39,297 nucleotides of DNA from a virus: positions 1 to 39,297 of the IMG/VR virus record IMGVR_UViG_3300025687_000118; one strand, 5' to 3'. How positions within the stretch are numbered: position 1 is the first letter of the stretch; every line of letters starts with the position of its first letter. Positions 1 to 39,297 of the stretch are shown here, in pieces. The position numbers were made by a program, and so were the translations under genes. The notes below the pieces were generated by a model. The model ran no database searches. It was given only the letters and a program-made list of their open reading frames with translations, and was not told the origin of the DNA.

Positions 1-3000
1 TAAAGTCTGGAACTTTGTTACCAATGGTATCGACACCGCACAAACTGTCTTGGAGTTTACGATACAGCAAGTCTGGTAAGAAATCGTTTGCATAATTTTC
101 ACGAATTAAATCATATTCAACAAAAACATTATTGTCTGTTAAAGTACGATTATATTCAATATGCAATACGCTATCGTAGTTGTCAGCAATATATTCATCA
201 ACATTGTACAACGCAACCACGTTCTTACGGATTAATGCTGCATACGGAATACCAGATGCTTGTGGATTTTCAATATAGGAAGCAATAGCACGTGCGCTTA
301 GTGTTTTATTTGCGGCACGGTTAGTTGCTGTTCTATTCTTAACCCAGAAATAATAACGTGTGGCAATAGTTCTTGCTGCATCAAGTCCATTGATAATTGA
401 AAATTCATTAACGCTGCGAACCGTGCCCGGACCGGTATACTGATTAGGCGGAACAGAACTTTCAACCCATTCATAAACATCAATGGTACTACCCGGGAAT
501 AATCTTCCCCAATTCTTAGAACTATAAACAATATCTTCTTGGTTATAATCTAAGAAACGAGCTTGTGTGGTATCCCACCATAACTTACCTACATGATCCT
601 TGGCCCAGTAAATTCCCGAACCTGCACTACCTCCGTTATAAACTGCTGGATTGATAGCTCCGATATAGTCTAAGTTTTGTTTAACTGGTCCTAATAGTTT
701 ACCGTTAATTGGATCAATGAAGTCTAGGTAGGTGTTTACTAATTCTGTATCTTTACTATAGATGTAAAGATAACTTGTTAAACGACTATCAACTACATTC
801 GGTTGTGATTGTATTACTTGCCACGCTTGATCTCTTGTTGGGTTTTCAAATACAACTAAACGTCCAATGTCATTAACTGCTGTATCGTAACCAGGACTTG
901 TAACTACTAATAAATTATCAGTAAAGTTTACCGCAGTACCAAACTGGTCTAACTCTCCAATTTCTGAATCATAAATTTGTTGACCAAACACAAATTTACC
1001 TGGTGTTTGATAATTTGAACTTGGCAATAAATCAAACGTGTAAACTGAACCACTTTCAACAATCGGATCAACAAAACGGGTTGTATCTGAATCGTAAACT
1101 GTTTCAACTACATTCTTGTTAAATGTAGTTGGAATACGTGCAGTGGCTCTATTTGCACCAACTACTAAATTTGTTGCTGAATAATCAACATGTATGCTAC
1201 TACCAAAGTGATCATATTCGTTAGCAGCAGGGCTAGTAATTACCTGCACATTTTCAAATGGAACTAGTCCTAAATCACTAAATGCTGTGCCAACACCAGG
1301 CATAACTGTTAATTTACTTAAAATTGGTGCTTCGTCTTGGTTAATAACGCTAATAACAAGTTGTCCATTGCTACTCACACTTGCTTGCACATTTGGAATA
1401 ATAGCATCATTGATATCTTGAGCTGCTTGTTCTACAGTTGTATTTGTAAAGAACACATCTTCGTTATCGATACGTATCGAATGTCCTACTGTGATTGTTG
1501 GATCTTCTACAGTACCTGTGATTGTACCAAATACACGGCTGCGGTTTAAATAACGTGTAACTGAGCCTGCTTCGGGTAGCACCCATGAATCCCTTGGAGC
1601 ACCTACATATAACGAACAATCTGTTCTACAGATACTTTGTGATTCGCCAAAATATGCACCTTGGTTGTTATTAGTCAACGTCAATGTCTGTACAAGCTGG
1701 AATGTGTTAACATCAATGTCAATCTTATCACCAACACGTAAAGTGACCCCGTCGGAGAATGTTACATTGTTTAATGTTTCGTTAATTGTGTATGTTTGTG
1801 TACCAACATTGTTAATCGAATTTAATTGATGTACATTATTAATATGTATAGAATTGGTGCCGCTGATAGTTCTGTATGCTGTATATGTTTTAGTTAATGC
1901 ATCGGTTACAATAAAACGCTCAACAGTTCTCTCGTACACATACGATTTACCAGAGTTTTGTAGACTTCCATTTGTTGCTGTTGGAGCACCGATAACAACT
2001 TGCTGTCCGTCGCTAGTGGTGCTAACAGACTGACCAAAACCTTCGCTGACAATACCAGTAATAGTATCAACATATCTATAGTAATCTTCTGCTCTAAATA
2101 CAATCGATGCGTCTTCTGCAGGAGCCGTTGCAAAGTCAATTGCAACAGTACTATCAATATTAAAGCTGTAGTCATAATATGGGCGTTGTAGTACACCTTC
2201 AATATATACTTGCACAGCTTCTTCGTTGATTGCAGTATATAATTCTGCAACTTCTGCAAATGTAGTTGTGCTACCGTCTCCAGTAGCGGTAACTAATTTC
2301 TTACGTGCAACTTCAACTTCAAGTCCAGCTGCCGGAACATCATTAATAGTCAATATGTTTGATGTAATGTTAAACTGGCTAGTTGTTAGTGCTTCACCGT
2401 CAACGGTTACTGTTACCTGTGTTTTGTTATCAACTTCAATGTAATCTTCAATGTTATAACTAGCTGTATTACCATCTGTTATAAATGATGCTGTTTGGTC
2501 TTGATAATCAACACGAGTATATGCATAAACTTTACCAATGCCCAAGGCAGATACGTATGCCCACTTTTCGTCTTCGGAAATAGCTACATCATACCCAAAT
2601 TCTGCACCCACTGTGTCTCTGTCAGTGTCCGGAAGGGTCAATACTTGATATTCTTGGAATAAGTTTAGTCGTTGATCTCTATAAACAATAACAGCAGCAC
2701 CTTCGCTGTTTTCAGTTTCTTTAGCACCGGCAATTGCCCAGTTAGATGCCATTGACAATGAATTGCCAAGGGATTCAATATTCTTAACATCTTTTAGTGT
2801 TTTGCTAAATGTATATCCGGTGTCAGTTTTATTATAACAGTATAAACCGCCGTTACCGCTCAGGTGTTCTGGTGAGCCAACAATACAACCTGTGCCATTT
2901 AATCCTTGTACTACACTTGCACCAAATCCGACATTTGATGTTGCACCCGTCGCAGGTTGACTCTGGAGTAATGAGAACGGTATTCTCTTTTCGTACACTT

Positions 3001-6000
3001 TCCAATTACCGTTAATATCGCTATTAACCCAAATCTTGTCACCTTCGTACATACGAGTATTAAACTCGCTATCAGCAGCATCACTTGCTTGATCTAATCT
3101 TGCTGTAACTAACTTGAACACAACACCGAGTCCAGTTAATGTTGACTCGTTTCCTGAAATTGACCCATTAACAATTACTGAAGTTGCATCATTGATCTTT
3201 CTTACACGATGTGCGCCGTTAATTTGATCATCAAAGTTCTTAACAATAATAATGTCGTTAACTTCTAATGTAGTCGGTTCATTGAATACAAGAGAAACTG
3301 TGCCATTTAAGTTATCAATAACTGTTTCAACATCAGGAGAAATATTATCACAACGATATACATTCCAATCGTAAGTATTCGAGCGTGCTACCCAAATATG
3401 AGTACCATCTTTAACTTCACTTAGCGAGTTATTAATTGCTGTTAAATCAGATAAATCAAATACTGTAATATCTACATCGTCAGAGTTAACAAACCCAGCC
3501 GTCGGTAATCCAATATCAGTCAAACTTTCGGTAAGTTCAGGTAATATGTTACGTGTTGTATTTTTAATACTTTGCTTATAGATATCATTTACATTAATAA
3601 ATTGGTTCGCTTCTGATTCGTCACCGGACAACCCAACTTCAATTATGCTTGGATTCGAATACAATGATTCTTTATCCAAGGCCAATTCTACGTAGCGTTT
3701 ATTATCATTTGCACCATATGTTGCACGTTTAATTGCCCAGTTTTCGTAGATATTATACTCTGATAATTCTTTGTCAAACTCAACACCTTGGAACAATTTA
3801 GCATTTGCAGGAGTACCTTTTTGTTTAATTAAATTACTATAAACTTGAACCTGACTAATATCGTCTAAATTCACTGATTCTAAATAATCTCTTGTACGGA
3901 AACCTGTTAAACCTAACCCTAGTAAATCAGCATCTGACTCGAGGTTTGCAATTGAGTTATTATAATAACTACGCATTTGATCGGCTTTGTTATTAATGTT
4001 TGGAAGTAACCCTTTACTAAAGTTATCATAATCAACCTTAGTCCAGTCGTCAAAATTAAACTCTTCTGCTGGCTGAATTTTGCTTGCTGCTGTCCAATAT
4101 GAATTCTTATACTTAACAATATCGCCTTTATTATAACTGCGATTTGCGTTCCATGATGCTACATTATCCTGATTCAGAATAAAACCTTGTGCGTCAAGTT
4201 GTCCATTCCATTCAAATGTTTTGTAACCATCGATGCGTAAACGTTGTTGACGTAAACCAGTCATTGGCTGATACATTAAATCGTTAAAGATACTAACGTT
4301 ATCAAACACTAACACATGCTCGTATGCTGTAGCACGCACACGCATATAGCTCAATGATTTATCGGCTGCTAACGAAGTAAGTTTAAATGTATTATCTAAA
4401 CGTGTTACTGCATAATCTTTCTTTAATAAAGGTTGGCGATTTTGATCTAAAGGTTGTTCATTAATTGCTAAATTACCTAAATCATCAACAACAGCACGAT
4501 TACGACGATATTCTAATACATTTGCTGCTGGATTTAAGTTGATTAAACTACCAACACTCCAACTCTGATTTGCCCAGTATAAAAATTCGTTGGCCATTTG
4601 AGCCCAATCAAGCATATAATTGTTTTCAATATCGTCAAACAATAACCCTTGACTCTTTAGGAATTCTCCATAACTTGCTAAGAAATCTATTACACTATTA
4701 ATATTAGTAAACGTATATCCGTATGGTACGCGAACTATTTGTGTTGTAAAGTTGCGAGGTAATCTATATCTATTTGTTCCAAAATCAATTGTTTTATAAT
4801 CGCCACCTGTGTTACTGCGTAGTATTCTAAAGTATGCTTCTGTTTGACTGTTACCATATACAGCATACCCACCATCAGTTTTTTGAATCATTACACTTGA
4901 ATATTGTAAATCACCAAATGGCTGATTTTTATATAGTAATACACTATAACTTTCATCAGGGATCATCAAACTCGAATTTGCACTATCAGGATTTGATTTA
5001 TCTGTAAAGATTTTCAAGTATTTCTTATCAGTGAATCCGGCTGTGCGGTAGCATAGGCGCACATCAACATTTGACAACTTATTACTAAGCGTGCTCGATG
5101 TTTCAATACCAATGCTTCTGTTAAATTCAACAATCCAATTAATGTAGCTGTGTTTTGGTTTAGCAGAATCAAAAATTTCTACATTACGCAAATCTAGACG
5201 CTGACGATTATCATAAACATATTGCCCAACAGAATTGTTGTATTTGTAACGGTCGCAATCGATTAACAATGAGAAATATTCTGCCGGTTTGGTTAATGCT
5301 AATAATTTCTGTATAGCAAATGGATAGTTACTCGAACGTCTCCACGCTGCTTCAACTGGTCCGATGTCTCCCGGACGCCAGCTTTTCTTTAAATCAGTCT
5401 GATTAAAGTTCGACACCAATGTAACCATTGGGTCCTGGAGATTACCTTCACTGTCAACTGGAATAACCGTTGTTAAACCCGGACGTGCAAAACGAGAATC
5501 ATAACGCTCATTACCAGGTTCGTTGATAAAACCAGCTTCTAAATCTTCCCACATTACTAAGTTACCTGAAGTCCATGGTGCAGGACCGTAACGATCTTCC
5601 CACCAGGAAGGTTCATCAGTGATCCCTAACATTTCCCAAGGATGAGTATGCGGACGATCAGTATCATAATAATACTTGTAGTTTCCTCTCCAACCACCCT
5701 TTAATAAACTTCCGTCTAACCGGCTTGTTGCTGTGCTATAGTTCCAAGTGAATTCATTGGTAGCATCGTAGCTTTGTGTTTTATAATCAAGTTTATGCCA
5801 CCCGACCCAATTTAATAAACTCTCAGAAAGTATCTCTGTTACTTCTGTATCAGTATAATCAGTTTCGCGGAACTTACCAGGAACAACATCACATGCAATT
5901 AGTGGAATATCGCCGCTATCTAAACTCTTTAGATTGCTGTAAATTCTATTTTCAAATTCTAACAACACATCATCGCGAACATCGCCAAATGCAATTGTAA

Positions 6001-9000
6001 TACTACCGTCGTGTCCTTGGATTACGTTACGCGGAGTAACATATGTATCATCTTCATAAATCGCTGGATCAAAGCGAGGGTATAGTCCTAATTTTGTAGG
6101 TGTTTCAGGAACAAAACTTCCGTATGTTGATGCGTATTCGCGAATAACAATTGTGTCACCAATTGTTGCATCAAATGTTAATGTAATACGCGGACCGTCA
6201 GTCGCAACAATATAATGGCTATCCTTGCGCAATAACACATCATTGCGATATACTAATAAACCAAAGCTATTTGCATTTGTAAAATCATAAACATTTACCG
6301 TGTTATAATTTCTTGTACTAATAACGCTTACCGTATAGGTAGTTTCTGTATAGTCACCACCAAACGGAATCATATCACTCCAATAGTAGACACTATTATT
6401 TGATTTACCATTGTTAATATCTACTAGAGCTGCATCAAGAATTTGCGCTGGAGTTAACTCATACGTTTCGTTATTCTCAACCCAATTTAAAATTTGATTC
6501 TTAAATTTTTCGTATTGTTTTGCATTGTAGTCAAGTGAGTTAAAGAAATCATATTCGGCATTACGTAAGAAGAACGCTGCTGGAGCAACAGGTGCAGAAT
6601 GTTGTACAATCACATCGCCATATGATGGAACATTTCCTTTGTCACGTAGGTTATTTGATCCATTAATTTGTCCTGCAAATCCACTAACATTTTCAACTAA
6701 ACGATTATAGTGATTTCTAATAGTGCCGAGCGTGAATGTTGATGCGTTTTCGCTGAAGGTATTGCTTTCTAAGTTACTAGGTATTTCATAGTATGCTACT
6801 GCGCTACTTTCTTTACTAATAATTTTAACCTGTACTAAGTCGCCGGTTGTTAAAACTCCATTTGTAAATGCAATGAATGTTTGTGTATCACGTACAATAT
6901 ATGAATACGAACTTGGATTTAAAAATTTATTGTTTACATAAACTTTAATAGCCGGTACATTTAAATCAGTACGCGGAGTAACATCTAATGATAAAGTTCT
7001 TCCTGCATATTCATAGGTAAAAACTTGTCTTGACCAATTGCGATCTACACTAGTTACCCAGCCAATTTCGTTTGTATAAGTTGTTCTGTCTGTATATTTT
7101 CTCGCAAAACCATTTTTAACGGATCCGTTGACACTACTTGAATCTACAACATAGATAAATGTGTCTGAATATTGGTTATTGTCAAATACAATATCACCAA
7201 TGTTATCAATGTTTAAATAACTTAAACTAAAACCCAACACAGGATCTACATTTGCGCCTGTTCCTACTTTATATGAGAATAGTTTTGTGCCTGCAAATGA
7301 TGTACTTGGGTATACTGCTGCGTTGCCGTAACTATAGCCGTCGTTATCAAACACATCAAACAATGGTGGCTGATTAACTGCTGTTTTTTCTTGGCATAAG
7401 TTCCATGTACCACTTATATAATGATATTGTTTTCCTGCCTGAGTGTTACCTGATTCGCAATAAACTACTTGATCTTCAAGAACAAGCGGATCATCCGCCG
7501 GCTGTAAGTTAATAATCTCACCGTACGCCGTACTATCGTCATCAGGATCAACAATTTGTACGGTATAGATTCTGTTGCGTACTTCTGGGTCGGTATCGTT
7601 TGCAAATATAATACGACTTCCGTTAGTTAGACTATATCCGTCGGTTGAAAATCCAGCTGAACCATGAACGTTTGATAAGGCGTCAGTGGTTGTAAAATCA
7701 ATTACATTAACTGGATTAACAGACTGAGTACCAGTATTAAACAGATTTAAACCAGCATCAAACTCAATAATCGGTCGTTTAGCACGATAGTCGTTGTCAA
7801 AGTTTGCTACTGAATTATTGTACTCTGCTGTTTTATTAATAACATCGGCGTGGAACCATCGGTTTGAACGAGACCAATGGTTGCGATCAATTGAATCACG
7901 CTTAATAGTAATATAGTCAATTGCTTGTGGCTGGTTGTTAGTGCCTTCAACATTATTATAGAAGTCTTCCGGGCATACTAAATCACTAACAGGTGTTAGT
8001 GTAATTGCACTACCAACTCCTTCAACATAATATTCATTTCCAGAATATGTTGCTGGATCTACAGATCCCTGGAACTTAACTTTTAATCCGTTTGTAAATG
8101 CAACACCATTGGGTGAAGTATATTCTGTCTTACCTAAAATATCTTCAATATAGAGTTGCTCAGAACCTTCCTGATCTACAAGTTTAATAACACCAAATTT
8201 GTTTGCAGTAGATCCATCTTGATAGTATAATACATCGTTTGCAGCGGTTAATAGCGGAACTTCGGCAAAGAACCCTGATGAATTTTTATAGAAGCTACGG
8301 TTACTATATTCTGCACCATAGCCAATTTCAAACTTTTCTCCAATTTCGACAGTATCAACAGCTACTAATTCAATATACATATTGTCATCAGTACCATATG
8401 GACGTACATATGTAATTCTAAAGATACTATAACGTTCTTCGCGAGTGTCTAAGTATATTGTTTCTTCAAAATCTGCATCGTCATATTCTGCATCGTCATA
8501 TAACCCAACACGTTGCCATCCTAGGTCGTAACTATCTCCTGTTTGTGGGTTAAGGAACACTACAGTACGACCTTCAAGATTAGTAATCCCGTCAATACCT
8601 TCAAATGTACTAACCTGTTGATGATTTACAGAATCAAATCTTGCCATTGTAGCTAAGTCAATTTGACCGAGGTCAGTCAAGTCATAATAAAATTGTTGTG
8701 CGTTTGCTAACGGAACATTGAATGTTACTGTACCTACGTCTTCGCCATTGTTAACAACACCTAGCACGCTACGGCTGCTAATGTTAGGAGAATAATTTAA
8801 CGTACCATCAACACCTGCTTCTGATTGAATCCAAAAACCTGAATCTTGATTAACATTAAATGTATATGTGCCACCTCTCACTAATGTTAATGTTGGATTA
8901 TTACCTGCAATATCACTTAAATTATACGACCCATTAACCGTTGTAACATCAAAATCATCAACAACAGCAATAGTAGTCGAGCGCACATCAACAGAATCTG

Positions 9001-9415
9001 GTCCTGCTGGCAACCAATAATATTGCCCATAGTTAATAAACTTGTCAAAGTCAATAAGAGGATTCCATGAATATGTTTCGCTGGCAAATAAACGATCGTG
9101 ACGTGTAACGTCTGCGCCTTTAAGAGAAAGCGAGTCGATAATTCCTGGATAGGTAATTGCATCCTCAACTTCAAAATCGTCATTTGTGAAAACAATGCCT
9201 GGTTCAAGTTGATAGTTAGTACGAGTAGTTGTTGGTTCTAATAGATAACTATCGCGTAATCCGACACCGGGACCAAAACGGCGACCAATATAACCTTGGG
9301 TTCTTTTTAACTTAGGTTGTTGTGTTAATTGGTCTAATGTAGCGTTTAAGAACTCGCGATTAACGTCTGTTCTAAAAATTTCAGGTAAAAAATCAACTGA
9401 ACGAATACGTGCCAT
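1..9415 (-). CDS. Giant virion structural protein, tail/baseplate (partial, C-terminus beyond window)
   Basis: I read the frame codon by codon from the ATG at 9415 to position 2 and found no stop, so at least 3138 residues are encoded and the end lies outside the window. It starts just after the gp6 stop, as the last visible gene of the baseplate operon. The N-terminus (MARIRSVDFLPEIFRTDVN) is the type seen in large structural proteins of marine T4-like phages. Visible parts: a beta domain at about 155-245 with a GGTYTFNVNQDSGFWIQ segment; a CBM5/12-like chitin-binding motif with W1755, W1774 and W1791; seven FG-GAP-like blades with FG near 2164, 2217 (degenerate), 2273, 2460, 2589, 2737 and 2825; and two tail-fibre-type beta repeats inserted between blades 3 and 4. 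Role inferred: a peripheral baseplate or fibre-associated protein, perhaps contacting host surface sugars. The exact T4 counterpart is not clear. Confidence 0.85.
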   Translation of the reverse strand, partial: MARIRSVDFLPEIFRTDVNREFLNATLDQLTQQPKLKRTQGYIGRRFGPGVGLRDSYLLEPTTTRTNYQLEPGIVFTNDDFEVEDAITYPGIIDSLSLKGADVTRHDRLFASETYSWNPLIDFDKFINYGQYYWLPAGPDSVDVRSTTIAVVDDFDVTTVNGSYNLSDIAGNNPTLTLVRGGTYTFNVNQDSGFWIQSEAGVDGTLNYSPNISSRSVLGVVNNGEDVGTVTFNVPLANAQQFYYDLTDLGQIDLATMARFDSVNHQQVSTFEGIDGITNLEGRTVVFLNPQTGDSYDLGWQRVGLYDDAEYDDADFEETIYLDTREERYSIFRITYVRPYGTDDNMYIELVAVDTVEIGEKFEIGYGAEYSNRSFYKNSSGFFAEVPLLTAANDVLYYQDGSTANKFGVIKLVDQEGSEQLYIEDILGKTEYTSPNGVAFTNGLKVKFQGSVDPATYSGNEYYVEGVGSAITLTPVSDLVCPEDFYNNVEGTNNQPQAIDYITIKRDSIDRNHWSRSNRWFHADVINKTAEYNNSVANFDNDYRAKRPIIEFDAGLNLFNTGTQSVNPVNVIDFTTTDALSNVHGSAGFSTDGYSLTNGSRIIFANDTDPEVRNRIYTVQIVDPDDDSTAYGEIINLQPADDPLVLEDQVVYCESGNTQAGKQYHYISGTWNLCQEKTAVNQPPLFDVFDNDGYSYGNAAVYPSTSFAGTKLFSYKVGTGANVDPVLGFSLSYLNIDNIGDIVFDNNQYSDTFIYVVDSSSVNGSVKNGFARKYTDRTTYTNEIGWVTSVDRNWSRQVFTYEYAGRTLSLDVTPRTDLNVPAIKVYVNNKFLNPSSYSYIVRDTQTFIAFTNGVLTTGDLVQVKIISKESSAVAYYEIPSNLESNTFSENASTFTLGTIRNHYNRLVENVSGFAGQINGSNNLRDKGNVPSYGDVIVQHSAPVAPAAFFLRNAEYDFFNSLDYNAKQYEKFKNQILNWVENNETYELTPAQILDAALVDINNGKSNNSVYYWSDMIPFGGDYTETTYTVSVISTRNYNTVNVYDFTNANSFGLLVYRNDVLLRKDSHYIVATDGPRITLTFDATIGDTIVIREYASTYGSFVPETPTKLGLYPRFDPAIYEDDTYVTPRNVIQGHDGSITIAFGDVRDDVLLEFENRIYSNLKSLDSGDIPLIACDVVPGKFRETDYTDTEVTEILSESLLNWVGWHKLDYKTQSYDATNEFTWNYSTATSRLDGSLLKGGWRGNYKYYYDTDRPHTHPWEMLGITDEPSWWEDRYGPAPWTSGNLVMWEDLEAGFINEPGNERYDSRFARPGLTTVIPVDSEGNLQDPMVTLVSNFNQTDLKKSWRPGDIGPVEAAWRRSSNYPFAIQKLLALTKPAEYFSLLIDCDRYKYNNSVGQYVYDNRQRLDLRNVEIFDSAKPKHSYINWIVEFNRSIGIETSSTLSNKLSNVDVRLCYRTAGFTDKKYLKIFTDKSNPDSANSSLMIPDESYSVLLYKNQPFGDLQYSSVMIQKTDGGYAVYGNSQTEAYFRILRSNTGGDYKTIDFGTNRYRLPRNFTTQIVRVPYGYTFTNINSVIDFLASYGEFLKSQGLLFDDIENNYMLDWAQMANEFLYWANQSWSVGSLINLNPAANVLEYRRNRAVVDDLGNLAINEQPLDQNRQPLLKKDYAVTRLDNTFKLTSLAADKSLSYMRVRATAYEHVLVFDNVSIFNDLMYQPMTGLRQQRLRIDGYKTFEWNGQLDAQGFILNQDNVASWNANRSYNKGDIVKYKNSYWTAASKIQPAEEFNFDDWTKVDYDNFSKGLLPNINNKADQMRSYYNNSIANLESDADLLGLGLTGFRTRDYLESVNLDDISQVQVYSNLIKQKGTPANAKLFQGVEFDKELSEYNIYENWAIKRATYGANDNKRYVELALDKESLYSNPSIIEVGLSGDESEANQFINVNDIYKQSIKNTTRNILPELTESLTDIGLPTAGFVNSDDVDITVFDLSDLTAINNSLSEVKDGTHIWVARSNTYDWNVYRCDNISPDVETVIDNLNGTVSLVFNEPTTLEVNDIIIVKNFDDQINGAHRVRKINDATSVIVNGSISGNESTLTGLGVVFKLVTARLDQASDAADSEFNTRMYEGDKIWVNSDINGNWKVYEKRIPFSLLQSQPATGATSNVGFGASVVQGLNGTGCIVGSPEHLSGNGGLYCYNKTDTGYTFSKTLKDVKNIESLGNSLSMASNWAIAGAKETENSEGAAVIVYRDQRLNLFQEYQVLTLPDTDRDTVGAEFGYDVAISEDEKWAYVSALGIGKVYAYTRVDYQDQTASFITDGNTASYNIEDYIEVDNKTQVTVTVDGEALTTSQFNITSNILTINDVPAAGLEVEVARKKLVTATGDGSTTTFAEVAELYTAINEEAVQVYIEGVLQRPYYDYSFNIDSTVAIDFATAPAEDASIVFRAEDYYRYVDTITGIVSEGFGQSVSTTSDGQQVVIGAPTATNGSLQNSGKSYVYERTVERFIVTDALTKTYTAYRTISGTNSIHINNVHQLNSINNVGTQTYTINETLNNVTFSDGVTLRVGDKIDIDVNTFQLVQTLTLTNNNQGAYFGESQSICRTDCSLYVGAPRDSWVLPEAGSVTRYLNRSRVFGTITGTVEDPTITVGHSIRIDNEDVFFTNTTVEQAAQDINDAIIPNVQASVSSNGQLVISVINQDEAPILSKLTVMPGVGTAFSDLGLVPFENVQVITSPAANEYDHFGSSIHVDYSATNLVVGANRATARIPTTFNKNVVETVYDSDTTRFVDPIVESGSVYTFDLLPSSNYQTPGKFVFGQQIYDSEIGELDQFGTAVNFTDNLLVVTSPGYDTAVNDIGRLVVFENPTRDQAWQVIQSQPNVVDSRLTSYLYIYSKDTELVNTYLDFIDPINGKLLGPVKQNLDYIGAINPAVYNGGSAGSGIYWAKDHVGKLWWDTTQARFLDYNQEDIVYSSKNWGRLFPGSTIDVYEWVESSVPPNQYTGPGTVRSVNEFSIINGLDAARTIATRYYFWVKNRTATNRAANKTLSARAIASYIENPQASGIPYAALIRKNVVALYNVDEYIADNYDSVLHIEYNRTLTDNNVFVEYDLIRENYANDFLPDLLYRKLQDSLCGVDTIGNKVPDF

Positions 9416-9418
9416 TTA

Positions 9419-12400
9419 TTATACTACTCCGCTAGTGTTTGTTAATCTTAGTTGGCTTGCTGTTAAACTATCAACAACTTGTACATCATTTACTGTTGCT
9501 GCGCTAACAAAAATCTCGTTAGCATCGCAACCAATTTCGTATAAATCACCAAAGCTCTTACTTGGATCCTTAGGTAATAAAATAACGCTACCAACAGTAC
9601 CGCCAAGTTGCTCGTGAATGTACGATGCTAATTCTGAGAAATAGAAGGTTTCACCAAAATCCCAGTTATCAATATTAAAATACGAGTTAATTGTTTCAAC
9701 TACACGACTTTTAATTTCTGAGTTACTTACTACTGTATTTTCAAGTTTAACCACTTTAATATATGCCTGTAACGCTGTGTCTGCTTTACTACCAAATAGC
9801 GGTTTAAACTCAACACTATTAAAAATCATATTGTCACTAACCATTTTATAATTGTTTAGTGATTCATACAATGTAGTTAATTCGTCAGTGGTTGGTTGTA
9901 GTGGTTCTGTAATGGTAGCTGTTGTGTCTTGAATATAACGCTGATATGATGTATAATAATCAGCCGTAACAAGGTATAAGTCAATAATGTTTGTTGATCC
10001 AGGATTAATACGTCTTGTTTCTGGACTATTATGCTTGTATTGGAATTGAATATCGCCGCGGCCTACACGCGAAACATATCCGGTATCTTCAGCAATACTG
10101 CGTGTTCCGTTACTAACAGTTAATACAAAGAATTTTTCTTCATTATAAGCGTAAAATACTTGACCATTACTATACTCTGCCTTAACTAATTCAATTTCAT
10201 CTTGTGTTCCGTAAATTGTATTAACTACGGTTGTTGCCAATGGCAAATAACGTTCTAGATTATCAAAATCAACTGTTTGCTCAAAGAATACTAATTTAGT
10301 ACTAGAGCTCACACTCGGTGCAACTAGTGTATTGAAGAAATCTGGATCGTCAGGCACACCGTCTTCGTCGATATCAGCAAAACTAACTTCAACGTTAAAG
10401 TCATTAACAAAACCATCTGACTCAATAGTCTGTCCAATAATATCAAGACGCACCTCGCCTACCAATGGACTGTTGCTATCTGGCTGACTATTAGTTTTTA
10501 ATACCATTACATAGTCATTAACTGTTTTACCAGTTTTTGGATCATAAATCTTTTGATTATTTTCATAGAAGAAACGTGTTTCGGCTACGCTTGAAAAATA
10601 GTAATTTAATGTACGACTTGTAACTGTATAATTTGTTCCAGTACTAATAAACTTGACCAACCAACTAGCATCTAAATTCAAGTTCGAAGTGTTACCGGCA
10701 TTAGTTAGATCAAACGTTCCAGTTTCGTCTAAATTATTAGCACTAATAATGTACCATTCTCCAGTTTCGTTATTGTAACCTAACCCAAAATCTCTGTATA
10801 GTTCAATTTGTGCCAACATACTTTGTTCAAGTTCAGTTGGTAAGTCTGTGTTAAACACAGGAATTACTGTATCGGCAATTGCACCAGTTGGAATATAATT
10901 ATTAACAGTTACTGGTCCTAGCCCATTTGCATCATTACCTGCACCACTGTTTGTACCGTTACCTACTAATCCCTTAACGCTTGCCCAAAGATATGTTCTT
11001 TGTCCAGGGCCAGTTGGAGTTCCTGTTTGTAATCTATTATTACGATCAAAGTATTGACCTGCTGGAGCAACAAATTTTATTAAACAATTCTGATCAACAA
11101 ATTGTCTATCATCGCCAATTGTACTACCAATTGCAATTGGCACTTCGTCGCTGTTGTAAAAATAACCAGTGGTTTCATTTACTAAACTAGTACTGCGATT
11201 CCATGTCATGTCAAAATCGGTTAAACCTTTGCGATTAAACTGATCATAATAAAAATGCAACATTGTTCTACCAGCAAGCACTGGTTCAATACCGTTACGA
11301 ATTACGTTTTCAATATCATTTTTATCAACAAACGTAAATCCAAATGCCGATTCATTGAATTCTTGGTAGAATAAACCGTCGCCACCGAATGTGTTAATAG
11401 ATGAGTATTTGCCAGTTGGATCAACTAAGTCTAAATAACGGGAAGTGCCAATGTTTGAACGGTTAACTGCTTTGGATTTAATAATAGAACTAAACTGTGT
11501 ATAAGGGAAGTTGTTATAATCTTCGCCATTTACCATACGGTTCTGTGTATAAAACCGAGCAGGTGCGCGGCGCTTGATATCTGCCAGACTTTCTCTTGCC
11601 CGGCTGTTGCTTACATTATTCTGCAACCCTAATGTAAATGTCGCAGTTTCTAAACGTCCTTTACGGCTAACATATGTTAGTGTAACGTCAATGTTTTGCA
11701 TTTCGTTAGGGTTAATAACATATTCTAACCCGTTAGAAATGCGTGTATAGCTACGGAAAGTACCTACTGGTATTTCAGCAAATACACCGTCGCCAAAATT
11801 TAATGTAACTTGGTCGTTTGCTCTGCTTGATACTGAGAATAATTTTCTACTTGCACCTTCTTCCTGAGAACTGCTGCCATAAATGTTTTCAACTTGTAAC
11901 CATGATTCTAAAATCTGTCCAGTTGAGCTATTGACTTTATATAACCATACATCACTGTTATTAGTGCCTTCGATGTTAATATCAACAGTACGGTTAGCAA
12001 GACGATCCGGCAAGTTAAACTCGCGTGTTTCTAATGCACCTTGCTTGAAATAGAAGAAATAACCAGTTTCTGTGCTACCAAAACCTAACCCATCATTGCG
12101 ATACAATAAATTAAAGTCGCCACCTGGACGTGGTGTTGGTTCGTAAATGTATGTCTTATCAACACTAGTACCACTTACAACTTCGAATGACATATTAACA
12201 CCATCAACTTGTGCAGCAAATGGAACCACAGGCAATAAGTTAGGTGCTAAGTTAATAGTATATTCGCTGGTATTAATTCCTAGAATATTTTGTGCATTTC
12301 CTGGATTACCAACAGTCTGACTATCAATTAAGATAGCATTGATAATTGTTTTAAACTGTTCTTGCCAATCTGGGTTGGTACGATCATTCCATTTAACCGT

Positions 12401-12820
12401 TACATTAGCTAAACTATTACGGTTATAATCTAATACCGATTCTGTTGTAGAAATTGCATTTACTTTTAAATAGCCGCGAGCTGCTTGGTTACGCTTAGGA
12501 GTATACCCAACTAACTTTGCTAAGTTAACAACAGAATCACGACGCTCTGCTGTGTCTAAGAAATTTTCACGACTGTTTAGGTCTACACGGAATGACAGTG
12601 ATTGCCCCATAAACGCAATCAAATCGAGCATTGCTACAAACTCAGATGACTCTACAAAGTCATTGAATGACTCTGGATAGTATTGACGCAAGTAATCAAT
12701 GAACGATTTACGAAGTGTTTCAAAATTGTAACTTTGAAAGTCTGCTTCGCGGTATGTCTGATAGATTCTTTTCCAGTCTTCAATACCAAAAATAGTAGTT
12801 TGACGTGAAGTTGTAGCCAT
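9419..12820 (-). CDS. 6: Baseplate wedge subunit gp6
   Basis: 1133 residues. The N-terminal region (about 10-120), with FETLRKSFIDYLRQYYPE, FVAMLDLIAFMGQSL and RRDSVVNLAKLVGYTPKRN, matches the gp6 family of T4-like phages, which forms the dimeric wedge ring joining the baseplate around the hub. T4 gp6 is about 660 residues; the extra length lies in the middle and C-terminal halves, as in other marine T4-likes. A calcium-loop-like stretch DIDEDGVPDDPD lies at about residues 810-822. The ATG at 12820 follows a putative late promoter block at 12848-12875 and a purine-rich AAGGTAAGAG. It sits between gp25 and the giant structural gene, matching T4 synteny (25 and 6 both wedge). Confidence 0.92.
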   Translation of the reverse strand: MATTSRQTTIFGIEDWKRIYQTYREADFQSYNFETLRKSFIDYLRQYYPESFNDFVESSEFVAMLDLIAFMGQSLSFRVDLNSRENFLDTAERRDSVVNLAKLVGYTPKRNQAARGYLKVNAISTTESVLDYNRNSLANVTVKWNDRTNPDWQEQFKTIINAILIDSQTVGNPGNAQNILGINTSEYTINLAPNLLPVVPFAAQVDGVNMSFEVVSGTSVDKTYIYEPTPRPGGDFNLLYRNDGLGFGSTETGYFFYFKQGALETREFNLPDRLANRTVDINIEGTNNSDVWLYKVNSSTGQILESWLQVENIYGSSSQEEGASRKLFSVSSRANDQVTLNFGDGVFAEIPVGTFRSYTRISNGLEYVINPNEMQNIDVTLTYVSRKGRLETATFTLGLQNNVSNSRARESLADIKRRAPARFYTQNRMVNGEDYNNFPYTQFSSIIKSKAVNRSNIGTSRYLDLVDPTGKYSSINTFGGDGLFYQEFNESAFGFTFVDKNDIENVIRNGIEPVLAGRTMLHFYYDQFNRKGLTDFDMTWNRSTSLVNETTGYFYNSDEVPIAIGSTIGDDRQFVDQNCLIKFVAPAGQYFDRNNRLQTGTPTGPGQRTYLWASVKGLVGNGTNSGAGNDANGLGPVTVNNYIPTGAIADTVIPVFNTDLPTELEQSMLAQIELYRDFGLGYNNETGEWYIISANNLDETGTFDLTNAGNTSNLNLDASWLVKFISTGTNYTVTSRTLNYYFSSVAETRFFYENNQKIYDPKTGKTVNDYVMVLKTNSQPDSNSPLVGEVRLDIIGQTIESDGFVNDFNVEVSFADIDEDGVPDDPDFFNTLVAPSVSSSTKLVFFEQTVDFDNLERYLPLATTVVNTIYGTQDEIELVKAEYSNGQVFYAYNEEKFFVLTVSNGTRSIAEDTGYVSRVGRGDIQFQYKHNSPETRRINPGSTNIIDLYLVTADYYTSYQRYIQDTTATITEPLQPTTDELTTLYESLNNYKMVSDNMIFNSVEFKPLFGSKADTALQAYIKVVKLENTVVSNSEIKSRVVETINSYFNIDNWDFGETFYFSELASYIHEQLGGTVGSVILLPKDPSKSFGDLYEIGCDANEIFVSAATVNDVQVVDSLTASQLRLTNTSGVV

Positions 12821-12847
12821 ATTATAATACTCTTACCTTATAATCGT

Positions 12848-12875
12848 ATTATTTATGGAAATTATTAACGGCGTA
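12848..12875 (-). promoter_or_regulatory. Putative late promoter of gp6 (conserved 28-bp block, copy 1)
   Basis: On the minus strand the block reads TACGCCGTTAAT, five bases, then CCATAAATAAT. CATAAATA (12857-12850) differs by one base from the T4 late promoter TATAAATA. It ends 29 bases before the gp6 ATG, leaving room for a start site and AAGGTAAGAG. The same block, 25 of 28 bases identical, precedes the gp48-like gene. The TACGCCGTTAAT half is not part of the T4 late promoter and is described as a finding. Confidence 0.65.
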
Positions 12876-12877
12876 CT

Positions 12878-13252
12878 TTATAGATATTGAGCAGTTTGTG
12901 CTTCTTCATCAAATTTAATTTGAAGCACTTGTGGGTTAAGGTCAGGAAGAAAAGATACTACTAATTCTAGTACAACTCCCGATGGATCTGTAGTAACAAT
13001 TATATCATTGATTTTAATTCTAGGATCGTAGGTTGTAGTACGCTCGAGTTCTGCTGTAATTTGACGTACAATATCTGGAGTATTTGGTTCAAAAATAAAG
13101 TTCCATAAACGTGTTCCGTACGACGGACGTCCGGGTAACTCGCCTTCGCGAATAGTAAGTGCATTTAATAAATCACGTTTAATTAATTCGTTATCAGTTA
13201 ACGTGAATTTTTTATATTTTCCAATTGTTGAAAAGCCTTTAAAACGTGCCAT
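12878..13252 (-). CDS. 25: Baseplate wedge subunit gp25
   Basis: 124 residues, close to T4 gp25 (132). It has the gp25/lysozyme-like fold signature of small wedge proteins: a basic N-terminus (ARFKGFSTIGKYKKF), NALTIREGELPGRPSYGTRL, then WNFIFEPNTPD, which replaces the EPR-type core motif, and a beta-rich C-terminus. gp25 is the conserved sheath initiator that nucleates the contractile sheath on the baseplate and binds gp6. The ATG at 13252 follows the Gly-rich gene stop by three bases. A 57-base gap with a promoter-like block separates it from gp6. Confidence 0.9.
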   Translation of the reverse strand: MARFKGFSTIGKYKKFTLTDNELIKRDLLNALTIREGELPGRPSYGTRLWNFIFEPNTPDIVRQITAELERTTTYDPRIKINDIIVTTDPSGVVLELVVSFLPDLNPQVLQIKFDEEAQTAQYL

Positions 13253-13255
13253 ATT

Positions 13256-14749
13256 TTATACCAATGTACCAGATGAGCTGGTTCCTTTATTATTTACTGT
13301 ATAACAGGTCCAAACACCGCCAGCAGCTTCACATTCTGCTTTTGTTGGACCAATAAGCGTTGGATCTGAACACGAACAAACTTCGATTGGTTGATCACCT
13401 GATACATAATTATTAAACGTGTTTGTTAATCCGCTCAATGACGGAAGTTGGAAGTTAGAAGCTGACACAATACCTGTATAATTTGGCGATGGTACTTTAG
13501 GATTTCCAATTAAGTTAGTTACTACATTATCAATTCCTGTACGCTTAACTGTTTGTGTTACTGCAGGCGGAGTAATGGTTACAGGACCACTTCCGCCACC
13601 ACCACCAAATAATCCACCAATCGCGCCGCCAAGTAAATTACCTAATGCACCGCTCATTACACCACTAAGTGCGCCGGTTAACGATCCACCTAAACCACCA
13701 ATTAAGTTGCCAGCAACATCACTGACTGCACTAATACCGCCAATACTTCCTGCTAAGTCACCGAAACTACCAGATAAACTTCCCGTTAAATCTCCAAAAA
13801 TCTCGCCGCCAAGGTCAGCAAATCCACCAGTAATCTGGCTTACCATATCGCCCATGCCGCCATTTAAGAAGCTACCTAAATCTGATCCAAACTGTCCTAA
13901 TGCGTCGCCAAACCCACCAGCAAAATCTCCTAAACTGCCAGTGATATCTCCAAACCCAATATCTCCAAAACTAACATCGCTGATACCAATTGTGTCGGCT
14001 AAACCGCCAGCAAAATCTCCAATGCCACCGGTAACATTGCCAAGTACATCTCCAACTCCGCCAACAATACCATTTAATCCATTGCTAATTAACGTGCTAT
14101 CACCAAGACCTGGCAATAATTTAGTATCAACAAAATCTACTGCATATTGTGCACCACGGCCAGTCAAATCCATTGCTGCACCTTGTAATGGTCCAGGTAC
14201 ATTGCCGCTAATCCAATCATTGGTAGCTCCTACTCCAAACTTAGAAGCAACGCCAGTTAATCCCGCTACAATATTAGAATCTTCGAGACCAGTGATTGTT
14301 CCTGTTGATTTTAAACCAGACAACGCATTGCTCATAATATCTGACTGAACTACACTTTGCATTGGACCATTACCAAGCAATGATTCTACTGCGGTAATGC
14401 CTTCTTTACCTGTCCACACAGTTGGGCTACTTAAAACATTTTCAAGTTGTGCTGGATCATTTAAGAATCTATCTACAGTACCTGGTTTAATATAATTGTT
14501 TAGTTCTAACGCTTGAGCCGAGATACCATATTTTCCCACTCCTGAGCCAATAATGCTTTCTGCTGTATTTCCTGTTGCCGAAACAATTCTATTAGTCATT
14601 TCATCAACGGTTAAACTGTTAGCACTAGCAACAGACTTTGACTGTTGGGCCATAACTGTGCCTAACTGAGTAGCAGTCACAGAACCTATCCCTTCTGTTA
14701 TTCTAGTTTGGGATGCTAAATCCGAGATGTCTATACCAGGTATTGCCAT
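13256..14749 (-). CDS. Glycine-rich putative virion structural protein
   Basis: 497 residues with no recognised enzyme motif. The N-terminal half (1-220) looks helical and mixed. Residues about 220-390 are extremely rich in Gly, Ser, Leu and Phe in an irregular repeat (GDFAGG, GSLGDFAGGFGDALG, LTGSLSGSFGDLAG). The C-terminal tail carries a Cys cluster (CSCSDP, then ECEAAGGVWTC) that could bind metal or form disulfides. The ATG shares its A with the TAA stop of the gp5 gene (TAATG), so translation is coupled. Its place between the gp5 hub/spike and gp25 suggests a baseplate or spike-associated protein. The antisense strand over the repeat gives a long Pro-rich open frame, an artefact of glycine codons. 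Function unknown. Confidence 0.8.
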   Translation of the reverse strand: MAIPGIDISDLASQTRITEGIGSVTATQLGTVMAQQSKSVASANSLTVDEMTNRIVSATGNTAESIIGSGVGKYGISAQALELNNYIKPGTVDRFLNDPAQLENVLSSPTVWTGKEGITAVESLLGNGPMQSVVQSDIMSNALSGLKSTGTITGLEDSNIVAGLTGVASKFGVGATNDWISGNVPGPLQGAAMDLTGRGAQYAVDFVDTKLLPGLGDSTLISNGLNGIVGGVGDVLGNVTGGIGDFAGGLADTIGISDVSFGDIGFGDITGSLGDFAGGFGDALGQFGSDLGSFLNGGMGDMVSQITGGFADLGGEIFGDLTGSLSGSFGDLAGSIGGISAVSDVAGNLIGGLGGSLTGALSGVMSGALGNLLGGAIGGLFGGGGGSGPVTITPPAVTQTVKRTGIDNVVTNLIGNPKVPSPNYTGIVSASNFQLPSLSGLTNTFNNYVSGDQPIEVCSCSDPTLIGPTKAECEAAGGVWTCYTVNNKGTSSSGTLV

Positions 14750-16275
14750 TACTCGTCACTCACAGAAATATTCTCACTTAGTGAATTCATTTTATCAACT
14801 ACCGCTTGATCTGCTGCAACGGATGTTGTGCCTCCAGCATCAAACTCAACATTAGTTGCTACACCTTTATTATGATGCGGATATGGTTCATGTGTTGGAG
14901 CCCGTGTTACAATACTTTCAAGTTGTCCTTCAGTTGATAACCAACCAGTGCTACCATGGTTTACATCTGGTAGAGTTGTGCGGGTTCCGTATATACCTGG
15001 GCTTGTCGGCAATGCTGGACCTGTGTTTAGTAATACCAATGCACCTTTTACGCTTGTTGGTCCAGTAGCACTTAAACTTGCTGCTGTTTCGCCTGAGAGT
15101 GCCAACATACCATCAGATTTAATATTGATTTTACTAGTACTGTTAATAGACACCATTTTGTCGCCGATTAAACTTAATATTTCTTCACCTTCAACAAACG
15201 TTGCTTTCTTACCATGTAACGCTGCTGTAACCCCGCCATACAAGTTCAAACTTTGATCAGCATGAATGTTTACGTCGCCTTGTGAGCGTAAATTAATAGA
15301 GTTAGCAGCGTACATATCAATTGTACCTTCCTTACCTAACTCAATCCACGATTGCCCATTTGCGTGCATAATGTGCAAACAATTACCATCATCACTGAGT
15401 GTAATTTGATGTCCTTTGGCTGTGCGGATGCGAATTAAATTATCGTTACCTGTAATGTCGCCATCGTCCATAATAAACGAATGTCCGCCTCTTCGGCCAA
15501 CAACTTCTAAATCATCTTGTGTTACACCACCCGATGCGAAACTTTGTTTAATATTATATTCTGTAATACCGGACTTATATATTGGACGTCCTGGTGTTAG
15601 AATACCAAACACATTACTTGGCGATTCTCTATACGCACTTGATCCAACTGGTCCACGTACTCTGTCGTTGATAACACCTTGTTGATACATAGTGGCCGCA
15701 GTAACAGCGTGTACTGGTCTTGGTGCAGCGAATGCTTGAGAGTTTTCGCGCACTTGAGGATTTTCTGAATTCATTTCTGCAACAGGAAGCCGTGTTGCTC
15801 CGGCAAAACGCTGCGCTTGTTCATCGTTGTCTGTTACAAATGCAGCACTCGCACCAACAGCAGGCACCATGTGCATTAAATCAGGATCAGGAATACTACC
15901 AAAGTAATATCCTTGCGCTGGGTCGCCATTTACAAACACGCACATTACTTTAATGCCAACATCAGGAACAGTAAACCACATACCGTACGAGTTAGGATTA
16001 CCCTCTCCGTTGCCTTTACCAAATCCGTCAGTTGAACCCGAGTGCGGAGTATTACCAAAAAACGGACTCATATAACGTACTGTACGCCAGCTTGACGAGT
16101 CTTCTTTATCTTGAGCTCCAAGCTCTGGAATGTATACTTGTATACGTCCAATACGTGCCGGGTCCCTGTTGTTCATTACTTCGCCAATGAACGGTCCAGT
16201 ATCCGTTGGTAAACCACCACGGTCTATTTTGTAGTTACTTGGACGTCCTCTTGTACGTTGTATATTCTCTGCCAT
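14749..16275 (-). CDS. 5: Baseplate hub/spike protein gp5 (VgrG-like, no lysozyme domain)
   Basis: 508 residues. An OB-fold of the gp5/VgrG N-terminal type lies at about 25-130 (GPFIGEVMNNRDPARIGRIQ, WFTVPDVGIKVMCVFVNGD, GYYFGSIPD). A linker runs to about 245, then a beta-helix needle at about 250-430 with short repeats (GKEGTIDMYAANSINLRSQG, GDVNIHADQSLNLYGG). This is the membrane-piercing spike on the baseplate hub. The T4 lysozyme domain between OB-fold and needle is absent: the linker has no glycosidase-like stretch. The ATG at 16275 is preceded by AGGTGA, which overlaps the end of the upstream gene. Confidence 0.88.
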   Translation of the reverse strand: MAENIQRTRGRPSNYKIDRGGLPTDTGPFIGEVMNNRDPARIGRIQVYIPELGAQDKEDSSSWRTVRYMSPFFGNTPHSGSTDGFGKGNGEGNPNSYGMWFTVPDVGIKVMCVFVNGDPAQGYYFGSIPDPDLMHMVPAVGASAAFVTDNDEQAQRFAGATRLPVAEMNSENPQVRENSQAFAAPRPVHAVTAATMYQQGVINDRVRGPVGSSAYRESPSNVFGILTPGRPIYKSGITEYNIKQSFASGGVTQDDLEVVGRRGGHSFIMDDGDITGNDNLIRIRTAKGHQITLSDDGNCLHIMHANGQSWIELGKEGTIDMYAANSINLRSQGDVNIHADQSLNLYGGVTAALHGKKATFVEGEEILSLIGDKMVSINSTSKINIKSDGMLALSGETAASLSATGPTSVKGALVLLNTGPALPTSPGIYGTRTTLPDVNHGSTGWLSTEGQLESIVTRAPTHEPYPHHNKGVATNVEFDAGGTTSVAADQAVVDKMNSLSENISVSDE

Positions 16276-16282
16276 TGTTCAC

Positions 16283-19200
16283 CTAATCAAATCTAAAAAA
16301 TGGATCTATGTTTTTATCTGCTTCAATTTTACGATTGCGAGCATCAAGCAATCGTAAATTATTTTCTGGTTGATTACCAGACGGAAATGAAACAAAGTCG
16401 CCGTTACTATCATATGCACCTAAAATCTTATCAACTTTCTTGCCACTGCGAGAAACTGACACTCTACGTTGTACTTTAGCATTGTAATATGGATCATAAT
16501 CTTCAACAATGCTTGGGCGATTACTGTCGATTAACTTAATGTAATTATCGTATGCTGCCTGGGTGTTTGCACTAAATTCTACACCATTATAAACAAAGTT
16601 TCCTTGACCATCAGACTGCGCTCCTGCTCTGTTATCGACAGGCTCTGCACGTGCAGCCGGAGGCGGTGGAACAGGATTTTGGAATTCAGGATTAGCCTCA
16701 GTTTCAGTAGTTCCATTTACAACAACATCCTTTGTTTTATCTTCATTAACCGTTGGCTGTGTTGGTTTAGCTTGCGGAGTCAACGGCGGTACTATACTAT
16801 TTGTAGTTACATTATCGCCGCTATTGTTGTCATCCCAATCAAACTCAAACTCTGCATCTTGATACGCAACAATATCTTCGGCGGTTTCCGGTTCAATGTA
16901 ATTAACTACCGTAGGTTCATTGTCTTCTTCGAACTCGGCGTTTTGTTGTGCTACAATGTCTTCGGCAAATGTAACTGTCTCTGGATCAACTCCGGACATT
17001 AACTGTGCTTGTTCTGCATCTACATTGGCCCAGAATGCATCATCTTCTGCTTGCTGTGCTTTACGTTTGTTAGAATCAACATCGATTCCTATACTACCAT
17101 CTGGTTGGCGAAGTGCATCAACATCATCACGCCACGTTAATAATGTACCTTTAAGATATTGTATAAATTGTCCTGCGCTTAACTTTGTTGTAATAGTATT
17201 TGCGCGATACGCTAACACAACTGTGGCAGTTGCACCTGATATGTCCACAACTCCTTTATTTGGATTATTATATCCAATATTCTGCAGACCTGTATGTTGA
17301 TAATCTGCTGGTGTGTTGTATTCAATTGAGAAATACACTTCTGAAGCATCGTAATTTATACTGCCATCAGGCATAAACGGAGAGTTACTAACATTTTTTT
17401 GTTTACTTACTTTTGGTGAATAAAATATTTCACTTTGTGCAATCCAATCCGGATCACCAACAATTGTAAGTTCAGCAGACGCCATATCAGCTGGACTGTA
17501 TAATATACTTGCTACACTTGAACTTGGTTCGCTTGATTTATTTTGACTTCCTAGGCTTGCTTCATTTGTGCGTGGCATATAAAAGTTTTTTGTCACGTGA
17601 ATAGTATTAATTTCTTGGGGATTAACTAATCCTTCGGATCCAAATTGTTGGTAATACAAATAGTTAAAATCTTGTCTAAAATCAATGATTTCTGTATTTT
17701 CACCAGTGAACCAATACGGATAACGTTTATGTACACCTCGATAATATGCTTGAGGGAAATACGGGCTCTTAGGGTCACTTACCCCATAACGTTTAATAGT
17801 ATATGTAATAGTGTACGCATAATCCATTGTTTGTGGGTTAATCTTCGCTGAACGCGGCACTGCTGTTGCTATAACCTTAAACCATTGGAATACTTTATTC
17901 TTTGCTCCGGCTTTTACTGTTGGCTTGCCGGTGCGTTTATCAATTTCAATATTTTGTTGCGCTTTTACAAATTCACTCTCTCTGACAACTAATTCAATTG
18001 CTTGGATAATACTTGTACCAGCGGGTAAACTTTTACGTCCTTGATTTTTATCAACGCGATCTGTATTTGGTGCAGTTGGATTAGACTTATCCGACGGCAT
18101 TGCAGATAAACTTTTATCTACATTTGGATCTACTACAATTTTTTTAGTACCAATTTCTGACCCTTGCTCGACTTCAATGATGTATTTGTGTGCATATTCT
18201 TTACCATATGCACGTTCGCTTTCGACATTTAATGCATTTGCTAATCCTGTATAAACAGTAACATTGTTTTTGGTATTAATTGCATTATTTTCTAGTCTAG
18301 GATTAAATTCATCATCTGAATATCCTTCGCCTGCGCCGCCGATACCTAAAACACTCGCAACAGTTCCACCCGTTAACTCAACGTTAAACGGTATCGCGCT
18401 ATGTGTTCCAACTTGCGAGAAGAAACTTTGTATTGCTGCGCACTCGCAGTTATATTCGATCATATGTTCAGCCATTGTAAATTTAATGCCGCTAAAAATA
18501 AATGGAATAAATTTTTCACTAACCGCACGTGTGTCTGATGTTGGTTCTGTTTTTGAAACAGTGGTTCCGTCAACAATCCTGCCAAACTTGTCATAACCAT
18601 AGAAGCGGATAACCATTAAGTATTGCTGTGCTGCATAGTTAATTTTATCAGCCGGGAAACCTTTACGTAAATGATGATCCTTGACAGCCGCATGTAAACT
18701 ATCTAAAAACGTTAAGCCGTTTGGTTCTTTAACTCTGAAATTAATTTTAAATGCATTATGTACCGATTGTGTCGATGTTCCCGAAACACCACCTTCGATT
18801 TCAATATCATCAATATAAAAATCTAAATGAAAGTTTGGATCTCTAAATGCACCAAATGTGCCAACTGTATCTTCAGCGGCGCCACCACTTTGTATTAATA
18901 ACGGGAGTCCAGCAACACTTTTAATACCTTGATTCATAATTTTTTCGTAGGCTGGCTTATCTAATAGATAAAGGCTAATAGCATACGTCATTGTAGCAAA
19001 GTCCTTAAATGGATTCGGCTTAGCTACAATCTTTTCTAAAAATTCTGTCGGTACAGGGCTTGCCCCATCTGAACCCGTAGCAATATTCCTGTCTGCTACT
19101 CCAATAGTATCTGCATCGCCAATGCCAGATTCTTCCTTGTTGGTTCCACCTGCGCCAGTATTTCCATATTGAATACCATCGTTTGCTAATAATGCGCCTT

Positions 19201-20272
19201 CGCCTTCGGCCCATTCAATTTCATCATCGTCGAACCCATCATCATCTAATTCTGGAGATTGTGCATTTGTTTGCGAGCCAATTAATCTACCATCTTCTGT
19301 TTGGCCTTTACCGGTTTCCTGATTTTCTAAATACTCAGGCGGTGCGTCTGTTGTTTCAATTACTTCTTCCCCGACACTGTTTAATGCTGGAGTAGTTTCT
19401 ATAAAATTTAGATTTTGTGCTGGTTCTGCCTCTACTAGAATAGTTTCTGTATTTCCAGCAGCAAACGGCATTAGTGCTGCTGAAGTGCCAGGTTCCATGA
19501 CAACTTCTGTATTTGGTGACAAGACTGCCACGCCGCCCGTTGAAACAACAAGGTCGCCATTGACTGCTTGTGATACACCTGTACCTAATTTAAATTCAGT
19601 GGCTGTGTCTGGAGTGATTCTTAATGTACCATCTTGTGCTAATCGCACTTGTGCTGCTGGTCCGGCTTCAACTCCACCGGTTGTAGGATTGAACTCTACA
19701 GCACGTGTTGGTGCGAATACTGCTTGTGCTGCGCCAGGCTGTACACTAACATTCCCAAGTTGTGGGTTTGAATCATAATTTGCATTAATTGTACTTCCTG
19801 GCATTGCAACCGACACTGGACTTGGACCAATGTTAAAACTTGATAGTGCTGCATTGGCATTATAGCTCAGTGCTTCTTGCGCTGTAATAGGTGCTACTAA
19901 CTCCGGAGTTATGTTAACATTAGCAGGAGTTCCGCCTGGTATAGCAGGCCCAGTGTTAGGAGGTGGTATTACGCCAGTTGGTCTGGTAGTTACAATAGGT
20001 GATGTAGTGTTTCCTACTATGTTTTGAGTTGAGGGTGTTGCGCCAGCGAGCGGATTATAATTTGAACGTGTAAAATTAAATCCATTTAAGTTTGTAACCC
20101 GTTGACCTGACGGATAACGTTTTGCTTCAAGTGGCTTACCGGCAGTTGTCCAATCGCCGGGTTTTGTTGGAATTTTTTCATATAGAACATCGTACCATAG
20201 ATCACCGTTTGGGTCTACATAGAAGTTCTTGTTATCAACATTGCCGCCGCCAGTGATTGTAATATCAGCCAC
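16283..20272 (-). CDS. Large baseplate/hub structural protein (1329 aa)
   Basis: Starts with GTG at 20272 (MADITITGGG), one base after the gp53 stop. Residues 1-400 are low-complexity, rich in Pro, Thr, Ala and Asn, probably disordered or fibrous. Residues about 415-930 look folded and are the conserved-looking part (NPFKDFATMTYAISLYLLDK, FHLDFYIDDIEIEGGV, AGTSIIQAIELVVRES, HKRYPYWFTGENTEIIDF). Residues about 1080-1200 are strongly acidic and contain a duplicated AEDIVAxQxAEFE unit. The C-terminus (about 1240-1329) is a more regular basic segment. Being between gp53 and gp5, it should belong to the baseplate hub. No separate gp27 is seen in the window, so the middle region could play the gp27 role. 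That is inference only. Confidence 0.8.
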   Translation of the reverse strand: MADITITGGGNVDNKNFYVDPNGDLWYDVLYEKIPTKPGDWTTAGKPLEAKRYPSGQRVTNLNGFNFTRSNYNPLAGATPSTQNIVGNTTSPIVTTRPTGVIPPPNTGPAIPGGTPANVNITPELVAPITAQEALSYNANAALSSFNIGPSPVSVAMPGSTINANYDSNPQLGNVSVQPGAAQAVFAPTRAVEFNPTTGGVEAGPAAQVRLAQDGTLRITPDTATEFKLGTGVSQAVNGDLVVSTGGVAVLSPNTEVVMEPGTSAALMPFAAGNTETILVEAEPAQNLNFIETTPALNSVGEEVIETTDAPPEYLENQETGKGQTEDGRLIGSQTNAQSPELDDDGFDDDEIEWAEGEGALLANDGIQYGNTGAGGTNKEESGIGDADTIGVADRNIATGSDGASPVPTEFLEKIVAKPNPFKDFATMTYAISLYLLDKPAYEKIMNQGIKSVAGLPLLIQSGGAAEDTVGTFGAFRDPNFHLDFYIDDIEIEGGVSGTSTQSVHNAFKINFRVKEPNGLTFLDSLHAAVKDHHLRKGFPADKINYAAQQYLMVIRFYGYDKFGRIVDGTTVSKTEPTSDTRAVSEKFIPFIFSGIKFTMAEHMIEYNCECAAIQSFFSQVGTHSAIPFNVELTGGTVASVLGIGGAGEGYSDDEFNPRLENNAINTKNNVTVYTGLANALNVESERAYGKEYAHKYIIEVEQGSEIGTKKIVVDPNVDKSLSAMPSDKSNPTAPNTDRVDKNQGRKSLPAGTSIIQAIELVVRESEFVKAQQNIEIDKRTGKPTVKAGAKNKVFQWFKVIATAVPRSAKINPQTMDYAYTITYTIKRYGVSDPKSPYFPQAYYRGVHKRYPYWFTGENTEIIDFRQDFNYLYYQQFGSEGLVNPQEINTIHVTKNFYMPRTNEASLGSQNKSSEPSSSVASILYSPADMASAELTIVGDPDWIAQSEIFYSPKVSKQKNVSNSPFMPDGSINYDASEVYFSIEYNTPADYQHTGLQNIGYNNPNKGVVDISGATATVVLAYRANTITTKLSAGQFIQYLKGTLLTWRDDVDALRQPDGSIGIDVDSNKRKAQQAEDDAFWANVDAEQAQLMSGVDPETVTFAEDIVAQQNAEFEEDNEPTVVNYIEPETAEDIVAYQDAEFEFDWDDNNSGDNVTTNSIVPPLTPQAKPTQPTVNEDKTKDVVVNGTTETEANPEFQNPVPPPPAARAEPVDNRAGAQSDGQGNFVYNGVEFSANTQAAYDNYIKLIDSNRPSIVEDYDPYYNAKVQRRVSVSRSGKKVDKILGAYDSNGDFVSFPSGNQPENNLRLLDARNRKIEADKNIDPFFRFD

Positions 20273-20273
20273 G

Positions 20274-20573
20274 TTAGAATCCTAATGCTTCTCTTAATGT
20301 TTCCAATGTTGGAAGAAATATTTGTGTGCCAATACGAAAATCATAAAGTGGATCAACAAGCGTATTTGGGTTGCGTTGTGCAAACACCCACCACAAATCA
20401 GCAGTGCCGTACAAGTCATGCGCTAATAGATCCGGACGCAAATTATATACTTGATTAATAGTGAACAATTTATCGTCACGTTTTTTAGGTATTTTTCTGT
20501 TTACCATCAAATCTAAATAAAACTCATTGTTACGAGTTTCATAGTATGGACTTGTTGCTGTGTATGTTCCCAT
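20274..20573 (-). CDS. 53: Baseplate wedge subunit gp53
   Basis: 99 residues. I start it at the ATG at 20573, whose A is shared with the TAA stop of the upstream gene (TAATG); an in-frame TTG two codons earlier is less likely. The gp53 family is recognised by SPYYETRNNEFYLDLMVNRKIP, the VYNLRPDLLAHDLYGTADLW segment and WVFAQRNPNTLVDPLYDFRIG, followed by a LysM-like end (GTQIFLPT). T4 gp53 is the last wedge protein, clamping neighbouring wedges together when the baseplate ring closes. The marine form is shorter than the T4 protein (about 196 residues) and keeps mainly this domain. Confidence 0.88.
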   Translation of the reverse strand: MGTYTATSPYYETRNNEFYLDLMVNRKIPKKRDDKLFTINQVYNLRPDLLAHDLYGTADLWWVFAQRNPNTLVDPLYDFRIGTQIFLPTLETLREALGF

Positions 20574-22447
20574 TACCAAATACCTTTCTTAATTAAACTG
20601 CCACTTGCAAAATCTTGTAAGCTAAATTCTTTACTAATTTGATTACGTGTATTAATCGGTAAGAATGTTAGGCTTAAATTAATTCTTGTTGGCACATAAG
20701 TATTGCCACCGTTGACTTTAGTTATACCGCTAAACCCTGAGCTCATAGGACTTAGTTCCTGCGGACTTCCAAACAAGTAATCTAATCCAGCATTTACTAA
20801 TCGGCTTAACACACTACTATTTCCCGAATATCCACCAGATGTGTTTTTACTCATATACTGGTCACCAGTGGTAGTTGAGTTTGTAGTTCTAATATAATCA
20901 ACATTATCTGGCAATGTATATTGAAATACTGTTAACGCACACGGATGCTCATTGAACTGATACTCGCCGAAGCCAGTCATATACAATAATGGTGGTGGTG
21001 TTCCTCGCTCTTTGTCTTGGCCGTAAAACATTTTAGTTGCAGACTTAAAGAAATGTAAAACAGCCAACAAGTAGTTTGCTTCTGCTGTATCCTGTGCAGT
21101 AAATTCAGCATTTACAATAATATTTTCAACGTGACTTCCAGAATAAAAATATCCGCGATAGTTGCTGTGGGTTAGATCGTAACTTGCATATCGTGCGTTG
21201 TTTGAAATTGTAATTTGTGGTACATACGGAAATATTACACCGTCTGTGTTACGTAGAGGAGTAAGAATTCCAGGATTTGTAGAATTGTATAGGTAGTCTG
21301 CGTAAGGACTTAATCTAATTCTAAAACGCCAATCAGTTTCATTAATAGGATTAATTAACTTGCGTTCATCAGCGATACTACGTAATTGTGATGTAGTAAT
21401 AATCCCTTCGTTTTCGTCTGCAAAACTAATTCCGCCGCCGTATTCTTGTTCCCATAATTCACGTGCTTGTTCGGAAGTTGGATCTACACCATATTTGGCT
21501 GCAATGATATCTAACTCTTCTGAGTGATCTAAGTAGAAATCATCAAAATCTTGTACAGGTAACGGATTACCTAAATAGTTTGATGTCTGTCCAATAGGCA
21601 CGCAAACACCATCGGTATCATCGTATACTTCTAAACCAACTCTACATCCATATTCGTCGTATTCCGGCCCACCTTGTGGGTCTGCACCGTATTGCCAATT
21701 GTCTGGCATGTCTTCACGTGCTACCCATTCGCCTAAATCGTCATTATAAACAAATTCATTTTGAGCTCGTGCTTGCCAATCTTCTGGTCTATCATCACGA
21801 GGTACGTACTCACCTAAACTATCATCATACCATAAATTAGGATCATTTGCAGGACTAAACTCATCATCATAAAGTGTAGTTCCTTGACGCTGTGCTAATA
21901 ATTCGTCTATGCGTGCTTGTTGATTCGCAGCATAATCATCTGCGGTAAGTTCAGCTAAGTCATCTTCATATCTTTGTTGAATATATTGATCCGTTTCTTC
22001 AGATTGTGTGTAATAATTGTATGTTCCCGGAACATCAAAAACATCAAATGCCGAATCAGGAAGATCTGCTGGCGGTGTGGATAGGTTTTGTTGTGCAGTA
22101 GTAGCAGATGCTGCTGTGTCAATATACGAAGGGACTTGTGCTGGAACAGCACCCGCCTGGAAATTTGATCCAGCAGCACCAAACTGGCCCGAAACCTGTT
22201 TTTCAATTTCTGGACCATTGTTATATTGAATTATAGTTGAATATAAATCAGCTTCGTAACTCTCAGCTTCGCCAATTGCTTCTTCTAAAGCATTATAATC
22301 TGGATGATTAAACAACGCCGACCCAGATAGCCCTTTAGCAGACAATTGATCTGCGAGAGTATCTAACTGATTGCCCAAACGTATTCTGTTTTCAATCGCT
22401 GCTGCGTATTCGCCTGCTAAATTTTGTGGTACTGGTGCGTTTGCCAT
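20573..22447 (-). CDS. Baseplate/tail-tube-end structural protein (gp48-like candidate)
   Basis: 624 residues, first gene of the minus-strand baseplate operon. Residues 1-310 are acidic and Tyr/Asp/Gln-rich with a tandem duplication near 205-250 (WYDDSLGEYVPRDDRPEDWQ and FVYNDDLGEWVAREDMPDNWQ), then a short Cys pair. The C-terminal part (about 345-624) is a compact domain common in marine T4-like phages: ETDWRFRIRLSPYADYLYN, GVIFPYVPQITISN, FTAQDTAEANYLLAVLHFFK, KMFYGQDKERGTPPPLLY. I propose a tail-tube cap or baseplate role like gp48 by position and domain type, but could not confirm it by alignment. The ATG at 22447 lies 21 bases downstream of a CATAAATA octamer, with AAGGAAA between them. 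Confidence 0.8.
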   Translation of the reverse strand: MANAPVPQNLAGEYAAAIENRIRLGNQLDTLADQLSAKGLSGSALFNHPDYNALEEAIGEAESYEADLYSTIIQYNNGPEIEKQVSGQFGAAGSNFQAGAVPAQVPSYIDTAASATTAQQNLSTPPADLPDSAFDVFDVPGTYNYYTQSEETDQYIQQRYEDDLAELTADDYAANQQARIDELLAQRQGTTLYDDEFSPANDPNLWYDDSLGEYVPRDDRPEDWQARAQNEFVYNDDLGEWVAREDMPDNWQYGADPQGGPEYDEYGCRVGLEVYDDTDGVCVPIGQTSNYLGNPLPVQDFDDFYLDHSEELDIIAAKYGVDPTSEQARELWEQEYGGGISFADENEGIITTSQLRSIADERKLINPINETDWRFRIRLSPYADYLYNSTNPGILTPLRNTDGVIFPYVPQITISNNARYASYDLTHSNYRGYFYSGSHVENIIVNAEFTAQDTAEANYLLAVLHFFKSATKMFYGQDKERGTPPPLLYMTGFGEYQFNEHPCALTVFQYTLPDNVDYIRTTNSTTTGDQYMSKNTSGGYSGNSSVLSRLVNAGLDYLFGSPQELSPMSSGFSGITKVNGGNTYVPTRINLSLTFLPINTRNQISKEFSLQDFASGSLIKKGIW

Positions 22448-22466
22448 TCTTACGTTTCCTTATGTC

Positions 22467-22494
22467 ATTATTTATGGAGTTCATTAACGGCGTA
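22467..22494 (-). promoter_or_regulatory. Putative late promoter of the baseplate operon (conserved 28-bp block, copy 2)
   Basis: Minus-strand TACGCCGTTAAT, five bases, CCATAAATAAT. The CATAAATA octamer (22476-22469) ends 21 bases before the ATG of the gp48-like gene. It is nearly identical to the block upstream of gp6 and lies in the divergent region beside the gp55 promoter. gp55, encoded next door, is the factor that would recognise it. Confidence 0.68.
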
Positions 22495-22512
22495 TATAAT
22501 GACAATAAATCA

Positions 22513-22542
22513 TTGACAACACACATAAAGATGTTATATAAT
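22513..22542 (+). promoter_or_regulatory. Sigma70-type promoter for the gp55-gp47-gp46 operon
   Basis: Perfect -35 TTGACA (22513-22518) and perfect -10 TATAAT (22537-22542) separated by 18 bases. The start is expected near 22549. The gp55 ribosome site AGGAG (22557-22561) is six bases before the ATG. A consensus host promoter fits early or middle expression by unmodified host RNA polymerase, before the late switch. Confidence 0.82.
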
Positions 22543-22567
22543 AAGTGTATTGATATAGGAGCCCTTA

Positions 22568-23470
22568 ATGGCACAACCAGGACAAAAGAGAGTAAATTAT
22601 CTAAACAACAAAGATATTTTAGCAGAAATTCACAAAAGTAAGAACACATTTTGCTCTTACCGAGACAAGATTACAGACAGCGATTTTGATTTAATTTTAG
22701 AACCAGACGAAAACGGCAAGACCGGACTTGAAAAGATCAACGTTCGCACACTGAAAGAAGCACGTGATAATCGTGCTACACGTTTGTCTAAACTTACAGG
22801 TGAAACTGTAGATCTAAAGTCAATTACTAACGAAGATATTGTTATTCGTGTAATGACAGACGAGCACATTCCGCTAGGACCCAAGAAACGCACAAAAGCA
22901 AGCACTAAACCTAAAAAGAAGAAAGCAGCAGATTTGCTTGACGATTTAGATTTAGATGAAGATACTGATTGCGAAACCTGCGACGAAAACGATCCCGATG
23001 TTGAAATGGTTCCGGTACGTTGCAACTTTCCGCCGTTTAAACATTATAGAATTGACGCAGAAGGTAATCCATTTGAAGTGGGACGTAGCCATTGGAAAGG
23101 TACTATCGATGAAGGACATTTTAGTAAAACACACGGCCGTGTTACAGACAAACTTGCTATGATGTATATGAAACTGTGTGAGCGTTATGCTACACGAAGC
23201 AACTGGCGTGGTTATACCTACAATGACGAAATGCGTTCGCAGGCTCTACTACAACTTTGTCAAATTGGCTTACAGTTTAATGAAGCAAAGTCACAGAATC
23301 CATTTGCTTATTACACAGCAGCAGTCACTAACTCATTTACTCGTGTACTGAATATTGAAAAGAAGATGCAAAATATTCGTGATGATATCCTCGAACAACA
23401 TGGACTAAACCCATCTTGGACACGTCAATTTGAAAACGACAACCCAGATACAAAATACCAAGAAGATTAA
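22568..23470 (+). CDS. 55: Late-transcription sigma factor gp55 (extended form)
   Basis: 300 residues against 185 in T4 gp55. The sigma-like part is C-terminal, about 195-290: GRVTDKLAMMYMKLCERYAT, YNDEMRSQALLQLCQIGLQF, NPFAYYTAAVTNSFTRVLNI and DILEQHGLNPSWTRQ. This is the region-2-like fold that binds core polymerase and recognises the late -10 element. The N-terminal 170 residues are extra: a mixed segment, a Lys-rich run near 115-130 and an acidic run with CETC near 135-155. gp55 replaces the host sigma factor and, with the sliding clamp, turns on late genes. It is the first gene of the operon, two bases before gp47, with AGGAG before its ATG. Confidence 0.88.
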   Translation: MAQPGQKRVNYLNNKDILAEIHKSKNTFCSYRDKITDSDFDLILEPDENGKTGLEKINVRTLKEARDNRATRLSKLTGETVDLKSITNEDIVIRVMTDEHIPLGPKKRTKASTKPKKKKAADLLDDLDLDEDTDCETCDENDPDVEMVPVRCNFPPFKHYRIDAEGNPFEVGRSHWKGTIDEGHFSKTHGRVTDKLAMMYMKLCERYATRSNWRGYTYNDEMRSQALLQLCQIGLQFNEAKSQNPFAYYTAAVTNSFTRVLNIEKKMQNIRDDILEQHGLNPSWTRQFENDNPDTKYQED

Positions 23471-23472
23471 TA

Positions 23473-24486
23473 ATGAGCTTATTCAAACGAGCAGCAATTT
23501 TCACCGACATTCATTTTGGTCTAAAGAACAATAGCATTACACATCTACAAGACTGCGAAAGTTTTGTAGATTGGTTTATTGATTTAGCCAAAAGTAAAAA
23601 TTGCGAAACTGGAATGTTTTTAGGTGATTGGCACCATCACCGTGCTAGCATTAACCTGCAGACATTAAATTTTAGTTTACGCAGTCTAGAAAAATTGTCT
23701 GCTGCGTTTGATCAGTTTTACTTCTTGCCGGGCAATCACGACTTGTACTATCGCGACAAGCGTGATATTCACGGAGCAGAATGGGCAAAGCATTTACCTA
23801 ACATTCACGTTATTAACGATTGGTTTACAGATAGCGATGTAACTATTGTTCCGTGGCTAATTGGCGATGACCATAAACGTATTCAAAAGATCTCATCCAA
23901 ATATGTTTTCGGACACTTTGAATTACCACATTTTAAAATGAATGCTATGGTAGAAATGCCAGACACAGGCGAAGTTAACGCAGATGATTTTAAAGGTGTT
24001 GAGCGTGTGTTCAGTGGGCACTTCCATATGCGGCAAAATAAAGGTAATATTTCGTACATTGGCAATGCTTTCCCTCATAATTTCGCAGATGCAGGTGATG
24101 AACAACGCGGTGCTACTATTTTAGAATGGGGACAAAACCCAGAGTTCTTTGCGTGGGATGCACAGCCTACATATCGTGTTATTGATTTGTCTGCTCTTAT
24201 TGATCACGCTGATCAAATTCTAAAGCCTAATCAGCATGTTCGTGTTAATTTAGATATCAATGTAAGTTACGAAGAAGCAAACTTTATTAAAGAAACATTT
24301 GTAAACGGGTATGGCATTAGAGAAATTAGTCTTTTGCCAAAATCTAAAAATCAAGAACATGAAAATGATGGTGTTGATACTACTGTATTTCATTCAGTTG
24401 ACCAGATTATTACTGATCAGTTGACAAACATCGATTCTGAGTTTTATAATAAACAATTGTTACTACAAATTTATCAAAACTTATGA
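23473..24486 (+). CDS. 47: Recombination endonuclease subunit gp47 (Mre11/SbcD-like)
   Basis: 337 residues, near T4 gp47 (339). The calcineurin-like phosphoesterase motifs are all present: D12-I-H14 in TDIHFG, G51-D52-W-H-H-H in LGDWHHHR, G87-NHD-90 in LPGNHD, then GHFELPHF and SGHFHMRQ, which complete the two-metal site. With gp46 it forms the exonuclease that resects ends for recombination-dependent replication and degrades host DNA. Its ATG follows the gp55 stop by two bases. Its TGA overlaps the ATG of the SGNH-like gene (ATGA), so the normally adjacent 47-46 pair is split by an inserted gene. Confidence 0.93.
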   Translation: MSLFKRAAIFTDIHFGLKNNSITHLQDCESFVDWFIDLAKSKNCETGMFLGDWHHHRASINLQTLNFSLRSLEKLSAAFDQFYFLPGNHDLYYRDKRDIHGAEWAKHLPNIHVINDWFTDSDVTIVPWLIGDDHKRIQKISSKYVFGHFELPHFKMNAMVEMPDTGEVNADDFKGVERVFSGHFHMRQNKGNISYIGNAFPHNFADAGDEQRGATILEWGQNPEFFAWDAQPTYRVIDLSALIDHADQILKPNQHVRVNLDINVSYEEANFIKETFVNGYGIREISLLPKSKNQEHENDGVDTTVFHSVDQIITDQLTNIDSEFYNKQLLLQIYQNL

Positions 24487-25223
24487 AATTATATTTTAAC
24501 GGATGTAGTTTTACATATGGCGATGGCATAATAAACCCTAGCCAGAATGCTTGGCCTAGTTTAGTTTCAAAAAAACTTCATCATATGTTTACAAATGATG
24601 CTGTTAGCGGTGGATCAAATGATAGAATTGTTTATCGAACTATAAAAAATGTTGATTACTACGATAAATTTTTTATAGCATGGACGTCGTATTCTAGATT
24701 TACAAAATACAATCCTGTTGACAATTTTGAAATTAATTTTAATCCAAACTTAAATTTAAATGCATCATTGCACCATAGTGATGATTTAAAATTAAATTAT
24801 AACAAATATAAAGATTTTGGTAATATGTATTACAAATATTGGTATAACGAGTTATACGAGTTTAAAAATTGGTTACAACAAATAATTCTATTACAAAGAT
24901 TTCTAGAATCTAAAAATAAGGATTATATAATGATGAATATGTTAAATTCCACCCTATCTAACTGGCTTAGCTCAAAACAAGATTTTATTGCAAACATTAA
25001 AGAGTTTATTTGTTTTGATCAAATGTCTGATGAACAAATTTTTAACGAATTTGATGAAATTAACCAGTATGCAGACGAGATTAATAAAGAAAAATTTATC
25101 AACTGGGGGGGATCTATCGGAGATATAATTATACAGAAAAAATTAACAATTTCAATTTCTGATTCACATCCGTCAATAGACGGACATAAATTTATAACTA
25201 AATTAGTGTTGGAAAATCTATGA
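24483..25223 (+). CDS. SGNH/GDSL-like hydrolase inserted between gp47 and gp46
   Basis: 246 residues. The N-terminus LYFNGCSFTYGDG (residues 3-15) is the block I of SGNH-type hydrolases, with S9 as likely nucleophile; SGGSNDRI near 42-49 could supply the Gly/Asn oxyanion residues. The C-terminal SDSHPSIDGHKF carries the usual Asp-His region. The family hydrolyses esters of lipids or sugars; the substrate here is unknown. It overlaps both neighbours by ATGA, so it is translationally coupled yet functionally unrelated to them. It is visibly more AT-rich than gp47 and gp46, which suggests later acquisition. A structural or non-catalytic role remains possible. Confidence 0.75.
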   Translation: MKLYFNGCSFTYGDGIINPSQNAWPSLVSKKLHHMFTNDAVSGGSNDRIVYRTIKNVDYYDKFFIAWTSYSRFTKYNPVDNFEINFNPNLNLNASLHHSDDLKLNYNKYKDFGNMYYKYWYNELYEFKNWLQQIILLQRFLESKNKDYIMMNMLNSTLSNWLSSKQDFIANIKEFICFDQMSDEQIFNEFDEINQYADEINKEKFINWGGSIGDIIIQKKLTISISDSHPSIDGHKFITKLVLENL

Positions 25224-26980
25224 TTAAAATTAAAACACTAACCGTTAAAAACTTTATGAGCGTGGGTAATGCTACCCAAGCAGTTCATTTTGACCGCAAT
25301 GATTTAACATTGGTTCTAGGTAATAATATGGACTTAGGCGGCGATGGTGCTCGTAACGGCACAGGTAAGACTACTATCATTAACGCACTTTCGTATGCGT
25401 TTTACGGTATAGCACTGACTAACATTAAACGCGATAATTTAATCAACAAAACAAATTCCAAAGGTATGCTTTGCTCTGTAGAGTTTGAGTATGCTGGTAA
25501 AGAGTACAGAATTGAGCGTGGGCGCAAGCCTAACGTATTAAAGTTCTACATTGAAAATGAAGAACAAGAGTCAACAGATAACGCCCAAGGTGATTCGCGA
25601 GAAACACAAAAAGCCATTGAGGAATTGCTAGGTATAAGCCACAACATGTTTAAACACATTGTGGCTTTGAACACGTATACCGAACCTTTCCTCAGTATGC
25701 GGGCTAACGATCAGCGTGATATTATTGAGCAATTGCTTGGTATCACATTGCTTACTGAAAAAGCAGAACATTTAAAAGATCAAGCCAAAAATACAAAAGA
25801 TCTCAAAAAAGAAGAAGAGTTGCGTATCCAAGCAGTTATGGATGCTAATCAACGTATTCAGGATCAAATTGATTCTGTAAAGCGTAGACAACGCATGTGG
25901 CTAGATAACCAACAAAAAGATATTGCTGATTACAAAGCGTCGATTGAAGCTCTCGAGCATATTGATATTGAAGCAGAAGTAAAAGCGTTTGCTGACATTG
26001 ATGCATATAACGAAAAGAAAGCACAAATTGATACATTACAAGGATATCAAACCTCAATAGACGCCGAAAATAAGCGTCTTGGCACCAAAATTCAAAAATT
26101 AGAAAAAGAAATTGCTTCGCTAAAAGATCACAAGTGCCATGCGTGCGGTCAAGAGCTGCACGATGCCAAACATGAAGAAATTTTAGCGGACAAAGAAGGT
26201 GACTTACAACAAGCCGCACTTCAAATTATCACTAACGAAGGCCAATGGGACGAAGCACATCAAGGATTGCAAGCACTAGGCGAGCTTGGCGCCAAGCCGC
26301 AAACATTTTATAAAACACTACAAGAAGCACTAGAGCATAAGAATACACTCGAAACTGCTCGTGCGCAGCTAGAAACACGACGCAACGAAACAGATCCATA
26401 TGCTGAGCAAATTACAGAAATGCAAGAGCAAGCATTGCAAGAAGTTTCATATGATCATATGAACGAGCTTGCGCATTTACAAGAGCACCAAGAGTTCTTG
26501 CTTAAATTGCTTACTAACAAAGATTCGTTTATTCGTAAAAAGATTATTGATCAGAATCTAGCATACTTAAACTCAAGATTAACACATTATCTTGACAAGA
26601 TTGGCTTGCGACATACGGTCCAGTTCTTAAACGATCTTTCTGTAGAAATTACAGACCTGGGTCGTGATTTAGATTTTGATAACTTATCGCGCGGCGAACG
26701 TAATAGACTTATTTTAAGTTTGTCGTGGGCATTCCGCGACGTTTGGGAATCATTATACCAGCCAATTAACCTTGTGTTTATTGACGAGCTCATTGATTCG
26801 GGAATGGATACACAAGGTGTTGAGAACAGTTTGAGCATTCTTAAACACATGACTCGTGAACGTTCTAAGAGCGTTTGGCTTGTATCGCACAAGGACGAAT
26901 TAATTGGACGTGTACATAATACGTTAACCGTTGTTAAAGAGAACGGTTTTACAACCTACGACACCACAGATGTTACTTGA
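25220..26980 (+). CDS. 46: Recombination endonuclease subunit gp46 (Rad50/SbcC-like ATPase)
   Basis: 586 residues, near T4 gp46 (560). The Walker A is at 43-52 (GARNGTGKTT). A coiled coil rich in Glu, Gln and Lys spans about 170-440 with a zinc hook CHACGQ near 305. The ABC signature LSRGERNRL lies near 488, followed by Walker B NLVFIDEL near 516 and a conserved VSHKDEL near 563. It partners gp47: ATP-driven opening and closing controls nuclease access to DNA ends. Its start overlaps the SGNH gene stop by ATGA; its stop overlaps the next start by 11 bases. Confidence 0.94.
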   Translation: MIKIKTLTVKNFMSVGNATQAVHFDRNDLTLVLGNNMDLGGDGARNGTGKTTIINALSYAFYGIALTNIKRDNLINKTNSKGMLCSVEFEYAGKEYRIERGRKPNVLKFYIENEEQESTDNAQGDSRETQKAIEELLGISHNMFKHIVALNTYTEPFLSMRANDQRDIIEQLLGITLLTEKAEHLKDQAKNTKDLKKEEELRIQAVMDANQRIQDQIDSVKRRQRMWLDNQQKDIADYKASIEALEHIDIEAEVKAFADIDAYNEKKAQIDTLQGYQTSIDAENKRLGTKIQKLEKEIASLKDHKCHACGQELHDAKHEEILADKEGDLQQAALQIITNEGQWDEAHQGLQALGELGAKPQTFYKTLQEALEHKNTLETARAQLETRRNETDPYAEQITEMQEQALQEVSYDHMNELAHLQEHQEFLLKLLTNKDSFIRKKIIDQNLAYLNSRLTHYLDKIGLRHTVQFLNDLSVEITDLGRDLDFDNLSRGERNRLILSLSWAFRDVWESLYQPINLVFIDELIDSGMDTQGVENSLSILKHMTRERSKSVWLVSHKDELIGRVHNTLTVVKENGFTTYDTTDVT

Positions 26981-27377
26981 ACTTTATCATCCGGAACTAA
27001 CCGAATATAAGTATTTTGTTAATGATGTTTTAATATCCGAAGGTCTGTGTAATTGCTCGGTAGTCATTAAAATAAACCCTGGTCCAGATAAAATTTCAGT
27101 TTGGTTTACGCCGTGGAAAATTAAACCTATTGTTAGAATAGATAATATTTTAGTTAATTATTCTCTTGCTAACATTTGTATGTACGATCATATGCTTGAA
27201 TTAAGTGTACCAACAGACTTTTTTGATCAGTATCATTCTGCTGATATTAATAGTCGCATTCAAAGTGTATTTGGCAATAAACCAATCGATCCTGCATTGT
27301 ACGATTTAGTTATTGGCATTGGCAAATCGCACACGGCATTAATTGATAAAATTCGGAACATTTTAAACATTGAATAA
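26970..27377 (+). CDS. Unknown protein after gp46
   Basis: 135 residues if started at the ATG at 26970 (MLLELYHPELTEYKYF), which overlaps the end of gp46 by 11 bases. An upstream in-frame ATG at 26931 would force a 50-base overlap and is less likely. I recognise no family. The protein looks folded, mixed alpha/beta, with the segments KISVWFTPWKIKPIVRID and LYDLVIGIGKSHTALIDKIR, no membrane segment and no signal peptide. It overlaps the start of the radical SAM gene, so it probably belongs to that cassette as a partner, carrier or substrate-binding protein. That is inference from position. Confidence 0.7.
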   Translation: MLLELYHPELTEYKYFVNDVLISEGLCNCSVVIKINPGPDKISVWFTPWKIKPIVRIDNILVNYSLANICMYDHMLELSVPTDFFDQYHSADINSRIQSVFGNKPIDPALYDLVIGIGKSHTALIDKIRNILNIE

Positions 27378-28866
27378 ATTTTTGTTTATAGGTATTCCTT
27401 TAATTGAAACGCAATATCCTTCTGCTGCGTACGGTTCTCTACGTCCAGTTATCTCACAAAATAACTTAGAACCAGTCTTTATTGATTTAAATATCAAACT
27501 TAAACAATGTTTGTCTGAGAAAATGTTTGACGAACTTAATAATTGGTCAATGTTTGCATCTAACTCAATATCTCAAGAAGTTAAAGAAAAATATATCGAA
27601 GTAATTGATAATTTTTTGCTGAATTCAATTGATGATTCTGTTATATGGATTGGTATTAGTGTATTAAGTTATTTTAGTGCTAGACCAACACGATTACTCT
27701 TAGAACATTTAAAAAAGAAAAATGTTAAATCTAAAATTTTGCTTGGCGGAAACGGATTGAGTAGTAAATTACCCGAATCTGAAAATAAAGAATTTGGAGT
27801 TTGGTGCTTAGATAATAATTTATGTAACTTTTCAATTTTTGGCGAAGGCGAGTTAGCACTAGATAATCTATTAAAGGCAAATACAAATTATCCTGGAATC
27901 AACGATCCGAATTTTGAACAGGTAAAAGATCTAGACAGTCTTACCAACCCAGACTATTCAAATGTTAATTGGGATGAATATCAAGATCCTAGAATAATGA
28001 TTACTAGTAGCCGTGGGTGTGTTAGGCATTGCACGTTTTGCGATATTGCTACTGTTTGGCCAAAATTTTCTTATCGTTCCGCAGAAAAAATTGTTAATGA
28101 AATTAAAGAATCAGTATATCAATACGGACTTACAAAATTTGAATTTACTGATAGTTTAATCAACGGTAGTGTTACAAATTTTAATCGTTTTAATGATCTG
28201 CTTGCAAATGAAAAAGTTAAAGATCCTTTATTAAAAGATGTTACATACACTGGCCAATTTATTTGCCGTAATAAGTCTAAAATGCCCGAGACTACATATG
28301 AGTTAATGCATTACGCAGGGTGTAAGCAAATTACAGTTGGCATTGAAAGTTTTTCTGAACGTGTTCGTTATCATATTAAAAAGAAATTTTCTGACGCAGA
28401 TATTGATTATCATTTAGAAATGTGCGGTCGTTGGGGTATACCAAACGTATTTTTAATGATTGTTGGATATCCTACAGAAACATTAGCAGATCATCAATCT
28501 AATATTAGAGCACTACATCGTTACAAAGCATATTCAGATACTGGAACTATTTTTATGATGCGGTGGGGGTTTACTATGCACATTTATGACGGTACTCCTA
28601 TTTCTAGTATGGCAGATGATTTACAAATTACAACATTAGGTATTGATAATTCAGATTCTGTTTACAATTGGGTATCTGCGTTGAATCCGACATTAACGTT
28701 ACCAGAACGTATACGTCGACGGTTAGAATTGCACGAAGTTAGTACAGAGTTGGGTTATGCTATGCCAGGCGCAAATAAAGAATTAACAGCGATACTTGAA
28801 ATTGCAAATAACTATAACGGAAAAAATAATATAGTATTTCCTAAGGCAGAATCAAATTATGGATGA
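27370..28866 (+). CDS. B12-binding-type radical SAM protein
   Basis: 498 residues with a TTG start at 27370, overlapping the previous stop by eight bases. Residues 1-190 resemble the Rossmann cobalamin-binding domain of this class (FIGIPLIETQYPSAAYGSLR, FIDLN, KILLGGNGLSSK, FGEGELALDNLL), but no DxHxxG cobalt-ligand motif is seen. The radical SAM core begins with SSRGCVRHCTFCD: C217, C221 and C224 for the 4Fe-4S cluster. It continues with EFTDSLING, GCKQITVGIESFSERVR and FLMIVGYPTET. The class performs methylations, ring contractions and similar radical steps; the substrate is not evident. The neighbouring oxygenase-like protein suggests a short modification pathway. It is AT-rich compared with gp46. 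Confidence 0.82.
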   Translation: MNKFLFIGIPLIETQYPSAAYGSLRPVISQNNLEPVFIDLNIKLKQCLSEKMFDELNNWSMFASNSISQEVKEKYIEVIDNFLLNSIDDSVIWIGISVLSYFSARPTRLLLEHLKKKNVKSKILLGGNGLSSKLPESENKEFGVWCLDNNLCNFSIFGEGELALDNLLKANTNYPGINDPNFEQVKDLDSLTNPDYSNVNWDEYQDPRIMITSSRGCVRHCTFCDIATVWPKFSYRSAEKIVNEIKESVYQYGLTKFEFTDSLINGSVTNFNRFNDLLANEKVKDPLLKDVTYTGQFICRNKSKMPETTYELMHYAGCKQITVGIESFSERVRYHIKKKFSDADIDYHLEMCGRWGIPNVFLMIVGYPTETLADHQSNIRALHRYKAYSDTGTIFMMRWGFTMHIYDGTPISSMADDLQITTLGIDNSDSVYNWVSALNPTLTLPERIRRRLELHEVSTELGYAMPGANKELTAILEIANNYNGKNNIVFPKAESNYG

Positions 28867-29500
28867 TATCATTTTTAAAGAAAATTTCTTTTCTAAAGAA
28901 TTAATGGAAAGGTTAAACCATGATTTAGAGTCATTGAGTTCTGGAAGCAACTTTGTTGATCCGGCAGGTATCTGGGTTGGACAACTTATTGCTAATCAAC
29001 GTAGATTGGTTCGTAATGAAGTGTTTGATACCAGTGTTAAAGAAGTTATTGATCTTATACTTCCAGAATTTGATCTGGGTGCATTTATTGCAGAATTATC
29101 GTACGTTAAATTATATCTTCCGTGGGATATACACACCGATTCTAATAGACAACAATCGTTTACTCAAAGACCGTATTATAATGTATTAATACCATTGCAT
29201 TCTGTTGACTCTCGCACTATTATCTTTAACGAAGCGTCAGAGGAATTTAATGAATTTTCAAAATTTAAAGAACAGAATCAAAAATCTAACAATCCAGTTA
29301 GTTTAGATATATGGAACAAATATTTAGACATGTGTTGGGATCACGATAGAGAATGGCTCAGTATTAAAGAAATTTTACCTGCACAAGATGCAGGACAGTT
29401 TATAGCATTCAAAAGAAAGTTTTTTCATAGTTCAGATAATTTTCACAAAAGATTATCTGGACCAAAACGTTTTTTACAAATTATTGTAGATCAAGCGTAA
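28859..29500 (+). CDS. 2OG-Fe(II) oxygenase-like protein
   Basis: 213 residues; the start overlaps the radical SAM stop by eight bases. The pattern fits the double-stranded beta-helix oxygenases: an iron-binding HxD in LPWDIHTDSNRQQ (near 92-98), then YYNVLIPLHS, and near the C-terminus FFHSSDNFHKRLSGPKRFLQ, where the distal His and the 2-oxoglutarate-binding Arg are expected. Such enzymes hydroxylate proteins, nucleic acids or small molecules and are frequent in marine T4-like phages. Pairing with a radical SAM gene suggests both act on one substrate. The assignment rests on motif order, not alignment. Confidence 0.7.
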   Translation: MDDIIFKENFFSKELMERLNHDLESLSSGSNFVDPAGIWVGQLIANQRRLVRNEVFDTSVKEVIDLILPEFDLGAFIAELSYVKLYLPWDIHTDSNRQQSFTQRPYYNVLIPLHSVDSRTIIFNEASEEFNEFSKFKEQNQKSNNPVSLDIWNKYLDMCWDHDREWLSIKEILPAQDAGQFIAFKRKFFHSSDNFHKRLSGPKRFLQIIVDQA

Positions 29501-29538
29501 AAAGTATTACATTATTATTACAAGGTATAAGTAAGCAC

Positions 29539-30069
29539 GTGCCAAGTCCACAGAAAGCAAAAGGTAGTAATTGGGAAAGAGATGTTGCTAGACAACTTTC
29601 TGAAATCTACAACGAAACCTTTATTAGAGTTCCTGGATCTGGTGCGTATGTGGGCGGCTTAAATGCTGCTCGCAAAGAATTTTTACACGAAGGCACTATA
29701 CGAGTGCTTAAAGGAGACATTGTTCCTCCGTTAAGTTTTCCTCGTTTTAATGCTGAGTGTAAAAGTTATAAAGAATTTCCGTGGCATCAACTATACTCAG
29801 GCGACTGCAAAGTTCTTGACGGTTGGATAACTCAGTGCCTAGATGCTGCGGACGAAGGCGACGTGAATTTATTATTCATGAAGTTCAACCGTATTGGCAC
29901 ATTTTTGGCATTTGAACAGGCATATCAAGATAAATTTTTAACACCAAGTTATACATTATACTCAGGGAAAAACTTAGGCAAGAACTGGATTATAACAGAA
30001 TTAGGTACATTCTTAGAAAATAAACAAAATATAAACAATTTAAAGGAAATTTGTTCTGCTAAACAATAG
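29539..30069 (+). CDS. PD-(D/E)XK nuclease, Holliday-junction-resolvase type
   Basis: 176 residues from a GTG at 29539. The N-terminus AKGSNWERDVARQL with E13, RVPGSGAYVGGLN, KGDIVPP with D60, and AECKSYKEF with E73-x-K75 make the E...D...ExK active site of archaeal Hjc/RecB-like nucleases. The likely role is to cut branched replication and recombination intermediates before packaging, which in T4 is done by the unrelated endonuclease VII (gp49). It is the last protein gene of the plus-strand operon that starts at gp55, and the structured RNA region follows directly. Other PD-(D/E)XK functions such as repair cannot be excluded. Confidence 0.8.
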   Translation: MPSPQKAKGSNWERDVARQLSEIYNETFIRVPGSGAYVGGLNAARKEFLHEGTIRVLKGDIVPPLSFPRFNAECKSYKEFPWHQLYSGDCKVLDGWITQCLDAADEGDVNLLFMKFNRIGTFLAFEQAYQDKFLTPSYTLYSGKNLGKNWIITELGTFLENKQNINNLKEICSAKQ

Positions 30070-30074
30070 CACCC

Positions 30075-30711
30075 AAAGAATAAACGGTTGAGTTTAGTAG
30101 GCACAGTTGAAGCACATAAGGTTAGCGGGCCAGAATAATAATACCGCTGTGGAAAAGCCAGGGTAATAACTGGACACGCAACACGTTGAGAGAAACCCCA
30201 CTGGGCGTACATTGACGTAGAAGATTTGCTTCCTTCTAGAGCACTATCGCTACAAAAAACTATGCAGTTAGGAACGAGAGCATAGGTAGTGTGCATTATC
30301 ACACACAAAAACATATGTTTTTGTACAGTATAATGTACATGATGTCGTGGCAGGTAAGGGAAAAGCACAGAGTCCCAGTAGCATTGATAGTGTTAAAGCT
30401 AAAATACCTGCTTCCGTCATACGAAAGTCTTTTGACCATCAAGTAACATACGGGGCCTTAAACAGGTTCCGTATGACTTCAAGATCATTCTCCATCAAGA
30501 TATCTTAACTTCAGTTCTTAACAGAACTTCGTTACTTCTATAATAAAATCAAATAAAAAATATTAAACCAAAAAAAAATAAAACGAGCTGAAAGCGAGTT
30601 TTAGATGTCGTTAGACATCTCTCTAAGAAGATTTGGAATAAAATCAAAATGTTTAAGGAGAAATCTGAGTCAAGAAAAAACCCATATGCTTTGGCGGACA
30701 TATGGGTTTTT
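30075..30711 (+). ncRNA. Candidate large structured non-coding RNA (about 600 nt)
   Basis: No credible gene lies here, but the region is packed with perfect inverted repeats: AGCGG/CCGCT (30124-30148), CCAG/CTGG (30158-30173), TAGAAG/CTTCTA (30218-30238), CTATGC/GCATAG (30260-30285), GTGTG/CACAC (30289-30304), ACAAAAAC/GTTTTTGT (30305-30324), GCAGGTA/TACCTGC (30350-30411), GTCATACG/CGTATGAC (30416-30477), AGTTCT/AGAACT with TAAC loop (30513-30528), AGATGTC/GACATCT with GTTA loop (30603-30620). It ends in a strong terminator. Purine-rich unpaired stretches between the stems look like those of ornate phage RNAs (GOLLD or ROOL class), but I cannot assign a family from memory. The 5' end is uncertain; the RNA may be cut from, or be the 3' end of, the upstream operon transcript. 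Confidence 0.68.
30676..30711 (+). terminator. Bidirectional rho-independent terminator
   Basis: A 13-bp perfect stem, AAAAACCCATATG with CATATGGGTTTTT, around a ten-base loop. Its arms supply a U-run on both strands, so it can stop the plus-strand operon and RNA from the left and the minus-strand DUF6614-like gene from the right. It lies between these convergent units. Confidence 0.88.
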
Positions 30712-30744
30712 GATTAGGCACGTTACATTGCGTAACAAATTTAT

Positions 30745-31077
30745 TTATTCAAATGTATCTGGCCAGTCGCGATAATATGCGTGCTTGATATCTTCTACAA
30801 ATTGATTAAAACTTTGGTGTTTAGTTTCAAGCTCACCTTCGAGCGGTGCTACACGCTTAAATGCTGCTTCGAGTTGTGCCATATCCTTAAACTCCATCAT
30901 AATGTGCCACTCTGGCAAATTAGGAATTGAAGCAAAACCCATCTTACAACGTGTAATGCGATATCCTTCGCATTTGCCTTCGTTTTTTAAGTGATCAAGA
31001 AAACCTTTCATATTGTTAACCCAATCAATATCTGAAATGTCTGTGCTTTTTTCAGCCCAGATGTGGTAAATGTCCAT
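30745..31077 (-). CDS. DUF6614-like small protein
   Basis: 110 residues from the ATG at 31077, chosen because AGGAG stands eight bases before it; the frame is open further upstream, to an ATG at 31152, but with no ribosome site. The pattern MDIYHIWAEK, WVNNMKGFLDHLKNEGKCEG, YRITRCKMGFASIPNLPEWH, DMAQLEAAFKRV and a C-terminal YYRDWPDTFE resembles the DUF6614 family, small ferredoxin-like-fold proteins of alphaproteobacteria with no known function. Its presence suggests a gene captured from the host. It is transcribed divergently from the transferase-like gene, with 33 bases between starts, and ends toward the bidirectional terminator. Confidence 0.75.
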   Translation of the reverse strand: MDIYHIWAEKSTDISDIDWVNNMKGFLDHLKNEGKCEGYRITRCKMGFASIPNLPEWHIMMEFKDMAQLEAAFKRVAPLEGELETKHQSFNQFVEDIKHAYYRDWPDTFE

Positions 31078-31110
31078 TGTATCTCCTAAAATGAATACAT
31101 AATTAATTAT

Positions 31111-31797
31111 ATGCGTATAGAATTCACACATAAATTTGGCCTGCAAGAACAAGCAGACGTTCAGTATTATAAAGCAAATTTAGTTGATGTACAACCTCAT
31201 GAGTATGATGATGCATTAGCACAAGGTTGGTCATTGTCATTTGAAAATGGAGAACTCACCTGGTTCCAAAGCCGTTCTACACGCTGTAATCTTAGTGAAA
31301 TTGACTATGTTCTCTTTAATGATGCACACTATAAAGTAGGGGATTATAATAAGCAAAAAGCTGCAATACGGCACATTTATTCTGCGTACTGCTACTACAA
31401 AAAGTATAAAGATTTGTTTCATGATGAAGTAGAAACGTGGTTAGACAATGATATGTTATTTGAATATTATGACGACGATGATTTTGTAGGTTGGAGTAAA
31501 CTGCGCCAGTATTCTTCTAAAAGTTTAGAAACTGTATTGTTTGCTTGGGATTATGCAAAACCAGAATTAAAATTAGGCCACAACAGTTTATATCACGAAC
31601 TTGCGTGGGCTAAACTTGCTGGATATGAGTATGTTTATATGGGTCCAGGCTACGAGTTGTCTGGGTTATACAAGGCAAATATTCAAGGATTTGAATGGTG
31701 GACAGGATCTGAGTGGAGTGTAGACAATCAAGAGTACAAGCGTATGTGTAGACGCGATGCTAAACTTACTGCTTTCGCGGGTCTTGGCGATTTGTAA
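31111..31797 (+). CDS. GNAT-fold protein resembling arginyl/leucyl-tRNA-protein transferases
   Basis: 228 residues. The C-terminal half (about 110-215) recalls the catalytic GNAT-like domain of ATE/Bpt transferases: NSLYHELAWAKLAGYEYVYM, GPGYELSGLYKANIQGFEWW, where the known families have a YVYLGY segment followed by YKARFRP. The N-terminal Cys-rich domain of those enzymes is not seen. If real, the protein may attach an amino acid from tRNA, or another acyl group, to a target; the N-degron pathway is one possibility. No clear Shine-Dalgarno precedes the ATG. Its last 32 bases overlap the convergent minus-strand gene. Confidence 0.65.
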   Translation: MRIEFTHKFGLQEQADVQYYKANLVDVQPHEYDDALAQGWSLSFENGELTWFQSRSTRCNLSEIDYVLFNDAHYKVGDYNKQKAAIRHIYSAYCYYKKYKDLFHDEVETWLDNDMLFEYYDDDDFVGWSKLRQYSSKSLETVLFAWDYAKPELKLGHNSLYHELAWAKLAGYEYVYMGPGYELSGLYKANIQGFEWWTGSEWSVDNQEYKRMCRRDAKLTAFAGLGDL

Positions 31798-32272
31798 ATA
31801 AATCGTCTAAATATTCTGGATCCCAGCCTTCGTAATATCCTTTTTTGTGCAATTGCACACTTGCATCATCTAAATTTTTAGTTAATGCACAGATACTTAA
31901 TGCATATGTTCCGTGATTAAAACACACACCTTTTTGCGATTCGGGATGATCCGGATGATCGCTTAAACTAACAAGACCTGCTTTCTTCATTGGCCCAGCA
32001 TTCGCCTCGTCAATATGCGCATTGAATTCATCGGCACCCCATAGTTTTGGATCGTAGATGTAAACAACAACTTCCCAATTTTCCATACCTTTTTTACTCA
32101 ACATTAGCAAGTCTAAATACGGATCACCGCCTAAACGATAATCAATTTGATTTTTAAGTCTTGCTTGGCGTGCGTATGGACACGGAGGGAATCCACCTAA
32201 GGCCGGGTGTGGAACTTCAATAAAATTTTCTAACCAGTTTTCAACTGATTCTCTTGCAATCTTTAAGTCCAT
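31766..32272 (-). CDS. Unknown 168-aa protein with CPYAR motif
   Basis: I do not recognise the family with confidence. The protein looks soluble and folded. A striking segment is VPHPALGGFPPCPYARQAR (about 20-38), followed by LGGDPYLDLLML, VVVYIYDPKLWGADEF and CFNHGTYALSICALTKN. The Pro/Cys-rich motif suggests a conserved site, and the His and Cys residues could bind metal. The start overlaps the stop of the 70-aa gene, so it is coupled to the gp26 transcription unit. Its 3' end overlaps the transferase-like gene by 32 bases on the other strand. Confidence 0.75.
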   Translation of the reverse strand: MDLKIARESVENWLENFIEVPHPALGGFPPCPYARQARLKNQIDYRLGGDPYLDLLMLSKKGMENWEVVVYIYDPKLWGADEFNAHIDEANAGPMKKAGLVSLSDHPDHPESQKGVCFNHGTYALSICALTKNLDDASVQLHKKGYYEGWDPEYLDDLFTNRQDPRKQ

Positions 32273-32484
32273 TAGAAGTATGGTAATCCTGTTTTCTTAG
32301 TTGTTTCTAAATTATCTTTAATGAGTTTTCCGATACTTTCCCGTTCGTGATAACTTAACATTAGTGCGTGTTCGTAACTCATTCCGCCTCGCATATTCCA
32401 ACTGATACGTAGTGCTTCATCTTTGATTTGCCTTGATTCGCCTTCCATGTTATCGACTAACTTGGAAATTTGCTCAGAGTCCAA
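32272..32484 (-). CDS. Small baseplate-hub-associated or assembly protein
   Basis: 70 residues from a TTG at 32484 (MDSEQISKLVDNMEGESRQ); an in-frame ATG at 32448 would give 58 residues. The segments RISWNMRGGMSYEHALMLS, HERESIGKLIKDNLE and the C-terminal TKKTGLPYF are typical of a small helical protein found beside gp26 in T4-like phages of marine bacteria. In T4 the gene after 26 is 51, a hub assembly factor, but that protein is much longer, so gp51 is only a positional suggestion. It lies 11 bases after gp26 and shares a base with the next start. Confidence 0.7.
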   Translation of the reverse strand: MDSEQISKLVDNMEGESRQIKDEALRISWNMRGGMSYEHALMLSYHERESIGKLIKDNLETTKKTGLPYF

Positions 32485-32495
32485 GGCTAAAAGTC

Positions 32496-33323
32496 TTATC
32501 CGAAAAAATTTGTCATGTCTAGCGTAAATGGCTGTTGATATTCAAAATTGCAATGACTACATTTAATATCCAACGGTCGTAGTTCTGACTGAGATTTTAA
32601 AGTAATAATGCGTTCCTTAATACGATCGAAAACAGTACGTTCGCAGTTCTTTAAAAAGTCATCAATGAATTGCGGTTCAGATACTTCGGAATCGGGAGTT
32701 TTAATAAAATAAATTCCTTGTCTAACTGCCTTGAGTGTTAATTCGCTAACCTTTTTAAATGCTTCGCTAATTGCTTCGAGTTTTTGCTTTTCGTCCATTT
32801 CTGCGTCTTGAATAACGCTCATTAATTTTTGTTCTTCGAATTGCAGTATGTTATTGCTAGTAATTTGTTTATAGCTTAACGGTTTAAAATGTACTTCTAA
32901 ATCCCCAACTAATAACGGCTCATTAAATTTAGGAGCCTTTAAGTTTTCCATTACTGTTCGTAAATCTAAACTATATAACGCTTCTTCGTTACAGCTAGGA
33001 CAAGTAGTATCAACATCCATAGAGTGGCCGTAACTAGCAATTCTAATGGCAACTAGAATAGCGTCAAGATCTAAACTTGGAACAGCCCATGCATTTTTAA
33101 TATTAGGAACACAACTCTGTACAACATCAACTAACGCTTGTCCGTTAAACAATGCGTCGGGAGTCCTGTATGAAATCTCATCAACTGCGGTCATTGGGAA
33201 TACAGGATATTCTCCATTTGCAGATTTTTCTAATGTACCTGGTGGATAATAATTACCACCGCTTGGTAATTTAATGTAAATCGAAGGGCGTCTAAAATAC
33301 GCACGTAAAGGGTTATTTTCCAT
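32496..33323 (-). CDS. 26: Baseplate hub protein gp26-like, with zinc-finger Cys pairs
   Basis: 275 residues from the ATG at 33323 (MENNPLRAYFRRPSIYIKLP); an ATG at 33350 would add nine residues but places the TATAAATA sequence inside the gene. The gp26 family is recognised by the PSIYIKLPSGGNYYPPG start, MTAVDEISYRTPDALFNGQA, and two Cys pairs: CPSCNEEALY in the middle and IKCSHCNFEYQQPFTLD at the end, likely a zinc site. T4 gp26 takes part in hub assembly, and cyanophage homologues show the same layout. It is divergent from the tape-measure gene, 46 bases apart. Confidence 0.82.
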   Translation of the reverse strand: MENNPLRAYFRRPSIYIKLPSGGNYYPPGTLEKSANGEYPVFPMTAVDEISYRTPDALFNGQALVDVVQSCVPNIKNAWAVPSLDLDAILVAIRIASYGHSMDVDTTCPSCNEEALYSLDLRTVMENLKAPKFNEPLLVGDLEVHFKPLSYKQITSNNILQFEEQKLMSVIQDAEMDEKQKLEAISEAFKKVSELTLKAVRQGIYFIKTPDSEVSEPQFIDDFLKNCERTVFDRIKERIITLKSQSELRPLDIKCSHCNFEYQQPFTLDMTNFFG

Positions 33324-33335
33324 AGATAATTCTAC

Positions 33336-33343
33336 TATAAATA
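33336..33343 (+). promoter_or_regulatory. T4-type late promoter before the tape-measure gene
   Basis: A perfect TATAAATA ends 26 bases before the ATG at 33370, in the gap between divergent gp26 and the tape-measure gene. A start about six bases downstream would give a short leader. The leader has no strong Shine-Dalgarno. The TACGCCGTTAAT element of the two minus-strand blocks is absent here. Confidence 0.6.
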
Positions 33344-33369
33344 TATGCATTACTTATGGTTGAAAAATA

Positions 33370-35649
33370 ATGGCTGATGAAAATGACTTAAATGAAAAGT
33401 CCTTAGACTTTTTGCAAGCAATGCAAACGGTTATGGACGCTATGCGTCGAGGTGTAACACCTCCAGTTGAAGCATTGAATGTACTTGCTAATGCAGCTAG
33501 ACAAGCGTCAAAAGAGCAAGAAGAAGCATCGAAAGCAGTGAAAGCTGCTGGTGCTGCATTTAGAGATCAAATATTCAGTTTTGGAGCTAGTTTAGGCAGA
33601 GGCAAAACTGAACTTGCATCAATGAGTAGTGTGCTAAAAACAGCCACTGGTTATATTACATCGTTAGCTAAAGCTTCAAAGAATCCAGCAGCAATTGCAG
33701 CGGCAAAGACTTTGGAAGTAGCTGCCGAAGGTGCTGCATACGGAATGGAACGTTCTGAAGCAGCATTTCAAAGTTTTCAAGAATTAGCACGTGTTGGCGG
33801 GGTCGGTGCCGACGGATTATTAGGCCTAGCAGAATCGTTTACTACTGCTGGCATGACATTAAAGCAGTTTGAATCAATGGTTGCGCAAAATTCGCGCTCG
33901 TTAGCTGGATTATATGGTTCCGCTGATACAGGTGCAGCAGAAATTGCTAAAGCAATGAGTACAATGCGCGGCGGCCTTGATCAGGAATTGCGTAGAATTG
34001 GATTTACAACAGAAGAAGTTGCTGACACTATGGTTGCATACGCTGACTTACAACGTGCAATGGGTCAGCAACAACAATTATCGCAAGCACAACTTACGCT
34101 AGGCACACAGCAATATGGCAAAGAACTAGATGAACTTGCTAAACTAACAGGCATGAGCCGTAAAGAGCAAGTAAAACAAATGGAAGCTGCCAACAGAAAT
34201 ACACGTTTCCTTGCAAAAATTCAGCAGATGCAAGCCTCAGGACAAGCTAAACAAGCAGAAGAATTATATAAGTTGAACAATATATATGCGTCTGTTAGCC
34301 CAGAACTAGCGGCTGCATTCCAAGATCAAGTTAGCGGATACTTAACTTCAGACGCAGCAATCAAAGGTAATATTTCGTCTAATTATGCAATGCTACGGTC
34401 AACTCAGGCAGTAATTGCTGGCCAAACAGATGCAGTTGGTGCGTTTAAAGATGTTCAAGGTGGGATTAATGAAGTAATACCGCAAGTAAGAACATTTGGT
34501 GCTGCAATGGGCGATACTGGACCGTATAGTAACTTATTAGATTTAACCAAAGCAGCGTCATTAGGCATGGGTGATATTGCAGATATCGCAGCAAAAAATA
34601 AAGAAACTCAAGACAAACAAACAAAAGGGTCGAGCGAATCAGTTGAACTAATGATTGACGCTAGCAGAAAATTAAGCGACGCCGCTTCGACATTAGATTC
34701 GATTACCGTTAGCTTTAGTACAATTCGCGACGTAATGCAAGGTATTGCTTCTGCTTCTAAAGAAGCAACTGAACTGCTAGCACGTAGTAAAACCGAAATA
34801 CAACAAATGTTCGGTTCAACTGAATACGTGCCTATTGCTGGCGAAGGATATGGCGGAACACCAGAAACTGAAATTAAAGTATCGCCAACTCCTGAAATGG
34901 CTGAAATGAAGGCGTTGGATGTTAAACGTAATGAATTGTTAGATGCAATACGAACAGGATTACCAGATGAGTTTGCTTCCGACGAAGAAATTGCTGCCTG
35001 GCAAGATTTAAAAACTCAACTTGAAGGAGTTAATACTCGTTTAGACGAATTAAAAGATATTACCGCAGCACAAACAAAAGCAGCACAAGATGCATACTTA
35101 ACCCCGGTTAGTAAAATTATTGACGAAGCAATTAAAGCTAGCGGAAAACCAATAGGAAGTGCTTCAATGTTAGAAGCACTCAAAGGTACTGAATTTGGCG
35201 GATTTGGTAGTGCGTATAATTTGTCTGTTGGTCCGGAAAAAGCAAAAGAAATGCGAGATATGATTACTGCTGCAGGCGGTATTTTTGGTCCAGATGGAAC
35301 AGTTAATGTTGGATTAATGGATAGTCTTAAGAACATTGTTAAACGTTCAAACAGCGCAACAACTGTACCTGTACCAAATTCAGCACAAATGTCAGCACCT
35401 GCACCGTCAATGGCTAAAGGCGGTATTGCAACAGGACCCCGTTCTGGATACCAGGCAACACTACATGGTACAGAAGCGGTAGTTCCATTAGAAGGGCAAA
35501 AAATTCCAGTTGAAATCAAAGATACTCGAGACATGAGACCGCAAATGGATTTAATGGAACGTCAAATTGCAAAACTTGATGCAGTTATTGACGCTATACA
35601 AAAGCATACAGCAGTTTCAGAAAAGATCTTCCGCACAAATTATAGCTAA
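33370..35649 (+). CDS. Tail tape-measure-like protein
   Basis: 759 residues, rich in Ala, Gln and Glu, largely helical and coiled-coil from about 1 to 480, with a Gly/Ala-rich hydrophobic stretch near 95-170. The C-terminal motif AKGGIATGPRSGYQATLHGT then EAVVPLEGQKIPV is the typical ending of phage tape-measure proteins. Such a protein sets tail length by spanning the tube between hub and terminator. It lies between gp26 and the portal gene, whereas T4 places its measure protein (gp29) in the 27-28-29 block. The ATG follows a TATAAATA late promoter. Confidence 0.75.
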   Translation: MADENDLNEKSLDFLQAMQTVMDAMRRGVTPPVEALNVLANAARQASKEQEEASKAVKAAGAAFRDQIFSFGASLGRGKTELASMSSVLKTATGYITSLAKASKNPAAIAAAKTLEVAAEGAAYGMERSEAAFQSFQELARVGGVGADGLLGLAESFTTAGMTLKQFESMVAQNSRSLAGLYGSADTGAAEIAKAMSTMRGGLDQELRRIGFTTEEVADTMVAYADLQRAMGQQQQLSQAQLTLGTQQYGKELDELAKLTGMSRKEQVKQMEAANRNTRFLAKIQQMQASGQAKQAEELYKLNNIYASVSPELAAAFQDQVSGYLTSDAAIKGNISSNYAMLRSTQAVIAGQTDAVGAFKDVQGGINEVIPQVRTFGAAMGDTGPYSNLLDLTKAASLGMGDIADIAAKNKETQDKQTKGSSESVELMIDASRKLSDAASTLDSITVSFSTIRDVMQGIASASKEATELLARSKTEIQQMFGSTEYVPIAGEGYGGTPETEIKVSPTPEMAEMKALDVKRNELLDAIRTGLPDEFASDEEIAAWQDLKTQLEGVNTRLDELKDITAAQTKAAQDAYLTPVSKIIDEAIKASGKPIGSASMLEALKGTEFGGFGSAYNLSVGPEKAKEMRDMITAAGGIFGPDGTVNVGLMDSLKNIVKRSNSATTVPVPNSAQMSAPAPSMAKGGIATGPRSGYQATLHGTEAVVPLEGQKIPVEIKDTRDMRPQMDLMERQIAKLDAVIDAIQKHTAVSEKIFRTNYS

Positions 35650-35657
35650 ATAGTGAT

Positions 35658-37382
35658 ATGAGTTATAAAAAACATTTCCGCGCTGCTGATACTTCTGGCA
35701 GATTTAGTCCGTTAGGCAACGGTGCTATGGCATCGAATAATTCGCCAAACTTTTCATTTAGAAATTACGAAAGCGTATTACCAGAAGTATATACAGGACA
35801 TCCAAACCGTGTTGAACGTTATAATCAATACGAAGCAATGGATATGGACTCAGAAATTAATGCTTGCTTAGATATTATTGCAGAGTTCTGTACTCAAGAA
35901 AATGAGCAAAACGGCACAGCATTTGAACTTAATTTTAACGAAAAGCCAACTGAAAACGAAGTCAACATTCTTCGCCAGCAGTTAAAGCAATGGTCAAAAC
36001 TAAATCAATTTGACAAGCGTATTTTTAAATTGTTCCGCAATACATTAAAGTATGGCGATCAAGTTTTTATTCGCGATCCAGAAACATTTGAATTGTTCTG
36101 GGTAGAGCCTACTAAAGTAGCACGTGTTATTGTAAACGAAAGCGAAGGAAAACGTCCAGAACAATATGTTATCCGCGACATTAATCCTAACTTTGAGAAC
36201 TTAACTGTAGCACAAAAGTCTGTTAACGATTTTAAATCGGGCATTCCTACAATGGCTAACGGACAGCAGTACAATTACAATGTACCTAATTCATCTGGTG
36301 CAGGTGCACAAGGCCGTTTTGAAACAGCAGTTAACGAATCAGCAGTAGATGCTAAACACGTAGTACATTTAAGTTTAACCGAAGGGTTAGATTACTTTTG
36401 GCCTTTTGGGCAGTCAATTCTTGAAAACATTTTTAAAGTATTCAAGCAAAAAGAATTACTCGAAGATGCGATTCTAATTTACCGCGTACAACGTGCGCCG
36501 GAACGTCGCGTTTTCTATATTGACGTTGGTAATATGCCTTCGCACATGGCTATGAGCTTTGTTGAACGTGTTAAAAACGAAATTCATCAACGCCGCATTC
36601 CTACAAAGAACGGCGGCGCAAGTGCAATGGATGCTACATATAACCCATTAAGCATTAACGAAGATTACTTCTTCCCACAAACAGCAGAAGGCCGCGGTAG
36701 TAAAGTTGAAACATTACCGGGTGGTGAAAACTTAGGTCAGATCGACGACTTAAAATACTTTAATAACAAAATGGCACGTGGATTACGTGTTCCAAGTTCG
36801 TATTTGCCAACTGGTCCAGATGATTCAGCAACACCACTAAGTGATGGGCGTGTAGGTACCGCACTTATTCAAGAATATCGTTTTAATCAATATTGCCAGC
36901 GACTACAAACAACACTATGCTCTACATTAGATGACGAGTTTAAGATGTTTCTACGTTGGAGAGGATTTAATATCGACTCTGGGTTATTTGACTTAAAGTT
37001 TAACTCTCCGCAAAACTTTGCTACATTCCGTCAAGCAGAAATGGACTCTGCCCGGGTTGGTACATTCCAAGGGTTAGAACAGCTACCTTATATGAGTAAG
37101 CGTTTCTTGTTAGAACGTTTCTTAGGATTAACTGAGGAAGAAATTGTTCGCAACGAAGAATTGTGGAATGAAGAGCAAGGAACTTCGGATGATATGAGCC
37201 CAGAAGGTTCTGATTTACGTTCAGTAGGCATTATGCCAGGTGGATTTGAATCTGACTTAGGACAAATGGATGCAATGGAAGTACCTCCAGAAGGCGAAGC
37301 AGGAGCAGAACCTGGTGCAGGAGAAGTACCTCCAATGCCTAGTACAGGACCAGCAGGCGGAACACCGCCGCCGGGGGTATAA
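35658..37382 (+). CDS. 20: Portal vertex protein gp20
   Basis: 574 residues, near T4 gp20 (524). Family segments include NRVERYNQYEAMDMDSEINA and CLDIIAEFCTQEN near the start, RNTLKYGDQVFIRD, the LTEGLDYFWPFGQSILENIF stretch, IYRVQRAPERRVFYIDVGNM and RGLRVPSSYLPTGPDDS. The dodecameric portal starts head assembly, is the channel for DNA packaging and later joins the tail. The C-terminus (about 520-574) is a low-complexity tail of Pro, Gly and Glu. It begins eight bases after the tape-measure stop and leads the head-assembly genes. Confidence 0.94.
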   Translation: MSYKKHFRAADTSGRFSPLGNGAMASNNSPNFSFRNYESVLPEVYTGHPNRVERYNQYEAMDMDSEINACLDIIAEFCTQENEQNGTAFELNFNEKPTENEVNILRQQLKQWSKLNQFDKRIFKLFRNTLKYGDQVFIRDPETFELFWVEPTKVARVIVNESEGKRPEQYVIRDINPNFENLTVAQKSVNDFKSGIPTMANGQQYNYNVPNSSGAGAQGRFETAVNESAVDAKHVVHLSLTEGLDYFWPFGQSILENIFKVFKQKELLEDAILIYRVQRAPERRVFYIDVGNMPSHMAMSFVERVKNEIHQRRIPTKNGGASAMDATYNPLSINEDYFFPQTAEGRGSKVETLPGGENLGQIDDLKYFNNKMARGLRVPSSYLPTGPDDSATPLSDGRVGTALIQEYRFNQYCQRLQTTLCSTLDDEFKMFLRWRGFNIDSGLFDLKFNSPQNFATFRQAEMDSARVGTFQGLEQLPYMSKRFLLERFLGLTEEEIVRNEELWNEEQGTSDDMSPEGSDLRSVGIMPGGFESDLGQMDAMEVPPEGEAGAEPGAGEVPPMPSTGPAGGTPPPGV

Positions 37383-37390
37383 ATAAAACT

Positions 37391-37618
37391 ATGCAACTAT
37401 TTGAAATGTTTGATCCAGCAGTACCAGGCTTACAAAGCGTTCAAGATGACAACACTCAGCTTGACGATGAAGCCACACGTAAAACTCGTTTAACATTAAA
37501 ACAAATTAATAAACTACGTCTTATGCTTGACGTAAGAAACGTTGAATATAGAGAAAAGTTAAAGAAGATTCAAAAACAATATGCCGCACCTGCAGAACCT
37601 GTAGGTCCACCAATGTAA
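37391..37618 (+). CDS. Small prohead-core-type protein (gp67-like by position)
   Basis: 75 residues. The centre is one amphipathic helix, KTRLTLKQINKLRLMLDVRN then VEYREKLKKIQKQY, with a Pro-rich end. T4 has the small prohead core protein gp67 directly after gp20, so position and size suggest the same role. The sequence alone is not decisive. It starts eight bases after the portal stop; TATAAATA at 37378-37385 overlaps that stop but is too close to the ATG to be a normal promoter for this gene. Confidence 0.7.
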   Translation: MQLFEMFDPAVPGLQSVQDDNTQLDDEATRKTRLTLKQINKLRLMLDVRNVEYREKLKKIQKQYAAPAEPVGPPM

Positions 37619-37667
37619 GAGATTTCGACTATATCTAGTAGTTAAAATCCTTCATTTCTACCTTTTT

Positions 37668-37682
37668 CCGCCTTTTTGGCGG
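37668..37682. other. Hairpin in the gap before the scaffold gene
   Basis: CCGCC-TTTTT-GGCGG is a perfect five-base stem in the 138-base gap between the gp67-like and gp68-like genes. The T-run comes before, not after, the stem on the plus strand, so it is not a standard terminator. A second weak palindrome, ATTGTAAATACAAT, is at 37708-37721. The gap may contain an RNA processing or expression-tuning site for the abundant scaffold protein. No clear promoter was found in it. Confidence 0.4.
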
Positions 37683-37756
37683 TAATATACACATATTTTT
37701 GTAAGTCATTGTAAATACAATACACATAAAGCCATACTTTATTGGAGAATATCAAT

Positions 37757-38515
37757 ATGAACAAATTTGAGAAGCTAATTGAATACGTCATCAATGATGA
37801 AGATTCAAAAGCACAAGACCTTTTCCACGAAATCGTAGTTGAGAAGTCTCGTGAAATTTACGAAAACCTAATGTCTGAAGAAGACATGGCAGAAGATGAA
37901 GTCGACGATCTAATCGACGACATCGAAACTGACGAAGAAGGCGTTGCTGAAGCTGAAGACGACATGGAAATGGACGTTAAAATGGGCGACGAAGAAGGCG
38001 AACTAGAATTAGACGCTGACGAAGAAGAAGGTGAAGAAGAAGATTTAGAAGACCGTGTTGTTGACCTAGAAGACAAGCTAGATGAACTAATGGCAGAGTT
38101 TGAAGCTCTAATGGCTGGTGAAGCTGAAGAGCCAGAACACGCTGATATGGCTATGGACATGGGCAGCGACATGGAAGAAGGCATGTTTGAATCTGAAGAA
38201 GAAGTTACTGAAGATGAAGATGCAGAAGAACTAGAAGAAGGCGTTGCACTAAAAGCTGCTCCAGCTCCAGTTAAAAGTGAAGAAGGCTCTGTAAACAAGA
38301 AGTCAACTGTTGCTGCTAACGCAGGTGCTAAAGGCGCAGAAGCAAAGCCAGCAATGAGTTCAGGTGATGAAAGCGGCCGTGCTGCTCCAACTGCTAAAGA
38401 TTTAATTGGCAAAGTTGGCAACACTCCAGCTCAATCAACACAAAAACCAAGTGCTGCACCTAAGGCAAAAGTTAAAGGTGAAGAATCTGGTACAAACGCT
38501 AAGAGCACAATTTAA
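37757..38515 (+). CDS. 68: Acidic prohead core scaffold protein (gp68-like)
   Basis: 252 residues from the ATG at 37757, chosen because GGAG lies nine bases upstream. The head MNKFEKLIEYVINDEDSKAQ and DLFHEIVVEKSREIYENLM is the conserved start of T4-like core proteins found between gp20 and gp21. Residues about 40-165 are extremely acidic, with a short coiled coil (VVDLEDKLDELMAEFEALM). The end (about 175-252) is Ala, Lys and Pro-rich and probably flexible. The internal scaffold guides capsid shape and is then cut by the gp21 protease. The antisense Ser-rich open frame is an artefact of the acidic codons. Confidence 0.78.
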   Translation: MNKFEKLIEYVINDEDSKAQDLFHEIVVEKSREIYENLMSEEDMAEDEVDDLIDDIETDEEGVAEAEDDMEMDVKMGDEEGELELDADEEEGEEEDLEDRVVDLEDKLDELMAEFEALMAGEAEEPEHADMAMDMGSDMEEGMFESEEEVTEDEDAEELEEGVALKAAPAPVKSEEGSVNKKSTVAANAGAKGAEAKPAMSSGDESGRAAPTAKDLIGKVGNTPAQSTQKPSAAPKAKVKGEESGTNAKSTI

Positions 38516-38530
38516 GGACACTGATTAGGT

Positions 38531-39163
38531 ATGGCATACTTAAAAGAGAACTTAACCTTTGATGCTGCTAAACTTATTGTTGAAAGCAGCGGAGAAGGTG
38601 ACTCTAAGACTCTTCATATGAAGGGTATTTGCATCCAAGGTGGTGTAAAGAATGCCAATCAACGTGTCTATCCTGTAAATGAAATTGAAAAAGCCGTATC
38701 GACTTTAAATGAACAAATTTCAGGTGGATATAGTGTGCTTGGTGAAGTTGATCACCCGGATGATTTAAAAATTAACCTGGACCGCGTAAGCCACATGATT
38801 ACAGAAATGTGGATGGACGGTCCAAATGGTTATGGTAAACTTAAAATTTTACCAACACCGATGGGTAAACTAGTTGAAACAATGCTACAAAGCGGCGTTA
38901 AATTAGGTGTTTCATCGCGTGGTAGCGGTAACGTAAATGAAGGTAATGGTCACGTTAGTGACTTTGAAATCGTTACCGTGGATGTAGTTGCTCAACCATC
39001 TGCTCCAAATGCTTATCCAACAGCAATTTATGAAGGCTTAATGAATATGAAGCATGGTCATAAGTTACACGAGATGGCAAAAGAAGCAGGTGTTGACAAT
39101 AGAGTACAAAAGTATTTAAAAAGCGAGATTGGAAAGTTAATTTCTGAACTCAAAATACGTTAG
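38531..39163 (+). CDS. 21: Prohead core protease gp21
   Basis: 210 residues, near T4 gp21 (212). The serine protease of the herpesvirus-assemblin type is shown by GEVDHPDDLKINLDRVSHM (catalytic His in VDHP), KLGVSSRGSG (nucleophile Ser) and the DFEIVTVDVVAQPSAPNAY segment. It cleaves the scaffold and capsid proteins inside the prohead before DNA packaging. AAGGA stands before the ATG, and the next gene, gp22, follows after TAGGAG, in the T4 order 68-21-22. Confidence 0.94.
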   Translation: MAYLKENLTFDAAKLIVESSGEGDSKTLHMKGICIQGGVKNANQRVYPVNEIEKAVSTLNEQISGGYSVLGEVDHPDDLKINLDRVSHMITEMWMDGPNGYGKLKILPTPMGKLVETMLQSGVKLGVSSRGSGNVNEGNGHVSDFEIVTVDVVAQPSAPNAYPTAIYEGLMNMKHGHKLHEMAKEAGVDNRVQKYLKSEIGKLISELKIR

Positions 39164-39174
39164 GAGACTACAAA

Positions 39175-39297
39175 ATGCTTGATGCAATCAAACCATTGCT
39201 TGAAAGTGGACTAATTAGCGAAGAAGTTGGTACTGAGCTTAATGAAGCTTGGGAACAAAAAATCAACGAAGCTCGTGAAGAAGTTCGCGCAGAGCTA
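39175..39297 (+). CDS. 22: Prohead scaffolding core protein gp22 (partial, N-terminus)
   Basis: The ATG at 39175 follows TAGGAG and opens a frame that runs off the window after 41 codons. The visible residues, MLDAIKPLLESGLISEEVG then an acidic helix (LNEAWEQKINEAREEVRAEL), fit the start of gp22, the main scaffold protein of T4-like proheads, and the position after gp21 is the T4 one. Confidence 0.82.
   Translation, partial: MLDAIKPLLESGLISEEVGTELNEAWEQKINEAREEVRAEL

Follow-up and report, generated by a model that had tools for sequence, protein, structure and literature searches.

What is made from the long gap that follows the last gene of a recombination operon in an aquatic T4-like phage, and what might it do? 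The DNA analyzed here, referred to as the window, is a linear IMG/VR fragment of 39,297 bases (record IMGVR_UViG_3300025687_000118, positions 1–39,297) from a phage of this type. Its operon runs in the order gp55 (22568), gp47 (23473), gp46 (25220), a radical SAM gene (27370), and a resolvase gene (29539–30069), and the region of interest (30070–30711) starts directly after the stop codon of this last gene, at 30069. A first-pass annotation of the window had read the region as a large structured RNA, perhaps of a new family, that lacks a plausible gene on the operon strand and ends in a strong terminator. The same annotation predicted early synthesis of the RNA along with gp55. No strong promoter match was found for the region. 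Beyond the convergent DUF6614 gene on its other side (from 31077 down) lies a baseplate-hub-like gene, which is also convergent to the operon. The features bordering the region are as follows.

29539..30069, + strand: upstream gene, PDDEXK_15/RusA-like Holliday junction resolvase (PF24608, E 2.7e-22; phrog_244, E 8e-18)
30675..30711, no strand: bidirectional terminator-like hairpin, AAAAACCCATATG...CATATGGGTTTTT, between the convergent operons
30748..31077, − strand: downstream convergent gene, DUF6614 (PF20319, E 1.6e-26)

Elsewhere in the window, the interval between gp46 and the resolvase gene (26931–29500) looks like a variable cargo slot. In the window it encodes a radical SAM protein and one of 213 aa; the related locus L004 has an ORF of 584 aa there, L007, L009, and L012 have other ORFs, and L006 has nothing. 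A DUF6071 protein is encoded at 24483–25223, between gp47 and gp46, and a further gap of about 360 bases (37383–37741) contains no ORF of 80 aa or more and has portal-like and prohead-core-like genes on either side.

That the region encodes one or more small proteins is extremely improbable. Open reading frames of 30–56 aa exist on the + strand (the longest internal ones within 30070–30711 being 51–56 aa), and a 139-aa frame on the − strand (29949–30368) overlaps the region, but none of these is conserved in 72 homologues. In these homologues, the longest open stretch in each + frame has a median of 34–40 aa, lengths do not vary by multiples of three, the − frames are not conserved as open, and the substitutions are accounted for by compensatory changes. 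The absence of a plausible gene on the operon strand is thereby borne out, and a conserved reading frame, which the first-pass annotation had named as evidence against an RNA, is absent from the 72 homologues. The + strand has a folding energy of −169.7 kcal/mol, compared with −134.9 (SD 7.5) in 20 shuffles (z −4.6); the − strand also folds well (z −3.9), so the strand cannot be assigned from folding energy alone. In the helices described below, G-U cells outnumber A-C cells by 305 to 30 (H11, which was misregistered in that count, being left out), and this excess points to an RNA read from the + strand.

Two covariance models were built from 25 homologues with the window left out. R1, which represents the 5′ domain (H2–H5 and the conserved block GGTTRGCGGGCC..CCGCTGTGGAAAA), finds window positions 30105–30236 with 110.4 bits (E 1.4e-31), and R2, which represents the 3′ half (H10, H11, H12, and the UGAC..TCT motif), finds 30340–30499 with 57.4 bits (E 5e-13). 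As judged by these held-out models, the window RNA is a divergent member of an uncatalogued family of large phage RNAs, referred to here as class A. The class A signature, GGTTRGYGGGCCNG-N{2,18}-RCYGTGGAA, occurs in at least 120 viral stretches in IMG/VR, with about two matches expected by chance (an estimate), and the matched stretches show a common block with covarying hairpins. The homologues are metagenomic contigs. Fourteen pattern matches in bacterial genomes were rejected as chance, because all eight of those tested with R1 fail. Blastn of class A, and of the classes B and C described below, against isolate phages gave no relative, and the isolates with the nearest resolvase among those examined (PA5oct, SCTP-2, and Phosso) have no comparable RNA gap after it.

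No family of Rfam 15 reaches its gathering score in the window, which agrees with the first-pass annotation's failure to match any class; relaxed thresholds gave only low-scoring, chance-like matches, and a typical class A homologue, L288, has no match up to E = 10. The GOLLD covariance model has no match up to E = 5 in the window region, and the ROOL model has none in the window or in L288. By these searches, class A corresponds to no Rfam 15 family by sequence or structure model, and GOLLD and ROOL are excluded as sequence families for the window RNA, because the whole library gives nothing for it. The likeness to GOLLD and ROOL proposed in the first-pass annotation thus stands as to the kind of object and fails as to a match with either Rfam covariance model. 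A literature search outside most subscription journals gave no description of class A RNA.

Among the matches listed, an upstream ORF was identified at 114 loci. At 93 of these, a GIY-YIG SegE gene directly precedes the class A RNA, which usually starts at the stop codon of that gene; the remaining loci are preceded by a PDDEXK resolvase or by small ORFs. Most class A phages (e.g., L184, L199, and L217) have SegE (PF19835) where the window has its PDDEXK resolvase. The SegE family phrog_447 is labeled “NAD synthetase” in PHROGs, which looks like a misannotation. In L256, a GDSL-hydrolase-like ORF (assigned by eye) adjoins the class A RNA. Weak matches to the class A 5′ domain were seen at L092:4100–4195 (28 bits) and L096:6154–6246 (25 bits), where other genes separate them from the resolvase.

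The structure of class A RNA was derived from A3, an independent default MAFFT alignment of 72 homologues. The RNAalifold consensus of a first, 80-sequence alignment was poor, because RNAalifold cannot draw pseudoknots, and a covariation search was used instead. The elements found are listed here at their window positions.

30105..30500, + strand: conserved core of class A RNA (5′, middle, and 3′ domain, the latter with the twin element described below), from A3 and the held-out models
30109–30114 with 30227–30232, + strand: helix H1, a pseudoknot whose 3′ strand is the loop of hairpin H5
30125–30128 with 30144–30147, + strand: helix H2 (GCGG/CCGC), in the most conserved block
30158..30173, + strand: hairpin H3, two-sided changes in 4/4 pairs, significant against the tree-based null
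30183–30189 with 30212–30218, + strand: helix H4, closing a variable arm; 98% paired, four pairs with two-sided changes
30220–30224 with 30233–30237, + strand: hairpin H5, whose loop pairs in H1; 98% paired, four two-sided pairs
30249–30253 with 30378–30382, + strand: long-range helix H6, a pseudoknot across H10
30260..30285, + strand: hairpin H7 with conserved loop AGGAACGA (30270–30277); two-sided changes in 4/4 pairs
30347–30349 with 30366–30368, + strand: helix H9, a pseudoknot across H10 and H11; 98% paired, 3/3 pairs two-sided
30350–30355 with 30406–30411, + strand: helix H10, enclosing H11; 98% paired
30358–30360 (GGG) with 30374–30376 (CCC), + strand: helix H11, inside H10; 98% paired
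30450–30457 with 30465–30472, + strand: stem-loop H12, between the twin copies; 99% paired, with mostly G-U and one-sided changes
30500–30578: A+T-rich linker
30579..30620, + strand: tail of two abutting hairpins, with loop GAGCTGAAAGCGA in the first

The A3 structure comprises 11 helices, 55 pairs, and three pseudoknots, with standard pairs in 97.5% of 3,956 cells. Two-sided changes occur in 34 pairs and 584 cells, compared with 25 pairs and 166 cells in shuffles; these counts take related sequences separately, and the tree-based tests address kinship only in part. In the tree-based null, substitutions were redistributed on the tree of 80 sequences, and this null was beaten by 16 column pairs, 14 of which are base pairs or near-register pairs and two direct neighbors of these. 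H1 is paired in 99.8% of cells, with two-sided changes in 5/6 pairs, and its pair 30109/30232 is significant against the tree-based null. H2 is 100% paired, and C-G is replaced by U-A in five sequences. The strongest covariation in the family is that of H6 (95.5% paired, two-sided changes in 5/5 pairs), and the long-range helices were recovered by the helix search. When helices were slid by 1–3 columns, at most 43% of cells paired, in a control that favors the structure, the core alignment being sequence based and the structure derived from the same sequences. As a negative control, H9 shifted by one column was 7% paired, compared with 98% in register.

Based on these data, class A is almost certainly a conserved structured RNA family, and comparison of homologues shows a compact predicted fold in which three pseudoknots tie together a scaffold of at least 11 helices. 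The large structured RNA postulated from the window is thus supported by abundant compensatory changes in homologous stems, together with the lack of a conserved frame. The stems picked by eye in the first-pass annotation were partly right, and the real set includes short long-range helices and the three pseudoknots; the strong terminator was recovered as the bidirectional hairpin at approximately 30675–30711. The pseudoknots, the direct-repeat element, and the replacement of one RNA class by another are beyond the content of that annotation.

A search with the resolvase returned relatives L003–L019. All loci inspected in this set have a noncoding stretch of 400–650 nt after the resolvase gene that is not the window's sequence: class B RNA in L003–L007, where the resolvase is 72–90% identical to that of the window, and class C RNA in L008–L015 and L017–L019. 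Class A was found in the further resolvase relatives L083, L077, L074/L076, and L082/L087. Alignment of the window with L004 gave 92.6% DNA identity at 29504–30015 and 85.4% at 30669–31077, with nothing alignable between: the RNA has been exchanged as a cassette. Fifteen viral records (59,996–260,148 bases) were tested with a single signature for each of A, B, and C, and in none of them did two classes occur together. Cassette exchange at one locus would fit putative host-interaction or anti-defense genes. In L037, tandem repeat units (GTTCGCATTAGGCGATCTAGGCACA) occupy the first ~150 nt after the resolvase, directly before the RNA.

The first ~140 nt of class B match the Polynucleobacter-1 RNA (L003, 39.2 bits; L007, 38.5 bits; gathering score 37), and the same model (RF01718) does not match the window's own RNA. 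R2 also finds class B loci, in the position where the domain is expected (L072, E 3e-7; L089, L046, L063, L031, and others), and therefore A and B share a 3′ domain. Through this domain, class A is tied, distantly, to RNAs with a Polynucleobacter-1 5′ part. One locus, L231, is a chimera of a class A 5′ domain (102.6 bits; L231:489–637, − strand) and a class B middle (GGTACAGCACAACCGCC), which shows modular recombination between the classes. The helices of class C, which covary and include pseudoknots, are its own, and neither R1 nor R2 matches the five class C loci tested; its locus, tail hairpins, and stem-loop-UGGCU arrangement are as in class A. The tail tandem hairpins are common to all three classes, with a first loop of type GAGCGNNAGCGA or GAACGAAGTGA, and were absent from reversed or shuffled controls.

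These tails bear on the view that the region amounts to no more than a structured mRNA end that terminates and protects the operon transcript, with no role in trans. Such a view would account for a region that begins immediately past the final stop codon of the operon, ends in a terminator, has no strong promoter match, and shares its tandem hairpins among all classes. However, a terminator or stabilizer needs neither three conserved pseudoknots nor long conserved unpaired blocks nor a co-changing repeat, and we regard this view as improbable.

The repeat in question is a twin element in the 3′ domain, with these copies in the window.

30436..30443, + strand: copy 1, CCATCAAG, repeated exactly at 30492; CTC-N5-A-W in relatives
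30492..30499, + strand: copy 2, CCATCAAG, identical to copy 1

In classes A and B, the 3′ domain reads A-CTC-N5-A-W, followed by a stem-loop, UGAC/UGGC, and A-TCT-N5-A-W. The pentamer N5 occurs in at least 16 versions (ACATG 57, GGATG 10, AGATG 8, ACATA 8, GCATG 4, and others) and is CCATC in both window copies (30436 and 30492). Loci were found by flanking anchors, without requiring identity between the copies, and the same pentamer stands in both copies at 102 of 105 anchored loci. The three discordant loci are misanchored or class C, the concordant L071 is also spurious, and L040 is a real exception in which one base differs between the copies. The base after the pentamer is A in both copies (101 loci), and the following base (A/T), for which a match was likewise no condition, is the same in 98 of these 101. 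The triplets just 5′ stay different, CTC at copy 1 and TCT at copy 2, in 101/101, and gene conversion between the copies was rejected because these adjoining triplets remain distinct.

On a tree of class A built from A3 with the twin columns left out, copy 1 changed 20 times and copy 2 changed 18 times, and 17 of these changes are identical and on the same branch. The close relatives L064 (AGATG) and L090 (GGATG), for example, differ in both copies together. Comparison of the loci thus shows two copies that selection keeps identical to each other and that are free to change between phages, and the element very probably functions as a matched pair. In class C, a direct repeat, GGCAA, flanks the GGTAGTGC stem-loop (e.g., L027, L069, and L058) and is perhaps the counterpart of the twin element; it is nearly fixed (AGCAA in L058), so fast co-change is not universal.

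No other pairing-partner column covaries convincingly with the twin element. Its complement is not enriched in the 5′ part, between the copies, or in the tail, and complementarity is avoided between the two copies. In flanking phage DNA, element and complement are neither enriched nor avoided by Markov-corrected counts, with which an apparent initial depletion disappeared. Pairing with a tRNA anticodon loop, in which the invariant A after N5 would face U33, was rejected by reasoning, as N1-N2 do not fit positions 37–38.

The spacers of site-specific recombination show identity without a fixed sequence, and the twin element resembles them in this respect. The element could thus be a DNA-level or strand-exchange site, the partners of recombination or polymerase slippage having to match, in which case no third partner would be needed, and none was found. 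Against this, a single-copy (excised) locus was seen in none of approximately 100, the repeat sits in a conserved RNA domain with G-U-rich pairing, 7 bp is short, and classes A and B keep the intervening stem-loop. We consider a strand-exchange site very unlikely.

The genes upstream raise the possibility that the RNA is a guide or cofactor of the neighboring nuclease (the GIY-YIG SegE or the PDDEXK resolvase), whose targets the twin element would specify. A nuclease gene lies directly upstream in most class A loci (GIY-YIG in the 93 of 114 given above, PDDEXK in others), and a nuclease that is dimeric or acts at two sites would be well served by two short specificity elements of identical sequence. 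However, the nucleases that precede this one RNA class are of two unrelated folds, unrelated small ORFs lie in between at some loci, and the upstream gene of L256 is not a nuclease; furthermore, 5–7 nt is short for a guide, and neither element nor complement is depleted in flanking phage DNA. Such a role is therefore quite unlikely.

The best explanation overall, which these comparisons make somewhat probable, is that class A is a pseudoknotted phage noncoding RNA that acts as a scaffold presenting the twin elements to a trans partner. A noncoding RNA of ~400–640 nt would be made from the + strand at the 3′ end of the gp55/gp47/gp46/resolvase operon, with its 3′ end defined and protected by the tail hairpins and terminator. 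The scaffold would hold both copies single-stranded on either side of H12, and each would bind one copy of the same partner, supplied in trans; the chances are about even that two copies of one such partner bind the twin element. The partner is hypothetical, because enrichment of a complement was seen neither in cis nor in the flanking DNA; it could be a second nucleic acid or half of a protein dimer. An unchanging partner such as rRNA is disfavored because the elements differ even between closely related phages. These changes would be explained by a partner, of phage or host, that co-evolves with the RNA and does so quickly, such that both copies must follow together. The whole RNA would be exchangeable for another class at the same locus. 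It is also conceivable, with a low probability, that the RNA bridges two identical nucleic-acid sites (e.g., two DNA ends or two RNAs) via a freely evolving code of 5–7 nt, together with the adjacent Holliday-junction or GIY-YIG nuclease. If this were true, it would represent RNA-directed recombination or cleavage of a form new in phages, and a phage's RNA class and code would set its specificity against relatives or hosts.

Among rivals to the trans-partner scaffold, we place first a homo-oligomer or nanocage like those of GOLLD and ROOL, followed in order by the nuclease cofactor, the elaborate 3′ UTR, and the strand-exchange site. GOLLD and ROOL often lie near tRNA islands, and ARAGORN finds no tRNA in the 39-kb window, which is a fragment. 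Nor is there an Rfam match, and if subunits touched by base pairing, with the twin element as contact surface, each RNA would have to carry the element's complement as well, and none was found there. Non-Watson–Crick contacts would escape this last argument, and class A is the same kind of molecule, being large, pseudoknotted, phage-borne, and poorly conserved in primary sequence. Nanocages built of RNA alone are formed by GOLLD and ROOL, whereas OLE dimerizes (PMC12286853). An oligomer of this kind is, on this evidence, rather unlikely.

To our knowledge, large ornate phage RNAs are few and without known function. Class A adds a further family to these; it is common among viral contigs of aquatic origin, and its comparatively derived secondary structure has three pseudoknots. 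Its locus is one at which three classes of RNA substitute for each other in phages whose neighboring genes are nearly identical. The agreeing pair of short elements marks the probable site where the RNA meets a partner and provides a testable handle; L064 and L090, natural close relatives that differ at the element, are ready-made tools for a partner search.

In its setting, class A can be compared with the IS110 bridge RNA, which adjoins a resolvase-like enzyme and has two short specificity elements. Class A likewise lies beside a resolvase-like enzyme and carries two short elements, but these are identical to each other, there is no IS110/RuvC recombinase, and no sign of DNA pairing was seen. 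Class A also resembles GOLLD and ROOL, which PMC12286853 describes as large, pseudoknotted, sequence-diverse RNAs of phages and prophages with no known function, in being large, pseudoknotted, phage-carried, and diverse in sequence. It differs from them in lacking a model match and a nearby tRNA and in following a recombination operon; a co-changing direct repeat is not mentioned for GOLLD or ROOL in the accessible part of that paper. OLE, a large conserved RNA of ~600 nt that forms an RNA-only dimer (PMC12286853) and occurs mostly in Gram-positive extremophiles (PMC12054373), is likewise large, but no OLE match was obtained here. Polynucleobacter-1 (RF01718) appears in the 2010 list by Weinberg et al. 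as a candidate RNA of Burkholderiales and of fresh water/estuary (PMC2864571). It matches the 5′ part of class B, which shares its locus and type of 3′ domain with the window RNA, and its Rfam model, of 141 nt only, corresponds here to the 5′ part of a phage RNA of ~650 nt.
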